This document shows, in pieces, positions 1 through 64,000 of a stretch of 64,000 bases of DNA. The stretch is taken from the NCBI RefSeq assembly GCF_030817495.1, contig NZ_JAUSZK010000001.1, positions 2,149,001-2,213,000 of the forward strand, written 5' to 3'. Position numbers and translations under genes: made by a program. Under the pieces are notes generated by a model. It was not told where the DNA came from. It searched no databases and saw only the letters and a list, made by a program, of their open reading frames with translations. Numbering within the stretch: position 1 is the first letter of the stretch; the number at the start of each line of letters is the position of its first letter. This stretch comes from Streptomyces sp. V3I7 (GTDB taxonomy: Bacteria > Actinomycetota > Actinomycetes > Streptomycetales > Streptomycetaceae).

Positions 1-83
1 CCCTCCGTCCGGAGCGTCTCGGCCGCCTTGGCTCCCGCCAGGCCACCTCCGACGATGACGAACGTCTCATCCGCGTCGACCAC
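1..83 (-). CDS. FAD-dependent oxidoreductase (ferredoxin reductase-like), N-terminal fragment
   Basis: Only the first 27 codons lie in the window; the gene runs off the left edge. It starts at a GTG at 83 preceded by a strong GAGGAGG ribosome site about 6 nt upstream. The N-terminus reads MVDADETFVIVGGGLAGAKA, a dinucleotide-binding beta-strand with the glycine motif GGGLAG, which is typical of ferredoxin/rubredoxin-type NAD(P)/FAD reductases. The partner and substrate cannot be told from this fragment. Confidence 0.75.
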   Translation of the reverse strand, partial: MVDADETFVIVGGGLAGAKAAETLRTE

Positions 84-278
84 TTGATGCCTCCTCGTCA
101 GGGTGCCGCCACATGCGAGCCTCCCGCACGGAGCGTGATGCGGGAAGGGGTGGTGCCCCGATCAGGCCACGCAGGGTCACGTTCGCACCACACGCGTCTC
201 ATCAGTCTCGCGTGCCGGTCGTAAGCGTCCTATCAGGCACGCGTGCCGGTCATATGCCGTCCGCGAGCGCCGCGCCGT

Positions 279-1565
279 TCACACGCGTCCGGTCAGGCGC
301 GCGTGCAGGGAGCGTGCCGAGGCGTCGGTGAGGGACGCTATCTGGTCGACGATCACGCGCTTGCGGGCGCGGTCGTCCTGTGCCGCGTCGAACAGCGCGC
401 GGAACTGCGGGTCCAGGCCGTCGGGGGCGCGCACGGTGAACGCCTCGGCCAGCTCGGCGACGACGATCCGCTGGTCGGCGCGCAGCCGTTCCTGCTCGTC
501 GCGCTGCATGACGTACCGGTCGGCGACGGCCTTGAGCACGGCGCACTCCATGCGGACGCTTCTCGGTACGACGAGTTCGGCGCCGTACCGCGTGAGCCGC
601 CCGCTGCCGTACGCCGCGCGCGTGGCGCCCTCGGCGGCCAGGCAGAACCGGCCGATCAGCTGGCTGGTGGCGTCCTTGAGGCGGGCCTGGGCGACCGCGG
701 TGCCGTCGTAGCCGTGCGGCCACCACTCCTGGTCCTGGAGCCGGTCGAGGGCCTCGGCCAGTTCGGCGGGGTCGGTGTCGGCGGGGACGTACCGCCCGAC
801 GGCGACCGCGAACACCGTCTGCCGCTCGGGCTCGGCGTGCAGGCAGTTGGGGTCGATGTGGCCGGCGTGCAGTCCGTCCTCGACGTCGTGCACCGAGTAC
901 GCCACGTCGTCGGCCCAGTCCATCACCTGGGCCTCGAAGCAGGTGCGCGTGCCGGGGGCCTCCTTTCGGACCCAGTCGAAGACGGGCCGGTCGTCCTCGT
1001 AGACACCGAACTTGGCCGAGTCCGGATCACTGGGGTGGGCGCCGCGCGGCCAGGGGTACTTGGTGGCGGCGTCGAGGGCGGCACGGGTGAGGTTGAGGCC
1101 GACGGAACGGGTGCCTCCCGCGATGAAGCGTTTGGGCTCGATGCGGGTGAGGAGGCGGAGGGACTGGGCGTTGCCCTCGAATCCGCCGATGTCGTCCGCG
1201 AATTCGTTCAGCGCCTGTTCGCCGTTGTGCCCGAAGGGCGGGTGGCCGAGGTCGTGGGAGAGGCAGGCGGCTTCCACGAGGTCGGCGTCGCAGCCGAGGG
1301 CCGCGCCCAGCTCGCGGCCGACCTGGGCGCATTCCAGGGAGTGCGTGAGGCGGGTCCTCGGGCTGGCGTCCCAGACCTGGCTGCGGGTGCCCGGGGTGAC
1401 GACCTGGGTCTTGCCGGCGAGGCGGCGCAGGGCCGAGGAGTGGAGGATGCGGGCGCGGTCACGCTGGAAGGCGGTGCGGCCGGGGCGCTTGTCGGGCTCG
1501 GGCGCCCAGCGGTCGACTGACGGCGGGTCGTAGCCGGTGGGGAGTGCGGTGTCGGTGCCTTCCAT
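279..1565 (-). CDS. dgt: Deoxyguanosinetriphosphate triphosphohydrolase (dNTPase)
   Basis: A 428-residue HD-superfamily dNTPase that hydrolyses dNTPs to deoxynucleoside and triphosphate. The metal site is visible: H75 in 'RLTHSLECA', the HD pair H104-D105 in '[16 protein letters not shown]', and a conserved downstream '[10 protein letters not shown]' segment near residue 128. I chose the ATG at 1565 (MEGTDTALP) because family similarity begins about 20 residues in (the '[20 protein letters not shown]' block). The open frame extends 67 codons further upstream, but that part is low-complexity Pro/Arg/Thr sequence encoded by tandem repeats. It follows the left-edge oxidoreductase on the same strand after a gap of about 195 bp. 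Confidence 0.93.
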
Positions 1566-1640
1566 GACTCGACAGTACGGGGCGGGTGTGACATTCGGGT
1601 GGTGCGGGGGCGCACGCTCGTCTGCCGGGTCGGGTTGTTC

Positions 1641-1715
1641 GGCGGGTGCGGGTTCGGTGTGGCTCGGCGGGTGCGGGTTCGGTGTGGCTCGGCGGGTGCG
1701 GGTTCGGTGTGGCTC
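1641..1715. repeat. Three exact tandem copies of a 25-bp unit
   Basis: Three head-to-tail identical 25-bp units begin at 1641, 1666 and 1691, each containing GGTGCGGGTTCGGTGTGGCT. They sit upstream of dgt in the gene-free stretch between dgt and the sirohydrochlorin chelatase. They create the spurious N-terminal extension of the dgt reading frame. Confidence 0.95.
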
Positions 1716-1865
1716 GGCGCGCAGCCCCGCGCCCCTTTGCGGGGTCGGCCCCGCCCGGCGTTTCATGCCGGGGCCAGCGCGGGTTCTGGCGTCGCCGGCC
1801 TCGTGGGCGCCGAGGGGGTGCGGGGCGCGCCCCTTTGGGGGGTCGGCCCCGCCGGCGTTTCAGGC
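1716..1865. repeat. Intergenic GC-rich repeat pair (dispersed Streptomyces type)
   Basis: The block around GCGCCCCTTTGCGGGGTCGG (1730-1770) recurs almost unchanged about 105 bp later (1826-1862). Both copies fold into short C-rich/G-rich hairpins and end in GGCGTTTCA. A relative of the same motif (CCCCGCGCCCCTTTTGGGGC) occurs downstream of zur at about 44433-44455, so it is a dispersed intergenic element rather than coding sequence. The second copy overlaps the stop codon of the chelatase gene and may act as its terminator. Confidence 0.6.
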
Positions 1866-2732
1866 TGAGGCCAGTGCAGGTTCTGTCGTCGCCGGGGTCT
1901 TCAGCGCCTCGTCGTAGCGGTGCAGGGCCAGGCGGGCCATCGCCTCGTGAGCGCCGAGCGGGGCGGAGGCGATCCACGGGGCGTGCCGTGCGCACTCCGT
2001 GGCGAAGCGGCCGGGGGCGGTGAAGCAGGCGGCCACGGCGAGGTGGTGGCGGCCTCGGGCGGTGAGGGTGCGCAGGGCGGCGGGGACGGTGGGCGCGGCG
2101 GCGGAGGCGTGGGCGGGGAGCACCGGTACGCCGAGGCGGTCCGCGAGGAGGCGGGCCGTGCGGCGGGTGTCGGCCGTCGAGTCCGGGGCGCGGGAGCCGG
2201 CGGCGGCGAGGACGACGCCCCCGGTGCGGCGGAGGGCCGCGTCGCTCCCGGCGGGCGGCCAGCCGGCCTCGAGGAGACGGGCGTGCAGGGTCTCCACGAG
2301 CAGCGGGTGCGGGCCGAGTGGGGCTGCCACGCGCGCGTGCACGCCGGAGGCGGCCACCGCCGCCGGTATGTCCCGCTTGACGTGGTACCCGCGGGTGAGC
2401 AGCAGCGGTACGAGCACGGCGGGGGTGGTCCCGAGGGCCGCGAGGGTGTCGGGCAGGAGCGGCTCGTCGAGCTCGATGTGGCCGAGGCGGACCGAGAGGG
2501 CGGGCCGCAGCTCGCGCACGCGATCCCTGAGCGCGTACACCGTCTCCCGCGCGCGTGGGTCGCGACTGCCGTGGGCGACGAGGACGAGGACGGGCGGTGC
2601 GTGGCGCCGCCGGCCGCGGGGCGTGACGAGGCTGAGCTGCCTGGCCAGTTGGGTGCCGATGCTGTCCATGAGGTGCGCCGTGCTGTAGAGGTGACTTCCG
2701 GGCTGCTCGTGAGGAGGGTTCGACGCCGTCAT
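1860..2732 (-). CDS. Sirohydrochlorin chelatase (CbiX/SirB type)
   Basis: A 290-residue tandem CbiX-fold protein predicted to insert Fe2+ (or Co2+) into sirohydrochlorin. The first domain carries the hallmark 'VLVAHGSRDPRARE' and the second metal-site region 'TRGYHVKRDIP'. The C-terminal repeat keeps the fold ('VVLAAAGSRAPDS') but has lost the histidine, as is usual in two-domain forms. The ATG at 2732 is the first in-frame methionine with a sensible start; the frame upstream overlaps the divergent gene's promoter. Siroheme is the cofactor of NirB, and nasA and nirBD lie in the same block, so this gene probably supplies siroheme for nitrite reduction. It could instead serve sulfite reductase. 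Confidence 0.85.
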   Translation of the reverse strand: MTASNPPHEQPGSHLYSTAHLMDSIGTQLARQLSLVTPRGRRRHAPPVLVLVAHGSRDPRARETVYALRDRVRELRPALSVRLGHIELDEPLLPDTLAALGTTPAVLVPLLLTRGYHVKRDIPAAVAASGVHARVAAPLGPHPLLVETLHARLLEAGWPPAGSDAALRRTGGVVLAAAGSRAPDSTADTRRTARLLADRLGVPVLPAHASAAAPTVPAALRTLTARGRHHLAVAACFTAPGRFATECARHAPWIASAPLGAHEAMARLALHRYDEALKTPATTEPALASA

Positions 2733-2904
2733 GGAACGATCCTGAGGGCCGGAGATTGCGCCCCCGTTGCGCGGCGGTGACAGGTGTTTTCCGGGAGCCG
2801 ACAGCGGGCGCCTGCCCACTGTGAAGCGAACCGGAGCACCGTGTGCGACGTCCTCCGTGAACGAGGACGGCCGGCCGTCGGCCGGAGCAGACTGGGGGGC
2901 CGTA

Positions 2905-3591
2905 GTGAAGTTCCACCGACCACGCCTGCCGCGCACGCGCGCGGGGCAACGGCGTCTGGTGCAGGCCGTGATGGCCGGGTGCGTGCTGGCGCTGCTCCCG
3001 GCGGCATGGCTGTTCGTGTCGACGGCCGACCGGCTGCGCACGACCGCGGACGCGCCCCGCACCGGCGTCGCCGTCGTCTTCGGCGCGGGCCTGTGGGACG
3101 GCGAGCCGTCGCCGTACCTCGCCCACCGGCTGGACACGGCGGCGCGGCTCTACCACGAGGGCCGGATCGAGGTCGTGCTCGTCACCGGCGACAACAGCCA
3201 CGAGGACTACGACGAGCCGGACGCCATGCGCGCCTATCTGACCCGGCACGGCGTCCCGGGCACCCGTGTCGTCCGTGACTACGCGGGCTTCGACACCTGG
3301 GACTCCTGCGTCCGCGCGAAGCGGATCTTCGGCGTGGACCGGGCCGTCCTGATCAGCCAGGGCTTCCACATCCGGCGCGCGGTGGCCCTGTGCGAGGCGG
3401 CGGGCGTCGACTCGTACGGCGTCGGCGCCGTCGACCGCCACAACGTCACCTGGTACTACGGCGGCACGCGCGAGGTCTTCGCGGCGGCCAAGGCGGCCCT
3501 GGACGCGGTGTTCCGGCCGGACCCGCGGTTCCTCGGGCCGAAGGAGCCGGGGGTGCGGCGGGCACTGGCCCTGGCCGCCGACGGCCGGTGA
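2905..3591 (+). CDS. DUF218 / SanA-YdcF family membrane-anchored protein
   Basis: A 228-residue protein with one N-terminal membrane segment (residues ~15-35, 'MAGCVLALLPAAWLFVS') and an outer DUF218 domain. The domain core 'VVFGAGLWDGEPSPYLAHRL', 'VLVTGDNSH' and 'VLISQGFHIRRAV' matches SanA/VncD proteins, which are linked to envelope barrier function. I chose the GTG at 2905 (VKFHRPRLP) because it gives a positive-inside N-terminus directly before the membrane helix and has a GGGGGGC-like ribosome site; the frame is open back to 2767. It is transcribed divergently from the chelatase gene. Confidence 0.85.
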   Translation: MKFHRPRLPRTRAGQRRLVQAVMAGCVLALLPAAWLFVSTADRLRTTADAPRTGVAVVFGAGLWDGEPSPYLAHRLDTAARLYHEGRIEVVLVTGDNSHEDYDEPDAMRAYLTRHGVPGTRVVRDYAGFDTWDSCVRAKRIFGVDRAVLISQGFHIRRAVALCEAAGVDSYGVGAVDRHNVTWYYGGTREVFAAAKAALDAVFRPDPRFLGPKEPGVRRALALAADGR

Positions 3592-3646
3592 GGGCGGGCA
3601 CCTCACGGTGGCCGATGAGCGGGCGGGAGGGCGTCGTCCCGGCCGC

Positions 3647-3684
3647 GTAACAGGGAGCCGGACGGGACGTAACACGTCCGCAGC
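3647..3684 (+). promoter_or_regulatory. GlnR-like operator upstream of nasA
   Basis: Two GTAAC a-sites, at 3647-3651 and 3669-3673, are spaced by exactly 22 bp, the period of the actinobacterial GlnR box (gTnAC-n6-GaAAC repeated). The b-site positions (CCGGA at 3658, GCAGC at 3680) are poor matches. The site ends 12 bp before the nasA ATG. Nitrate reductase is a known GlnR target in Streptomyces; the assignment here is by pattern only. Confidence 0.5.
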
Positions 3685-3696
3685 ACGCTGGGCGGC

Positions 3697-5772
3697 ATGG
3701 AGACCACCGCGACGCCCACCCACTGCCCGTACTGCGCCCTCCAGTGCGGGATGACCGTGTCGCCCGCGCCGGAGGGTGTGGAGGTGGCCGGCCGCGACGA
3801 CTTCCCGGTGAACCGGGGCGCGTTGTGCGGCAAGGGGCGTACGGCCGGCGCGGTGCTCTCGCCCGGGGTGCGGCTGACCTCCCCGCTGGTCCGATCCGGC
3901 GACGGCACGCTCGTCCCCGCGTCCTGGGCCGAGGCGCTGGACCGGATCGCCGCCGGGCTGTCCTCGGCCCGGAGCGCGTACGGAGCCGACGCGTGCGCGG
4001 TGTTCGGCGGGGGCGGGCTGACGAACGAGAAGGCGTACGCGCTGGGCAAGTTCGCGCGGGTGGTCCTCGGGACCTCGCAGATCGACTACAACGGCCGGTT
4101 CTGCATGTCGTCCGCGGCGGCGGCCGGGACGCGGGCGTTCGGCCTGGACCGGGGGCTGCCGTTCCCGCTGGAGGACATTCCGCGGACGGGCTGCGTGATC
4201 CTGGTCGGCTCCAACATCGCCGAGACCATGCCGCCCGCGCTGCGCTACTTCCGCGAACTGCGCGAGAACGGCGGCAGGTTGATCGTCGTCGACCCGCGCC
4301 GCACTCCGACCGCCGAGCAGGCCGATCTGCACCTGGCGCCCCGGCCGGGCACCGATCTCGCCCTGGCGCTGGGCCTGTTGCACCTGGTGGTGGCGGAGGG
4401 CCGGACGGACGAGGCCTACATCCAGGACCGTACGGCCGGCTGGGAGGAGGCGCGGGCGGCGGCGATGGCGCACTGGCCGGAGTACGTGGAGCGGGTCACC
4501 GGGGTGCCGGTCCCCCAACTGCGGGAAGCGGTACGTCTGTTCTGCGAGCCGTCGGCCGCGATGGTGCTCACGGCGCGCGGACCGGAGCAGCAGTCCAAGG
4601 GCACGGACACGGTGGGCGCGTGGATCGACCTGTGCCTGGCGACCGGGCGGGCGGGGCGTCCGCTGTCCGGGTACGGCGCTCTGACCGGGCAGGGCAACGG
4701 GCAGGGCGGCCGCGAACACGGCCAGAAGGCGGATCAGTTGCCCGGCTACCGCAAGCTGACCGATCCGGCGGCGCGGCGGCACGTGGCCGAGGTGTGGGGC
4801 GTCGATCCGGACAGCCTGCCCGGCCCGGGGCGCAGCGCGTACGAACTGCTCGACGCGCTGGGGACGGACATCCGCGCGCTGCTGCTGATGGGCTCCAACC
4901 CGGTGGTGTCGGCGCCGCACGCGGCCCATGTCGAACAGCGGCTGCGGTCGCTGGACTTCCTGGCCGTGGCGGACGTGGTGCTCTCGGAGACGGCGGCGCT
5001 CGCGGACGTCGTCCTGCCGGTCGCCCAGTGGGCCGAGGAGACGGGCACGACGACCAGCCTCGAAGGCCGCGTGCTGCTGCGCCGCCGGGCGGTAGAGCCA
5101 CCCCCCGGAGTCCGCACCGACCTGCACGTCCTGCACGAACTGGCCGCCCGCCTGGGAGTGGAGAAGGGCTTCCCGGAGGACCCCGAGGAGGTCTTCGAGG
5201 AGCTGCGCCGGGCGAGCGCGGGCGGCCCGGCGGACTACTCCGGCATCACCTATCGCCAACTGGCCCGGGATAAGGGGCTGTTCTGGCCGTACCCCTCCGG
5301 AACGACGGCCCCCGGCACCCCGCGCCTCTTCCTCGACCGGTTCGCCACCGAGGACGGCCGGGCCCGCTTCGCGGCGGTCTCGCACCGCCCGTCGGCCGAG
5401 GAACCGGACGCCGAGTACCCCCTGCTGATGACGACCGGCCGGGTGGTGTCCCAGTACCAGTCGGGTGCCCAGACCCGTCGCGTGGACGAGTTGAACGCGG
5501 CCGCGCCCGGCCCGTTCGTCGAGCTGCACCCGCGCCTCGCGGCACGGCTCGGGGCGGCGGACGGCGACCCGGTGGCCGTCACCTCCCGCCGTGGCCGCAC
5601 GGTGGCCCCCGCCCGCCTCACCCCCGCCATCCGCCCGGACACCGTGTTCATGCCCTTCCACTGGCCCGGCCCCGGCCGCGCCAACACGGTGACCAATCCG
5701 GCGCTTGACCCGGTCTCGCGCATGCCGGAGTTCAAGGTGTGCGCGGTACGGGTGGAGGCGGTGGGACCGTAG
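3697..5772 (+). CDS. nasA: Assimilatory nitrate reductase catalytic subunit (molybdopterin oxidoreductase)
   Basis: A 691-residue molybdopterin-guanine-dinucleotide enzyme reducing nitrate to nitrite in the cytoplasm. The N-terminal [4Fe-4S] cluster ligands are C10, C13, C17 and C44 ('HCPYCALQCG' and 'GALCGKGR'). The molybdopterin domain follows ('NGRFCMSSAAAAGTRAFGLD', 'GSNIAETMP', 'GREHGQKADQLPGYR'), and the C-terminal dinucleotide-binding domain contains 'TTGRVVSQYQSGAQTRR'. There is no twin-arginine signal. It lacks the C-terminal [2Fe-2S] extension of enterobacterial NasA, so electrons must come from a separate reductase; the FAD protein at 12.2 kb is a candidate. A formate-dehydrogenase-like oxidoreductase is the alternative reading, but the nirBD neighbourhood and GlnR box favour nitrate. 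Confidence 0.85.
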   Translation: METTATPTHCPYCALQCGMTVSPAPEGVEVAGRDDFPVNRGALCGKGRTAGAVLSPGVRLTSPLVRSGDGTLVPASWAEALDRIAAGLSSARSAYGADACAVFGGGGLTNEKAYALGKFARVVLGTSQIDYNGRFCMSSAAAAGTRAFGLDRGLPFPLEDIPRTGCVILVGSNIAETMPPALRYFRELRENGGRLIVVDPRRTPTAEQADLHLAPRPGTDLALALGLLHLVVAEGRTDEAYIQDRTAGWEEARAAAMAHWPEYVERVTGVPVPQLREAVRLFCEPSAAMVLTARGPEQQSKGTDTVGAWIDLCLATGRAGRPLSGYGALTGQGNGQGGREHGQKADQLPGYRKLTDPAARRHVAEVWGVDPDSLPGPGRSAYELLDALGTDIRALLLMGSNPVVSAPHAAHVEQRLRSLDFLAVADVVLSETAALADVVLPVAQWAEETGTTTSLEGRVLLRRRAVEPPPGVRTDLHVLHELAARLGVEKGFPEDPEEVFEELRRASAGGPADYSGITYRQLARDKGLFWPYPSGTTAPGTPRLFLDRFATEDGRARFAAVSHRPSAEEPDAEYPLLMTTGRVVSQYQSGAQTRRVDELNAAAPGPFVELHPRLAARLGAADGDPVAVTSRRGRTVAPARLTPAIRPDTVFMPFHWPGPGRANTVTNPALDPVSRMPEFKVCAVRVEAVGP

Positions 5773-5823
5773 GCTTCGGGCTCATCGCCGACAACGGCGC
5801 CTGAACGTCTCGGTCGGCACGCT

Positions 5824-6249
5824 TCAGCGGCCGCGCCCCCGCCAGTCCCCGCCCGTGACGGGCCTGCCGTGGGCCCGCAGACGGGCGGCCACACGGGGCG
5901 CCGCGACGTACACCCACGCCCGTACGGTGCCGCCGTCCTCCCGGACGGCCTCGCGCTCGACGCGTTCGTAGAGGCTGTGCGCGTCGCCCGGTACGTACTC
6001 CTCCAACTCATCCAATTCATAGAGCAATTGGACGTACGCCTCCGGGAGCGCGGTGACGAGTTCGCCGTGGACCGGTCCGGCGCCCCGCTCCTCGACGGCG
6101 TACGGATAGCCGGGGCCCTCGTAGAGCACGGCGTCACCGAGCAGCGCGGGTTCCTCGGAGCGGATGCGGCCTCGCAGGAAGCGGTCGTGGTTGGGTTCGC
6201 CGGGGCGCAGGGTGCCGTAGACGAAGAACGGCAGGGCCGGGGAGATCAC
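5824..6249 (-). CDS. Gamma-glutamylcyclotransferase (AIG2-like) family protein
   Basis: A 141-residue GGCT-fold protein with the diagnostic 'FVYGTLRPGEPNHDRFL' at residues 9-25, the oxyanion-binding YGTL loop. The catalytic glutamate candidate lies in 'LYELDELEEYVPGD'. The family acts on gamma-glutamyl amines or dipeptides; the substrate here is unknown. The start is the GTG at 6249 (V-ISPALPFF), two to three residues ahead of the first beta strand as in relatives; the longer frame adds an implausible Arg/Trp-rich leader. It is convergent with nasA, with only ~50 bp between stops. Confidence 0.82.
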   Translation of the reverse strand: MISPALPFFVYGTLRPGEPNHDRFLRGRIRSEEPALLGDAVLYEGPGYPYAVEERGAGPVHGELVTALPEAYVQLLYELDELEEYVPGDAHSLYERVEREAVREDGGTVRAWVYVAAPRVAARLRAHGRPVTGGDWRGRGR

Positions 6250-6386
6250 AGAAGCGATTCTCCACCACCTCCACACCCTCACACATCTCCATCGCGAACC
6301 CCTGGACATGCCCATGCCACGGCCTCTTGAATCGCAAGGACATCAGGCCCACCCCAAGCCCTCGAGGCTCCATCACAAGGAGACTG

Positions 6387-8030
6387 ATGAGTCGGATACG
6401 ACACATCCGAGGAACACGTCTCGCCACGGCCGGCATAGCCGCCACCACCGTCGGCCTGCTGGCCGTCACGCTCTCCCCCGCCGCAGAGGCCGACGTCAGA
6501 CCGACCCGGGCCACCGCGATCGAGAACGCGACCTCGGCGCTCGCAGACTACGCCACCACCCTGGGGCTCACCGCGGCGCAGGGCACCAGCGTCCGGGACG
6601 TCATCGTCGACAACGACGGTACGCAGCACGTCCGTTACGACCGCACGTACCACGATCTCCCGGTCCTCGGCGGTGACTTCGTGGTCCACCTCGCGCCCGA
6701 CGGTACGTACCGCAGCGCGAACCGCGCGACGAAGGCCCCGATCTCCCTCGCCTCGATCGTCCCGCAGCTTTCCAAGGCGAAGGCGTCCGACATCGCGGTG
6801 AACGCGCTGCGTGCGGTCAACCTCGGCGAGATCCTGAAGCAGGTGACCGCCAAGCCGCAGCTGGTCGTGGACGCCTCGCACGGCACTCCCCGGCTGGCCT
6901 ATCGCACCGACGTGGTCGCCAAGGACTCGCTCGGCAACCCGGTCGGCCGCACCGTGCTGACGAACGCGGACACGGGCAGGCAGATCGACGCCTGGGACAA
7001 CATCGAGACGGCGACCGGTGACGGCAAGTCGCTCTACAGCGGGGCGGTTCCGCTGGAGACGACGCTGTCCGGGTCGACGTACCAGATGAAGGACCCGACC
7101 CGCGGCAACACGTACACGGGCGACGCGGCGAACAAGTCCGACGTCTGCGTCCTCACCGTCTGCATCAGCCGCGCCCCGGCGACGCTGTTCACGGACACGG
7201 ACAACCACTGGGGCACGGGCGACTCCGCCGACCGGGCCTCGGCGGCGGTGGACGCGCAGTACGGCACCGACCAGACGTGGGACTACTACAAGAACGTCCA
7301 CGGCCGCAACGGCATCGCCGGCGACGGCAAGGGCTCGTTCAACCGCGTCCACTACGGCACCAACTACAACAACGCCTTCTGGGACGACACCTGCTTCTGC
7401 ATGACGTACGGCGACGGTGACGGGACGCAGCTCGGCCCGCTGGTGTCGCTGGACGTGGCGGGTCACGAGATGACGCACGGCGTCACGTCCAAGACGGCCG
7501 CGCTGACGTACTCGGGCGAGTCCGGCGGTCTCAACGAGGCCACCTCGGACATCCTGGGCTCGCTGGTGGAGTTCCACGCGAACAACTCCTCCGACCCGGG
7601 CGACTACCTGATCGGCGAGAAGATCGTCCGCTCGGGCTTCGGCAAGGCCGCGCTCCGCTTCATGGACAAGCCCTCGAAGGACGGCAAGTCCGCGGACTAC
7701 TGGAGCTCCTCGGTCGGCAACCTGGACGTCCACTACTCCTCGGGCGTCGCCAACCACTTCGCCTACCTGCTGGCGGAGGGCAGCGGCCCGAAGACCGTCA
7801 ACGGCGTCAGCTACGACTCCCCCACCGCCGACGGCTCCACGGTGACGGGCATCGGCCGCGACAAGCTCGGCGCGATCTGGTACCGCGCGCTGACGGTCTA
7901 CATGACGTCCTCGACGAACTACGCGGGTGCGCGGACGGCGACTCTCAACGCCGCCAAGGACCTGTACGGCGCGGGAAGCACCGAGTACAACGCGGTGGCG
8001 GCGGCGTGGAGTGCCGTCAACGTGAAGTGA
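6387..8030 (+). CDS. Secreted M4 family (thermolysin-like) neutral metalloprotease
   Basis: A 547-residue pre-pro-enzyme. The Sec signal is residues 1-35 (RIRHIRGTRLATAGIAATTV... ending near 'SPAAEADV'), followed by an FTP/PepSY propeptide (~40-195) and the M4 catalytic domain. The zinc site is HEMTH at H360-E361-H364, with the third ligand E384 in 'GLNEATSD'. The ATG at 6387 has a clean AAGGAG site 6 nt upstream; the TTG at 6327 lies in frame but only adds an arginine-rich leader. A perfect hairpin terminator follows directly. It probably serves extracellular proteolysis for nitrogen scavenging. A second, very different M4 protease lies at 54.7 kb. Confidence 0.95.
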   Translation: MSRIRHIRGTRLATAGIAATTVGLLAVTLSPAAEADVRPTRATAIENATSALADYATTLGLTAAQGTSVRDVIVDNDGTQHVRYDRTYHDLPVLGGDFVVHLAPDGTYRSANRATKAPISLASIVPQLSKAKASDIAVNALRAVNLGEILKQVTAKPQLVVDASHGTPRLAYRTDVVAKDSLGNPVGRTVLTNADTGRQIDAWDNIETATGDGKSLYSGAVPLETTLSGSTYQMKDPTRGNTYTGDAANKSDVCVLTVCISRAPATLFTDTDNHWGTGDSADRASAAVDAQYGTDQTWDYYKNVHGRNGIAGDGKGSFNRVHYGTNYNNAFWDDTCFCMTYGDGDGTQLGPLVSLDVAGHEMTHGVTSKTAALTYSGESGGLNEATSDILGSLVEFHANNSSDPGDYLIGEKIVRSGFGKAALRFMDKPSKDGKSADYWSSSVGNLDVHYSSGVANHFAYLLAEGSGPKTVNGVSYDSPTADGSTVTGIGRDKLGAIWYRALTVYMTSSTNYAGARTATLNAAKDLYGAGSTEYNAVAAAWSAVNVK

Positions 8031-8050
8031 TCCGCTGATCACGGGCCTGC

Positions 8051-8085
8051 GGCCGCCCCCGTCCGGTTTCCGGACGGGGGCGGCC
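8051..8085. terminator. Perfect 16-bp hairpin terminator
   Basis: GGCCGCCCCCGTCCGG, a TTT loop, then the exact reverse complement: a 16-bp perfect stem with a 3-nt loop, starting 20 bp after the protease stop. Without a T-run it is the usual actinobacterial form. It lies between converging genes and can serve both. Confidence 0.9.
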
Positions 8086-8105
8086 GTTCGCGTGTCCGGG
8101 GCTGG

Positions 8106-8612
8106 TCAGGAGTCCTTGCGCAGGACGCAGAGCTCACCGTTGTCGGGATCACCGATGTACTCCCACAGAACGGGACGGGCCGCCGTCCCCCGGGCGTCGT
8201 ACTGGGTCCACACGCCGCTCGGACGGAAGGTGACGTGCACGGACGTCATGGGGGAGTCCTCGCCCGGCCACGTATCGGAGTCGCTGTTCCAGGTGCCGGC
8301 GCCGGGATCGGGAGCGGAGGCCTCGTCCAGATCGTCGTCCGCGAAGTCCCCGCACACCCCCTTGGAGACGAACGTGCCGTCGGCGCGGAAGACCAGCCGT
8401 CCGCCGTCCTCATCACGCCAGGTCCCGGCGATCGCGCCGGCCCGCAGCACGAGCGGCTTCCCCTCCGGCTCCGGAACCGGGGCGAGAGCGCGCCCGATCC
8501 CCATGAGCGCGATCAGCCCCACGAACAACACCGCGGGAACCGCCAGCACACCCCCCGAGCAGAGCATCAGGATCCCCCACCAGGGCATGGACCGCCGCTC
8601 GCCTGTTCTCAT
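8106..8612 (-). CDS. Hypothetical membrane-anchored protein
   Basis: A 168-residue protein with one N-terminal transmembrane segment (residues ~10-38, 'WWGILMLCSGGVLAVPAVLF') and an exported C-terminal beta-rich domain. The domain has a TWRDEDGGRLVFRADGTF module resembling lipocalin-like 'G-W-G-x-L-x-F-x-x-D-G-T' repeats and ends 'YIGDPDNGELCVLRKD'. The ATG at 8612 places the hydrophobic stretch at the N-terminus. This type recurs in Streptomyces as an uncharacterised exported protein. It is convergent with the M4 protease across the shared terminator. Confidence 0.65.
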   Translation of the reverse strand: MRTGERRSMPWWGILMLCSGGVLAVPAVLFVGLIALMGIGRALAPVPEPEGKPLVLRAGAIAGTWRDEDGGRLVFRADGTFVSKGVCGDFADDDLDEASAPDPGAGTWNSDSDTWPGEDSPMTSVHVTFRPSGVWTQYDARGTAARPVLWEYIGDPDNGELCVLRKDS

Positions 8613-8689
8613 CCCACTCCCCCAAGGCCGACCGCGCCGTCGCCGTCGGCCACCATGGTGCCTCAGCCTCTTGGGCGTCAGCGGGCCAG

Positions 8690-8835
8690 GCCCGCACGCG
8701 AAGTACCGCAGGAGCAGGTGGTCGGCCTTCCCCGCTTTGATGTCGCGGATCAGGCTGCGGAGCGCCTCTCGGCTGTCGGCGAAGTAGGTGCAGCCCCTCC
8801 CCGCACAGCTCTGCCAGAACGGCCGGACGCTGACA
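8690..8835 (-). pseudogene. Possible DUF397-like C-terminal remnant
   Basis: The minus-strand frame immediately upstream of the membrane protein encodes 'FADSREALRSLIRDIKAGK' preceded by a Cys-containing segment. This resembles the C-terminal half of DUF397 proteins, which usually pair with XRE regulators in Streptomyces. No start codon with a ribosome site is visible, the conserved 'VRDSK' core is missing, and no XRE partner lies beside it. It may be a fragment or coincidence. Confidence 0.25.
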
Positions 8836-8919
8836 GCAGCCACGGATCTGGACACAACGATGAGTTTTCGCGGCCTGGAGAGTCTCACTCACCGTCATCG
8901 ACAACGCAGGAGGGAACAC

Positions 8920-9567
8920 ATGGCTCAGCTACTGAGAGTCCAGAACTTCAACGTCTCGAGCGACGGCATCGGCGCCGGTGAGGACCAGACCCTTGAGAAT
9001 CCGTTCGGCCGCGGCATCGATCCCGCCAGACTGTTCGCGTGGGCCGGCGCCACGGCTAGCTGGCCCATGCGCACGGACCCCGGGGGCAGCCGTGGCCTCG
9101 ACGACTACTTGACGCGGGACTACGCGCGGAACATCGGTGCCGAGATCATGGGCCGCAACAAGTTCGGGCCCCAGCGCGGGCCCTGGAATGACCATGAGTG
9201 GCGCGGCTGGTGGGGTGACGAGCCCCCGTTCCGCACCCCGGTGTTCGTCATGACTCATCACAAGCGTCCTTCGTTCACGCTCTCCGACACCACGTTCCAC
9301 TTCGTCGACGGCGACCCGGCCACGGTCCTGGAGCAAGCACGGGAAGCGGCGCAGGGGAAGGACGTCCGCCTCGGCGGCGGGGTCACCACCATCCGGCAGT
9401 TCCTGGACGCCGACCTCGTCGACACCATGCATGTGGCGGTCTCACCGGTGAAGCTCGGATCCGGACTGCGGCTCTGGGACTCCCCCGACGAGCTGCTCGA
9501 CCGATTCCATCTTGAGGTCGTGCCCAGCCCGAGCGGCGTGACGCACCATCTGTTCTGGCGAAAGTGA
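8920..9567 (+). CDS. Dihydrofolate reductase / RibD C-terminal domain family protein
   Basis: A 215-residue protein of the RibD_C (DHFR-like) family, a presumed NADPH-dependent reductase of unknown substrate. Seen: the N-terminal 'LLRVQNFNVSSDGIGAGEDQ', the cofactor-side 'RNKFGPQRGPW' loop, 'PVFVMTHHKRPSF', the glycine-rich 'VRLGGGVTTIRQFLDADLVD' and the C-terminal 'LHVAVSPV-like' strand ('MHVAVSPVKLGSGLRLWD'). The ATG has a GGAGGG site about 6 nt upstream. It stands alone in the neighbourhood. Confidence 0.88.
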   Translation: MAQLLRVQNFNVSSDGIGAGEDQTLENPFGRGIDPARLFAWAGATASWPMRTDPGGSRGLDDYLTRDYARNIGAEIMGRNKFGPQRGPWNDHEWRGWWGDEPPFRTPVFVMTHHKRPSFTLSDTTFHFVDGDPATVLEQAREAAQGKDVRLGGGVTTIRQFLDADLVDTMHVAVSPVKLGSGLRLWDSPDELLDRFHLEVVPSPSGVTHHLFWRK

Positions 9568-9949
9568 CACGAGGACTCCGCAACGTGCCCTCTCCCACAG
9601 GGCGTCAGCACAAGGTGTCGGCACACGTGAACCGGACGCACCTCCCCTCGCTCGCCGGCTGGTTGGCAGGCGCGGGTCCCGCCCAAGCCCCATCACCCGT
9701 TCACCCCCTCCCGCCCCGCCCGTTCGTGTCCTCTTCCCCCACACCCCTACGCACCCCGATGACCTGCCGTAACGCGGGCCCCGTCACTCCGGCGGGCCCC
9801 CGCAGGGGCCACCCGTTCGTCGCAACGCCGGCGTTCTCTCAGGAAGCGGGCGCGGCCGAGTGCCTTTTACCTCGGTAGGGCAGGGGCGCGACCGACTCGG
9901 CGGCACAGGGGGTGCCGCGGGGCGTGCCTCCTGGACTCGAGGGAGCACC
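9568..9949. other. Gene-free spacer
   Basis: About 380 bp between the RibD-type gene and the secreted protein gene. I see no codon-biased reading frame, only Pro-rich shadow frames. A C-rich tract (9690-9730) and several short GC hairpins are present. The promoter of the following secreted-protein gene should lie here, but no confident -10/-35 pair was found. Confidence 0.6.
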
Positions 9950-10477
9950 ATGCGACGCACCGCCCGTCTGCTGACCGGTACCGCGCTCGCCGTCGTCGCG
10001 GCGGGGCTCGGTGCCGCGCCCGCCTGCGCCGTCGGCGCCGGGAGCCTGGAGGTGTTCCCGTCCAGCGTGGTGCCTGGCTATCAGGTCACGGTGAACACGA
10101 AGGCGTGCGGCGGGCAGGGCGCGGCGACGGGGGACGCGGGCGCGGTGGGGGCCGGGACGTTCACGCTGGCGCCCAGCGCGCACGAGGGCGACGCGATCGG
10201 CCAGTTCCGGGTGCCGTCGAGCGCGCAGCCGGGGACGTACGAGATCGTCGCGCGGTGTGCCCAGGGCGGCCGGGAGGTGACGGGCGACCTCGTGGTGGCG
10301 CTCAGCACGGCGGGCGGGCAGGTGCAGCCGCGCGGCAGCCTGAAGACCGGGGTCGGCGGCAGCGCTCTGGGCGGCCCCGGCTCCCTGCAGACCACGGCGG
10401 GTGTGGCGGCTCTGGCCGTCGCCGCCGCGGGCGGTACCTGGCTCCTGCATCGCCGGGCGAGAGGCGACGGGATCTGA
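9950..10477 (+). CDS. Secreted/cell-surface hypothetical protein with C-terminal membrane anchor
   Basis: A 175-residue protein with a Sec signal peptide (residues 1-28, 'RTARLLTGTALAVVAAGLGA', cleavage near 'APACAVG') and a small Ig-like/beta domain (~30-120) with two cysteines ('TKACGGQ' and 'VARCAQGG') likely forming a disulfide. A Gly/Thr linker, a C-terminal hydrophobic helix (~150-168) and a positive tail 'HRRARGDGI' complete it. The layout mimics a sortase substrate, but no LPXTG/LAXTG box is visible before the helix. The ATG is preceded by GAGGGAG. The next gene is a class F sortase on the same strand, so the pair is probably cotranscribed. Confidence 0.8.
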   Translation: MRRTARLLTGTALAVVAAGLGAAPACAVGAGSLEVFPSSVVPGYQVTVNTKACGGQGAATGDAGAVGAGTFTLAPSAHEGDAIGQFRVPSSAQPGTYEIVARCAQGGREVTGDLVVALSTAGGQVQPRGSLKTGVGGSALGGPGSLQTTAGVAALAVAAAGGTWLLHRRARGDGI

Positions 10478-10589
10478 CGGACACCCTCCGCTGTCCGTCC
10501 GCCGGTACCGCAAGTCCCGCCCCCTCCGGGTCCGATGCCCCTCGCGGCCCGGAGGGGGTACGGGGTCCAGCTCCGGGAGAGGGGTTCGC

Positions 10590-11210
10590 ATGCGCAGGAT
10601 CGGGGACGCCGCGATAGCCGCGGTCACCGTCGTCGCCCTGGCCTCGGGGGTGTGGCTGCTCGGCGGCAACGCCGGGACCCCCGCCCCGCCGCAGCCGGCC
10701 GCCGCCGAGGGCCGCCCGGATCCGGGCGAGGAGGCGCTCACGTCGCCCGCGCTGCCGCCCTCACCGCCGGACCGCATCCGCATCCCCTCGATCCGCGTGA
10801 ACGCCCCGCTGATGGGCCTGCGCCTCACCGCCTCGGGCAGCCTCGACGTGCCGCCCGCCGCGAACAAGAACCTCGCCGGCTGGTACGAGGCCGGCACCAC
10901 ACCCGGCGACCGGGGCACCGCGATCGTCGCCGGGCACGTGGACAACAGCGAGGGCCCGGCCGTCTTCTACGACCTCGGCGCCCTCAAGCGCGGCGCCGCC
11001 ATCGAGGTCGACCGGCGCGACGGCAGCATGGCCGAGTTCACGGTGGACGCCGTCGAGGTCTACTCGGCCAAGGACTTCCCCGACGAGACGGTGTACGGCG
11101 CCGCGAACCGCCCGGACCTGCGCGTCATCACCTGCGGGGGCGGCTACTCGAAGTCCACCGGCTACCAGGGCAACGTGGTCGTCTTCGCCCACCTCACCGG
11201 CAGCCGCTGA
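10590..11210 (+). CDS. Class F sortase
   Basis: A 206-residue sortase with a single N-terminal membrane anchor (residues ~8-27), a Pro/Ala-rich linker and the catalytic beta-barrel from 'RIRIPSIRVNAPLMGLRL'. The catalytic histidine is H116 in 'VAGHVDN' and the catalytic cysteine C182 in 'RVITCGGGY', the class F signature found in actinobacteria. Its role is presumably transpeptidation of surface proteins, but class F specificity is poorly known. The ATG at 10590 has GGAGAGGGG upstream. The preceding gene is a signal-peptide plus C-anchor protein, plausibly its partner despite lacking a canonical sorting motif. Confidence 0.9.
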   Translation: MRRIGDAAIAAVTVVALASGVWLLGGNAGTPAPPQPAAAEGRPDPGEEALTSPALPPSPPDRIRIPSIRVNAPLMGLRLTASGSLDVPPAANKNLAGWYEAGTTPGDRGTAIVAGHVDNSEGPAVFYDLGALKRGAAIEVDRRDGSMAEFTVDAVEVYSAKDFPDETVYGAANRPDLRVITCGGGYSKSTGYQGNVVVFAHLTGSR

Positions 11211-11219
11211 ATCGCGGAA

Positions 11220-12002
11220 TCACGCCACCCACTGCTGGTACGCAAGGTTCGCCACCAGCGCGAACACCACCGTGAGCAGCACGACCCGTACGAAGCCGCT
11301 GCCCTTCTTCAGCGCCGTACGGGCGCCCAGCGTGCCGCCCGCCAGGTTGAACACGGCCATCAGCGCGGCCAGTTGCCACAGCACGGTGCCGTGCCAGGCG
11401 AACGTGGCGAGGGCGCCCGCATTCGTGCAGCAGTTGACGATCTTGGCGGTGGCGGAGGCGGTGACCAGGTCGAGGTGGAGGACGGCGGTGAGGGCGAGGA
11501 CCAGGAAGGTGCCGGTGCCGGGGCCGATGAGGCCGTCGTAGAAGCCGATGCCGAGGCCCGCGAGCCCGATGGCGGCGAGCACCTGGTGGCGGGTGGCCGG
11601 GCCGGGCGCGGGGGCCGTCCCGAAGGCGGGCCGCAGGATCACGAAGGCCGCGACGGCGAGCAGCACCACCATGATCACCGGCTTGAGCACCTCCGTGCTC
11701 ATCCCGGCCGCGAAGAACGCGCCGGCCGAGGAGCCGACGAGCGCGGCGAGCCCGATGCGCAGGGCCAGGCGTACGTCGACGGGCGCCTTACGGGTGTACG
11801 TCACCGCCGCCCCGGTCGTCCCGACGATCGCGACCGCCTTGTTGGTGCCGAGGGCGTACGCCGCCGGGGTGCTCGCCGGGAGCCCGAGCAGGAGCGCCGG
11901 GAGGAGCAGGAGGCCGCCCCCGCCCACCACCGCGTCGATCCATCCGGCCGCGAGGGCCGCGAGGCAGAGGAGAGCGACCATGGTCAGCGATATGTCGGGC
12001 AT
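11220..12002 (-). CDS. TauE/SafE (UPF0721) family membrane transporter
   Basis: A 260-residue polytopic protein with about eight hydrophobic helices and the family glycine-rich half-repeats 'IDAVVGGGGLLLLPALLL' (N-terminal) and 'GFYDGLIGPGTGTFLVLAL' (C-terminal). The family exports or imports sulfite, organosulfonates or similar anions. It starts at the ATG at 12002 (MPDISLTMVALL). It is divergent from the nitrite-reduction genes, so a role with nitrite or sulfite is conceivable but not shown. It converges with the sortase gene with only a 9-bp gap. Confidence 0.85.
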   Translation of the reverse strand: MPDISLTMVALLCLAALAAGWIDAVVGGGGLLLLPALLLGLPASTPAAYALGTNKAVAIVGTTGAAVTYTRKAPVDVRLALRIGLAALVGSSAGAFFAAGMSTEVLKPVIMVVLLAVAAFVILRPAFGTAPAPGPATRHQVLAAIGLAGLGIGFYDGLIGPGTGTFLVLALTAVLHLDLVTASATAKIVNCCTNAGALATFAWHGTVLWQLAALMAVFNLAGGTLGARTALKKGSGFVRVVLLTVVFALVANLAYQQWVA

Positions 12003-12128
12003 GATCGGGACCCTAGAGGACGGCCCGCCGGAATGGGTGCGCCCGCCACGTACTTGAGGCACTCCTGAGGTTCGCCCCCCGCTCGGCCTTCCCGCTCACA
12101 CTCCCGCCCCGCGCCCGCTGAGCGCAGC

Positions 12129-12166
12129 GTTCCGCGAGGGAAACAGGCGTGATGCCGCCGGGTAAC
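12129..12166 (+). promoter_or_regulatory. GlnR box upstream of the nitrite reductase genes
   Basis: The arrangement GTTCC-n6-GAAAC-n6-GATGC-n6-GTAAC (12129, 12140, 12151, 12162) has exactly the a1-b1-a2-b2 spacing of the Streptomyces GlnR box. b1 is a perfect GAAAC, and a1 and b2 each match the core at 4 of 5. It ends 23 bp before the ATG at 12190. GlnR is known to control nirB in Streptomyces, so nitrogen-limitation control is inferred. Confidence 0.72.
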
Positions 12167-12189
12167 GTCGGCGTCGCACGCTGCGGTGC

Positions 12190-13428
12190 ATGACCTCGGA
12201 TGCGCGTGTGCTGGTGATCGGCGCCGGGCTGGCGGGCGTACGACTCGCCCGCCGGCTCGGCGATCTGGGTGTGCCCGCGCTGGTCGTCGGCGAGGAGGAA
12301 CACCGGCCGTACAACCGGGTCCTGCTCGCCGAGGTGCTGGCGGGGCGGTACGGACCCGACGTGATCGCGCTCCCGGCGCCGACGGAGCTGGTCCGCGCGC
12401 GGGTCACCGGCATCGACCGGCGTCGGCGCACCGTGGAGTGCGCTGACGGTACGGAGATCCCGTACGGCACGCTCGTGCTGGCCACCGGCTCCAATCCCGT
12501 ACTCCCGCCGCTGCGCGGTCTGTTCGGCCCGCCGGGCGGTGAACTCCCCGAGGGCGTCCACGCGTTCCGCACCATGGACGACTGCCTGGCCCTGTCCAAG
12601 GCGGTCCGGCCGGGCGTGCGGGCGGTCGTCATCGGCGGTGGACTGCTCGGAGTCTCCGCCGCCCGCGCGCTCGCGCTGCGCGGCGCGCAGGTGGTCGTGG
12701 CCCAGCAGGCGGAACGGCTCATGGAGCGCCAGCTCGACCGGAACGCCTCGCGGCTCGTGCTGCGGCATCTCACGGACGACCTGGGTGTGGAGGTGCACAC
12801 CGAGTGCCGGGTACGGGACGTGCGCAGCGTCGGCGGCGCGGTCCGCTCGGTCGAGCTGGCCGACGGGTACGCCCTCGACACCGACCTCGTGGTCGTCGCG
12901 TGCGGGGTCCGGCCGCGGGTGGGGCTCGCGGTGGACGCGGGGCTCGCCGTGCGCCAGGGCGTCGTCGTGGACGACCGGCTGCGTACGTCCGACCCGCACA
13001 TCCATGCCCTCGGCGACTGCGCCCAGCACGACGGAACGGTGTACGGCCTGGCCGCCCCCGCACTCGAACAGGCCGACGTACTCGCCGAGTTGATCGCCAA
13101 AGACAGCGGCGGCGCGGGCTACCGCGGCACCCGCTCCCTGACCCGGCTCGCCCTCCCCGGCCGGGACCGCTCCCCCTTCGACCTCGCCGCGTTCGGCGAG
13201 GCCGAGCCGCGCCCCGGCGACGAGGTCGTCCAGCTCACGGACGCCACCCGAGGCACGTACCGCAAGGTCGTCGTCCGCGACGACCGCCTGGTGGGCGGGG
13301 TCCTCGTCGGCGAACTCGGCACCGTCGGCGCACTCGCCCGTGCCTGGGAGGGGACGGAACCGCTTCCCGCGCCCGACGGCGGCGGCGCCCCTCTGCTCCA
13401 TCTGTTCACCCATGACGGAGGCTCTTGA
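12190..13428 (+). CDS. NAD(P)/FAD-dependent oxidoreductase (nitrite reductase-associated)
   Basis: A 412-residue flavoprotein with the FAD motif 'VLVIGAGLAGVRLARRL' (residues 8-24), a second NAD(P)-binding motif 'VVIGGGLLGVSAARALALRG' (~144-163) and the FAD-contacting 'IHALGDCAQHDG' near 270. It resembles the N-terminal reductase domain of NirB but lacks the ferredoxin-like and siroheme domains. It overlaps the next gene (nirB) by one base (TGATG), so translation is probably coupled. Likely role: passing electrons from NAD(P)H to NasA or NirB, effectively a NasB/NasC-type reductase. GlnR control is suggested by the box just upstream. Confidence 0.85.
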   Translation: MTSDARVLVIGAGLAGVRLARRLGDLGVPALVVGEEEHRPYNRVLLAEVLAGRYGPDVIALPAPTELVRARVTGIDRRRRTVECADGTEIPYGTLVLATGSNPVLPPLRGLFGPPGGELPEGVHAFRTMDDCLALSKAVRPGVRAVVIGGGLLGVSAARALALRGAQVVVAQQAERLMERQLDRNASRLVLRHLTDDLGVEVHTECRVRDVRSVGGAVRSVELADGYALDTDLVVVACGVRPRVGLAVDAGLAVRQGVVVDDRLRTSDPHIHALGDCAQHDGTVYGLAAPALEQADVLAELIAKDSGGAGYRGTRSLTRLALPGRDRSPFDLAAFGEAEPRPGDEVVQLTDATRGTYRKVVVRDDRLVGGVLVGELGTVGALARAWEGTEPLPAPDGGGAPLLHLFTHDGGS

Positions 13429-16028
13429 TGCCCACGAACACCCACACGCCGGGCGCTCCCACGCTCGTGCTCGTCGGCCACGGCATGGTCGGCCAGCGCT
13501 TCCTCGAAGCGCTCGCCGGGCGCGGCCTGACCGGCACCCACCGCGTGGTCGTGCTGTGCGAGGAGCCGCGTCCGGCGTACGACCGCGTGCAGCTCACCTC
13601 GTACTTCTCGGGCCGTACGCCCGAGGAACTCTCCCTGACCGACCGGACGTTCATCGAGGAACACGGCATCGAGCTGCACCTCGGCGACCCGGCTGAGCGC
13701 ATCGACCGGTCCGCGAGGACGGTCACCGCCCGCTCCGGTCTGACCATCGGCTACGACACCCTCGTCCTGGCCACCGGCTCCTTCCCCTTCGTACCGCCCG
13801 TCCCGAACAAGGACGCCGAGGGCTGCTTCGTCTACCGGACCATCGAGGACCTGCTGGCGATCGAGGCGTACGCGAAGACGCGGGCGACGACCGGTGCGGT
13901 GGTCGGCGGCGGGCTGCTCGGACTGGAGGCGGCGGGCGCGCTCCAGGGCCTCGGACTCGCCACGCACGTGGTGGAGTTCGCGCCGCGGCTGATGCCGGTG
14001 CAGGTGGACGAGGGCGGCGGCGCGGCGCTGCTGCGCACGCTCACGGACATGGGTCTGCGCGTGCACACCGGCACGGGCACGGAGGCGATCCTGACGGACG
14101 GTGCTTCGGGTGCCGTCACGGGCATGAGGCTGTCCGACGGATCCGAACTCCCCACGGACATGGTGGTGTTCAGCGCCGGTGTCCGACCTCGCGACCAGCT
14201 GGCCCGGGACTGCGGTCTGGCGGTCGGCGAACGCGGTGGCATCACCGTCGACGAGCGGTGCCGCACGGTGACGGACCCGCGCGTCTTCGCGATCGGCGAG
14301 TGCGCGCAGGCGGCGGACGGCCGGGTGTACGGCCTGGTGGCCCCCGGCTACGAGCAGGCGGAGACGGCCGCCGACGCCATCGCGGGCGGCGAGACGTCCT
14401 TCACCGGCGCCGACCAGTCCACCAAGCTGAAGCTGCTCGGCGTGGACGTGGCGTCCTTCGGTGACGCGCACGGCACCGCCGGGGACTGTCTCGACGTCGT
14501 GTACGCCGACTCCCGCGCGGGCGTGTACAAGAAGCTGGTCGTCGGCCGTGACGGCACCCTGCGCGGAGGCGTCCTGGTCGGCGACGCGGAGGCGTACGGC
14601 ACGCTGCGCGCGCTGACCGGCTCGGTGCCGCCGGTCCCGCCGGAGCAGCTGGTCCTCCCGGCGGGCGCCGGCGCCCCCGCCACGCTCGGCCCGTCCGCCC
14701 TCCCCGACGAGGCGGTGGTCTGCTCCTGCCACAACGTGACCAAGGGCGCGATCCGGGGCGCGGTGACGGAGCACTCCTGCACCACCGTGCCCGAGGTGAA
14801 GCAGTGCACCAAGGCCGGGACGGGCTGCGGCAGTTGCGTGAAGGTGGTCGGTCAGCTCGTCACCGCCGAGCTGGAGGCGAACGGCGTCGAGGTCGACCAG
14901 GGCCTGTGCGGCTGCTTCGCGCAGACCCGCGAGGAGCTGTACGAGATCGTCCTGGCCCTGCGCATCACGTCGTACCAGGACCTCCTGGACCGCCATGGCC
15001 GCGAGTCCGCCCGGGGCGGCGACGGCTGCGAGACCTGCAAGCCGGCGGTGGCCTCGATCATCGCCTCGCTGGCGCCGGCGATCGGCGCGAGCGGCTACGT
15101 CCTCGACGGGGAGCAGGCGGCCCTTCAGGACACCAACGACCACTTCCTCGCCAACCTCCAGAAGAACGGCTCGTATTCGGTCGTCCCGCGCATCCCCGGC
15201 GGCGAGATCGCCCCGGAGAAGCTGATCGTGATCGGCGAGATCGCCCGCGACTTCGGCCTCTACACGAAGATCACCGGCGGCCAGCGCATCGACATGTTCG
15301 GCGCGCGGGTGGAGCAACTCCCGCTGATCTGGACGCGCTTGGTGGACGCGGGCTTCGAGTCGGGCCACGCGTACGGCAAGTCGCTGCGCACGGTGAAGTC
15401 CTGCGTGGGACAGACGTGGTGCCGGTACGGCGTCCAGGACTCCGTCCGCATGGCCATCGACCTGGAGCTGCGCTACCGGGGCCTGCGCTCCCCGCACAAG
15501 CTCAAGTCGGCGGTCTCGGGCTGCGCGCGCGAGTGCGCGGAGGCCCGGTCGAAGGACTTCGGCGTGATCGCCACGGCGTCCGGCTGGAACCTGTACGTGG
15601 GCGGCAACGGGGGCGCGACGCCACGCCACGCGGACCTCCTGGCCCAGGACCTCACCGACCCCGACTTGATCCGCCTGATCGACCGTTTCCTGATGTTCTA
15701 CATCCGCACGGCCGACCGACTGGAGCGCACGAGCGCGTGGCTGGAGCGGATCCCGGGCGGCCTGGACCACGTACGCGACGTGGTGGTGCACGACTCGCTG
15801 GGCATCTGCGCGGAGCTGGAGTCCCTGATGACCGCCCACGTCGCGCACTACCGAGACGAGTGGGCGGAGACGATCAACGATCCGGAGAAGCTGGCCCGCT
15901 TCGTGTCCTTCGTGAACGCCCCGAACACCCCGGACCCGGTCGTCGCCTTCGTCCCCGAGCGCGACCAGATCAAGCCCGACCTACCCCTGCTGACCATAGG
16001 CCGCCCCCTGGAAGGAGCCACACTGTGA
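13428..16028 (+). CDS. nirB: Nitrite reductase [NAD(P)H] large subunit
   Basis: An 866-residue siroheme enzyme reducing nitrite to ammonium in the cytoplasm. Domains in order: FAD/NAD reductase (GHGMVG at 17-22; 'AVVGGGLLGLEAAGAL' ~154), two BFD-type [2Fe-2S] modules ('VVCSCHNVTKGAIRG...GTGCGSC' and 'LCGCFAQT...GCETCKP'), then the ferredoxin-like and siroheme/[4Fe-4S] halves. Cluster ligands C659 and C665 ('SCVGQTWC') and C699 and C703 ('GCARECAE') are all present. It starts at the ATG overlapping the upstream gene's stop and ends in a 4-bp GTGA overlap with nirD. The operon is reductase-nirB-nirD. Confidence 0.95.
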   Translation: MPTNTHTPGAPTLVLVGHGMVGQRFLEALAGRGLTGTHRVVVLCEEPRPAYDRVQLTSYFSGRTPEELSLTDRTFIEEHGIELHLGDPAERIDRSARTVTARSGLTIGYDTLVLATGSFPFVPPVPNKDAEGCFVYRTIEDLLAIEAYAKTRATTGAVVGGGLLGLEAAGALQGLGLATHVVEFAPRLMPVQVDEGGGAALLRTLTDMGLRVHTGTGTEAILTDGASGAVTGMRLSDGSELPTDMVVFSAGVRPRDQLARDCGLAVGERGGITVDERCRTVTDPRVFAIGECAQAADGRVYGLVAPGYEQAETAADAIAGGETSFTGADQSTKLKLLGVDVASFGDAHGTAGDCLDVVYADSRAGVYKKLVVGRDGTLRGGVLVGDAEAYGTLRALTGSVPPVPPEQLVLPAGAGAPATLGPSALPDEAVVCSCHNVTKGAIRGAVTEHSCTTVPEVKQCTKAGTGCGSCVKVVGQLVTAELEANGVEVDQGLCGCFAQTREELYEIVLALRITSYQDLLDRHGRESARGGDGCETCKPAVASIIASLAPAIGASGYVLDGEQAALQDTNDHFLANLQKNGSYSVVPRIPGGEIAPEKLIVIGEIARDFGLYTKITGGQRIDMFGARVEQLPLIWTRLVDAGFESGHAYGKSLRTVKSCVGQTWCRYGVQDSVRMAIDLELRYRGLRSPHKLKSAVSGCARECAEARSKDFGVIATASGWNLYVGGNGGATPRHADLLAQDLTDPDLIRLIDRFLMFYIRTADRLERTSAWLERIPGGLDHVRDVVVHDSLGICAELESLMTAHVAHYRDEWAETINDPEKLARFVSFVNAPNTPDPVVAFVPERDQIKPDLPLLTIGRPLEGATL

Positions 16029-16402
16029 CGACCGTTGCCCCGGAGACGACGAAGACGACGAGCGTGCAGGTCCAACTCGCCCTGGAGGGACAGTGGTTCC
16101 CGGTCTGTGAGCTGACCGCGCTGCTCCCCGGACGCGGAGTGGCGGCACTGCTCCCAGACGGCCGCCAAGCGGCCCTCTTCCACGACCGCACGGGCCGCCT
16201 GTACGCCATCGACAACCGCGACCCGTTCACCGGAGCGGCCGTCCTCTCCCGCGGCCTGACCGGCACGCACCGGGGCCGCCCGTACGTGGCCTCCCCGCTG
16301 CTGAAGCAGCGCTTCGACCTCGCCGACGGGCGGTGCCTGGACGACGGGACGGTGCGGGTGGCGACGTACGGGGTGCGGGCGGCGCAGGCGGGCAGCCCCT
16401 GA
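16025..16402 (+). CDS. nirD: Nitrite reductase small subunit
   Basis: A 125-residue Rieske-fold protein ('QWFPVCELTALLPGRGVAAL', 'LYAIDNRDPFTGAAVLSRGL', 'PYVASPLLKQRFDLADG') that lacks the Rieske Cys/His ligands, as is normal for NirD; it stabilises NirB. It starts at a GTG whose bases overlap the nirB stop (GTGA). It is the last gene of the operon, and the downstream gene is on the opposite strand. Confidence 0.93.
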   Translation: MTTVAPETTKTTSVQVQLALEGQWFPVCELTALLPGRGVAALLPDGRQAALFHDRTGRLYAIDNRDPFTGAAVLSRGLTGTHRGRPYVASPLLKQRFDLADGRCLDDGTVRVATYGVRAAQAGSP

Positions 16403-16511
16403 CCGTCGCCCCCACTTGCCCTCACCCGTACTTGACCGTTCGTTCCAGAAATACGGAGTTCGACCCGGATGCGGCCCTGTACCCGCTCAAGTGCCGCAGC
16501 ACGCACGGCGG

Positions 16512-17516
16512 TCACCGGCACCGGTAGAGGGCGGCCAGTGACGTCGCCGTCTCCGCCATGTGCGCCCGCAGCTCGGCGGGGGCCAGGACCTCCGCGTCCG
16601 CACCGAGGCGGAGGAGCTGTGCGGCGGTGTGGTCGACGGACTCGACCGGGATGACGACCTCGACGCGGCCCTCGGCGTCCGGGGAGCCGGCGCTGTCGCG
16701 GGCGGCGCGGGCGAGCGCCGGTTCCAGGAGGTCGGGGAGCCGGCTCAGGATCCGCGGGGACAGGCGTACCGTCGCCTCGCCCCGGTGGCGGCGGGCGTCG
16801 AAGTCCGCGAGGTAGTCGCGCCAGTGAGCGGCCAGGTCGAAGCCGTCCGGGCGGGTGAAGGCGTCGTCCAGGACTTGGATCCGGAGGATCTGGGAGACAC
16901 GGTAGGTCCGGCAGGCCTGTGCGTCCTTCGGGTCATCCGGGCCACCCGGCCGGGCCGCCACCAGGTACCAGCGGCCGGACTTGAGCACGAGCCCGTAGGG
17001 GGCCAGCGTCCGGGACACCTCCTGGGGAGCCCGCCAGCGCCGGTAGCGGATCCGTATCCGGCGCTGGCGCCACACCGCGTCGGTGACGGCGGCGAGGTGC
17101 GGGGTGGCGTCCGGCTCGGCATACCACCCCGAGGTGTCGAGATGGAACCGCTGCCGCAACTCCCCGCTCCTCTCCCGCAGTTCTGCGGGGAGCGCCGCCG
17201 TGAGCTTCAGCTGGGCGGTGGCCAGGACGGCCCCGAGCCCGAGGTCGGCGGCGGCTCCCGGCAGCCCGGCCAGGAAGAGCGCCTCCGCCTCGTCCGGGGT
17301 GAGCCCGGTCAGCCGGGTGCGGTACCCGTCGACCAGCTGGTAGCCGCCCTCGTGCCCGGGATCACCGTAGACGGGCACACCCGCGGCGGCGAGCGACTCC
17401 ATGTCCCGGTAGACGGTGCGGACGGACACCTCCAGCTCGTCGGCCAGTTGCCGGGCGGTCATCCGGCCACGCGTCTGGAGGAGCAGCAGGGCGGAGAGAA
17501 GTCGGCTCGCGCGCAT
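16512..17516 (-). CDS. YafY-type WYL-domain transcriptional regulator
   Basis: A 334-residue DeoR/YafY regulator. The N-terminal winged HTH is residues 1-58 ('RMTARQLADELEVSVRTVYRD'), then a linker, the WYL domain (~140-215, with 'GLVLKSGRWYLVAARPGG') and the C-terminal WCX domain. The ATG at 17516 puts the HTH at the N-terminus; the frame continues upstream only as a shadow of the divergent gene. It is divergent from the DUF1579-like gene and APC permease, which it may regulate across the 108-bp intergenic region. Confidence 0.92.
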   Translation of the reverse strand: MRASRLLSALLLLQTRGRMTARQLADELEVSVRTVYRDMESLAAAGVPVYGDPGHEGGYQLVDGYRTRLTGLTPDEAEALFLAGLPGAAADLGLGAVLATAQLKLTAALPAELRERSGELRQRFHLDTSGWYAEPDATPHLAAVTDAVWRQRRIRIRYRRWRAPQEVSRTLAPYGLVLKSGRWYLVAARPGGPDDPKDAQACRTYRVSQILRIQVLDDAFTRPDGFDLAAHWRDYLADFDARRHRGEATVRLSPRILSRLPDLLEPALARAARDSAGSPDAEGRVEVVIPVESVDHTAAQLLRLGADAEVLAPAELRAHMAETATSLAALYRCR

Positions 17517-17624
17517 GGCGGGAGTCTGCCGCACTCTGCTGACACAAGCTGTCAGGGGACCCGGGCTAGCTTTCCGGCCGGGCGCCCGATCAGGGCGCGA
17601 GGCAGAGCGAAGGACAGACCCGTT

Positions 17625-18137
17625 ATGAGCACTGCATCCACCCCCAGACCCACCCGCCGCCCCGGCATCGGGGACTTCGACTTCCTGGTGGGAACCTGGG
17701 ACGTGACGAACCGGCGGCTGGTCGAGCCGCTGAGCGGCGACACCGAGTGGGACGAGTTCCCGGGCTGGGTGGTGTGCCACGGCACCCTGTTCGGCGGTGC
17801 GGCCAACCTGGACGAGATCGCCTTCCCGACCAAGACGTTCAACGGTCTGACACTGCGCCTGTTCGACCCGGTGCGCGAGGAATGGTCGCTGAACTGGGTG
17901 AGCAGTCGTACCGGACTGCTCCAGCCGCCGGTCTTCGGTCGGTTCGGCGACGACGGCCGGGGCGAGTTCTACGGCGACGACACCCACGAGGGCACTCCCG
18001 TGCGCTGCCGCTTCATCTGGTCGGGGATCACGCCGCTCTCGGCGCGCTGGGAGCAGGCGTTCTCGACGGACGGCGGGCAGAGCTGGGAGACCAACTGGAC
18101 CATGGACTTCCGGCGCACCGGGCAGGTCCCGGCGTGA
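17625..18137 (+). CDS. DUF1579-like (lipocalin-like) hypothetical protein
   Basis: A 170-residue cytoplasmic protein beginning 'FDFLVGTWDVTNRRLVEPL', the G-T-W entry of calycin/lipocalin-like DUF1579 relatives. Strands run through 'CHGTLFGGAANLDEIAFP', 'LRLFDPVREEWSLNWVSS' and 'GRGEFYGDDTHEGTPVRCRF' to a C-terminal 'WEQAFSTDGGQSWETNW'. Its function is unknown; it may bind a small ligand. The ATG at 17625 is preceded by AAGGAC. It overlaps the APC permease start (GTGA), so they form an operon, divergent from the WYL regulator. Confidence 0.8.
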   Translation: MSTASTPRPTRRPGIGDFDFLVGTWDVTNRRLVEPLSGDTEWDEFPGWVVCHGTLFGGAANLDEIAFPTKTFNGLTLRLFDPVREEWSLNWVSSRTGLLQPPVFGRFGDDGRGEFYGDDTHEGTPVRCRFIWSGITPLSARWEQAFSTDGGQSWETNWTMDFRRTGQVPA

Positions 18138-19465
18138 CGGGGAACGTCACCGGGAAGTCGCCGGCGCACGTGGGCGCCGACGCCCGCGTCCCGGTCCGAC
18201 CGGCCGGACGGCTGACCGTCTGGCAGGGGACCGCGCTGTACGTCGGCGCGGTCCTCGGCACCGGCGTGATCGCGCTCCCCGCCCTCGCCGCGCGGGCGGC
18301 GGGACCGGCGTCCCTGCTGGCCTGGCTGGGCATGGTCCTGCTGTCGGTGCCGCTCGCGGCCACCTTCTCGGCGCTGGGCGCCCGGTACCCGGACGGTGGC
18401 GGCGTCTCCACCTACGTGCGGCACGCCTTCGGCGGGCGGGCCGCGGCGGTGGTCGGCTGGTGTTTCTACTTCGCCGTACCGGCGGGATGCCCGGCGGCGG
18501 GGATGTTCGCCGGCGCCTACGTCGCGAACGCGCTCGGCGGCGGCCGGCTCACGGTGGCGCTCACGGCCCCGGTGCTGCTCGTCGTCGTCACGGTGGCCAA
18601 CGGCTTCGGACTGAGGGTGTCGGGCCGACTGCAACTCGTCCTCGCCGTCCTGCTCGTCACGCTGCTGCTGGCCGCCGTGGCCGCGGCGGTGCCCCACGCC
18701 CGCGTGGACAACCTGCGGCCGTTCGCCCCGCACGGCTGGGCCGCGGTCGGTTCGGCCGCGGCCCTGCTGGTCTGGAGCTTCGCGGGCTGGGAGGCCATCA
18801 CCCACCTGGCCGCCGACTTCCGCCGCCCCGCACGGGACCTGCCGCGCGCCGCTCTCATGGCGGTGGCCGTCGTCGGCGTGCTCTACCTGGCCGTCGCCGC
18901 CGCCGGCCTGCTCGTCCTCGGCCCGGCCGCCGGCACCACCGACGCCCCGCTGGCCGAACTGCTGGCGCTCGGGACCGGTGGAACCGCCCGTGGTCCGGCC
19001 GCGGTCGTCGCGGTGCTGCTCACGCTCGGCGTGATGAACTCCTACTTCGCGGGCGCGGCCAAGCTCGGCGCCGCGCTCGGCCGGGACGGCGCGCTGCCGT
19101 CGTGGCTCGCCCGGGGCAGCAGCGCCGGCGAGGTACCGCGGCGCAGCCTGGCCCTGGTGTCCGGCCTCGCGGCCGTCGCCCTCGCCGTCACCACCTTCGC
19201 CGGCGTGGGCCCCCAGCCGCTCGTCCTGCTCTCCACCGGCTCGTTCGTCACGGTCTACGCCCTGGGCACCGCCGCCGCCCTGCGCCTGCTGCCCCGCGGC
19301 ACCCTCCACCACCGCGCCGCTCTCCTCGCGCTCATCGCGGTAGCGGCCCTCCTCCTCATGACCGGCCGCTATCTCCTCTGGCCGCTGATCGTCACGGCGG
19401 GCGCACTGGGCTATGTGCGGTGGCGCAGGGAACGGGACAAGCGGCAGTCCCGGCGGGTGAGTTGA
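18134..19465 (+). CDS. Amino acid permease (APC superfamily)
   Basis: A 443-residue polytopic permease with about 12 hydrophobic helices. The helix-1 substrate loop 'GTALYVGAVLGTGVIALPAL' (G-x-G-V/I) and 'SFAGWEAITHLAADFRRPAR' (helix 6-loop) are typical of the YjeH/APC group of amino acid exporters. The GTG start overlaps the preceding stop, so it is coupled to the DUF1579-like gene. The substrate is unknown; hydrophobic amino acid export is the closest analogy. Confidence 0.88.
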   Translation: MTGNVTGKSPAHVGADARVPVRPAGRLTVWQGTALYVGAVLGTGVIALPALAARAAGPASLLAWLGMVLLSVPLAATFSALGARYPDGGGVSTYVRHAFGGRAAAVVGWCFYFAVPAGCPAAGMFAGAYVANALGGGRLTVALTAPVLLVVVTVANGFGLRVSGRLQLVLAVLLVTLLLAAVAAAVPHARVDNLRPFAPHGWAAVGSAAALLVWSFAGWEAITHLAADFRRPARDLPRAALMAVAVVGVLYLAVAAAGLLVLGPAAGTTDAPLAELLALGTGGTARGPAAVVAVLLTLGVMNSYFAGAAKLGAALGRDGALPSWLARGSSAGEVPRRSLALVSGLAAVALAVTTFAGVGPQPLVLLSTGSFVTVYALGTAAALRLLPRGTLHHRAALLALIAVAALLLMTGRYLLWPLIVTAGALGYVRWRRERDKRQSRRVS

Positions 19466-19473
19466 GGGCCCTC

Positions 19474-19639
19474 TCACTCCCCCTCGGCGGAAGTGCGGGC
19501 GAACCCCGCCAGGTTCCGCGGGCAGGCCCACACGTCGCGCGTCATCCGGTCCTCGTACCAGGAGCCCGCGTCCTCCTCGTCGGACGGGGCCGCCGCGCAC
19601 TCGGCGTCCCGGTCCGGGTGGGCCAGCTCCAGGACTTGA
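19474..19639 (-). pseudogene. 3' fragment of a hypothetical gene disrupted by an IS remnant
   Basis: About 53 codons ending in a normal stop: 'ELAHPDRDAECAAAPSDEED' then 'DAGSWYEDRMTRDVWACPRN' and a short acidic tail. There is no start codon or ribosome site. Upstream it joins directly to the palindromic end of an IS200/IS605-type remnant (19635-19840), beyond which the probable 5' half of the same gene resumes. The family was not recognised. Confidence 0.6.
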
Positions 19640-19840
19640 CTTGCTCCTCGGGCTGAAGCCCGAGGATTCTGGCCTTCTCGTCCGATGCTGTGCCGCTACG
19701 CGACACGAGGTTCGGGGGGAGAATCCGTGGCTTTCTGCTTCGTCGCGCTGCGCCGGGACGAGTCCTGGTCTTACCGGCGCTCCACAGGCTGCAACCGCCA
19801 GTCCGGCGGCCGTTTTGACGTTCTTCGCGGCAATACCGTG
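19635..19840 (-). mobile_element. Truncated 3' end of an IS200/IS605-family element (tnpB C-terminus plus hairpin)
   Basis: The minus strand encodes 'HGIAAKNVKTAAGLAVAACG', the hallmark C-terminal 'NAAKNILAAGLAVTACG' of TnpB, continuing through a Ser/Arg-rich tail. It is followed by the element-end hairpin CCTCGGGCTGAAGCCCGAGG (19646-19665, plus-strand orientation) and a terminal CAAGTCAA-like sequence. All of TnpB upstream of the C-terminus (RuvC residues, zinc finger) is gone, so it is inactive. Confidence 0.8.
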
Positions 19841-19959
19841 CCCGGTGCATCGCTGCCGTAGTAGTAGCCGTGCCGGATCCCGTCCCAGTCGGCTATGAGG
19901 GCGTCCCACTCGGCAGGAGTGGCCAGCGCCGGGACCTGGGTCTTCCCTGCTTCGGTCAT
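19841..19959 (-). pseudogene. 5' fragment of a hypothetical gene disrupted by an IS remnant
   Basis: Begins at an ATG (19959) and encodes 'TEAGKTQVPALATPAEWDAL' then 'IADWDGIRHGYYYGSD' before running into the IS remnant. The start at 19959 and the stop at 19474 are in the same reading frame, and the two halves lie on the same strand, so they are probably one gene broken by the insertion. The family was not recognised. Confidence 0.55.
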
Positions 19960-20054
19960 GATCCGAGAATGTCATGGGCTCGCTGCGGCTCGAGTTCCGC
20001 GTACGTCTGCTGTCTGCCGCCTGCGATGTCAGTGGCGGCTGCGACGCTGGCGGT

Positions 20055-20453
20055 ATGACTCCTTGGAACCTGCTCGATCTCGACAGCGCCCTGCGTGCCA
20101 GTTGGGCCGCCGACACCTGTTCACCCGATGACCAGGCCGACTGGCAGCCCGGCAACCCGGCCTGGGGGCACTGTGACATCACGGCCTTGGTCGTCAACGA
20201 CGTCTTCGGGGGTGATCTCATGCTTGGTGAAGTGCACCTCGACGGGGTCCAGCACGGCTTCCACTGGTGGAACCAGCTGCCCAGCGGGGTTGAACTCGAC
20301 CTGACGCGCGAGCAGTTCCGGCTCGGACAGGCCATCACCGCCGCCCGTGTCGTCGAGCGGCCGCCGGGTCCTCTGCCGCGCCGCTGGGAGGAGTACCTCC
20401 TTCTGCGTGAGCGCGTCGTCAAGCACCTCGGTCGCCTTCCGGAACCCGTTTGA
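20055..20453 (+). CDS. YunG-like family protein
   Basis: A 132-residue cytoplasmic protein. The signature 'DLDSALRASWAADTCSPDDQ' then 'NPAWGHCDITALVVNDVFGG' and 'HGFHWWNQLPSGVELDLTREQF' matches the YunG family (C-S-P...W-x-x-x-x-P-x-x-G-Q/H-C), small proteins of unknown function with a conserved Cys/His set that hints at a hydrolase-like fold. The ATG at 20055 follows a GCTGGCGGT spacer without a strong ribosome site. Confidence 0.82.
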   Translation: MTPWNLLDLDSALRASWAADTCSPDDQADWQPGNPAWGHCDITALVVNDVFGGDLMLGEVHLDGVQHGFHWWNQLPSGVELDLTREQFRLGQAITAARVVERPPGPLPRRWEEYLLLRERVVKHLGRLPEPV

Positions 20454-20484
20454 GTGGAGGTCCGGGTCGGCCTACGTTTCGTAC

Positions 20485-20850
20485 ATGGCTGACGAGAGCG
20501 AGAGTGCCGTACAAGCGGCCGTCGATGGGGAGTTGCGGCTGCTCGACCCTGAGGTGCGTGCTTCTCCGGCGCTGGTGCTGGAGCTCCTGGATCGGGACTT
20601 CACCGAGATCGGAGCGTCGGGACGCTGGTGGGACGCCGAGTCGATCCTCACGGTGACGAGTGCGGGAACAGTGTCGCCGGAGTCCCCGGTCGAGGTCAGC
20701 CGGATGTAAGGAACGGTCCTTGCTCCGGGCGTCGTTCACTTGACGTACTTCGCCGACAACCAGGGGCGCAGGGTCTGGCGGAGTTCCGTGTGGCGGCTGA
20801 CGGAAGCAGGCTGGCGCCTGTGCTTCCATCAGGGAACCTTGGCCGGCTGA
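20485..20850 (+). pseudogene. DUF4440 / NTF2-like gene with premature TAA
   Basis: The ATG at 20485 opens a frame (MADESESAVQAAVDGELRLL... 'ELLDRDFTEIGASGRWWDAE') that stops at TAA 20707-20709. The same frame then continues without a shift: 'GTVLAPGVVHLTYFADNQGR', 'RVWRSSVWRLTEAGWRLCFH', 'QGTLAG', stop at 20850. The combined 121-residue product is a full-length DUF4440/NTF2-like protein with the expected C-terminal 'RSSVWR..GWRLxFHQGT'. A single nonsense codon therefore splits it. A TAA is unusual at this GC, and a sequencing error should be excluded. Confidence 0.75.
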
Positions 20851-20930
20851 CGAGGAGGCGAGGGGGAGGGGACGTCGTAGACGCCCCCTCTGAAAGGGCT
20901 ACGCCTTGAGCGCCTCGTACGTCACCGTTC

Positions 20931-22559
20931 CTAATCAGTGAGCAGGAGTGAGTCTTGGGCCCATACCTGGTCACTGCGGACATCCCGAACGGTTTTGGGT
21001 GTCCTGGTCGCCCGCGTACTCGCCGCGTCCGGCTGCACGGATCGTGTCCGTGGTCCGGGGATGCGGGGGCGGGTTTCCTCACGCTCAAGGGCTTCCGGTC
21101 CGGCCTGGGCGGTCCGATGCCCGCGACGATCGCTCTGGTCGTTGCGGGGCGGTGCCGTCCGTCGCCGGATCGGGTGTCCTTGGGCGCGTCGCCCGATCGC
21201 GATGCTTGCCGCATCGTGACGGGTCGTCTTACGGGTCTTGCTGGTGAGGGGCTTCTGCCAGTGCTGAGCGCCCCACTTGCTGGTGTAGGCCGGATCGACA
21301 GCGATGATCGCGATACCGGTGGCGTCGGCCATCGACGTCAAGCGAGCGCGGAGCCTGCCGGTGGGCATACCGGAGATGAGCTGCCGGAACTTGCGGCGCC
21401 GGCCGTTCTTCTCCCTGGTCTTCTCGGCCTGGAAGTCGAGGTCTTCGACCGCGATGGCCTTCACGCCGCAGGTCTTGGCCCAGTTCAGAAGCCGGGACAG
21501 GGCGTGGCGGACCTGGGCGTCTCGGTGGTCGGCCGACCCGCTGAGGTCGTAGGAGAAGCGGCGGGGCTGCCCGGTCGGGTTGCCGCAGGTGTCGAGGCGC
21601 CAGGCCGCGAGGTGATCAGCGTTGGTGTCCACACCGATCACACCGTGAGCCAGGGCGGCATCCAGCGGGATGGTCTTCGACGGCGGGATCTGCCAGGAAG
21701 CGGTCAGGTACCAGCGGTCCTTGGCCACGTCCAGGTGGATGCGGTAGGCGACTGCCCGGTTGGCCTCGATGCGGTCGGCCCACTGCGTACCCCGGTGCGG
21801 AAACCGCGCCTTGGCGGCGAGTACGTACCGGCCGTGCTTGGCGTTGGCGTACTCGGCGAGGGGAGCCGGGAGCTTGATGGACACCTCGCCGTCCGGGGCG
21901 ACTCGGATGGTTTCGTTCCCGAAGCGCTTGCCGGACTCGCCGTCGGCCTGGAGGAACCAGCGTTCCGCCTCCCACCGTGTCCGCCACTCGGCCTCGGTGA
22001 GCTGCGCGGCGTCGAGGTTGTGACGGTTGCCCGCAAGGCGCTTGCCGCCCCGCACGACGTGCACGACGCCCTCTTCGCGGTCGGCTCGCTCCCGCTCAAG
22101 GCGTTCTTCGAGGACATGCAGGCGACGGGCCTTGTGGAACCACTCGTTCTTCGAGCGGTACCCGCCTGGAGCCTTCTTGGTGCCCTTCTCCCCGATGGGC
22201 TGGGACAGACGGTGCCGAATCGTCGTGAGACCTGCTTCGAGGCCCTGGACGTGCGCGAGCTGGCAGCGGCGGGACAAGGCCCACTGGTCGTGCGTTGCCT
22301 TTGTGATCGCCCCCGCCCAGCGGGACGACGACTCAGAGGTCAGGCTCTTCTTCCGGGCCGCCCACGTGTCCGTGGAGTGTTCCAGGCCGTCCGCGCATCG
22401 GGCCTTGAGATCGCGGGAGGCAAGCGACCCGAGGTGCGCGCCTACCAGTCGCAGCACCTTCTCGTCGGCGGGTGTCAGGCCCTTGAGGCGGTCGCGAATC
22501 GCCACACCGGATGGCCCGAGGGCAACTAACGGCGCGGCGATCGGGCGGAGGTCAGCCAT
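20931..22559 (-). CDS. tnpB: TnpB-like RuvC nuclease of an IS607-type element (no zinc finger)
   Basis: A 542-residue TnpB relative with an intact RuvC triad: D311 ('IGVDTNADH'), E372 ('IAVEDLDF') and D449 ('RHDAASIAIGRR'). It is longer than ordinary TnpB (~380-420) and lacks the C-x2-C zinc ribbon normally sitting between E and the last D; that place holds 'YTSKWGAQHWQKPLTSKT'. The ATG at 22559 overlaps the tnpA stop (ATGGCTGA). The basic, Pro-rich C-terminal ~90 residues ('RRTAPPRNDQSDRRGHRTAQ' onward) have a composition unlike the core and probably overlap an RNA scaffold. The likely role is as an RNA-guided nuclease that maintains the element. Confidence 0.85.
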   Translation of the reverse strand: MADLRPIAAPLVALGPSGVAIRDRLKGLTPADEKVLRLVGAHLGSLASRDLKARCADGLEHSTDTWAARKKSLTSESSSRWAGAITKATHDQWALSRRCQLAHVQGLEAGLTTIRHRLSQPIGEKGTKKAPGGYRSKNEWFHKARRLHVLEERLERERADREEGVVHVVRGGKRLAGNRHNLDAAQLTEAEWRTRWEAERWFLQADGESGKRFGNETIRVAPDGEVSIKLPAPLAEYANAKHGRYVLAAKARFPHRGTQWADRIEANRAVAYRIHLDVAKDRWYLTASWQIPPSKTIPLDAALAHGVIGVDTNADHLAAWRLDTCGNPTGQPRRFSYDLSGSADHRDAQVRHALSRLLNWAKTCGVKAIAVEDLDFQAEKTREKNGRRRKFRQLISGMPTGRLRARLTSMADATGIAIIAVDPAYTSKWGAQHWQKPLTSKTRKTTRHDAASIAIGRRAQGHPIRRRTAPPRNDQSDRRGHRTAQAGPEALEREETRPRIPGPRTRSVQPDAASTRATRTPKTVRDVRSDQVWAQDSLLLTD

Positions 22560-23151
22560 GTTCGGCGGCCTCCAGCGCCTTGCGGGCGCGGTTCTTCGCC
22601 GACCTGCGCCCGTACAGGCGGGCACAGAACGAGGTCAGCACCTCCACCATGTCCCGCACCAGGTCGTCTTCGACCTCGCCGTCGTCCAGCACCAGCAGCC
22701 GACGGCCCGTCGCGGACAAGGCGGCCTCGACAAGCTCGACGTTCATCCGGCCGAGCCGGTCCTTGTGCTCCACCACCACGCAGGTCACGTTCGGGTCGGC
22801 CAGCAGACGCCGGGCCTTGGAACGGCAGCCGTTCATCCCGGAAGCGATCTCCGCCTCAACACGAACGATTCGGTGACCGGCCTTCGCCGCCCACGCCGAC
22901 AGCCGTGTGACCTGGCGTTCCAGATCGGTCTTCTGATCGTGCGAGGACACCCGGGCATACAGGCCCAGACCACCGATGACCTCGGGCGTGGTGTTCGCGT
23001 CAATGTTCACCAGAATCGTACGCGGCCCGACCCGCTGAGCCGGCACCGGCAATATCCCCTCACGGAACCAGCGATACGCGGTCTGCGGATGCACGCCCTG
23101 CGTCTTCGCCCATTCCGTCAGATTCACGCTCTGACAACGACACTCACTCAT
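22552..23151 (-). CDS. tnpA: IS607-family serine recombinase (transposase)
   Basis: A 199-residue transposase. The N-terminal MerR-like HTH ('NLTEWAKTQGVHPQTAYRWF', residues 10-29) is fused to a resolvase catalytic domain with the nucleophile S69 in 'LYARVSSHDQKTDLERQV', plus 'VVVEHKDRLGRMNVELVEAA' and the C-terminal 'SFCARLYGRRSAKNRARK'. It looks intact. Its stop overlaps the tnpB start by 8 bp, so the two genes are translated as a unit. Confidence 0.93.
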   Translation of the reverse strand: MSECRCQSVNLTEWAKTQGVHPQTAYRWFREGILPVPAQRVGPRTILVNIDANTTPEVIGGLGLYARVSSHDQKTDLERQVTRLSAWAAKAGHRIVRVEAEIASGMNGCRSKARRLLADPNVTCVVVEHKDRLGRMNVELVEAALSATGRRLLVLDDGEVEDDLVRDMVEVLTSFCARLYGRRSAKNRARKALEAAEHG

Positions 23152-23163
23152 ACATGGTTACGC

Positions 23164-24105
23164 TCACTCACCCGACTTCAAGGACCAGCAGGTGGAGACC
23201 CCGGTCAGCCGCTCCGACGCCTCCCAAAGCAGCTTCGACGTCTGGTCGTTGCGCGTCCAGCTCGTCCGCCAGGACAGGGCCGGTGCGCCGCGCCACATCG
23301 CGAAGCTCGGGCCGTAGAAGGAGTCAGGGCCGGCCGCCGGGTCGGTGGCGGCTCGGAGCGTGGGCAGCGCGCCCGCTTCCGCGGACTGGGCGAAGACCCG
23401 GTTGCCGAGCTCCATCAGCTGCTCGGCACGCCTACGCCCCTCCGCCTTCGGACCCGCCGTCTGGAGATTGGTGGCCGCGTAGCCGGGGTGGGCGGCGGTC
23501 GCGGTCACGTCGGCGCCGGTGGCCGCCAGGCGGCGGGCCAGCTCGTGGGTGAAGAGGAGGTTGGCGGTCTTGGAGCGGCCGTAGGAGATCCAACGGCGGT
23601 ACCCGCGCTCGCTGTTGAGGTCGCCGAGGTCGATGTTGGACAGGGCGTGCAGCATGCTCGACACGGTCACGACCCGCGCGCCGGGCACCGCCAGCAGCCT
23701 GGGCAACAGCAGCCCCGTGAGGGCGAAGTGGCCCAGGTGGTTGACGCCGAACTGGGTCTCGAAGCCGTCCGCGGTCGTGCCGTACGGCGGCGCCATCACG
23801 CCCGCGTTGTTGACGAGCAGGTCGAGACGGTCGTACGGGAGGGCCTGCGCGAACTGCCGTACCGACGCGAGGTCCCCGAGGTCCAGCTGCCGGAACTCGG
23901 CCGTGGCGCCCGGCACTTCGGCAGCGAGACGCCCGGCCGCCTCGGCGCCCCGCGCCTCGCTGCGGCAGGCGAGCACCACACGCGCCCCCTTGCGCGCCAG
24001 CTCGCGCGCGGTGACGTACCCGAGCCCGCTGTTGGCCCCGGTGACGACGGCCACCCGGCCGGTCAGATCAGGGATGTCGGTCACGTTCCAGGCCGCACTG
24101 CTCAC
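23164..24105 (-). CDS. Short-chain dehydrogenase/reductase (retinol dehydrogenase-like)
   Basis: A 313-residue NAD(P)-dependent SDR with 'VVTGANSGLG' at residues ~20-29, 'LVNNAGVMAPPYG' (~95) and the catalytic 'YGRSKTANLLF' (~175). The substrate is unknown; the family acts on lipophilic alcohols and aldehydes. The GTG at 24105 (V-SSAAWNVTD) follows AAGGAAGG. Relatives end shortly after 'LWEASERLTGV'; here the last residues 'STCWSLKSGE' come from sequence abutting the IS607 element, whose terminus lies 1-3 bp beyond the stop, so the C-terminus was probably altered by the insertion. Confidence 0.88.
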   Translation of the reverse strand: MSSAAWNVTDIPDLTGRVAVVTGANSGLGYVTARELARKGARVVLACRSEARGAEAAGRLAAEVPGATAEFRQLDLGDLASVRQFAQALPYDRLDLLVNNAGVMAPPYGTTADGFETQFGVNHLGHFALTGLLLPRLLAVPGARVVTVSSMLHALSNIDLGDLNSERGYRRWISYGRSKTANLLFTHELARRLAATGADVTATAAHPGYAATNLQTAGPKAEGRRRAEQLMELGNRVFAQSAEAGALPTLRAATDPAAGPDSFYGPSFAMWRGAPALSWRTSWTRNDQTSKLLWEASERLTGVSTCWSLKSGE

Positions 24106-24170
24106 GAGTCGGTCACCTTCCTTGGCGGGGGCCGGTCGTGCCCGAGCGTACGTGCAGCCGGACATGCGGA

Positions 24171-24205
24171 AAGGGGCGGCACCCCCGCACAGGGTGCCGC
24201 CCCTT
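24171..24205. terminator. Hairpin terminator downstream of ppdK
   Basis: AAGGGGCGGCACCC, a 7-nt loop, then GGGTGCCGCCCCTT: a perfect 14-bp stem. It lies between the ppdK stop (24279) and the upstream side of the SDR gene, and is followed on the minus strand by the SDR promoter region. Confidence 0.88.
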
Positions 24206-24278
24206 CCATCGGGCGCCGGAGCCGGCGTCGATCGGTTGAGGGTCGGGGACCTTCACCGGCTCCGGGTTCAGTGGAGGG

Positions 24279-27026
<2,748 letters not shown>

Positions 27027-27258
27027 GGTTCTCGACTCCTCGAGGACGCGATGGCTGCCCTGACGGCCAGGAACATACCCAGATCGAAGGCGTCTGGGTA
27101 CATCCAGCAGCGCCTCATACGCCCGTAACCAGCCGTCTGCCACAGGATCGAAAGTCAAGGCGCGGAGAGCGCCGGACTCAGACTGTCTTCATTTCTTGAA
27201 CGAATGAGCCCTTCTAGGCCTTCTTTTCGCTCACATGAGCAGCTCTCTCTACGTTTGA

Positions 27259-27273
27259 GTTCAAGTATTGAAC
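27259..27273. promoter_or_regulatory. Palindrome GTTCAA-gta-TTGAAC, possible operator
   Basis: A perfect 6-3-6 inverted repeat in an AT-richer stretch (27180-27275) upstream of ppdK. A related TTGAAC occurs at 27196-27201. It is a candidate protein-binding site or -35-containing promoter for ppdK transcription; which regulator binds is unknown. Confidence 0.4.
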
Positions 27274-27277
27274 GCAC

Positions 27278-27304
27278 AAGGGGTGGCACCCAGTGCCACC
27301 CCTT
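27278..27304. terminator. Hairpin terminator
   Basis: AAGGGGTGGCAC, CCA loop, GTGCCACCCCTT: a perfect 12-bp stem. No intact gene ends here on either strand. It may have belonged to a gene lost from the decayed region to the right. Confidence 0.8.
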
Positions 27305-27539
27305 GGAGAAGTACAGTCGCCGCCGATTCGCTCATCTGAGCGCAACCCTTATCAAGGGTGGCGATAATCACGCTGCCACAGGCGGCCGCTTTTCACCATG
27401 CGGACCGCCCACGGGACTCCGAGCGGGCCGCGCGTGCACGGGGAGCGGGAGCGGGCAGACGTCCTCGAGAGAGGATCGTGCGCACCGCCGTTCGGCTGGA
27501 CCGTCGCCCTCGCGCTGGATCTGCTCCCCGTGCTTCCTG

Positions 27540-28360
27540 GGGCCAGCGGCTGAGGTGCCGGGCGTCCCGGACGAAGAGCCCCTCGGGGTCCGGCGCCCGG
27601 CGCCTGGTGTGGACCCTCGACCTCGAACCGCACGGCACGGCCGAGGTGGTGGTGCGGGTGCTGGCCCGGCCGCACGGCGAGCGGCGGGCCCGGCGCCATC
27701 TGCTCGGCCGACGGCACGCGCGCGAGCGGCCCGGTGATGGCGGCGGGCGCGCAGGGCTACGCCTACGACGCGTTGCGCCGTACGGCATGGCTCGCGCGCA
27801 CCGTCTGGCAGGACCAGTCCTACGCGGCCCTGCTGGAACAGGCGGCCGCCGACCTGCGCGACCGCTTCCAGCGGGACTTCTGGATGCCGGACCTCTCCTT
27901 CCCGGCGCTGGCGCTGGACGGCCACGGCCGCCAGGTCGACGCGCTGGCCTCGGACGCGGGGCATCTGCTGTGGTCGGGGCTGCTGGACAAGGAGTACGGC
28001 GAGGTGGTGGGCCGCCGTCTGCTGGAGCCGGACTTCTTCTCCGGCTGGGGCGTACGTACGCTCGCCTCGGGCCAGCCGGCGTACCACCCGCTCTCGTACC
28101 ACCGGGGCTCGGTCTGGCCGCACGACAACGCTCTGATCGCGCTCGGCCTGTCCCGCTACGGCCTCCACGACGAGGCCCGCGCGGTCGCCCAGGCCCTGGT
28201 CGACGCGGCCGCTACCACCGCCCACCGGCTGCCCGAACTTCTCGCGGGGTACGACCGGACGGCCCATCCGCGACCGGTACCGTTCCCGCACGCCTGCGTC
28301 CGCGAGTCCCGCTCGGCGGCGGCTCCGCTGGCGCTGCTGACGGCGGTGGGCGGCGCGTAG
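27540..28360 (+). pseudogene. Scrambled remnant of a glycogen debranching / amylo-alpha-1,6-glucosidase gene
   Basis: The plus strand from 27734 encodes the C-terminal third of a GH-type debranching enzyme: 'GYAYDALRRTAWLARTVWQD', 'LDGHGRQVDALASDAGHLLW', 'YHPLSYHRGSVWPHDNALIA', with a normal end at 28360. In another plus frame at ~27600-27690 lies 'LVWTLDLEPHGTAEVVVRVL', a mid-domain piece. The N-terminal hallmark 'GLFVRDARHLSRW' is present only on the minus strand at ~27545-27590. Full-length relatives are ~650-720 residues, so most of the gene is deleted and part is inverted. Non-functional. Confidence 0.75.
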
Positions 28361-28513
28361 TACAGGATTGACGACCCGTTTGCCCGGTGTTTGCCGACGG
28401 CCGTGAACAGGGGCCGCCGGCCGGCCGTACGGAAGGACGGCGTGCTCCTGCCTCCCCAGCGTGGCCCGCCACCCATTCCCCCGCTCACGGTCTCGCACGG
28501 AAGGACCCCCGGG

Positions 28514-30328
28514 TTGTCCCAGCACACGAGCACGCGCCAGTCACCGGACACGACCGGGGAGCCGAAGGAAGCCGAGACACAGCCCGCGCAGCCCCGTCCC
28601 CGCCCCCGCCACCGTCCCGGTGAGTGGCGGGTGTGGCGTTTGTGGCGCGGGTGGCGGGGGGCGTGGCGTGTGTGGCAGCAGGCTCACCCCACCGCCGTGC
28701 GCACCGCCTCCGTCACCCTCACCGTCCTCGCGGCCCTCCTCGTCCACGTCTGTCTTGTGCTGCCGAACGTGCCGTCCGGGCTGCGGCCCGCCTCCTTCGT
28801 ACGGCTGCCGGCCGAGGCGATCATGGGGGCCGTCGTCCTGCTCAGCGTGCCGCGCCGGGCGCGGGTGGCGGTGTCGGCGACGGCGGGGGCGCTGCTGGGC
28901 CTCGTCGCCGTGGTGAACCTGTTCGACCTGGGCTTCAACGAGTTCCTCGGCCGGGGCTTCAACGTCATCCTGGACTGGAGCCTGCTCGACGACGCCCGCG
29001 GGTATCTCCGGGACACCTTCGGGGGCCCCGCCGAGGCCGGCATCACGATCGGCGCGGTGCTGCTGATCGTCCTGGTGATCGCGCTCGTCTCGCTGGCCAC
29101 CGTGCGGCTGTCCGCCCTGCTGGCCGCGCACCGGGCCCGGGCCTCGCGCGGCGCGCTGATCGTGGGCACCGTGTGGATCGCCTGCACCGCGCTCGGGCTC
29201 CAGGTCGCCGGGGTCCCGCTCGCCTCGGAGCACACCGCCACCGTTCTGAAGGCCCAGGCGCGGCAGATGCGGGACACGCTGCGGGACGAGGCGGCGTTCG
29301 CGAAGACGGCGCGGGTGGACGCGTTCGCGAACACGCCGGGCTCCGAGCTGGTGCCGGGCCTGCGTGGCAAGGACATGATCTTCACGTTCATCGAGAGCTA
29401 CGGCCGTACCGCCATCGAGGACCCGGTCATCGCGCCCGGCGTCGACCGGACGCTGGACCGGAGCAACCGGGCGCTGGCCAGGGCCGGTTACCACGCGAAG
29501 AGCGGCTGGCTGACGTCGGCGACGTACGGCGGCGGCAGCTGGCTCGGCCACTCCACGACGATGTCCGGCCTGTGGGTCAGCAGCCAGCAGCGCTACCGCA
29601 CGGTCATGGCGGGCGACCACCTCAGCCTCACCAAGATGTTCAGGAAGACCGGCGCCTGGGACACGGTGGGTGTCATGCCGGGCGTGCAGAAGGCGTGGCC
29701 CGAGCAGAAGTTCTACGGCCTCGACAAGGTCTACAACGCCTTCCAACTGGGGTACAAGGGGCCGAAGTTCAGCTGGTCGACGATGCCGGACCAGTACGCC
29801 CTCGAACAGTTCCAGAAGCGGGTGCACGGCAAGAAGCGCACCGACGGCAAGCAGCTGATGTCGTTGGTCATCCTGACCTCCAGCCACCAGCCGTGGGCGC
29901 CGATTCCGAAGATGGTGGGCTGGGACCGGCTCGGCGACGGCTCGGTCTTCAAGGGCATCGAAGCGGCGGGCAACGACCCGGCCGACGTGATCGCGGACAC
30001 GGCCAAGTCCCGTCAGGAGTACGGCAAGTCGGTGCAGTACTCGGTCACCGCGCTGGCCCAGTGGCTGGAGCGCTACGGCACGAACGACACGGTGCTCGTC
30101 GTCCTCGGCGACCACCAGCCCATCGCCCGCGTCAGCGGCAACCACTCCGGCTTCGACGTGCCGATCTCGATCGTCGCGAAGGACCCGAAGGTACTGGACA
30201 AGATCGCAAGCTGGAACTGGACGAACGGCCTGCGCCCCGCCCACAACGCCCCGGTCTGGCGCATGGACGCCTTCCGCAACCGCTTCCTCACGGCCTACGG
30301 CTCGACCCCCCACCCAAAGAAGGACTGA
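28514..30328 (+). CDS. Sulfatase-like hydrolase/transferase (LTA synthase-type membrane protein)
   Basis: A 604-residue protein with an N-terminal Pro/Arg-rich cytoplasmic tail, about four or five membrane helices (residues ~60-245) and a C-terminal extracellular alkaline-phosphatase-fold domain. The latter shows 'DMIFTFIESYGRTAIEDPVI', 'TSATYGGGSWLGHSTTMSG' (nucleophile Ser/Thr region), 'VILTSSHQPWAPIPK' and the metal-site 'VVLGDHQPIARVSG'. It resembles LtaS/MdoB phosphoglycerol-transferase-type sulfatases. The start is uncertain: TTG at 28514 has GGAAGGA upstream; the frame is open to 28391. It could modify cell-envelope glycopolymers. Confidence 0.82.
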   Translation: MSQHTSTRQSPDTTGEPKEAETQPAQPRPRPRHRPGEWRVWRLWRGWRGAWRVWQQAHPTAVRTASVTLTVLAALLVHVCLVLPNVPSGLRPASFVRLPAEAIMGAVVLLSVPRRARVAVSATAGALLGLVAVVNLFDLGFNEFLGRGFNVILDWSLLDDARGYLRDTFGGPAEAGITIGAVLLIVLVIALVSLATVRLSALLAAHRARASRGALIVGTVWIACTALGLQVAGVPLASEHTATVLKAQARQMRDTLRDEAAFAKTARVDAFANTPGSELVPGLRGKDMIFTFIESYGRTAIEDPVIAPGVDRTLDRSNRALARAGYHAKSGWLTSATYGGGSWLGHSTTMSGLWVSSQQRYRTVMAGDHLSLTKMFRKTGAWDTVGVMPGVQKAWPEQKFYGLDKVYNAFQLGYKGPKFSWSTMPDQYALEQFQKRVHGKKRTDGKQLMSLVILTSSHQPWAPIPKMVGWDRLGDGSVFKGIEAAGNDPADVIADTAKSRQEYGKSVQYSVTALAQWLERYGTNDTVLVVLGDHQPIARVSGNHSGFDVPISIVAKDPKVLDKIASWNWTNGLRPAHNAPVWRMDAFRNRFLTAYGSTPHPKKD

Positions 30329-30487
30329 CGCCCCGCCACCGTCCCACCGGGCTGGCGGCCTGGCCCACCGAACGCGGCTACCCGCCGACCACCACGCCAC
30401 GGCGCCGCCGGGTCTCCAGACCCCTGAACCGCGGGGCCGCCGACCGGACCACCGGGCGGCTGGACCGCTGGACCGCCAGACCGCCGC

Positions 30488-30830
30488 GCCCCTGTGCCGC
30501 CGCACCGCCAGGCCGCCGGGCGGGGCCGGTACTGGGCCACTGGACCGCCAGGCCGCCAGGCAGGGCCGGCGCTGGACCACCGCACCGCCAGGCCGCCAGA
30601 CGGGGCCGGTACTGGGCCACCGCACCGCCAGGCCGCCAGGCAGGGCCGGTACTGGGCCACCGGGCCGCCGGACGGGGCCGGCGCTGGACCACCGCACCGC
30701 CAGGCCGCCAGACGGGGCCGGTACTGGGCCACCGCACCGCCAGGCCGCCGGGCGGGACTGGTACTGGGCCACCGCACCGCCAGGCCGCCGGGCGGGGCCG
30801 GTACTGGGCCACTGGACCACCGGGCCGCTC
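30488..30830. repeat. 40-bp GC-rich minisatellite (~9 imperfect units)
   Basis: Imperfect head-to-tail units of about 40 bp, each built around CACCGCACCGCCAGGCCGCC followed by a (C/G)GG..GGGGCCGGTACTGGGC half. Units alternate between GTACTGGGCC and GCGCTGGACC variants, and one unit is shortened. It lies in the 700-bp gene-free region between the sulfatase and dusB. All frames stay open on the minus strand, but the products are simple Pro/Gly/Arg repeats without a ribosome site. Confidence 0.9.
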
Positions 30831-31002
30831 GGCCAGGGGCGAGCCGCCGAAGGCGGCGGCCTCCTGGCCCGCTCGGGTCCCGAGCACCGAAAGGTGCTCC
30901 GCCCGGGCTCACGGGGGGTCCGGGGGGAGCGGAAAGGTGCCCTCCCACCGGGACCCGCGGGGTCCGGGGCGGAGCCCCGGGGGTGGGTGACCTCTCGGCC
31001 TG

Positions 31003-31027
31003 CCGAGTCGGGCGGGTGGGTGGGCGA
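31003..31027. repeat. Dispersed 3'-flank repeat (copy beside dusB)
   Basis: CCGAGTCGGGCGGGTGGGTG plus GGCGA. The same 25-bp sequence occurs at 56349-56373 and, with one base different, at 56440-56462, and its GGTGGGTGGGCG end is part of the glyS terminator (39591-39602). Each copy sits immediately 3' of a minus-strand gene stop (dusB here). Confidence 0.85.
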
Positions 31028-31036
31028 AAAATCCGC

Positions 31037-32179
31037 TCAACCGCCGGAGGTATCCAGTTCCGCTTCCTCCCCCACGCCCGCACAGTCGTACGGATCCTTC
31101 AGCCAGCCGTCCGGCAGCACCACGCGGTTGTTGCCGGACGTACGCCCGCGGGGGCCGTCCGCGCCGTCGGGCCAGGGCTGGTCGAGGTCCAGCTCGTCGA
31201 GGCCGGCGCGCAGCTCCCCCAGCGAGGAGGTGATCGCGAGCCGCTTGCGCATCTCGGAGCCGACCGCGAAGCCCTTCAGGTACCAGGCGACGTGCTTGCG
31301 GAAGTCGATGACGCCCTTGGACTCGTCGCCGATCCACTCGCCGAGCAGCGTGGCGTGCCGGACCATCGCGTCGGCGACCTCGCGCAGCGCCGGGCGGGCG
31401 AGGTCCTGCGTACGGCCCTCGAAGGCGGCGACCAGGTCCTGGAACAGCCACGGCCGCCCGAGGCACCCGCGGCCGACGACCACACCGTCGCACCCGGCCT
31501 CGCGCACCATCCGCAGCGCGTCCTCGGCCGACCAGATGTCGCCGTTGCCCAGGACCGGGATCTCCGGCACATGCTCCTTGAGGCGCGCGATCGCGTCCCA
31601 GTCCGCCGTGCCTCCGTAGTGCTGGGCGGTCGTGCGGCCGTGCAGCGCGATGGCGCTCACGCCCTCCTCGACGGCGATGCGGCCGGCGTCGAGGTAGGTG
31701 ATGTGGTCGTCGTCGATGCCCTTGCGCATCTTCATGGTCACCGGCAGGTCGCCGGCCCCGCTGACGGCCTCGCGCAGGATCGCCCGCAGCAGGTGGCGCT
31801 TGTACGGGAGCGCGGAACCGCCGCCCTTCCTGGTGACCTTCGGGACCGGGCAGCCGAAGTTCAGGTCGATGTGGTCGGCGAGGTCCTCCTCCGCGATCAT
31901 GCGGACGGCCTTGCCGACGGTCGCCGGGTCCACGCCGTACAGCTGGATCGAGCGCGGCTTCTCCGTCGCGTCGAAGTGGATCAGCTGCATGGTCTTCTCG
32001 TTGCGCTCGACCAGCGCCCGGGTCGTGATCATCTCGCTCACGAACAGGCCCTTGCCGCCGCTGAACTCCCGGCACAGGGTGCGGAAGGGCGCGTTGGTGA
32101 TACCGGCCATGGGGGCCAGCACGACGGGCGGCTGGACGGTGTGCGGACCGATCTGGAGGGGGGACACGGGCGTGGACAT
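31037..32179 (-). CDS. dusB: tRNA-dihydrouridine synthase
   Basis: A 380-residue FMN-dependent enzyme reducing uridines in the tRNA D-loop. It shows the TIM-barrel start 'PPVVLAPMAGITNAPFRTLC', the catalytic cysteine C110 in 'DLNFGCPVPKVTRKGGGSAL', 'IALHGRTTAQHYGGTADWD', the FMN phosphate loop 'IPVLGNGDIWSAEDALRMV' and 'VVVGRGCLGRPWLF'. It starts at the ATG at 32179. The C-terminal tail after ~340 is variable and acidic, as in other actinobacterial members. It is divergent from the MFS gene. Confidence 0.95.
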   Translation of the reverse strand: MSTPVSPLQIGPHTVQPPVVLAPMAGITNAPFRTLCREFSGGKGLFVSEMITTRALVERNEKTMQLIHFDATEKPRSIQLYGVDPATVGKAVRMIAEEDLADHIDLNFGCPVPKVTRKGGGSALPYKRHLLRAILREAVSGAGDLPVTMKMRKGIDDDHITYLDAGRIAVEEGVSAIALHGRTTAQHYGGTADWDAIARLKEHVPEIPVLGNGDIWSAEDALRMVREAGCDGVVVGRGCLGRPWLFQDLVAAFEGRTQDLARPALREVADAMVRHATLLGEWIGDESKGVIDFRKHVAWYLKGFAVGSEMRKRLAITSSLGELRAGLDELDLDQPWPDGADGPRGRTSGNNRVVLPDGWLKDPYDCAGVGEEAELDTSGG

Positions 32180-32250
32180 TCCCCCATTGTCGCGTATCGA
32201 GGCGGAGGGGCGTGACCCCGGTGGTTAGTTAGGCGCACTATTGAATGTCG

Positions 32251-32256
32251 TACGAT
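32251..32256 (+). promoter_or_regulatory. Candidate -10 box (TACGAT) for a leaderless MFS mRNA
   Basis: TACGAT lies six bases before the ATG of MPELSHRRR at 32263, the spacing expected when transcription starts at the A of the start codon. No Shine-Dalgarno is present before either ATG. The -35 region is weak (TTAGGC-like). This is position-based inference only. Confidence 0.35.
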
Positions 32257-32262
32257 GGGGTC

Positions 32263-33732
32263 ATGCCCGAGTTGAGTCATCGTCGACGCCTGCTCGTGCT
32301 CGCGATCTGCTGCTCCAGCCTGCTGATCGTGAGTCTCGACAACACCGCGCTGAACGTGGCGCTGCCCTCGATGCAGCGCGAACTGCACGCCACGACGTCG
32401 GGCCTGCAGTGGACGATCGACGCCTACACGCTGGTACTGGCCTCGCTGCTGATGCTCGCGGGCTCGACGGCCGACCGGATCGGCCGCAAGAAGGTCTTCA
32501 TGACCGGCCTGGCGACGTTCACCGCCGGTTCCCTGCTGTGCTCGCTCGCGCCGAACCTGGAGCTGTTGATCGTCTTCCGGATGGTCCAGGCGGTCGGCGG
32601 CTCGATGCTCAACCCGGTCGCCATGTCGATCATCACCAACACCTTCACCGACGCCCGCGAGCGGGCGCGCGCGATCGGCATGTGGGGCGCCGTGATCGGC
32701 ATATCCATGGCCGCCGGCCCGCTGGTCGGCGGCCTGCTGGTGGACTCGGTGGGCTGGCGCGCGATCTTCTGGGTCAACCTGCCCGTCGGCCTCGCGGCTC
32801 TGCTGCTCACCCTGCGCCTCGTCCCCGAGTCCCGCGCCCCGAAGGCCCGCCGCCCCGACCCCGTCGGCCAGCTGCTGGTGATCACCCTGTTCGGCTCGCT
32901 GACGTACGCGATCATCGAGGCGCCGGCCTCCGCCGCCTCCTCGGTCCTGCCGTTCGCCGCGCTCGCCGCGGCCGCCCTGCTCGCCCTGCTGTGGTACGAG
33001 CCGCGCCGCGACGAACCCCTCATCGACCTGCGCTTCTTCCGTTCGGTGCCGTTCAGCGGGGCGACGGTGATCGCGATCAGCGCGTTCGCGGCGCTGGGCG
33101 GCTTCCTCTTCATGTCGACGCTGTACCTGCAGAACGTACGGGGCCTGAGCGCGCTGCACGCCGGGCTGTGGATGCTGCCGATGGCCGTACCGACGTTCCT
33201 GTGCGCGCCGCTGTCCGGACGGCTGGTGGGGGCGCGGGGCCCGCGGCCTTCCCTGCTGCTGGCCGGTGCCGCGATGACGGCCAGCGCCGTGCTGTTCGCG
33301 GTCTTCGGGGTGGAGACCTCGAACGTCACACTGTTCGCCGCCTACCTGCTGTTCGGCATCGGCTTCGGCTTCGTCAACGCGCCCATCACGAACACGGCGG
33401 TCTCCGGCATGCCGCGCGCCCAGGCGGGCGTCGCCGCCGCCGTCGCCTCCACCAGCCGTCAGCTCGGCCAGACGCTCGGCGTCGCGGTGGTCGGCGCCGT
33501 CCTCGCGTCGGGCGTGGGGGCGTCGTCGTACCGGCAGGCCTTCGTGTCGGCGTCGCTCCCCGGCTGGTGGATCCTCACCGGCTGCGGACTCGCGGTGCTC
33601 GGCCTGGGCGCGCTGACGAGCGGCCGCCGGGCGCGCGCGAGCGCCGAGCGCACGGCCGAGCGGCTTCGGACGGCCGAGGTGAGCGAGGCCGCGGGGGTTG
33701 TGAGCTGCTGCGATGTAACCGTGCACAAGTGA
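32263..33732 (+). CDS. MFS drug-export pump (DHA2, 14-TM type)
   Basis: A 489-residue efflux protein with about 14 hydrophobic helices. It has the motif 'DNTALNVALPSMQRELHATT' in helix 1, motif A 'GSTADRIGRKKVFMTGLA' (residues ~70-87) and antiporter motif C-like 'GMWGAVIGISMAAGPLVGG'. It starts at the ATG at 32263 or at 32245, 6 codons earlier; neither has a ribosome site. The C-terminal ~10 residues ('VVSCCDVTVHK') are encoded by the left terminus of the second IS607-type copy (from 33715), so the native C-terminus has been replaced. Confidence 0.9.
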   Translation: MPELSHRRRLLVLAICCSSLLIVSLDNTALNVALPSMQRELHATTSGLQWTIDAYTLVLASLLMLAGSTADRIGRKKVFMTGLATFTAGSLLCSLAPNLELLIVFRMVQAVGGSMLNPVAMSIITNTFTDARERARAIGMWGAVIGISMAAGPLVGGLLVDSVGWRAIFWVNLPVGLAALLLTLRLVPESRAPKARRPDPVGQLLVITLFGSLTYAIIEAPASAASSVLPFAALAAAALLALLWYEPRRDEPLIDLRFFRSVPFSGATVIAISAFAALGGFLFMSTLYLQNVRGLSALHAGLWMLPMAVPTFLCAPLSGRLVGARGPRPSLLLAGAAMTASAVLFAVFGVETSNVTLFAAYLLFGIGFGFVNAPITNTAVSGMPRAQAGVAAAVASTSRQLGQTLGVAVVGAVLASGVGASSYRQAFVSASLPGWWILTGCGLAVLGLGALTSGRRARASAERTAERLRTAEVSEAAGVVSCCDVTVHK

Positions 33733-35520
33733 GTTCTGGTGTGCGGGAGCGAGTGCCCGGGCCCGGTGCGTGCCTCTCCTCGCCTATGGAACGGGGGGTT
33801 TGTCTGTCGAATGGGTGACCTTTGCGGGTGGTGGTCGTTGGGTGGGGTGGCGGGTTGCTTGGGGGCGGGTGGGGAGGGTGGGTGCCGGTGGGCGGGCTGC
33901 GGGAGCTGGCGGCGCCGTTCGTGGTGCCCGGTCCTTCCGGTGTTGCGGTCCGTGACCGGCTCAAGCACCTGAGCGCGGGGGACGAGGAGGTGCTGCGGCT
34001 GGTCGGTGACCATCTCGGTGGGCTTGCCTCCCGCGATCTGAAGGCCCGGTGTGCGGCCGGGCCGGACCACGACAGCGATGCGTGGGCGGAGCGCAAGCGT
34101 GTGCTTACCGGGGAGTCGTCGTCGCGGTGGGCGGGTTCGATCACGAAGGCCACGCACGATCAGTGGGGTCTGGCCCGGCGTGCCCAGCTCGCGCACGTGC
34201 AGGGGCTGGAGGCGGGGGTGCGCACGATCGAGCACCGGCTGTCCCTGCCGCTCGGACAGAAGGGCGGCAAGGGGGCGCCGGGCGGCTACCGTTCCCGGCG
34301 GGAGTGGTTCGCCAAGTCCCGCCGCCTGCATGTCCTCGAGGACCGGCTGCGGGCGGCGCGCGCCGACTGGCGGGCCGGTGTCGTGCACGTGGTGCGCGGC
34401 GGGAAACGGCTGCTGCACACCCGCCACCACCTCGATGCGGCGGGGCTCACGGAGCCGCGGTGGCGAGAGCGGTGGGAGGCCGCGCGCCGGTTCCTGGCCG
34501 CGGACGGCGAGTCCGGGAAGCGGTACGGCAACGAGACCATCCGCGTCACCCCGGACGGTGAGGTGAGCCTCAAACTCCCCGCACCGCTCGCCCACCTGGC
34601 GAACGCCCCGCACGGCCGGTACGTGCTGGCCGCCCGCGTGGCGTTCGCGCACCGGGGCGAGCAGTGCCGCGACCGCGTGAGCGCGAACCGGGCCGTCGCC
34701 TACCGCATCCACCAAGACCCGGTGCGTGGCCGCTGGTACCTCACCGCCTCCTGGACGATCTCTCCGGCGACGACCGTCCTCCTGGCAGCCGCCCGCGCGA
34801 ACGGGCTGATCGGTGTGGACACCAACGCCGATCACCTCGCCGCCTGGCGCCTGGACACCCACGGCAACCCGGTCGGCCGGCCACACCGGTTCGACTATGA
34901 CCTGTCCGGCACCACCGCCCACCGTGACGCCCAGGTCCGCCACGCCCTGATCCGGCTGCTGCACTGGGCCAAACGCCACCATCTCGCGATCGCGGTCGAG
35001 GACCTGGACTTCACCGCGGACAAGACCCGCGAGAAGCACGGCAGGCGCAAGAAGTTCCGCCACCTCATCTCCGGCCTGCCCGTGGCAAGGCTGCGCGCCC
35101 GGCTGGTCAGCATGGCGGCCGAACTCGACATCCCCCTGATCGCCGTCGACCCCGCCTACACCTCCCGATGGGGCGCCCAGCACTGGCAGAAACCCCTCAC
35201 CGGCAAGAACAGGAAACCCAGCCGTCACGATGCCGCGAGCATCGCGACCGGCAGGCGCGCCCTGGGGCACCCGATCCGGCGACGGACGACACCGCCCCGC
35301 ACCCACCAGAGCGATGGGTACGGGCATCGGACCGTCCAGGCCGGAGCAGGCACCCCAGGGCGTGAGGAACCCCGCCCCCGCATTCCCGGACCACGCACCA
35401 GATGCGTGCAGCCGGACGCGGCGAGAACGCGGGCGACCAGGACACCCAAAACCGTTCGGGATATCCGCAGCGACCAGGTATGGGCCCAAGACCCACTCCT
35501 GCTCACTGAATAGGAACGGT
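33715..35520 (+). mobile_element. IS607-type element, second copy lacking tnpA
   Basis: The left terminus GTAACCGTG..AGTGAGT (33715) and the right terminus TAGGAACGGT (ends 35520) match the ends of the complete copy at 20924-23162. Between them is only the TnpB-like gene; the serine recombinase gene is missing, so it could move only with help in trans. The left 170 bp are G-rich and degenerate. It inserted into the 3' end of the MFS gene; the right end lies 6 bp from the esterase stop. Confidence 0.8.
33888..35513 (+). CDS. tnpB: TnpB-like RuvC nuclease (second copy, no zinc finger)
   Basis: A 541-residue protein collinear with the copy at 20931-22559 but clearly diverged through its length ('RDRLKHLSAGDEEVLRLVGD' vs 'RDRLKGLTPADEKVLRLVGA'). 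The RuvC residues are retained ('IGVDTNADH', 'IAVEDLDF', 'RHDAASIATGRR'), and the zinc ribbon is again absent. The GTG at 33888 aligns with the start of the other copy; the frame is open upstream through glycine-rich sequence. No disrupting stop or shift is seen, so the nuclease looks intact although its transposase is lost. Confidence 0.83.
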   Translation: MGGLRELAAPFVVPGPSGVAVRDRLKHLSAGDEEVLRLVGDHLGGLASRDLKARCAAGPDHDSDAWAERKRVLTGESSSRWAGSITKATHDQWGLARRAQLAHVQGLEAGVRTIEHRLSLPLGQKGGKGAPGGYRSRREWFAKSRRLHVLEDRLRAARADWRAGVVHVVRGGKRLLHTRHHLDAAGLTEPRWRERWEAARRFLAADGESGKRYGNETIRVTPDGEVSLKLPAPLAHLANAPHGRYVLAARVAFAHRGEQCRDRVSANRAVAYRIHQDPVRGRWYLTASWTISPATTVLLAAARANGLIGVDTNADHLAAWRLDTHGNPVGRPHRFDYDLSGTTAHRDAQVRHALIRLLHWAKRHHLAIAVEDLDFTADKTREKHGRRKKFRHLISGLPVARLRARLVSMAAELDIPLIAVDPAYTSRWGAQHWQKPLTGKNRKPSRHDAASIATGRRALGHPIRRRTTPPRTHQSDGYGHRTVQAGAGTPGREEPRPRIPGPRTRCVQPDAARTRATRTPKTVRDIRSDQVWAQDPLLLTE

Positions 35521-35525
35521 CTCAG

Positions 35526-36599
35526 TCAGTCACGGCTGAGCGCGGTATCGCTGTCGCTCAGGGCCGCACGCAGCGCGTCGGCCGCCTCGGCCGTGGCCTC
35601 GCGGAAGAGGTCCCCGATGCCGAGGAAGTTGGCGTAGCCGTGGATCAGGTCCGGCCGACGGCTGAGGACGACCTTCACGCCGGCCTCGGTGAGCGCCTCG
35701 GCGTAGGCCTCGCCCTCGTCGCGCAGCGGGTCGAAGCCCGCGGTGGCGATGTAGGCGGGCGGCAGTCCGGCGAGGTCGTCGGCGAGCAGCGGGGAGATGC
35801 GCGGATCAGCGCGGTCCACGCCTGCGGGGGCGTAGTGGTCGGCGAACCAGTCCATCTGCTCGCTGGTGAGGAAGAACCGGTCGGCGAACAGCTCGCGTGA
35901 CCGCCGGTGCCGCGAGGCGTCGGTGGCCGGGTAGAGCAGCAGCTGGAACGCGGGCGCCGGGCCGCCGCGCGCGGTGGCGAGCTGGGCGGTCACGGCGGCG
36001 AGGTTGCCGCCCGCGCTGTCGCCGCCGACGGCGATCCGCTCCGGGTCGGCCCCGAGCTCGGCCGCATGGGCGTGGACGTGGTCGAAGGCGGCCAGCGCGT
36101 CGTCGACGGCCGCCGGGAAGACGTGCTCGGGGGCCAGCCGGTACTCCACCGACAGCACCCGTACGCCGGCCTGCCGGGCGAGGAAGCGTGCGGTGTTGTC
36201 GTGGCTGACCCGACTGCCGAGCACCCAGCCGCCGCCGTGCAGGAACACCAGCAGCCCGGACGGCGCCGTGAGTCCCTCGGGCGTGTACAGCGTGGCGGGC
36301 AGCTCGCCGTGCTCCGCCGGAACGACGATCTCCCGTGCGGTCACCGGCTCGATCACGGGCCCGCTCACGATGTGCCGGCCCAGCTCCAGCAGCGTGCGGG
36401 AGGTCTCCACCTGGTCGCCGACGACCAGTCTGGTCCCGGCGGCGCGCATCAGCCGGAGCAGCAACTGCGCGTCCAGGGCGAGTTCCTGGCCGTCCCGCCG
36501 GACCGGCGCTCCGGCGATGAGCCGCCGTAGCGGGCGGGGCAGTGCGAACGCCGCGCGGACGGCGGCCGCTTGGACGCGGACGGGAAGCGGAATCGTCAT
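35526..36599 (-). CDS. Alpha/beta-hydrolase esterase (hormone-sensitive lipase family)
   Basis: A 357-residue esterase with the HSL signature 'LHGGGWVLG' (residues 120-128, oxyanion hole) and the nucleophile S195 in 'VGGDSAGGNLAAV'. The catalytic Asp lies in 'IATAGFDPLRDEGEAYAEAL' and the His in 'RPDLIHGYANFLG'. The ATG at 36599 follows GAGAGG. The substrates are probably short-chain esters. It converges with the IS copy, whose end lies 5 bp from the stop codon; the C-terminus seems complete. Confidence 0.93.
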   Translation of the reverse strand: MTIPLPVRVQAAAVRAAFALPRPLRRLIAGAPVRRDGQELALDAQLLLRLMRAAGTRLVVGDQVETSRTLLELGRHIVSGPVIEPVTAREIVVPAEHGELPATLYTPEGLTAPSGLLVFLHGGGWVLGSRVSHDNTARFLARQAGVRVLSVEYRLAPEHVFPAAVDDALAAFDHVHAHAAELGADPERIAVGGDSAGGNLAAVTAQLATARGGPAPAFQLLLYPATDASRHRRSRELFADRFFLTSEQMDWFADHYAPAGVDRADPRISPLLADDLAGLPPAYIATAGFDPLRDEGEAYAEALTEAGVKVVLSRRPDLIHGYANFLGIGDLFREATAEAADALRAALSDSDTALSRD

Positions 36600-36756
36600 C
36601 GGGCCTCTCTCAGGCGGGTTCCACACACGCGGCAGGGGCTGGCCAGGCTCTCACGGAAGCGGCCCTGCCGGTAGATGATCGCGGCGGCTTCCCGAACCGG
36701 CCGAACGACCGAACCACCCGCATTGCAGAGGCAGTAGGGGTTGGAGGCGCTGTCGG

Positions 36757-37638
36757 TCAGTCGTCGCCCCGCGCGATCTCCAGCAGCTTCTCCAAGCGCT
36801 CGCGCGTCTCCTCGTTCTTCGGCGTGTAGGTCAGCATCCGGGGGCCGTGCTGCGGTCCTAGCCACAGGTCGGTGTGCTCGACGGTGAGATGGCCGACGTA
36901 GGGGTTGAGGAACTCCTTGGTCCTGGAGCGCATGCCGACCACCTCGTAGCGGTCCCAGTTCTCGCGGAACTCGGGGGAGGCCGACTTCAGACGCTTGAGG
37001 AGCATCTTCCAGGCGGGCTCGCCGAGATGGCCGGCCATGGAGGCGCGCAGCCGGGCGGCCATCACACGCATGACCTCGTCGAGGTGGACGATCGCGGCCT
37101 GCCAGTCGGGGTGGGTGTGGACGAGGAACACGCAGTTGCGGTCCTCCGGCGGGATCGCGTCGAGGTCTCCGAAGAGCCGGGCGTACGTGCGGTTGTAGAC
37201 GAGGATGTCGTAGCGGCTGTTCTGGACGCAGGCCGGAACGGGCTCCAGGCGGTCCAGCATCTCGCGCAGCGCGGGCGTGAGGCTGGGGCAGCTCGCCGCG
37301 GGGGTCGGGTCGGTGGCGGCGGCCAGCTGGAACAGGTGGACCCGCTCGCTCGGGTCGAGCATGAGGGTGCGGGCGAGGGCGTCCAGGACCTGGACGGAGA
37401 CCTGGATGTCACGGGCCTGTTCGAGCCAGGTGTACCAGGTGACGCCGACCGCCGAGAGGTGGGCGACCTCCTCGCGGCGCAGACCGGGGGTGCGGCGCCG
37501 GGAGCCGCGGGGCAGCCCCACCTGCTCGGGCGTGATCCGCTCGCGCCGGCTGCGCAGGAAGGCGGCCAGTTCGTGCCGCCGGATCGCCGCTCCCCGGGTC
37601 GCCGGGACGGCGGGGCTTTCCTGGGCCATGGTCGTCAT
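36757..37638 (-). CDS. XRE-family regulator (MmyB-like ligand domain)
   Basis: A 293-residue regulator with an N-terminal HTH ('TPGLRREEVAHLSAVGVTWY', residues ~48-67, preceded by 'LAAFLRSRRERITPEQVGLP') and a C-terminal MmyB-like PAS domain ('VQNSRYDILVYNRTYARLFG', 'LTVEHTDLWLGPQHGPRML'). The ATG at 37638 is used; MAQES at 37629 is an alternative. It is divergent from an MFS pump across 178 bp containing an inverted repeat, the classic layout of a local drug/solvent-pump regulator in Streptomyces. Confidence 0.92.
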   Translation of the reverse strand: MTTMAQESPAVPATRGAAIRRHELAAFLRSRRERITPEQVGLPRGSRRRTPGLRREEVAHLSAVGVTWYTWLEQARDIQVSVQVLDALARTLMLDPSERVHLFQLAAATDPTPAASCPSLTPALREMLDRLEPVPACVQNSRYDILVYNRTYARLFGDLDAIPPEDRNCVFLVHTHPDWQAAIVHLDEVMRVMAARLRASMAGHLGEPAWKMLLKRLKSASPEFRENWDRYEVVGMRSRTKEFLNPYVGHLTVEHTDLWLGPQHGPRMLTYTPKNEETRERLEKLLEIARGDD

Positions 37639-37761
37639 GACTCCAGGGTGCCGTCCGGTCCAGCCTGTTTCCAGGTGCTCCTGCCACCAGGATGAGCCCG
37701 GCCCGGTACCCCTCTGCGCGCCGACCGCACTCGGGCGGAGGCTGTTGCCGGGTACTTCCTC

Positions 37762-37785
37762 TACCAGGACAAGGACACTCTGGTA
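37762..37785. promoter_or_regulatory. Inverted repeat TACCAG-n12-CTGGTA, candidate XRE operator
   Basis: Perfect 6-bp arms with a 12-bp spacer in the divergent intergenic region, about 32 bp upstream of the MFS start. The symmetry and position suit a dimeric repressor such as the adjacent XRE protein. Confidence 0.5.
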
Positions 37786-37816
37786 CCGGTCTGGGAACGG
37801 GCACATGCTCCGGTAC

Positions 37817-39244
37817 ATGACTGAAACCCTCAGCGCTCCGGCCGTCCGCGCCGCCCCGGCGCCGCGCGCACTCGGCGGGCCGGGCCTGTTCACCGTCCTG
37901 CTGGCCGCGGCGCTGCCGCTGGTCGACTTCTTCATCGTCAACGTCGCCCTGCCGGCCATCGGCACCGGTCTGTCCGCGGGCGAGGCCGTGCTGGAGCTGG
38001 TCGTGGCCGGGTACGGGGTGGCGTACGCCGTGCTGCTGGTGCTCGGCGGGCGGCTCGGCGACCTGTTCGGGCGGCGCCGGATGTTCCTCGGCGGAATGGC
38101 CGCCTTCGGGCTGACGTCGCTGGCGTGCGGGCTGGCACCGGACGCGTGGACCCTGGTGGCCGCCCGCGTCGCGCAGGGCGCCTCGGCCGCCGCGATGCTG
38201 CCGCAGGTCCTCGCCACCATCCAGGCCACCACCAGCGGCGCCCGCCGCGCCCGGGCGATGAGCCTGTACGGCGCCACGGCCGGGCTGTCCATGGTGGCGG
38301 GGCAGATCCTGGGCGGCGTCCTGGTCGCGGCGGACGTCGCCGGGACCGGCTGGCGGTCGGTCTTCCTCGTCAACGTGCCGGTGGTCCTGCTGGGGCTGGT
38401 GCTCGCGGTGCGGTACGTGCCGGAGACGCGCTCGCCGCGTCCCGAGCCGGTCGACGGTCCCGGGACGGTCCTGCTCGCGGCGTCCCTGCTGACGCTGCTC
38501 GCGCCGCTCACCGAGGGCCGCGCGGCGGGCTGGCCGCTGTGGACGTGGCTGTCGCTGGCCGCGTTCCCGGTGGTGGCCGGGGTGTTCTACGCGGTGGAGC
38601 GACGGGCGGACCGCGAGGGCCGTACGCCGTTGGTGCCGCCGAGCCTGCTCGCGCTGCCGTCGCTGCGCAGGGGCCTCATGCTGATCCTGCCGTTCTCCAT
38701 CGGCTTCAGCGGCTTCATGTTCGTGATCGCGGTGGCGTTGCAGCGGGGCGCCGGGCTGGGTCCGGTGCCGGCGGGGCTGGCGCTGGCACCGATGGCGGTC
38801 GCCTTCCTGTGCGCGTCCCTGGCAGGACCGCGCCTGGTGGCCCGGCACGGCAGCCGGGTGGTGACCGCCGGGGCGCTGGTCCAGGGGGTGGGCGTGGCAC
38901 TCATCGCCCTGGTCGCCTGGCGTGACTGGCCGGACCTGGGCATCGCCGCGCTGCTCCCCGGGGTCGCGGTGGCCGGCGCCGGGCAGGGGCTCCAACTTCC
39001 CGTCCTCATGCGGCTCGTGCTGTCCGACGTACCGGCCGCGCGAGCCGGGGTGGGAAGCGGCGTGATGGTCACCACACAGCAGTCGGCGATGGCACTGGGC
39101 GTGGCGACGCTCGGCACCCTGTTCCTCGCTCTGGCCCCGCGCCTGGGCATGCGGGACGCGCTGGTCACCACGTTGCTGGTGCAGCTGGCCGGGATCGTCC
39201 TCACCGGCCTGCTCGGTCTCCGGCTGCCGCGCGCGGTCCGCTGA
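37817..39244 (+). CDS. MFS transporter (DHA2-type efflux pump)
   Basis: A 475-residue pump with 13-14 predicted helices. It shows 'LVDFFIVNVALPAIGTGLSA' (helix 1), motif A 'GGRLGDLFGRRRMFLGGMAA' and 'GQILGGVLVAADVAGTGWRS'. The ATG at 37817 (MTETLSAP) is taken; an in-frame ATG four codons earlier (37805) is possible. It is controlled most likely by the divergent XRE regulator. The substrate is unknown. Confidence 0.9.
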   Translation: MTETLSAPAVRAAPAPRALGGPGLFTVLLAAALPLVDFFIVNVALPAIGTGLSAGEAVLELVVAGYGVAYAVLLVLGGRLGDLFGRRRMFLGGMAAFGLTSLACGLAPDAWTLVAARVAQGASAAAMLPQVLATIQATTSGARRARAMSLYGATAGLSMVAGQILGGVLVAADVAGTGWRSVFLVNVPVVLLGLVLAVRYVPETRSPRPEPVDGPGTVLLAASLLTLLAPLTEGRAAGWPLWTWLSLAAFPVVAGVFYAVERRADREGRTPLVPPSLLALPSLRRGLMLILPFSIGFSGFMFVIAVALQRGAGLGPVPAGLALAPMAVAFLCASLAGPRLVARHGSRVVTAGALVQGVGVALIALVAWRDWPDLGIAALLPGVAVAGAGQGLQLPVLMRLVLSDVPAARAGVGSGVMVTTQQSAMALGVATLGTLFLALAPRLGMRDALVTTLLVQLAGIVLTGLLGLRLPRAVR

Positions 39245-39345
39245 GACCCGCCCGGATCCGGCGAACCCTCCCGCTCCGCACGCCAGTTGCTGCACACTCC
39301 TTGCGGTCGGAGTACGGAAAGCAACGGACGGACGTGGGAGGCGCC

Positions 39346-39552
39346 ATGCCGCAGAGCATCACGACGAGCAAGGTCAGCCGCTGGGACCAGCACGGCCGGG
39401 AGCACGTGGTCCGGGTGCGGCGCACCGGCATCCAGCGCACGATCAGCTGCGACACCTGCGGCTGGCAGCTGACGACCCAGTTCCTGCCCTGGCTGAAGGC
39501 GCAGGAGCATCTGGCCGAGGCCCACCAGGCGACGGTGGACCCGTCGCAGTGA
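39346..39552 (+). CDS. Small protein with C2H2-like Cys/His set
   Basis: A 68-residue soluble protein. C35, C38, H55 and H60 ('ISCDTCGWQLTTQF' ... 'AQEHLAEAHQ') form a C-x2-C-x16-H-x4-H pattern able to bind one zinc ion; the flanking 'EHVVRVRRTGIQRT' is basic. Its function is unknown; nucleic-acid binding is conceivable. The ATG at 39346 has GGGAGG 5 nt upstream. It is convergent with glyS; the shared terminator lies 9 bp after the stop. Confidence 0.75.
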   Translation: MPQSITTSKVSRWDQHGREHVVRVRRTGIQRTISCDTCGWQLTTQFLPWLKAQEHLAEAHQATVDPSQ

Positions 39553-39560
39553 CACAAGAA

Positions 39561-39602
39561 CGCCCACCCACCGGCCGACGGCGTCGGACAGGTGGGTGGG
39601 CG
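39561..39602. terminator. Bidirectional hairpin between the small zinc protein gene and glyS
   Basis: CGCCCACCCACC (39561-39572) pairs with GGTGGGTGGGCG (39591-39602), enclosing an inner CCGACGGCGTCGG hairpin. It sits 9 bp after one stop and 14 bp from the other, so it can end both transcripts. Confidence 0.88.
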
Positions 39603-39615
39603 AAGGAAGCGGAGG

Positions 39616-40998
39616 TCAGGCGCCGATCAGACGCGAGGCCAGGTAGCCCTCGATCTGGTCCAGGGAGACGCGCTCCTGCTTCATCGTGTCGCGCTCGCGG
39701 ACGGTCACGGCGTTGTCCTCGAGGGTGTCGAAGTCGACCGTGACACAGAACGGCGTACCGATCTCGTCCTGGCGGCGGTAGCGGCGGCCGATGGCGCCGG
39801 CGTCGTCGAACTCGATGTTCCAGTTCTGCCGCAGCGCCTGGGCGAGGCCCTTGGCCTTCGGCGACAGCTCCGGGTTACGGGACAGCGGGAGCACCGCGAC
39901 CTTCACCGGGGCCAGACGGTGGTCGAGGCGCAGCACCGTGCGCTTCTCCATCTTGCCCTTGGCGTTCGGGGCCTCGTCCTCGACGTAGGCGTCGAGCAGG
40001 AACGCCAGCATCGTGCGGCCGACACCGGCGGCCGGCTCGATGACGTACGGCGTCCAGCGCTCGCCGGCCTCCTGGTCGAAGTAGGAGAGGTCCTGGCCGG
40101 AGGCCTTGGAGTGCGCGCCGAGGTCGTAGTCGGTGCGGTTGGCGACACCCTCCAACTCGCCCCACTCCGAGCCGCCGAACCGGAAGCGGTACTCGATGTC
40201 GGCGGTGCGCTTGGAGTAGTGGCTGAGCTTCTCCTTCGGGTGCTCGTACCAGCGCATGTTCTCCTCGCGCATGCCGAGGCCGGTGTACCAGTTCCAGCGC
40301 TGCTGCATCCAGTACTCCTGCCACTGCTCGTCCTCGCCCGGCTTGACGAAGAACTCCATCTCCATCTGCTCGAACTCGCGGGTCCGGAAGATGAAGTTGC
40401 CGGGCGTGATCTCGTTGCGGAAGGACTTGCCCATCTGGGCGATGCCGAACGGCGGCTTGCGGCGCGAAGTGGTCTGCACCTGGGCGAAGTTGGTGAAGAT
40501 GCCCTGGGCGGTCTCGGGGCGCAGGTAGGCGACGGAGCCGGAGTCCTGCGTCGGGCCGAGGTGGGTGGAGAGCAGACCCGAGAACTGCTTGGGCTCGGTG
40601 AACGTGCCCTTGTTACCGCAGTTCGGGCAGTTGAGGTCGGCCAGGCCGTTCGCCGGGGCGTGGCCCTTCTTCTCCTCGTACGCCTCTTCCAGGTGGTCGG
40701 CACGGAACCGCTTGTGGCACGAGGTGCACTCGGTCAGCGGGTCCGTGAAGGTGGCGACGTGACCGGAGGCGACCCAGACCTCGGGGGCCAGGATGACGGA
40801 CGAGTCGATACCGACGACGTCCTCGCGCGACGTCACCATGTAGCGCCACCACTGGCGCTTGATGTTCTCCTTGAGCTCGACACCCAGCGGTCCGTAGTCC
40901 CAGGCGGCACGCTGGCCGCCGTAGATCTCACTGCAGGGGAATACGAAGCCACGGCGCTTGCTCAGGCTGACGATGGTGTCGATCTTGTCGGCGGCCAC
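39616..40998 (-). CDS. glyS: Glycyl-tRNA synthetase (alpha2, class II)
   Basis: A 460-residue class II synthetase charging tRNA-Gly, the single-chain actinobacterial type. It has the N-terminal '[20 protein letters not shown]', a zinc-type insertion with 'CTSCHKRF' and '[10 protein letters not shown]', motif 2 '[20 protein letters not shown]', motif 3 '[20 protein letters not shown]' and the C-terminal anticodon-binding domain. The GTG at 40998 ([10 protein letters not shown]) is the start. It is divergent from the zinc-uptake operon. Confidence 0.96.
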
Positions 40999-41142
40999 GG
41001 TGCTCTCTTCATTACGACGACGGCGACGAAGCGAGATGCTTCCAGCGAATGCTTCAGGTTACCGGCGCAGCCTCCCCCACCTCCAAATCGGTGTCCGTTA
41101 CCGGACTCTCCTCACCTTTGTAAGGGCGATCGAGAGGGCTTG

Positions 41143-41172
41143 TTGACAACGGTTTCCATCTTTGTTGAAAAT
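41143..41172 (+). promoter_or_regulatory. znuA promoter (TTGACA ... GAAAAT), apparently leaderless
   Basis: The -35 TTGACA (41143-41148) and -10 GAAAAT (41167-41172) are separated by 18 bp. Transcription would start around 41179-41180, at the ATG itself, and no Shine-Dalgarno precedes the ATG. This suggests a leaderless mRNA. Confidence 0.55.
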
Positions 41173-41180
41173 GACTCTCA
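41166..41180 (+). promoter_or_regulatory. Zur box (TGAAAATGACTCTCA)
   Basis: A 15-bp 7-1-7 site close to the Streptomyces Zur consensus (TGAAAATGATTTTCA), with the left arm identical. It overlaps the -10 box and reaches the first base of the znuA start codon, so zinc-loaded Zur would block initiation. zur itself is encoded at the end of this gene run. Confidence 0.75.
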
Positions 41181-42127
41181 TGAACGTACGACGACGCCTC
41201 ATACCCGCCCTCGCCGCGGCCGCCGCCCTCACCGGCCTCTCCGCCTGCTCGGGCACCGGCGCGGCATCGGGCGACACGGGCAGGTTCGACGTCGTCGCGT
41301 CCTTCTACCCGATGGCCTTCCTCGCCGAGCGGATCGGCGGTGACCACGTCCACGTCACCAGTCTCACGCAGCCCGGTCAGGAGCCGCACGACCTGGAGAT
41401 CAGCGCACGGCAGACCGCGCAGCTCCAGGAGGCCGACGCGGTGCTCTACCTGAAGAACCTCCAGCCCTCGATCGACGACGCGGTGGCCCAGGCGCCGGTG
41501 AAGACGAAGATCGACGCGGCCTCCCTGACCACGCTGGAGACGCACGGCACCGAGGTCGGCGGCCACACGGCCGGCCACGACCACGCGCACGACGAGGAGC
41601 AGGGCGCCAAGGACCCCCACATCTGGCTCGACCCGGTGCGCTACGCCCAGGTCGCCGAGGGCGTCGGCAAGGCCTTCGAGAAGGCGGACCCGAAGCACGC
41701 GGCCGACTACCGGAAGAACACCGCCGCCCTGGTCGGGAAGCTCCACGGCCTCGATGCCGACTTCAAGGACGGCCTCGCCCACACGCGGAGCAAGGTCTTC
41801 GTCACCACGCACGCCGCCTTCGGCTACCTCGCCGAGCGCTACGGCCTCACCGAGGAGGCGATCAGCGGCCTCGACCCCGAGTCGGAGCCCAGCGCCGCCC
41901 GGGTCAGGGCCCTGCAGAGCATGGCGAAGGCCGACGGCGTCACCACCGTCTTCTACGAGACGCTCGTCAGCGGCAAGACCGCGGCGACCATCGCCCGCGA
42001 CGCACGTCTGCGGACCGACGTCCTCGACCCCATCGAGGGCATCACGGACAAGTCCCGGGGCACCGACTACTTCTCGGTGCAGGAGGCCAACCTCAAGGCC
42101 CTGCGGTCCGCCCTGGGCGCCAAGTGA
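41180..42127 (+). CDS. znuA: Zinc-binding lipoprotein of an ABC transporter
   Basis: A 315-residue substrate-binding lipoprotein: signal peptide 1-22 with the lipobox 'LTGLSAC' (lipidated C23) and cluster A-1 fold ('DVVASFYPMAFLAERIGG'). The histidine-rich zinc-handling loop 'HTAGHDHAHDEEQGAKDPH' is followed by the ligand region 'VTTHAAFGYLAERYGL'. The ATG at 41180 gives the best signal peptide; an in-frame ATG at 41171 would add 'MTL'. It is first gene of znuA-znuC-znuB-zur and is probably Zur-repressed. Confidence 0.93.
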   Translation: MNVRRRLIPALAAAAALTGLSACSGTGAASGDTGRFDVVASFYPMAFLAERIGGDHVHVTSLTQPGQEPHDLEISARQTAQLQEADAVLYLKNLQPSIDDAVAQAPVKTKIDAASLTTLETHGTEVGGHTAGHDHAHDEEQGAKDPHIWLDPVRYAQVAEGVGKAFEKADPKHAADYRKNTAALVGKLHGLDADFKDGLAHTRSKVFVTTHAAFGYLAERYGLTEEAISGLDPESEPSAARVRALQSMAKADGVTTVFYETLVSGKTAATIARDARLRTDVLDPIEGITDKSRGTDYFSVQEANLKALRSALGAK

Positions 42128-42144
42128 CCATCACGGAGGGCGAC

Positions 42145-42954
42145 ATGAGTGACATGGACGAGTCCGTCATCGCGATGCGGGGCGTACGGGCCGAGCTGGG
42201 CTCGCGTCCCGTCCTGCGCGGCATCGACCTCACCGTGCGCCGCGGCGAGGTCGTCGCCCTGCTCGGTGCGAACGGCTCCGGCAAGTCGACGGCCGTACGC
42301 AGCGTCATCGGCCAGGTGCCGGTGAGCGCCGGTGAGATCGAGCTGTTCGGCACCCCGCGCCGGACCTTTGGCGACTGGGCGCGCGTGGGGTACGTACCGC
42401 AGCGCACCACTGCCGCGGGCGGGGTCCCGGCGACGGTCACCGAGATCGTCTCCTCGGGCCGCCTCTCGCGCTCGCGCTTCGGCCTGTTCCGCAAGGCCGA
42501 CCAGGAGGCCGTACGGCGGGCCCTGGACCTGGTCGGCATGGCTGACCGGGCGAAGGACTCCGTGAACGCCCTCTCCGGCGGCCAGCACCAGCGCGTACTC
42601 ATCGCCCGCGCCCTGGCCGCCGAACCCGAGCTGCTGATCATGGACGAGCCGATGGCCGGCGTCGACCTGGCCAGCCAGGAGGTGCTCGCCGAGACGCTGC
42701 GGGTCCAGGTGTCCCAGGGCGCCACGGTGCTGCTCGTGCTGCACGAGCTGGGCCCGCTGGAGCCGCTGATCGACCGGGCGGTCGTCCTGCGCGACGGCTG
42801 CGTCGTGCACGACGGGCCGCCGCCACGGGCCGCGGCCAGCACTCCCCCACTCTCGGCTTCGCTCGAGCGGGGGGACCCCCAGCCCGTCCACGACCACGTA
42901 CACCCGCACGCCCCCGCGGGCCCCGATCCGATCTGCACGGGACTGCTGAGCTGA
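42145..42954 (+). CDS. znuC: Zinc ABC transporter ATP-binding protein
   Basis: A 269-residue ATPase with Walker A 'GANGSGKST' at residues 41-49, the signature 'LSGGQHQR', Walker B 'LLIMDEP', the D-loop and the H-loop histidine in 'VLLVLHELG'. I prefer the ATG at 42145, which has GGAGGG at optimal spacing; the GTG at 42124 overlaps the znuA stop. After the ATPase fold the protein carries an unusual ~40-residue tail containing 'PPLSASLERGDPQP', encoded by an intergenic repeat, then a His-rich 'VHDHVHPHAP'. It overlaps znuB by one base. Confidence 0.93.
   Translation: MSDMDESVIAMRGVRAELGSRPVLRGIDLTVRRGEVVALLGANGSGKSTAVRSVIGQVPVSAGEIELFGTPRRTFGDWARVGYVPQRTTAAGGVPATVTEIVSSGRLSRSRFGLFRKADQEAVRRALDLVGMADRAKDSVNALSGGQHQRVLIARALAAEPELLIMDEPMAGVDLASQEVLAETLRVQVSQGATVLLVLHELGPLEPLIDRAVVLRDGCVVHDGPPPRAAASTPPLSASLERGDPQPVHDHVHPHAPAGPDPICTGLLS
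42840..42882 (+). repeat. Dispersed Streptomyces repeat embedded in frame in znuC
   Basis: CACTCCCCCACTCTCGGCTT then CGCTCGAGCGGGGGGACCCC: this ~42-bp palindromic unit is a familiar intergenic repeat in Streptomyces genomes (recognised from memory). Here it lies inside the 3' end of znuC and is translated as 'STPPLSASLERGDPQ' without breaking the frame. Confidence 0.75.
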
Positions 42955-43856
42955 TGGACCTCCTGAACTACGCCTTCATGCAGCGGGCGCTGCTCGCCGC
43001 CGTGCTGGTCGGCATCACCGCGCCCGCCGTCGGCATCTACCTCGTCCAGCGCCGCCAGGCCCTGATGGGCGACGGCATCGGCCATGTGGCGATGACCGGC
43101 GTCGGCCTCGGCTTCCTGCTGTCCACGTCCCCGGTGTGGATGGCGACCGCTGTCTCCGTGCTCGGCTCGGTCCTGATGGAACTGATCCGCTGGTACGGCC
43201 GCACTCGCGGCGACATCGCCCTCGCGATGCTCTTCTACGGCGGCATGGCCGGCGGCGTGATGTTCATCAACCTCGCGCCGACGGGCTCCAACGCCAACCT
43301 GACGTCGTACCTGTTCGGCTCGCTGTCGACGGTGTCGGAGTCGGACGTACTGGCGATCTGCCTGCTCGCGGCGTTCGTCGTCCTGGTCACCCTCGGCCTG
43401 CGCCGCCAGCTGTTCGCGGTCAGCCAGGACGAGGAGTTCGCCCGCGTCACCGGCCTGCCCGTGCGCGCCCTGAACCTGCTGACGGCCGTCACGGCGGCGG
43501 TGACGGTGACGGTCGCCATGCGCGTGGTCGGCCTGCTGCTGGTGAGCGCGCTGATGGTGGTGCCGGTGGCGGCCGCGCAGCAGCTCACCCGGAGCTTCGC
43601 CGCGACGTTCGCGATCGCCGTGGCGCTCGGCGTGACCGTGACGATCAGCGGCACCGTGACGTCGTACTACCAGGACGTGCCGCCCGGCGCGACGATCGTG
43701 CTGCTGACCATCGCCGCGTTCCTGGTGCTGACCGCGCTGGCCGCGCCGCTGGCCCGCCGCCGGGCCCGGGCCGCCGCCGCTGCGCGGCCGGCCGGGGACC
43801 CCGCGGAGTGCTCGATTCCCGGCGCGCGGGGGTCCGCCGACGAGGTCGGTGTCTGA
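42954..43856 (+). CDS. znuB: Zinc ABC transporter permease
   Basis: A 300-residue integral membrane protein with about eight helices and the ABC-3 family motifs 'FMQRALLAAVLVGITAPAVG' and 'RRQALMGDGIGHVAMTGVGL' (the conserved D-G-I-x-H loop), 'TGSNANLTSYLFGSLSTVSE' and 'MRVVGLLLVSALMVVPVAAA'. Its ATG overlaps the znuC stop (TGATG). It forms the translocation pore of the ZnuABC importer. Confidence 0.94.
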   Translation: MDLLNYAFMQRALLAAVLVGITAPAVGIYLVQRRQALMGDGIGHVAMTGVGLGFLLSTSPVWMATAVSVLGSVLMELIRWYGRTRGDIALAMLFYGGMAGGVMFINLAPTGSNANLTSYLFGSLSTVSESDVLAICLLAAFVVLVTLGLRRQLFAVSQDEEFARVTGLPVRALNLLTAVTAAVTVTVAMRVVGLLLVSALMVVPVAAAQQLTRSFAATFAIAVALGVTVTISGTVTSYYQDVPPGATIVLLTIAAFLVLTALAAPLARRRARAAAAARPAGDPAECSIPGARGSADEVGV

Positions 43857-43915
43857 CCGCGCCTGCTCCGGCCTGGCAGAATGGCCCGGCAGACGCGGAG
43901 TTTAGGAGGCAACCG

Positions 43916-44326
43916 GTGACCACCGCTGGACCGCCCGTGAAGGGCCGCGCGACCCGCCAGCGTGCGGCCGTGGCGGCCGCTCTTGACGAGGTCGACGAGT
44001 TCCGCAGCGCGCAGGAACTCCACGACATGCTCAAGCACAAGGGCGACTCGGTCGGCCTCACCACGGTCTACCGCACCCTCCAGTCCCTCGCCGACGCGGG
44101 CGAGGTCGACGTCCTGCGCACGTCCGAAGGCGAATCGGTCTATCGCCGCTGCTCCAGCGGCGAACACCACCACCACCTCGTCTGCCGCACCTGCGGCAAG
44201 GCCGTCGAGGTCGAGGGCCCGGCGGTGGAGACATGGGCGGAGGCCGTCGCCGCGGAACACGGATATGTCAACGTGGCCCACACGGTGGAGATCTTCGGTA
44301 CGTGCGCGGAGTGCTCCGCGGGCTAG
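43916..44326 (+). CDS. zur: Zinc uptake regulator (Fur family)
   Basis: A 136-residue Fur-family repressor. The winged helix is residues ~8-75 ('GLTTVYRTLQSLADAGEVDV'), the His-rich hinge 'SGEHHHHLVCRTCG', and the structural zinc site C90, C93, C130, C133. The GTG at 43916 follows a strong AGGAGG. It is 59 bp after znuB and probably cotranscribed, giving autoregulation through the Zur box ahead of znuA. Confidence 0.94.
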   Translation: MTTAGPPVKGRATRQRAAVAAALDEVDEFRSAQELHDMLKHKGDSVGLTTVYRTLQSLADAGEVDVLRTSEGESVYRRCSSGEHHHHLVCRTCGKAVEVEGPAVETWAEAVAAEHGYVNVAHTVEIFGTCAECSAG

Positions 44327-44474
44327 GGGTGCCTCGTGAGCGCCGCGGGGTGCTCCGCAGGCCGACTCGTGAGCGCCGCGGGGGTTCCTGGCCGTTTCGG
44401 ACCGCGGGTCGTCGTGGGCTGGTCGCGCAGTTCCCCGCGCCCCTTTTGGGGCGGGGATTCAGGCCGGCAGGGTT
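44327..44474. repeat. Intergenic repeats downstream of zur
   Basis: CTCGTGAGCGCCGCGGGG is directly repeated (44334-44350 and 44367-44383). It is followed by CGCAGTTCCCCGCGCCCCTT-TTGGGGCGGGG, a hairpin-forming dispersed element also seen near dgt/the chelatase (1725-1862). It lies between convergent genes, so it may act as a terminator. No coding sequence is seen. Confidence 0.6.
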
Positions 44475-45008
44475 TCAGGCCCGCGTCAGGTGTCGGTCCA
44501 AGATTGCCCGCAGCCGGTCGGCGTCCGCCGGGTCGGCCAGCCCGCGCTTGGGCAGCGGGGTCAGGCAGCGCGCGTTGCGGTCGCCGCTGAAGAGGACGAA
44601 CACCTCGGGGGTCTCCCGGTACACCGGCCGGGCGCCCCAGCCCTGGAACAGCGTGGTGTGCTCCGCGCGGATCGTGACCCCCTCGTCCGTCACCGTCGTG
44701 CGGCACGGCCCGATCAGGTCGGCCACCCGGGCCAGACCGCGTGCCTGAAGCAGGGGCACCACGGGGAGCCCGACGCCGAAGTAGCACATGAGGAGCAACG
44801 AGAACGGGTCCACCCGCCCGGCGGCCAGCTGGGCCGCGGCGATCAGCGCGAAAGCGACGAAGCCCAGGCCTATCGACCACATCATCACCCTGCCCGACCT
44901 GCTGACCTTCCGGCGCGCCCGCAGCGCCGCCGCGAAGTCCCGCACCTCGTGCCGGTACGTCAGCTCGACGGCTTCCTGAACGGTCTCCCGCCCCATGTCC
45001 ATGACCAT
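44475..45008 (-). CDS. YcxB-like family membrane protein
   Basis: A 177-residue protein with two transmembrane helices (residues ~42-62 and ~66-85, 'IGLGFVAFALIAAAQLAAGR', 'FSLLLMCYFGVGLPVVPLLQ') and a C-terminal YcxB-like beta domain ('TVTDEGVTIRAEHTTLFQGW', 'PEVFVLFSGDRNARCLTPLP'). Its function is unknown. Three in-frame ATGs (45008, 45002, 44996) lie within 12 bp and none has a good ribosome site. Confidence 0.72.
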   Translation of the reverse strand: MVMDMGRETVQEAVELTYRHEVRDFAAALRARRKVSRSGRVMMWSIGLGFVAFALIAAAQLAAGRVDPFSLLLMCYFGVGLPVVPLLQARGLARVADLIGPCRTTVTDEGVTIRAEHTTLFQGWGARPVYRETPEVFVLFSGDRNARCLTPLPKRGLADPADADRLRAILDRHLTRA

Positions 45009-45043
45009 GAGGCGGGATCGTAGCGCCCAGGCGGAACCCCCGG

Positions 45044-45895
45044 TCAGCCGCCCTGGGGCCGGCCCTTCATCGCCGCCTCCATGGCCAGCAGTTGCTCGTT
45101 CGGAACGGCTCCGCCGAAGCGGCGGTCGCGGGAGGCGAACTCGATGCAGGCGCGCCACAGGTCGCGGCGGTCGAAGTCCGGCCACAGCACGTCCTGGAAG
45201 ACCAGCTCGGCGTACGCGCTCTGCCAGAGCAGGTAGTTGGAGGTGCGCTGCTCGCCACTGGGGCGCAGGAACATGTCGACGTCCGGCATGTCCGGGTAGT
45301 ACAGGTACTTCTGGATGGTCTTCTCGTTGACCTTGGACGGGTCGAGGCGGCCCGCCTTCACGTCCTCGGCCAGGGCCTGCGCGGCGTCGGCGAGCTCGGC
45401 GCGGCCGCCGTAGTTCATGCAGAAGTACAGGGTGAGCCTGTCGTTGTCCTTGGTCTGCTCCTGGGCGATCTGGAGCTCCTTGGCGACCGACTTCCACAGC
45501 TTGGGCATCCGGCCCACCCAGCGCACCCGGATGCCGAGCGCGTCGAGCTGGTCGCGGGTCTTGCGGATGAAGTCCCGGTTGAAGTTCATCAGGAAGCGGA
45601 CCTCGTCGGGCGAGCGCTTCCAGTTCTCGGTGGAGAAGGCGTACAGGGAGATGGCGCCGACGCCCATCTCGATGGCGCCCTGGAGCACGTCCAGGACCTG
45701 CTCGGCGCCGACCTTGTGCCCCTCCGTGCGCGGCAGGCCGCGCTCCTTGGCCCAGCGTCCGTTGCCGTCCATGACGATCGCGACGTGGTTCGGCACGAGC
45801 TCACCGGGGAGCTTCGGCGCGACGGCGCCGGACGGGTGCGGCTCCGGCGTCTTGTACTCGCGGCGCTGGCGGCCCAGGATCCCGCGTACGACCAT
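45044..45895 (-). CDS. uppS: Isoprenyl transferase (cis-prenyltransferase, undecaprenyl-PP synthase type)
   Basis: A 283-residue cis-prenyltransferase making the C50/C55 lipid carrier for cell-wall synthesis. It has the catalytic D43 in 'VAIVMDGNGRWAKERGLPR', 'AFSTENWKRSPDEV', 'YGGRAELADAAQAL' and the C-terminal IPP-binding 'DMFLRPSGEQRTSNYLLWQS' plus 'WPDFDRRDL'. It is downstream of recO on the same strand with a 45-bp gap, a conserved actinobacterial pair. Confidence 0.95.
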   Translation of the reverse strand: MVVRGILGRQRREYKTPEPHPSGAVAPKLPGELVPNHVAIVMDGNGRWAKERGLPRTEGHKVGAEQVLDVLQGAIEMGVGAISLYAFSTENWKRSPDEVRFLMNFNRDFIRKTRDQLDALGIRVRWVGRMPKLWKSVAKELQIAQEQTKDNDRLTLYFCMNYGGRAELADAAQALAEDVKAGRLDPSKVNEKTIQKYLYYPDMPDVDMFLRPSGEQRTSNYLLWQSAYAELVFQDVLWPDFDRRDLWRACIEFASRDRRFGGAVPNEQLLAMEAAMKGRPQGG

Positions 45896-45940
45896 GTGCT
45901 TCTCGTCTCCTCTGTGGTGCTCGCGCCGTGTGCGGCGCGC

Positions 45941-46690
45941 CTACGACTTTTCCACGTACCGAAGTGAGCGCAGCCCGCGCTCCAGATGCCAGTGCAGGTA
46001 GGCGGACACCAGCCCGCTCCCCTCCCGGACGTACCGCGGCTCGCACGCGTCCGCGGTCTCCCAGTCTCCCGTAAGCAGCGCGCCGAGCAGCTCCAGGGTG
46101 CGCGGTGAGGGTACGACACTGCCCGCGACCCGGCAGTCGACGCAGACGGAGCCGCCGGAGGCGACCGAGAAGAACCGGTTCGGTCCGGGCATTCCGCACT
46201 TCGCGCAGTCGCCGAAGCTGGGGGCGTAGCCGTTGACGGCGAGGGAGCGCAGCAGGAAGGCGTCGAGCACGAGGTGCGGGGCGTGCTCGCCGCGGGCGAG
46301 GGTGCGCAGCGCCCCGACGAGCAGCAGGTACTGCTGCACGGCCGGCTCGCCCTCGTGGTCGGTGAACCGCTCGGCGGTCTCCAGCATGGCCGTCCCGGCG
46401 GTGTACCGGGAGTAGTCGGCGACGATCCCGCCGCCGTACGGAGCGATGGTCTCGCCCTGGGTGACCAGCGGCAGCCCGCGGCCGACCAGCTCGCTGCCCC
46501 GGGCGAAGAACTGCACGTCGACGTGCGAGAACGGCTCCAGGCGGGCCCCGAACTTCGACTTGGTGCGCCGCACCCCCCGCGCCACGGCCCGCACCCGCCC
46601 GTGCCCGCGCGTCAGCATCGTGATGATCCGGTCCGCCTCACCCAGCTTCTGGGTGCGCAGCACGATGCCGTCGTCGCGGAACAGAGTCAT
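45941..46690 (-). CDS. recO: DNA repair protein RecO
   Basis: A 249-residue recombination mediator loading RecA with RecR. The N-terminal OB fold starts 'MTLFRDDGIVLRTQKLGEAD'; the helical domain carries the zinc site 'CAKCGMPGPNRFFSVASGG' followed by 'CVDC'. Starts at the ATG at 46690. It is paired with uppS. Confidence 0.94.
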   Translation of the reverse strand: MTLFRDDGIVLRTQKLGEADRIITMLTRGHGRVRAVARGVRRTKSKFGARLEPFSHVDVQFFARGSELVGRGLPLVTQGETIAPYGGGIVADYSRYTAGTAMLETAERFTDHEGEPAVQQYLLLVGALRTLARGEHAPHLVLDAFLLRSLAVNGYAPSFGDCAKCGMPGPNRFFSVASGGSVCVDCRVAGSVVPSPRTLELLGALLTGDWETADACEPRYVREGSGLVSAYLHWHLERGLRSLRYVEKS

Positions 46691-46739
46691 GGACCCATTC
46701 TCGCGTACTCCCCTACCGGCTCGGCACGCCGCCGGAAGG

Positions 46740-47447
46740 TCAGCCCGTCTCCCCCGCGGCCCGTGCCTCGATCGCGTGGAAGTGGACGGTCATGGCGCGC
46801 TGGGCTCCCTCGGTGTCGTGGGCGCGCAGGGCCGTGACGATGTCGCGGTGGCGGCGGACGGTGTCCCCGGGGGCGGGGACGGCGCTCCAGCCGCGGGCGT
46901 CGGCGACGCGGTGGAAGACGGTCCAGAAGGCGCCGAGGAGCTGGGGGACGAGGGCGTTGCCGAGCGGGGCGTAGAGCAACTCGTGGAACTCCCGGTCCAG
47001 TTCGGGGAAGGGCAGGCCGGCGCGGGCGGCGGCCTCCATCCGGGAGACCACGGACTCCAGGCGGGCCAGCTCGGGTTCGGTGATGGTCGCCGCGACCCGG
47101 CGGATCAGTCCCTCCTCCAGCACCTCGCGGACCTGGAGGATCTCGGCGAGGGCGCCCGCGTCGGTGCCCTGGCGGGTCAGGGTGCGGAAGGTGAGGCCGT
47201 CGACGAGCGGGGTGAGGGAGGCCTGGCCGACGTAGGTGCCGTAGCCGTGGCGGATCTCCACGATGTCGAGGGCCTGGAGCGCCTTGAGGGCCTCGCGGAC
47301 GGAGTTGCGGCTGACGCCGAGGTCCTCCATCAGCTCCGGCTCGGTCGGCAGGGGCGCGCCGGGCGGTAGGCGGCGGTCGAGGATCAGCTGCACGACCGCG
47401 CGCTGTATCCGGCTGTTCCTGGGCTCCCCGGCGGTCATGCGCCGCAT
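46740..47447 (-). CDS. FadR/GntR-family transcriptional regulator
   Basis: A 235-residue regulator with winged HTH residues ~12-78 ('LPTEPELMEDLGVSRNSVRE', 'EIRHGYGTYVG') and an FCD ligand domain with the metal-site residues D/H in 'LDREFHELLYAPLG', 'RRHRDIVTALRAHD' and 'AMTVHFHAIEAR'. It starts at the ATG at 47447; 47438 is an alternative. It is divergent from the ruined dipeptide-transport/aldolase operon that it probably controlled; a palindrome GGTC-c-GACC lies between them. Confidence 0.92.
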   Translation of the reverse strand: MRRMTAGEPRNSRIQRAVVQLILDRRLPPGAPLPTEPELMEDLGVSRNSVREALKALQALDIVEIRHGYGTYVGQASLTPLVDGLTFRTLTRQGTDAGALAEILQVREVLEEGLIRRVAATITEPELARLESVVSRMEAAARAGLPFPELDREFHELLYAPLGNALVPQLLGAFWTVFHRVADARGWSAVPAPGDTVRRHRDIVTALRAHDTEGAQRAMTVHFHAIEARAAGETG

Positions 47448-47531
47448 CGTACGCGCACCGGACCCCGTCGGCTCCCCTTCGGCGCAGGCCAGTACGGTGC
47501 GGCGTCAACTCCCGTCGTTTCGTCCGCCATT

Positions 47532-47540
47532 GGTCCGACC
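47532..47540. promoter_or_regulatory. GGTC-c-GACC palindrome, FadR-type operator candidate
   Basis: Within TTGGTCCGACCTC, close to the TGGTC-n-GACCA pattern bound by FadR-subfamily GntR proteins. It lies between the regulator and the divergent promoter. Confidence 0.5.
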
Positions 47541-47571
47541 TCTGACGGGTGTCTCATTCGTGCGGGATCTC

Positions 47572-47600
47572 TTGACCCTCCCCATGGGTCCTTTTATGGT
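47572..47600 (+). promoter_or_regulatory. Promoter TTGACC-n17-TATGGT of the lost operon
   Basis: The -35 TTGACC (47572-47577) and -10 TATGGT (47595-47600) have a 17-bp spacer, downstream of the palindrome and ~70 bp before a GTG with a GGAGGAA ribosome site. It now drives only a gene stub. Confidence 0.6.
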
Positions 47601-47672
47601 CACGCTGATCGAGCCGGACGTAGGACGTCGTACCTCCCCGTCGTATCCGGGTGTCTGCTCGCTGGAGGAACC

Positions 47673-47728
47673 GTGCGCGACCACGTAACCCCCGACCTGC
47701 CGGCGCTGCCCCGCCGGTCCCTTGTCAA
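47673..47728 (+). pseudogene. Start-codon stub of a gene truncated by an IS200/IS605 element
   Basis: The GTG at 47673, after GGAGGAA (47664-47670), begins 'MRDHVTPDLPALPRRSLVN' and then meets the IS terminus. Only ~18 codons survive, so the family cannot be named; by position it was the first gene of the FadR-linked transport operon. Confidence 0.55.
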
Positions 47729-47816
47729 CTACCCGGGACTGAAGTCCCGGGCTTGCTGCTCGGGTCATCACTGGCGGTGATGGGTCCCGGCTGCGTCCAG
47801 CCTTCGTGCTCGGTCG

Positions 47817-48989
47817 CTAGGCGAGGAGCGCGAGGGCAGGGGCCTGCGACTCGGCCCCGCGGACCCATTTCGACCAGCCGCGCTGGCTGATGTTGTGGGA
47901 CGCGTTCAGGTCGGCGTGCTCAACGAAGCCGCAGACTCTGCAGGTGAAGGTGGCCTGGTCGGGCCGGTTCTTTCGGTCGGTGTGGTGGCACTGGGAGCAT
48001 TCCTGGCTGGTGTACGCCGGGTTGACGTACACCACGGGGACCCCTGCGTGTTGGGCCTTGTAGCCGATGAAGGTGCCCAGCTGGTGGAAGGACCAGGAGT
48101 GCAACGTGACGCGTTGGGGCTTTCTCAGCCGTACCCGCTCGCGAATGCCCGTGAGGTCCTCCAGGGCGATGCCGCGTCCGGTGCGTTGTGCCGCCGCCAC
48201 GATGGCCTTGCTGATCTTGTGGTTGATGTCGCGGGTCCTCCGCTTCTCCTTGCCCGCGTGCTTCTTCGCCCGCCGCTTGGCGGACTTGGTGCCCTTCCTC
48301 TGGAGCTTGCCGCGCAGCTTGCGGTCGGTTTCCCGGCGGCGGTTCGTCTTCCGTCCGCTGTGGCGGGTGCCGTCGGTGGTGGAGGCGATATTCACGATGC
48401 CCAGATCCACCCCGAGAAAGCCGACCGGGTGGGTGTTCAGCCCGGCCTCGGCGATCTCGCACGTGGCCAGCAGATACCACTGCCCGCCCTGGTAGAGCAG
48501 GTCGGACTCGCCCTGTCGGTGCGCGGCCACCACGGTGAGCTGCGCGGCCTGGCCGGTGAATCCCACACCCTTCAGGCGCCCGGCGGTCGTCCAGATCGAG
48601 ACCGTGCGCTGCTCGTGCTGCCAGGACAGCATCCGATCGTCAAACGGCTGGGCCGCATCCTTACGGAAGGCAAGCGGCTTGCCCGCCGCCCTGGCGTACC
48701 GCTTGGTGCCCGGCCGTCCGTAGTTCCCGGCCTTCAGGTTGGCCCGCAGCGTGGTGTAGGCGTCGGCGGTCTTCTTGATGGAGTGCTGGGCGGCCTGCGC
48801 ACCCAACCCCCACCGCTCCTTGACCTCCTGGTAACACCGTTCGCGCAGCGCCCGGTTGGAGGTGGCCTTGGCCTCGAAGCCGGTGGCCGACACCCAGGAG
48901 GCCGCCTCGTTGCACGCGCGCAGGGACGCCTCAAGTGCCGCCGCCTGCACGGGCGTCGGCAGAAGCTTGATGCGCACCACCAGTTTCAT
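47817..48989 (-). CDS. tnpB: TnpB RNA-guided nuclease of the IS200/IS605 element
   Basis: A 390-residue canonical TnpB: N-terminal 'MKLVVRIKLLPTPVQAAALE', RuvC D195 ('GVDLGIVN'), E277 ('IALEDLTG'), the zinc ribbon 'CSQCHHTDRKNRPDQ' to 'CRVCGF', and the last aspartate in 'EHADLNASHN'. The ATG at 48989 fits the family start. The 3' flank (47817 down to 47726) would encode the end of its omega RNA. Confidence 0.93.
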   Translation of the reverse strand: MKLVVRIKLLPTPVQAAALEASLRACNEAASWVSATGFEAKATSNRALRERCYQEVKERWGLGAQAAQHSIKKTADAYTTLRANLKAGNYGRPGTKRYARAAGKPLAFRKDAAQPFDDRMLSWQHEQRTVSIWTTAGRLKGVGFTGQAAQLTVVAAHRQGESDLLYQGGQWYLLATCEIAEAGLNTHPVGFLGVDLGIVNIASTTDGTRHSGRKTNRRRETDRKLRGKLQRKGTKSAKRRAKKHAGKEKRRTRDINHKISKAIVAAAQRTGRGIALEDLTGIRERVRLRKPQRVTLHSWSFHQLGTFIGYKAQHAGVPVVYVNPAYTSQECSQCHHTDRKNRPDQATFTCRVCGFVEHADLNASHNISQRGWSKWVRGAESQAPALALLA

Positions 48990-49021
48990 GCCCGCGAGGC
49001 TAGCACTCCTACAATCAGTCC

Positions 49022-49450
49022 ATGTCACCTCGATGGGAGCCGAACCCCGATCTGAGGAGGGGTAGAACAGTTGTCCATACCCTCCATGCGCGCTTGGTCT
49101 TCACCCCGAAGTACCGGCGTGGACCCTTCACCGACGAGATCCTCGTCCGCTGCGAGGAGATCATGCGGGACGTCTGCGACGACTTCGGCGCGGAACTGAC
49201 CGAGTTCAACGGCGAAACCGACCACGTCCACCTCCTCGTGCAATATCCCCCGAAGGTCGCCCTGTCCCGCCTGGTCGGCTCCCTCAAGGGCGTCTCCGCC
49301 CGACGCCTGCGCCAGGAGTTCCCCGACCACATCCGCACGTACCTCTGGGGCGACCACTTCTGGTCGCCCTCCTACTTCGCCGCCTCCGCCCAAGGCGCCC
49401 CCCTCGAAGTCATCAAGGAATACATCGAGAACCAGAAACGCCCCGGCTGA
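49022..49450 (+). CDS. tnpA: IS200-type Y1 (HUH) transposase
   Basis: A 142-residue single-strand transposase with the HUH pair H68/H70 ('TDHVHLLVQYPP') and nucleophile Y134 in 'LEVIKEYIENQKRP', plus the typical 'HARLVFTPKYRRGPFTDE'. Starts at the ATG at 49022, 32 bp from the divergent tnpB start. It looks intact. Confidence 0.95.
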   Translation: MSPRWEPNPDLRRGRTVVHTLHARLVFTPKYRRGPFTDEILVRCEEIMRDVCDDFGAELTEFNGETDHVHLLVQYPPKVALSRLVGSLKGVSARRLRQEFPDHIRTYLWGDHFWSPSYFAASAQGAPLEVIKEYIENQKRPG

Positions 49451-49521
49451 GCCCTCACGCCCGGCCGCGCCGGGACTCTCACCGGCTCCGCCGGTCACGA
49501 ACCCGCGACGCTCCGCGTCGC

Positions 49522-49955
49522 AACCACGGGCGCAGATCATCGAACTCCTGCTGCGGCTGCGCGCCGAGCTGGGCTTCGCGCTGATCCTGGTCTCGCACGA
49601 CCTGGCGCTGGTCGCGGACGTCACGGACCGGGTGGTGGTGATGTACGGCGGGTAGATCGTGGAGACGGGCGTGACCGCCGACCTGGTGGCCGCCCCGGCC
49701 CACCCCTACACGCGCGGCCTGCTGGGCAGCGTCCTGTCCCTGGAGGCGGCGGCCACCCGGCTGACCCAGATCCGCGGCACCGTCCCCGCCCCGGCCGACT
49801 TCCCCACGGGCTGCCGCTTCACCGACCGCTGCCCGCGGGTGAGCGAGGTGTGCCGGACGACCCCGCCCGGTCTGGCAGGACCCCACACGCACACGGCGGC
49901 CTGCCACCACCCGGTCGTCGACCTCATGTCCCCGGAATGCGAGGCGGTGAAGTGA
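49522..49955 (+). pseudogene. dppD-like ABC ATPase, 5'-truncated with an in-frame TAG
   Basis: The C-terminal half of an oligopeptide/dipeptide ABC ATPase: 'AQIIELLLRLRAELGFALIL', 'VSHDLALVADVTDRVVVMYG', the oligo_HPY tail 'HPYTRGLLGSVLSLEAA' and the iron-sulfur-like 'CRFTDRCPRVSEVC'. The Walker A/B part was lost at the IS end. In addition a TAG (49653-49655) stands where relatives have Arg/Glu in 'MYGGxIVE', so it is doubly inactivated. Confidence 0.85.
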
Positions 49956-50155
49956 GCGCGCTGGTCGAGCATTCCGAGCCCGTCGCCCCACCCGGCGGGG
50001 CGGCCCGCGCAGCCGGTGAGCCCGGCGGCGGCACGCGAACGACACAGGCTCCGGGTGGCCTCGCCGGCCCGCCCGACTGCCGGACCTCCGGCCGCCTTCC
50101 ACCGGCAGGTGCCCCGGCGCCCAGGCAGAGCCAGGAGAGGGTCAAGTGAGCGCAC

Positions 50156-50635
50156 AGGTGCGACCTCGCCCCGGACGTGTCGGTGCGGGCCCAGATCCTC
50201 AACCTCCTGCTGGACCTGAAGGAACGGCTCGGGCTGGCCCTGGTGTTCGTCTCGCACGACATCCAGACGGTCCGGCGGATGAGCGACCGTGTGATCACCA
50301 TGTACCTGGGCCGGATCGTCGAGGAGACCCCGGCCGCCCTCGTCACCGACCGGGCCCGGCACCCGTACACCCGCGCCCTGTTCTCGGCCACGCCCGGGCT
50401 GCTGGACCCGATCGACCCGATCCCGCTGACCGGCCCGGTGCCCTCGGCGACCCGGCCGCCGAGCGGCTGCCCGTTCCGCACCCGCTGCTGGAAGGCCGAC
50501 GACGTGTGCGCCACGGCGATGCCGGACTTCACGGCCGCGTCGCAGCCGGGACATCGCTTCCGCTGCCACCATCCTGTGCAGGAGGACCAGTCGACCCGCG
50601 ACCTCGTACGCCAGAGTGTGCCCAGGGAGCCCTGA
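50156..50635 (+). pseudogene. dppF-like ABC ATPase, internally deleted
   Basis: From ~50165 the frame encodes only the C-terminal part of a dipeptide ABC ATPase: 'DVSVRAQILNLLLDLKERLG', 'VFVSHDIQTVRRMSDRVITM', 'HPYTRALFSATPGLLDPIDP', 'CPFRTRCWKADDVC', stop at 50635. The original GTG (49952) overlaps the dppD remnant's stop but opens a 65-codon frame of unrelated Pro/Gly-rich sequence ending at 50149, so the Walker A region is deleted. Inactive. Confidence 0.8.
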
Positions 50636-51570
50636 TGACCTTGCCCACCCCGCTGACCGGTGTCGTCCCACCCGTCTGCACCCCTCTGACACCGGACGGC
50701 GAGGTGGACGTCCCCTCGCTGCTCGCCCTCGTCGACCATCTGGTGGCCGGCGGGGTGCACGGGCTGTTCGTGCTCGGCTCGTCCTCCGAGGCGGCGTACC
50801 TCACGGACCGGCAGCGGGAGCTGGTGGTGCGGGCGGTGACGGCGCACGTGGCCGGGCAGCTGCCCGTGCTGGCCGGGGCGATCGACATGACCACGCCCCG
50901 CGTGCGGGACCACGTCGCGGCGGTCACGGCGGCGGGCGCGGACGCGGTGGTCGTCACCGCCCCGTTCTACACGCGCACCCACCCCGCGGAGATCGCCCGC
51001 CACTACCGTCTGGTCGCGGCCGCCTCCCCCGTCCCGGTCGTCGCCTACGACATCCCCTCCGCCGTCGGCACCAAGCTCCCCGCCGAGATCCTGCTGGAGC
51101 TGGCGGCCGACGGGGTGCTGGCGGGGCTGAAGGACTCCAGCGGCGACCTCGGCGGCTTCCGCCGGATCGTCACCGGCGTCCGGGACCGGCCCGGGGCGAG
51201 CGGCTTCGCCCTGCTCACCGGCTCCGAGCTGGTCGTGGACTCGGCCCTCGCGCTGGGCGCCGACGGGGCGGTGCCGGGCCTGTCCAACGTCGACCCGCAC
51301 GGCTACGTCCGCCTCTACCGCCTGTGCCGGGCGGGCGACTGGGACGGCGCGCGGGCCGAACAGGAGCGGCTGTGCGCCCTGTTCGGCATGGTGGGCGTCG
51401 GGGACCCGGCCCGGATGGGCGGCAGTTCCTCGGCCCTCGGCGCGTTCAAGGCGGCGCTGCACCTGCGCGGCGTCATCTCCTGCCCGGCGACGGCGGAGCC
51501 GCAGGTCCCGCTGTCGGGCGAGGAGACGGAACGGGTCGGCAAGTACCTGGCGGCGGCCGGGCTGCTGTGA
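50635..51570 (+). CDS. Dihydrodipicolinate synthase / N-acetylneuraminate lyase family aldolase
   Basis: A 311-residue class I aldolase with the Schiff-base lysine K166 ('LAGLKDSSGD') and the catalytic tyrosine Y138 ('VVAYDIPSA'). The carboxylate-binding 'FVLGSSSEAAYLTDRQ' departs from the G-T/S-T-G-E of true DapA, so a sugar-acid or hydroxy-acid substrate is more likely than lysine biosynthesis. It starts at the ATG overlapping the dppF remnant stop (TGATG). It is intact but now stands behind a wrecked operon; FadR-type control is inferred from the neighbour. Confidence 0.88.
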   Translation: MTLPTPLTGVVPPVCTPLTPDGEVDVPSLLALVDHLVAGGVHGLFVLGSSSEAAYLTDRQRELVVRAVTAHVAGQLPVLAGAIDMTTPRVRDHVAAVTAAGADAVVVTAPFYTRTHPAEIARHYRLVAAASPVPVVAYDIPSAVGTKLPAEILLELAADGVLAGLKDSSGDLGGFRRIVTGVRDRPGASGFALLTGSELVVDSALALGADGAVPGLSNVDPHGYVRLYRLCRAGDWDGARAEQERLCALFGMVGVGDPARMGGSSSALGAFKAALHLRGVISCPATAEPQVPLSGEETERVGKYLAAAGLL

Positions 51571-51767
51571 GCCGGGGCGCCACGGCCCCTGTTGGCCGGG
51601 GCCCGTAGCCCCTGTGAGCCGCTGAGCCACGGCCGCGCTACCCCTGCGAGCACTGAGCCACGGCCCCGGCGCCTCTGTCGGCTGGGACGCCACCGGCCCT
51701 GTTGGCCGGGGCGCCACAGCCCCTGTAAGCCGGCGCCCCGCCGACCCTGTTGGCTCGGCCCCGCCCC
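51571..51767. repeat. Degenerate GC-rich repeats between aldolase and TerB-like gene
   Basis: CCCTGTTGGCCGGGG recurs at about 51588 and 51697, with a decayed third copy (CCCTGTTGGCTCGG) at about 51745 and variants (GAGCCACGGCC) between. No coding sequence is seen. The stops of two converging genes flank it, so it may hold their terminators. Confidence 0.6.
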
Positions 51768-52463
51768 TCAGGACGGGGTGCGCGCCGCTGCCAGCAGGCG
51801 GGTCACGTCGTCCGTGCCGAGGGTGAGGGCGGCGCCGACCGTGGCGAGGGTGTCGCGCTCGGCGGGCGTGTAGGGGCCGTCGGACAGGGCGATGCGGGCG
51901 GCCTGGAGGAGGATCGACTCGCGGCCGGCGCGGGCGAGGTGCGGGGCGAGCGGGTCGAGGGCCTCGTGCAGCTCTATGGCCAGCCCCGCGCCGTCCTGCT
52001 GGTCGAGGACCCGGCCGGTGTCGGCGGCCAGCGCCTCGACGAGCGCGGCGAGCTGTTCCTCGGTGCAGTCGGCGAAACCGGCCGCGCGGACCGCGCTCGC
52101 GGCCGTCTCCAGGGCCGTACGGGAGCCGGTGCCGCCCGCGGCCAGCACGGCCAGGGCGACGGTGTGCACGGCGTCGCGGAGCATCGCGGAGAAGCGGGCG
52201 GTGGTCGGATGGTCGAGGACGTCGGTGCCGTAGCGGTGGCCGCAGGCGGCGCACTCCACGACGGGCCCGGTCTCCCCGCGCGGCACCAGGGGCACGCCGA
52301 GGACGGTGAGGCGCCGGCGGCCGGTCAGCCGCTGGTAGTTGCGGTCGCCTCCGCAGCCGGGGCAGAAGAACTCGCCGTCCCCCACGGGTGTCCACGCGGT
52401 ACGGGTGCCCAGGATCCGCACGACCCTGGTGGCACAGTCGTCTCGTCCCCGTACTGGCAGCAC
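51768..52463 (-). CDS. TerB-like (tellurite resistance) domain protein with N-terminal zinc ribbon
   Basis: A 231-residue soluble protein. The zinc ribbon (residues ~33-75) has 'FFCPGCGGDRNYQRL' and 'VVECAACGHRYG'; the C-terminal helical TerB-like domain has 'ALVEALAADTGRVLDQQDGA' and 'ALSDGPYTPAERDTLATVGA'. The GTG at 52463 follows GGAGG with ideal spacing. Its function is unknown; TerB domains occur in stress/metal-response complexes. Confidence 0.85.
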   Translation of the reverse strand: MLPVRGRDDCATRVVRILGTRTAWTPVGDGEFFCPGCGGDRNYQRLTGRRRLTVLGVPLVPRGETGPVVECAACGHRYGTDVLDHPTTARFSAMLRDAVHTVALAVLAAGGTGSRTALETAASAVRAAGFADCTEEQLAALVEALAADTGRVLDQQDGAGLAIELHEALDPLAPHLARAGRESILLQAARIALSDGPYTPAERDTLATVGAALTLGTDDVTRLLAAARTPS

Positions 52464-52590
52464 GTCGCACCTCCGTAACCCCGCGGCAACATCGCCGCGC
52501 TGGCGTGATGTTAGCCACATTGTCGACGTGGAGTCAGTACCCCGTAAGAGACCTTTCCGTGACCTGGGCGCGACGATGGCCGGTAATGGA

Positions 52591-52628
52591 CGGGGCCCTG
52601 ATCGTCGTATACGACGATCAGGGCCCCG
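52591..52628. terminator. 38-bp perfect palindrome, terminator of leuA
   Basis: CGGGGCCCTGATCGTCGTAT and its exact mirror form an uninterrupted 38-bp palindrome, 20 bp beyond the leuA stop. It is an unusually long perfect hairpin. Confidence 0.92.
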
Positions 52629-52647
52629 AAACCCCCGGTCAGAGGGA

Positions 52648-54561
<1,914 letters not shown>

Positions 54562-54680
54562 TCACTATGCGAAACCGAAAAGTAGGACGGCATACCACCC
54601 GCCCTGCCGATACGGGCCGAGGCACCCCAAAATTTCCCCCATCACGGTTGCAGCTAGTGACAGACAGATAACTCAGTGCA

Positions 54681-55766
54681 ATGGTGCGTGGCATGATGAC
54701 GACCCACGGGGGCTTCGAGCCCGTCTTCTGCACCATCGTCCCGCCCCACCTCCTCGACAAGCTCGCCCAGGACGGCGACGCCGCCCTGTCCGGCCCCGCG
54801 CGCCGGACCCTGGAGCGCGACGCCCTCGAGCGCACCCGCCGCCGGCTGACCACGGTCGTCGGCGCCACGTCCGTCGCCGCGCCCGCGGGTGCGGCCGCCG
54901 ACCAGCCGCACCGCACCGTCTACGACGCGCGGCACACCGAGAACCTGCCCGGCGAGAAGGTCCGCGCCGAGGGCTCGGCCCCCGGCAAGGACGCCACCGT
55001 CAACCGCGCCTACGCGGGCCTCGGCGCCACCTTCGAGCTGTACCTGAAGGCGTACGGCCGCAACTCCATCGACGGCGAGGGCCTGCCGCTCGACGCCACC
55101 GTGCACTTCGGCGAGAACTACGACAACGCCTTCTGGAACGGCGAGCAGATGGTGTTCGGCGACGGGGACAACGAGGTCTTCCTCGACTTCACCATCCCGG
55201 TCGACGTCATCGGCCACGAGCTGACCCACGGCGTCACGCAGTACACCGCGAACCTCACGTACTTCGGCCAGTCCGGCGCACTCAACGAGTCGATCTCGGA
55301 CGTCTTCGGCTCGCTGATCAAGCAGTACTCGCTGGGCCAGACCGCCGCCGAGGCCGACTGGCTGATCGGCGCCGGCCTGCTCGCCCCGCGCGTCACCGGC
55401 ACCGCCCTGCGCTCCATGAAGGCCCCGGGCACGGCGTACGACGACGACGTCCTCGGCAAGGACCCGCAGCCCGCGACGATGGACGACTACGTCCGGACCG
55501 GCCGCGACAACGGCGGCGTGCACATCAACTCCGGCATCCCCAACCACGCGTTCTACCTGGCCGCCACCACCCTCGGCGGCAACTCCTGGGAGCGGGCGGG
55601 CCAGATCTGGTACGACGTCCTCACCGGCGGCGAACTCATCGCCAAGGCCACGTTCACGGACTTCGCCAAGCTGACGGTGAAGGCGGCCCGGGCCCGCTAC
55701 AAGGACGGCGAGGAACTCCAGGCCGTTCTGAAGGCGTGGGAGCAAGTCGGTGTGCAGACGGCGTAG
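54681..55766 (+). CDS. Protealysin-like M4 metalloprotease
   Basis: A 361-residue M4 peptidase without a signal peptide. The short propeptide has the protealysin PPL-type motif 'IVPPHLLDKLAQ' (residues ~19-30). The zinc site is HELTH with H179, E180, H183, and the third ligand E203 in 'GALNESISD'; the C-terminal half has 'GGVHINSGIPNHAFYLAATT'. Starts at ATG 54681; MMTTHGG at 54693 is an alternative. An emfourin-type inhibitor gene follows, as in known protealysin operons, suggesting controlled intracellular or non-classically released activity. It is divergent from leuA. Confidence 0.94.
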   Translation: MVRGMMTTHGGFEPVFCTIVPPHLLDKLAQDGDAALSGPARRTLERDALERTRRRLTTVVGATSVAAPAGAAADQPHRTVYDARHTENLPGEKVRAEGSAPGKDATVNRAYAGLGATFELYLKAYGRNSIDGEGLPLDATVHFGENYDNAFWNGEQMVFGDGDNEVFLDFTIPVDVIGHELTHGVTQYTANLTYFGQSGALNESISDVFGSLIKQYSLGQTAAEADWLIGAGLLAPRVTGTALRSMKAPGTAYDDDVLGKDPQPATMDDYVRTGRDNGGVHINSGIPNHAFYLAATTLGGNSWERAGQIWYDVLTGGELIAKATFTDFAKLTVKAARARYKDGEELQAVLKAWEQVGVQTA

Positions 55767-55787
55767 TTCCGTACTACACAGGGACTC

Positions 55788-56054
55788 ATGCATATCGAGG
55801 TGAGGCGCACGGGCGGTTTCGCGGGCATCGAACGCCACGCGGAAGTGGACACCACGGACCGCCCCGACGCCCAGCACTGGCAAACCCTGGCCGAACAGGC
55901 CCTGACCCCCGCGTCACCCACCCCCTCGAGGGGCGTACCGGACGGCTTCCACTACGAGATCACGGTAGACGGCAAAACAATCCACACCGCCGACCCCCAC
56001 GTGACGGAACCCCAACGGGAGCTGATCTCAAGAGTGTTGAAGGAGGGGGCGTAG
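55788..56054 (+). CDS. Emfourin-type protealysin inhibitor
   Basis: An 88-residue protein: 'MHIEVRRTGGFAGIERHAEV' then 'DGFHYEITVDGKTIHTADPH' and 'EPQRELISRVLKEGA'. The I-x-V-x-R-T-G-G-F-A-G opening and the Y-E-I-x-V-D-G core match the protealysin inhibitor (emfourin) family, which binds M4 proteases. It lies 21 bp after the M4 gene and is almost certainly cotranscribed. Confidence 0.85.
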   Translation: MHIEVRRTGGFAGIERHAEVDTTDRPDAQHWQTLAEQALTPASPTPSRGVPDGFHYEITVDGKTIHTADPHVTEPQRELISRVLKEGA

Positions 56055-56470
56055 TTCTCGGGAGTCGGGTTCGGGTTCGGGGGCGGGCGCAGTCAGGCGT
56101 TCGGGGCGCACGGTCAGGTGAGGCCGGGGGCCCTGATAGGGGCGCAAGGGACGCGGGCCCGCCGGGGCCGGGGGCGCAGTCCCCGCCCGGCCCGGGCCCC
56201 GGGGGTGCAGGGGGCGGAGCCCCCGCCGGGGTCTGGGCCCGGGGGTGCAGGGGGCGGAGCCCCTGCCGGGGTCTGGCCCCGGGGGTGCAGGGGGCGGAGC
56301 CCCCGCCGGGGTCTGGGGCGGAGCCCCAGGGCCGAACCTTTCGACTTACCGAGTCGGGCGGGTGGGTGGGCGACTCGCAGGGGACGCAAGTCCCGCCGGG
56401 GGGCCGGGGCGGAGCCCCGGGGCGGGACCTCTCCACCCACCGAGTCGGGCGGGTGGGTGGGCAAAGAAGG
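56055..56470. repeat. Repeat-rich spacer with 40-bp tandem units and two 3'-flank repeats
   Basis: Three 40-bp head-to-tail units (56201-56240, 56241-56280, 56281-56316), each with GGGGGTGCAGGGGGCGGAGC. Then come two copies of the CCGAGTCGGGCGGGTGGGTG element (56349 and 56440) separated by 91 bp. The second copy folds with CCACCCACC (56434-56442) into a hairpin just past the era stop, its probable terminator. No gene is seen in the 415 bp. Confidence 0.85.
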
Positions 56471-57424
56471 TCAGAAGCCCAGCTTACGGAGCTGCTTCGG
56501 GTCGCGCTGCCAGTCCTTGGCCACCTTCACGTGCAGATCCAGAAAGACCGGCGTCCCCAGCAGCGCCTCGATGTGCTTGCGGGACTTGATGCCGACCTCC
56601 TTCAGCCGCTTGCCCTTGGGCCCGATGATGATGCCCTTCTGGCTCGGCCGCTCGATGTACACGTTGGCGTGGATGTCGAGCAGCGGCTTGTCCGCCGGCC
56701 GGTCCTCGCGCGGGAGCATCTCCTCCACGACCACCGCGATGGAGTGCGGCAGCTCGTCGCGTACACCCTCCAGCGCCGCCTCCCGGATCAGCTCGGCGAC
56801 CATCACCTGCTCGGGCTCGTCCGTCAGATCGCCCTCGGGGTAGAGCGCGGGCCCCTCCGGCAGCAGCGGCACGATCAGGTCGGACAGCAGGTCCACCTGC
56901 TCGTCCCCGACCGCCGACACCGGGATGATCTCCGCCCACTCGAAGCCGAGCTCCGTGGCGAGCTGGTCGATCGCGATGAGCTGCTCGGCGAGCGTCTTGG
57001 AATCCACCAGGTCGGTCTTCGTGACGATCGCGATCTTCGGCGTCTTCTTGATCGACGCCAGCTCCTTCGCGATGAAGCGGTCACCGGGGCCGATCTTCTC
57101 GTTCGCCGGCAGGCAGAAGCCGATCACGTCGACCTCGGCCCACGTCGTGCGCACGATGTCGTTCAGCCGCTCGCCCAGCAGCGTGCGCGGCTTGTGCAGC
57201 CCGGGGGTGTCGACCAGGATCAGCTGGGCGTCCGGACGGTGGACGATGCCCCGTACCGTGTGCCGCGTCGTCTGCGGCTGGTTGGCGGTGATCGCCACCT
57301 TCTGCCCGACGAGAGCGTTCGTGAGGGTGGACTTGCCCGCGTTGGGGCGGCCCACGAAGCAGGCGAAGCCGGCACGGTGGGCGGCCTCGGCCGACTGCTC
57401 GGATGACTGGGTACGAACGCTCAT
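56471..57424 (-). CDS. era: GTPase Era
   Basis: A 317-residue GTPase for 16S rRNA maturation and 30S assembly. G1 'GRPNAGKS' at 25-32, G2 region 'ITANQPQTTRHTVRGIV', G3 'VDTPG' at 71-75, G4 'TKTDLV', and the C-terminal KH domain 'KGIIIGPKGKRLKEVGIKSR'. The ATG at 57424 (MSVRTQ) is used; another at 57433 is possible. It belongs to the era-cda-MmcQ-CBS-ybeY minus-strand chain. Confidence 0.96.
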   Translation of the reverse strand: MSVRTQSSEQSAEAAHRAGFACFVGRPNAGKSTLTNALVGQKVAITANQPQTTRHTVRGIVHRPDAQLILVDTPGLHKPRTLLGERLNDIVRTTWAEVDVIGFCLPANEKIGPGDRFIAKELASIKKTPKIAIVTKTDLVDSKTLAEQLIAIDQLATELGFEWAEIIPVSAVGDEQVDLLSDLIVPLLPEGPALYPEGDLTDEPEQVMVAELIREAALEGVRDELPHSIAVVVEEMLPREDRPADKPLLDIHANVYIERPSQKGIIIGPKGKRLKEVGIKSRKHIEALLGTPVFLDLHVKVAKDWQRDPKQLRKLGF

Positions 57425-57523
57425 GGCGCCCATTGTCCCTGATCCCGGACGCCACTTCTCCCTGACCTCGCCGCCTGCCCGGCACGACACCCCACCGTGA
57501 GCACCCGGTAACCTCCGCGCAAC

Positions 57524-57561
57524 GAAACGTCACCGAAACACACCCGTAGACATCCGGAAAC
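57524..57561 (+). promoter_or_regulatory. GlnR box upstream of amt-glnK
   Basis: GAAAC-n6-GAAAC-n6-GTAGA-n6-GAAAC (57524, 57535, 57546, 57557) has exact GlnR spacing with both b-sites perfect. A further GTAAC-n6-GCAAC half (57508-57523) abuts it. It ends 48 bp before the amt GTG. Confidence 0.8.
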
Positions 57562-57581
57562 GCGCACCGGTGACCCTCTGA

Positions 57582-59255
<1,674 letters not shown>

Positions 59256-59320
59256 CCGGCGGCGCCCTTCACGATCTGCTTCAACCGGTCAGGGTCTGCT
59301 TCCGCCGGTCAGGATCTGCT

Positions 59321-59674
59321 TCAGCCGGTGGAGACGGTCAGCCGGACCGCACCGTCCGGGCCCGCCACCAGCACCGGCGTCCCGGCACCGCCCAGGTCCC
59401 GTACGGCCGCCAGGTCCTCGGGGGCGGCGCCGTCGGCCTCCGTGACGACCGCCGCCGCCTCCAGCGACCTGGCCCCGGACGCCACCGCCATCGCGACCGC
59501 GGTCCGCAGTGCGCTCAGCTTCAGCGAGTCGAGGGCCACGGTCCCGGCGACGTACGTACGGCCCGTCTCGTCGCGCACCGCCGCGCCCTCGGGCACCCCG
59601 TTGCGGGCCCGGGCGGAACGGGCCAGGGTGACGATCTTGCGGTCTTCCGGGTCAAGCGCGTTGGTGTCCGTCAT
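59321..59674 (-). CDS. Cytidine deaminase-like protein lacking catalytic residues
   Basis: A 117-residue protein aligning with CDA ('SARARNGVPEGAAVRDETGR', 'ALRTAVAMAVASGARSLEAA'). However, the zinc/catalytic C-A-E is replaced by 'LSALRTA' and the P-C-x-x-C motif is absent. It is therefore a probable pseudoenzyme, though routinely called cytidine deaminase in this chromosomal position. The ATG at 59674 is used. It lies upstream of era on the same strand, now separated by amt-glnK. Confidence 0.78.
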   Translation of the reverse strand: MTDTNALDPEDRKIVTLARSARARNGVPEGAAVRDETGRTYVAGTVALDSLKLSALRTAVAMAVASGARSLEAAAVVTEADGAAPEDLAAVRDLGGAGTPVLVAGPDGAVRLTVSTG

Positions 59675-59702
59675 GCCCTGAGCATACGAAGTCCGGCTCA
59701 CC

Positions 59703-60578
59703 TCAGCCCGCGACGGGGTGGAGCGCCCCGCGCCGCCCCTCCGGCGAGGCCAGCCACTCCAGCTTCGCGGCGGTGTCCGCCTCGTCCAGCGGGGTATGCA
59801 GAACGACCGTCAGATCGGGCCGGGCCGGCAGCTTCATCGCCGTCGACTCCACGCACAGCAGCCCGACCAGCGGATGCTCCAGCTCCTTGCGGATCTGCCC
59901 GGCGTCCTCGATGTCCCGCTCGGCCCACAGCGCGGTGAACTCCGGGCTGGACTCGGTCAGTTCGGCCAGCAGTGCCTGGAACCCCTCGTCGTCGGGGCGG
60001 CAGGAGCTGGCGGCCCGGAACTGGGCGACCACCGCACGGGCGTTGCGCTCCCAGCTCCTCGCCCGCGACCGGTACAGCGGGTCCGTGAAGTAGTCGACGA
60101 CGCAGTTCTGGGTGGTGCCGGGCCGCATGCCGAGCACGATCGCGGCGGCGTCGTTGTACATCACGCAGTTGTAGTACATGTCCATGATGTGCGCCGGGTA
60201 CGGCATCCAGGTGTCGATGACCCGCCGCAGCCCCTCGCACATGTCCCGCTTCTCCGGCGCCACTTCGGGCGCGGGCGGGTTCAGTCCGGCGAGGACGTAC
60301 AGGTGCCGCCGCTCGGCGTTGCTGAGCCGCAGCACCCGTGCGACGGAGTCGAGGACCTGCGGCGAGACGGAGATGTCCCGGCCCTGCTCCAGCCACTGGT
60401 ACCAGGAGGCGCCCACGCCGGCGAGCACGGCGACCTCCTCGCGGCGCAGTCCGGGCGTGCGCCGCCGTCCCCCGCCGCCCGGCAGTCCGGCCTCGGCCGG
60501 GGACACCCGGGCCCGCCGGCTCCGCAGGAACTCGCGCAGTTCGCCCAGCCGACGGCTCTTCAACTCGTCGTCCGCCAC
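59703..60578 (-). CDS. XRE-family regulator (MmyB-like ligand domain)
   Basis: A 291-residue regulator paralogous to the one at 36.8 kb: HTH 'TPGLRREEVAVLAGVGASWY' (residues ~40-60), MmyB domain 'AHIMDMYYNCVMYNDAAAIV' and 'EHPLVGLLCVESTAMKLPAR'. The GTG at 60578 follows GAGGGGG. It is divergent from an MFS pump with an 8-1-8 palindrome between them. Confidence 0.92.
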   Translation of the reverse strand: MADDELKSRRLGELREFLRSRRARVSPAEAGLPGGGGRRRTPGLRREEVAVLAGVGASWYQWLEQGRDISVSPQVLDSVARVLRLSNAERRHLYVLAGLNPPAPEVAPEKRDMCEGLRRVIDTWMPYPAHIMDMYYNCVMYNDAAAIVLGMRPGTTQNCVVDYFTDPLYRSRARSWERNARAVVAQFRAASSCRPDDEGFQALLAELTESSPEFTALWAERDIEDAGQIRKELEHPLVGLLCVESTAMKLPARPDLTVVLHTPLDEADTAAKLEWLASPEGRRGALHPVAG

Positions 60579-60601
60579 GTGCAGATCCCCCTCGCACTGT
60601 C

Positions 60602-60618
60602 TGGTGGTGCCACCACCA
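60602..60618. promoter_or_regulatory. Operator candidate TGGTGGTG-c-CACCACCA
   Basis: A perfect 8-1-8 inverted repeat 24 bp upstream of the XRE start and 51 bp upstream of the MFS start. It is the likely binding site of the XRE protein. Confidence 0.6.
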
Positions 60619-60668
60619 CCATAAGTTCCGGCTCCCCGCGCTTATTCCGGCCGCGGCAGGCTCGTGCC

Positions 60669-62138
60669 ATGGCGATCGACACCTCCCTCTCCCCCGCCCC
60701 CACGCCCGGACCGGACGACGTACAACCGTCCCGGACGGCCCGGCTGTCGCGGCGCGACACGCTCGTCCTGCTGGTCCTGTGCGCGGCCCAGTTCATGGTC
60801 TCGCTCGACTTCTCCGTGCTGAACGTGGCACTGCCCGCGCTCGGCGACGACCTCGGCATGAGCCGCTCCGCCCTCCAGTGGGCGGTCACCGCCTTCGCGT
60901 TGCCCTCCGGCGGCTTCCTGCTGCTGTCCGGCCGGATCGGCGACCTGTTCGGTCGCCGCAGGCTGTTCCTCATCGGGCTCGCCCTGTTCGGCGCGGCCTC
61001 GCTGCTCGCGACGTTCGCCTGGGACCCGGCGTCCTTCCTCGCCGGCCGGGCGCTGCAGGGCCTGGGCGCGGCGGCGATCGTCCCGACCGGCATGTCCCTG
61101 CTCACCACCACCTTCGCGGAGGGCCCGGCCCGCGACCGCGCGCTGAGCATCTCGGGCACGCTGCTCTCGCTCGGCTTCACGATCGGCATGGTCGCGGGCG
61201 GCGTACTGACCGACACCCTCGGCTGGCGTTCCACGATGGGCCTGCTCTCGGTGTTCGCACTGCTCGCACTGGTCCTGGCGCCCGGTCTGCTGCCCGAGTC
61301 GCGTTCCCCGGAGCGCCCGCGGCTGGACGTGCCCGGCGCGGTGACCGTCACCGGCGGCCTGCTCGCGCTGATCTACGCCCTGTCGACGGCCGCCGACCGC
61401 GGCTTCGGCCACGGCGACGTCGTCGTCACCCTGGTCGCGGGCCTCGCGCTGCTCGCCGCCTTCACCGTCGTCGAGTCGCGCGCCGAGGCTCCGCTGGTCT
61501 CGCTGCCCATGCTGCGCCGCCGCACGGTGGCCTGGGGCAACCTGGGCGGTCTGGTCACGTTCTCGATGATGTCGGCGGTGGTCTTCGTGCTGACGCTGTA
61601 CTTCCAGGAGGTCCTGGGGCTGTCGGCCTTCGAGACGGGGCTCGTCTTCGGTGTGCAGGGCGTTCTGTCGGCGGTCGCCGGCGCCTGTGCCCCGAGGGTC
61701 ATCGGCCGCTTCGGCGCCCGGCGTACGCTGGTCGGCTCGCTCGCCGGACAGGGTGCGCTGGTCGCCGCCCTGCTCGGCCTGGACGCCCACACCTGGTCGG
61801 TGTGGCTCGCGACGGCGGCCGTGTCGCTGGCGAGCATGTGCCACCTGGGCGCGATCATCTCCTACGGCCTGACCGTCGCCTCCGGCGTCCCGGACGAGGA
61901 GCAGGGCCTGGCCACCGGGCTGATCACCTCGACGCAGCAGGTCGGCATCACCGTCGGCATCCCGCTGCTCGGCGTCCTGGCGACGACCTCCGCGGACCTG
62001 CTGTCCGGCGTCCGCACGGTGCTGGCGCTGGACGCGGCGATCGTGCTCGCGGCGGCGGTCCTGGTCGGCCTGGGGCTGCGGAGCCGGCGCCAGGCCGCCT
62101 CAGGGGCGGTCGAGCCGGAGGCGCTCGGCGCGCGGTAG
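60669..62138 (+). CDS. MFS transporter (DHA2-type efflux pump)
   Basis: A 489-residue pump with 14 predicted helices: 'MVSLDFSVLNVALPALGDDL', motif A 'SGRIGDLFGRRRLFLIGLAL', 'GTLLSLGFTIGMVAGGVLTD'. Starts at the ATG at 60669. Its 3' end overlaps the convergent MmcQ-like gene by 39 bp, which suggests the pair was inserted tightly into an older gene cluster. Confidence 0.9.
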   Translation: MAIDTSLSPAPTPGPDDVQPSRTARLSRRDTLVLLVLCAAQFMVSLDFSVLNVALPALGDDLGMSRSALQWAVTAFALPSGGFLLLSGRIGDLFGRRRLFLIGLALFGAASLLATFAWDPASFLAGRALQGLGAAAIVPTGMSLLTTTFAEGPARDRALSISGTLLSLGFTIGMVAGGVLTDTLGWRSTMGLLSVFALLALVLAPGLLPESRSPERPRLDVPGAVTVTGGLLALIYALSTAADRGFGHGDVVVTLVAGLALLAAFTVVESRAEAPLVSLPMLRRRTVAWGNLGGLVTFSMMSAVVFVLTLYFQEVLGLSAFETGLVFGVQGVLSAVAGACAPRVIGRFGARRTLVGSLAGQGALVAALLGLDAHTWSVWLATAAVSLASMCHLGAIISYGLTVASGVPDEEQGLATGLITSTQQVGITVGIPLLGVLATTSADLLSGVRTVLALDAAIVLAAAVLVGLGLRSRRQAASGAVEPEALGAR

Positions 62139-62459
62139 CCCGGCGACGACCAGGTCGTACGAGTCCTCGACGAGCTCCCGGACCAGCCGGTCCGGGAGCT
62201 CGTCGCCGACGGTGACGGTGTTCCAGTGCCGCTTGTTCATGTGGTACCCGGGGAGGATCAGGCCCGGGTACTCGCCGCGCAGCCGGACCGCCTCGTCCGG
62301 GTCACACTTGAGGTTGATCCTCAGGGGGCGCGCGCCGAGGTCGGTCAGCGCGAAGAGCTTGCCCAGGACCTTGAAGACCGAGGTCTCCGGGTTGAACGGG
62401 AAGTCCTCCACGGCCGCGTTGAACGACAGGCAGAACGCGCGCAGTTCCTGAGGTCTCAC
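62100..62459 (-). CDS. MmcQ/YjbR family DNA-binding protein
   Basis: A 119-residue CyaY-fold protein: 'FPFNPETSVFKVLGKLFALT', 'LRINLKCDPDEAVRLRGEYP', 'GYHMNKRHWNTVTVGDELPD'. The family is thought to bind DNA; the role is unknown. The GTG start overlaps the CBS-transporter stop (GTGA). The 3' end overlaps the convergent MFS gene by 39 bp. Confidence 0.88.
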   Translation of the reverse strand: MRPQELRAFCLSFNAAVEDFPFNPETSVFKVLGKLFALTDLGARPLRINLKCDPDEAVRLRGEYPGLILPGYHMNKRHWNTVTVGDELPDRLVRELVEDSYDLVVAGLPRAERLRLDRP

Positions 62460-63808
62460 GCGGGCCTCGTCTCCTGCTCATCGCGGGCGCGGGCCTCCGC
62501 CCGCTCGGGCGAGCCCGGGAGGGAGGGCCGGTCCGCCTCGCCCGCCGGCTCCACCAGCACGGTCACGATCTTGTTCCGGCGGCCGGCCGCGGCCTCGGCG
62601 GTGAGCCGCAGCTCGCGTCCGTCGGGGAGTTCCACGGCCGAGGAGGCACCGGCGATCGGCACCCGGCCGAGGGCCTTGGCGAGCAGGCCGCCGACGGTCT
62701 CGACGTCCTCGTCGTCGTAGCTCTCCAGGCCGTACAGCTCGCCGAGGTCGGTGATGTCGAGGCGGGCGGTGACCCGGTAGCGGTCGTCGCCGAGCTCCTC
62801 CACGGGCGGCAGCTCACGGTCGTACTCGTCGGTGATCTCGCCGACGATCTCCTCGAGGATGTCCTCGATGGTGACGATGCCGGCCGTGCCGCCGTACTCG
62901 TCGATGACGACGGCGACGTGGTTGCGCTCCTTCTGCATCTCGCGCAGCAGGTCGCCGGCGTTCTTGGTGTCGGGCACGAAGACGGCGGGGCGCATGGCCG
63001 TGGACACCAGGTCGTTCTCGGCGTCGCGGCTGATGTGCGTCTTGCGGACCAGGTCCTTGAGATACACGATGCCGACGATGTCGTCCTCGCTCTCGCCGGT
63101 GACCGGGATGCGCGAGAAGCCGGAGCGCAGGGCGAGGGTGAGCGCCTGGCGGATGGTCTTGTACCGCTCGATGACGATCAGGTCGGTGCGGGGGACCATG
63201 ACCTCGCGTACGAGGGTGTCGCCGAGCTCGAAGACCGAGTGGACCATGCGGCGCTCGTCGTCCTCGATCAGCGACTCCTTCTCCGCCAGGTCGACCATCG
63301 CACGCAGCTCGGCCTCGGAGGCGAACGGACCGCGACGGAAGCCCTTGCCGGGAGTCAGCGCGTTGCCGATGAGGATGAGCAGCGACGGGACCGGACCCAT
63401 GACGCGGGCGAGCGGCAGCAGCGCGTAGGCGGCCGCCGTCGCCGTGTTCAGCGGGTGCTGGCGGCCGATGGTGCGCGGGGAGACGCCGACGGCGACGTAC
63501 GACACCAGGACCATGACGCCGATGGCGGCGAGCAGCGCCTGCGCGGTGCCGCGGATCTCCTGGAGGCACGCGTACGTGACCAGGGCCGCGGCGGCCATCT
63601 CACAGGCGACGCGGACCAGCAGGGCCACGTTGAGGTAGCGGGTCGGGTCGGCGGCGACCTGGGCGAGCTTGGCGCTGCCGCGCCGCCCGGACTTCACCGC
63701 CTCCTCGGCCCGGAAACTGGACACGCGCGCGATGCCCGCCTCGGCGCAGGCGGCGAGCCATGCGACGACGACGAGGGCGACCGCGCCGACGACGATCTGC
63801 GGACTCAT
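62456..63808 (-). CDS. CBS-domain membrane transporter (CorC/HlyC, DUF21 family)
   Basis: A 450-residue protein: CNNM/DUF21 membrane domain (residues ~1-150, about four helices), two CBS domains (~205-330: 'VREVMVPRTDLIVIERYKTI', 'VIDEYGGTAGIVTIEDILEE') and a CorC_HlyC C-terminal domain with 'EELGDDRYRVTARLDITDLG'. The family is implicated in Mg2+/Co2+ efflux. The start is an ATG at 63808, 9 bp after the ybeY stop. Confidence 0.93.
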   Translation of the reverse strand: MSPQIVVGAVALVVVAWLAACAEAGIARVSSFRAEEAVKSGRRGSAKLAQVAADPTRYLNVALLVRVACEMAAAALVTYACLQEIRGTAQALLAAIGVMVLVSYVAVGVSPRTIGRQHPLNTATAAAYALLPLARVMGPVPSLLILIGNALTPGKGFRRGPFASEAELRAMVDLAEKESLIEDDERRMVHSVFELGDTLVREVMVPRTDLIVIERYKTIRQALTLALRSGFSRIPVTGESEDDIVGIVYLKDLVRKTHISRDAENDLVSTAMRPAVFVPDTKNAGDLLREMQKERNHVAVVIDEYGGTAGIVTIEDILEEIVGEITDEYDRELPPVEELGDDRYRVTARLDITDLGELYGLESYDDEDVETVGGLLAKALGRVPIAGASSAVELPDGRELRLTAEAAAGRRNKIVTVLVEPAGEADRPSLPGSPERAEARARDEQETRPA

Positions 63809-63817
63809 ACGCCCCTC

Positions 63818-64000
63818 TTACGAGACCGTCGGCGCCGGGGACGGGCCGGTCAGGCCCTTCTCCGCGCGCCAGCCGTCCACGATGGCCGCCTGGAGGCCGA
63901 ACATCTCCGCCTTCTCGTCGGGCTCCTCGTGGTCGTACCCGAGCAGGTGCAGCACGCCGTGGACGGTGAGCAGTTGAAGCTCCTCGTCCATGGAGTGCTG
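63818..64000 (-). CDS. ybeY: Endoribonuclease YbeY, C-terminal part
   Basis: The last 60 codons of YbeY, cut by the right edge of the window. The zinc triad H-x3-H-x5-H is visible in '[20 protein letters not shown]', and the protein ends '[15 protein letters not shown]'. It is an rRNA-processing endonuclease, head of the ybeY-CBS-MmcQ chain. Confidence 0.93.

What the first reader, a model, noticed from the sequence alone, without database searches (positions are those of the whole stretch)
20924..35520. Two IS607-type elements with a large zinc-finger-less TnpB whose last ~100 bp are hyper-conserved: candidate guide-RNA scaffold
Seen: the right-terminal 100 bp of the two copies (20924-21023 on the minus strand and 35421-35520 on the plus strand) differ at about 5 positions by hand count, while a mid-gene stretch around the RuvC aspartate is only about 80% identical. 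The conserved block covers the tnpB 3' end and runs to the element end, where TnpB systems encode their omega/reRNA. Both proteins keep D/E/D but lack the C-x2-C zinc ribbon and are ~540 residues. Inference: a distinct TnpB branch under RNA-level constraint, with guides reading into the flanks just outside TAGGAACGGT.
Basis: partly seen in the sequence, partly recalled or inferred. Interest (0 to 1): 0.8.

Follow-up and report, generated by a model that had tools for sequence, protein, structure and literature searches.

The report
Streptomyces TnpB guide-RNA scaffold
The right ends of two Streptomyces jumping genes very probably encode a roughly 245-nucleotide guide-RNA scaffold for an unusual TnpB protein, and related genomes also carry tiny jumping elements that seem to hold only this scaffold.

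Summary
In detail: the two right-terminal 100 bp differ at 5 positions, other 100-nt windows of tnpB are 70-85% identical. Corrections: copy A has tnpA+tnpB (2,279 bp), copy B is tnpB-only (1,827 bp), and the constrained block is ~245 nt. Across 63 copies it covaries as RNA (280 double-changed cells, 91 in shuffles). Two subclades read the same DNA in different frames; AlphaFold leaves the tail it encodes unstructured. A covariance model finds it in 9 of 9 held-out loci and, weakly, in 11 of 18 loci of ~50%-identical TnpBs. Loop ACCGTTC complements the terminal GAACGGT, like known TnpB pseudoknots. The protein has a Cas12f/TnpB fold without zinc ribbon; 'D/E/D' is half right: D333, E393 and H469 are invariant, residue 470 is H, D, E or Q. 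Followed outward, the model exposed ~365-bp elements with the same right end and RNA but no tnpA or tnpB, in at least 22 of 199 genomes of the genus. Transcription and cleavage were not testable. Verdict: a new variant of the TnpB/omegaRNA kind.

The parts
20924..23202 (-). Copy A: IS607-type element with tnpA and tnpB, 2,279 bp from the first G of the left GGGGT to the T of the right GGAACGGT
   Evidence: ends from comparison of copies; unoccupied site in related SDR genes
22552..23151 (-). tnpA, IS607 serine-recombinase transposase (199 aa)
   Evidence: NCBIfam NF033518, 188 bits, cut-off 110
20931..22559 (-). tnpB of copy A, 542 aa if it starts at the ATG that overlaps the tnpA end (the open frame begins at 22625)
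   Evidence: start inferred
20924..21165 (-). predicted omegaRNA/reRNA scaffold of copy A; the guide would be read from 20923 downward
   Evidence: covariance model R1, 264 bits (this copy is in the model's alignment)
33694..35520 (+). Copy B: tnpB-only element of the same family, 1,827 bp, no tnpA
   Evidence: left end shared with L002, L003 and others
33822..35513 (+). tnpB of copy B (open frame 563 aa; likely start near 33882, 543 aa)
   Evidence: AF2 model confident for most of residues 31-490 (loop 391-420 lower), pLDDT <50 for 496-563
35279..35520 (+). predicted omegaRNA/reRNA scaffold of copy B; the guide would start at 35521
   Evidence: covariance model R1, 248 bits (this copy is in the model's alignment)
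35296..35324 (+). P1: CCCCnnnnnA-CCRGAGYGA-TnnnnnGGGG hairpin inside the tnpB frame, the strongest covariation
   Evidence: six of 10 pairs with changes on both sides
35440..35466 (+). P7: hairpin near the right end whose loop holds ACCGTTC (35451-35457)
   Evidence: four of 8 pairs with changes on both sides; seen again in 11 right ends of ~50%-identical TnpBs
35514..35520 (+). GAACGGT, complementary to ACCGTTC at 35451-35457: proposed pseudoknot directly before the guide
   Evidence: 98% of cells paired but no covariation, since nearly invariant

Best explanation
The hyper-conserved right end is the 3' part of a ~245-nt guide-RNA scaffold (omegaRNA/reRNA) that overlaps the last ~75-80 codons of tnpB and ends at the element boundary GGAACGGT. 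The RNA would be cut from the 3' part of tnpB mRNA that reads through the right end; the ACCGTTC loop of P7 pairs with the terminal GAACGGT, and the next ~20 nt of host DNA become the guide. TnpB, a Cas12f-like protein without zinc ribbon, would carry this RNA to copies of the empty site, which reads (G/A)GGGT-target, and cut there, so that repair from the occupied copy keeps the element. Catalysis most likely uses D333-E393-H469 instead of D-E-D. Shown computationally: RNA covariation, frame switching, element ends, unoccupied sites, predicted protein fold, invariant residues. Inferred: transcription, processing, TAM, cleavage, the role of His469.
Confidence: 0.87

Rival explanations
1. The block is a DNA element: a long right end recognised by the TnpA transposase, conserved because it must be bound for transposition.
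For: The last bases are shared by tnpB-bearing and solo copies alike, as a transposase end must be. Right-end recognition surely accounts for part of the terminal conservation.
Against: Paired columns change together in P1, helix 6 and P7; DNA binding does not explain compensatory changes in hairpins. P1 lies 196-224 nt from the end.
Confidence: 0.07
2. The TnpB is nuclease-inactive and uses the RNA only to bind DNA (repressor or Cas12m-like roadblock).
For: Residue 470 is not conserved (H 47, D 42, E 17, Q 3 of 109) and the zinc ribbon is gone; Cas12m with non-canonical RuvC residues, and some with D-E-D, bind only (passages).
Against: D333, N335, E393 and H469 are 109 of 109; an abandoned active site would be expected to lose the first Asp and the Glu too. 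His is a working third residue in Deinococcus-Thermus RuvC, if less active.
Confidence: 0.3
3. Ordinary amino-acid conservation of a functional C-terminal domain explains the DNA identity.
For: The tnpB frame stays open to a TAG inside the terminal TAGGAACGGT in 63 of 84 copies.
Against: Two frames for the same DNA, a disordered prediction, third positions nearly as conserved as the others, 13 of 84 copies open past the end, and solo elements without the gene.
Confidence: 0.03

Closest known systems
IS607 TnpB with reRNA, e.g. ISXfa1 (PMC10711439, section list and Results part 1 of 3 read)
   Same: serine-recombinase TnpA partner (copy A), fixed nucleotides next to the right end included in the scaffold, loop-to-3'-end pseudoknot
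   Different: zinc ribbon absent, RuvC-III His instead of Asp, ~245-nt conserved scaffold against ~150 nt for ISXfa1, GGGT target motif inferred here
RAGATH-18-guided IS607 TnpBs (PMC11061315, abstract and section list only)
   Same: IS607 TnpB with a structured RNA at the right end
   Different: no Rfam match in window 20600-36000 at E<=1; protein ~540 aa against an average of 390
TnpB clades with RuvC-III rearrangement such as RIII-r4 (PMC10278001, section 13 and passages read)
   Same: altered RuvC-III motif; proteins of 353-550 aa and omegaRNAs of 79-466 nt were surveyed there
   Different: I could not tell whether this Streptomyces clade is RIII-r4 or was among the 59 tested; no supplement was read
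Cas12f1 (PDB 9i8y, 7wju)
   Different: no zinc-ribbon motif, transposon ends instead of CRISPR (array not searched)

Membership tests
TnpB (IS200/IS605/IS607 RNA-guided nuclease family, broad sense) | TnpB/Cas12 fold with split RuvC | tested here: met
TnpB (IS200/IS605/IS607 RNA-guided nuclease family, broad sense) | catalytic Asp in RuvC-I and Glu in RuvC-II | tested here: met
   D333 and E393 in 109 of 109, 240 of 240
TnpB (IS200/IS605/IS607 RNA-guided nuclease family, broad sense) | structured RNA at the right end, running to the element boundary | tested here: met
   sequence evidence only; expression not testable
TnpB (IS200/IS605/IS607 RNA-guided nuclease family, broad sense) | RNA-guided DNA cleavage next to a TAM | not testable with these tools
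   target motif (G/A)GGGT inferred from left ends and empty sites only
Typical/derived TnpB subclades (DED triad plus zinc ribbon) | RuvC-III Asp of the DRDxN/NADxN motif | tested here: not met
   motif mostly reads [RG]H[DHEQ]; H469 invariant, 470 variable. The window proteins are therefore not filed in these subclades
Typical/derived TnpB subclades (DED triad plus zinc ribbon) | zinc ribbon between RuvC-II and RuvC-III | tested here: not met
   TSxxCxxC in 0 of 360 listed homologues; 12 of 240 have a CxxC elsewhere
NCBIfam NF040570 guided_TnpB | score over the curated cut-off of 100 bits | tested here: not met
   46.9 (copy A) and 39 bits (copy B)
IS607 insertion sequences (copy A) | IS607 serine-recombinase TnpA | tested here: met
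   NF033518, 188 bits, cut-off 110
IS607 insertion sequences (copy B) | own tnpA | tested here: not met
   MFS gene lies directly left of the element; 59 of 77 loci with enough upstream sequence likewise show no TnpA match
RAGATH-18 RNA | match to the Rfam model | tested here: not met
   no Rfam match at E<=1 in window 20600-36000; in six solo loci and L132 a single hit, sRNA Scr2736 at E 0.29 below its gathering score
TldR (nuclease-dead TnpB regulators) | ruined active site and loss of transposon ends (definition recalled) | tested here: not met
   Asp and Glu invariant; ends sharp and multi-copy
Cas12m-like DNA binders | association with a CRISPR array | not tested
   no array search made

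The most novel reading that the evidence does not exclude
Streptomyces carries an old lineage of ~365-bp mobile elements that consist of transposon ends plus a guide-RNA scaffold and no protein gene: guide-RNA parasites. They would be moved by an IS607 TnpA and retained by a TnpB, both made by other elements in the cell, each copy programming the borrowed TnpB with its own flank as guide. The TnpB itself would be an RNA-guided nuclease with a D-E-H active site and no zinc ribbon.
Probability: 0.5. Interest if true: 0.78.

Novelty: new variant of a known kind. Interest (0 to 1): 0.62.

Why it matters
It turns a by-eye oddity into a defined, searchable RNA (model R1) for a very large TnpB group (5,547 homologues of copy B among 7,996 scored candidates, candidates capped), whose listed members are mostly named TnpB-related, transposase or hypothetical. 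The proposed D-E-H site and the missing zinc ribbon make it a good test of how much of the TnpB machinery is dispensable for cutting. The solo elements make a natural experiment on whether RNA-guided retention alone can sustain a parasite that encodes no protein.

Tried and rejected
Rejected: D443 (VDPAY) as an alternative catalytic residue, because canonical TnpB and Cas12f can carry an Asp there too. Rejected: GGAACGGT at 20708-20715, near copy A, as an excision scar; it reads as G-T-V codons of a frame that I take, from memory and no call, for a DUF4440-like gene. RNAalifold's pairing of A1 columns 16-19 with the last four bases was set aside for the P7-loop pseudoknot by judgement; both are near-invariant and covariation cannot choose. 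In group 2 RNAalifold likewise pairs the terminal GGAACGG with an upstream CTGTTCC. Rfam: nothing at the right ends. hmmsearch with the A3 profile found none of the canonical TnpBs among the frames of 28 loci; only profile-profile comparison did. The tree of 98 RNAs leaves groups 1 and 2 non-monophyletic and was rooted at the midpoint; only the solo clade (support 1.0) is used from it, and since most solo loci were found by similarity to one of them (L230), part of that unity is built in and other solo lineages would be missed. My motif search for left ends misplaced some (L045, L096, L099, L103, L128); the tally includes them.

Rows dropped: 9 of 93 copies without a motif-found right end; 84 reduced to 68 at 95% identity, then L011, L051, L067, L128 and L131 left out and L083 re-cut, giving the 63 of A1. 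In one search three of 84 (L005, L011, L083) had no frame anchor. Group 2: 11 of 13 right ends found were aligned (L140, L176 left out). Solo: a right end was found in 30 of 34 loci; 24 of the 30 were aligned (A5). Negative controls for R1: 15 of the 20 canonical loci fetched. In one search only 3 candidates per genome were scored, so copy numbers are lower bounds. One search required His in its motif, so its 115 of 120 is no independent proof of His invariance. R1 was calibrated on little sequence, so E-values are rough. Structural families not listed by VIA are not excluded.

No claim is made that solo elements are unpublished: the searches (open-licence papers, ranked lists cut short, for example 20 of 1,253 papers) showed no title or abstract start that described them. 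I recall, without a call, standalone omegaRNAs for IscB and gene-less PATE elements for IS605.

Full report
WHAT IS THERE. The window lies in a 6.55-Mb genome. The genus is Streptomyces by inference: genome G074, of the same genus, holds on a contig of 8,706,292 bases the protein that names from Streptomyces sp. NBC_00335, and 79 of the 80 named relatives are Streptomyces. Copy A (window 20924-23202, minus strand) is an IS607-type element with tnpA (NF033518, 188 bits, cut-off 110) and tnpB. Copy B (33694-35520, plus strand) carries tnpB alone; an MFS gene sits directly to its left. The genome holds five nearly full tnpB copies (one, L005, with an internal TGA), one truncated copy, one deletion derivative that keeps tnpA and the last 42 codons, and a fragment of a ~50%-identical relative that also ends TAGGAACGGT.

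THE OBSERVATION. The last 100 nt of the two copies differ at 5 positions, and the other 100-nt windows of the gene are 70-85% identical. Third-codon-position identity is 0.57-0.68 over most of the gene, 0.84 in 35271-35400 and 0.92 in 35401-35513. In 79 family members third positions of the upstream gene are at 0.65-0.80 consensus frequency; in the right-end block most 30-nt steps from 35281 on are at 0.81-0.93, but 35461-35490 is only 0.63, and one upstream step (35161-35190) also reaches 0.86. Both window copies belong to subclade 1a. Between subclades 1a and 1b (28 and 35 of 63) the last ~53 columns are 62% identical, against 87-89% within each, so the striking 5-in-100 figure partly reflects kinship; the RNA case rests on the following.

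RNA, NOT PROTEIN. (1) In 63 right ends (A1), my 44-pair structure, taken from RNAalifold plus a pseudoknot, pairs in 97.5% of cells; 17 pairs and 280 cells show changes on both sides against 12.6 and 91.2 in shuffles (0 of 500 reach either), and no slid version passes 43.3%. The strongest helices are P1 (six of ten pairs with double changes) and P7 (four of eight). (2) The two subclades read frames one base apart over about 90 nt...PDAARTRATRTPKTVRD... against ...AGRGANAGNQDAQHRSG..., while their DNA is 79% identical there. (3) AlphaFold2 is confident for most of residues 31-490 and below 50 for 496-563, the part that the block encodes. (4) The tnpB stop is the TAG of TAGGAACGGT in 63 of 84 copies; 13 are open past the end.

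REACH OF THE RNA. The covariance model R1 recovers 9 of 9 group-1 loci that were not used to build it (171-263 bits), 11 of 18 loci of group 2 (TnpBs of ~50% identity) at E<=0.02, four of them only over part of the model, the single group-3 locus at 30.5 bits, and none of 15 canonical TnpB loci better than E 0.024. Group 2 by itself shows P7 with covariation and a P1-like hairpin with loop ACCRG(A/C)GGAT (11 sequences). The P7 loop ACCGTTC is complementary to the terminal GAACGGT in both groups; one group-2 copy has GAATGGT, which still pairs by G-U. A loop-to-3'-end pseudoknot is needed for activity in ISXfa1 TnpB (PMC10711439, Results part 1 read).

ENDS AND TARGET. Left ends read (G/A)GGGT followed by, for example, TGTGAACTGCTG (tnpB-only) or CTTCACCTGCTG (with tnpA); 41 of 48 called left ends are GGGGT or AGGGT (a few of them misplaced). 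For copy A, 13 related SDR genes without the element were read; five contain GGGGTGACGTAC across the junction. So the element sits in GGGGT, GGT is shared by both junctions, and the sequence right of it would be the guide target.

SOLO ELEMENTS. Searching 61 genomes of the genus with R1 gave strong hits with no tnpB beside them. Nine such loci (L229-L237, one in the window's own genome near C1:4628948-4629267) are alike over only 285-377 nt in pairwise BLAST, stop at GGAA(C/T)GGT, and in five of nine show the left end GGGTTGGC of tnpB-only elements; a TnpB profile finds nothing in their frames. In 199 genomes of the genus, 22 hold a match over at least 300 of the 365 nt; 20 of these 22 also have a tnpB of this superfamily, against 45 of the other 177 (Fisher p 2.6e-9, not corrected for phylogeny and counting fragments as tnpB). 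Twenty-four solo RNAs keep the fold (97.9% of cells paired; 57 double-changed cells against 18.5; 14 such pairs against 8.8, reached by 1 of 500 shuffles). Their longest closed frames are 57-104 aa; I did not compare these between elements. They form one clade with support 1.0 among 98 RNAs, with the selection caveat given under Tried and rejected. For L232, six of nine related loci read have GGTCA at the point where the element's right flank (CACAGG after GGT) would join. I read them as non-autonomous elements that carry only the guide-RNA scaffold and depend on TnpA and TnpB in trans. That dependence is inferred.

VERDICT. The finding is real and broader than stated in its core (a predicted omegaRNA of ~245 nt), and wrong in two details (copy B, D/E/D). 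It is a new variant of a known kind. The most interesting consequence, the solo scaffold elements, lies outside the window. What I saw of each paper is stated where it is cited; no supplement was read.

Noticed in passing
L229-L237, L245-L267; own genome near C1:4628948-4629267 (outside the window): ~365-bp solo elements with the family's right end and RNA but no tnpA or tnpB.
   Followed up: yes
window 33788-33850 and the same place in other tnpB-only copies: Conserved leader left of tnpB, roughly GGGAACGGnAGTTC...TCGAATGYGTGACCTT (a regex for parts of it matches 52 of 79 loci); its GGAACGG could pair with the ACCGTTC loop, a possible autoregulatory switch.
   Followed up: partly
window 47880-48974 (-): A TnpB over the NCBIfam guided_TnpB cut-off (192 bits) also lies in the window.
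   Followed up: no
window 20450-20850 (+): A frame that I take for a DUF4440-like gene (no family search made) has an in-frame TAA at 20707-20709, about 200 bp from copy A's right end.
   Followed up: no
L047 (A1) and L245 (A5); L240; L267: The same palindromic insert GGGGGTACCTCCCAGCGGTAGCTGGGGG sits at the same point, before P7, of a tnpB-linked and of a solo RNA; L240 has a similar one. L240 and L267 share another insert with ATCAGCGGCCTCCGGCCGCGGG.
   Followed up: no
L002: Both flanks of this copy carry GGTTCCCGTCGT, a 12-nt direct repeat.
   Followed up: no
L080 (4618, 4730) and L123 (4618, 4953): L080: the bases right of the element recur 112 nt on after another GGAACGGT. L123: two right ends 335 bp apart, perhaps a nested or tandem copy.
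   Followed up: no
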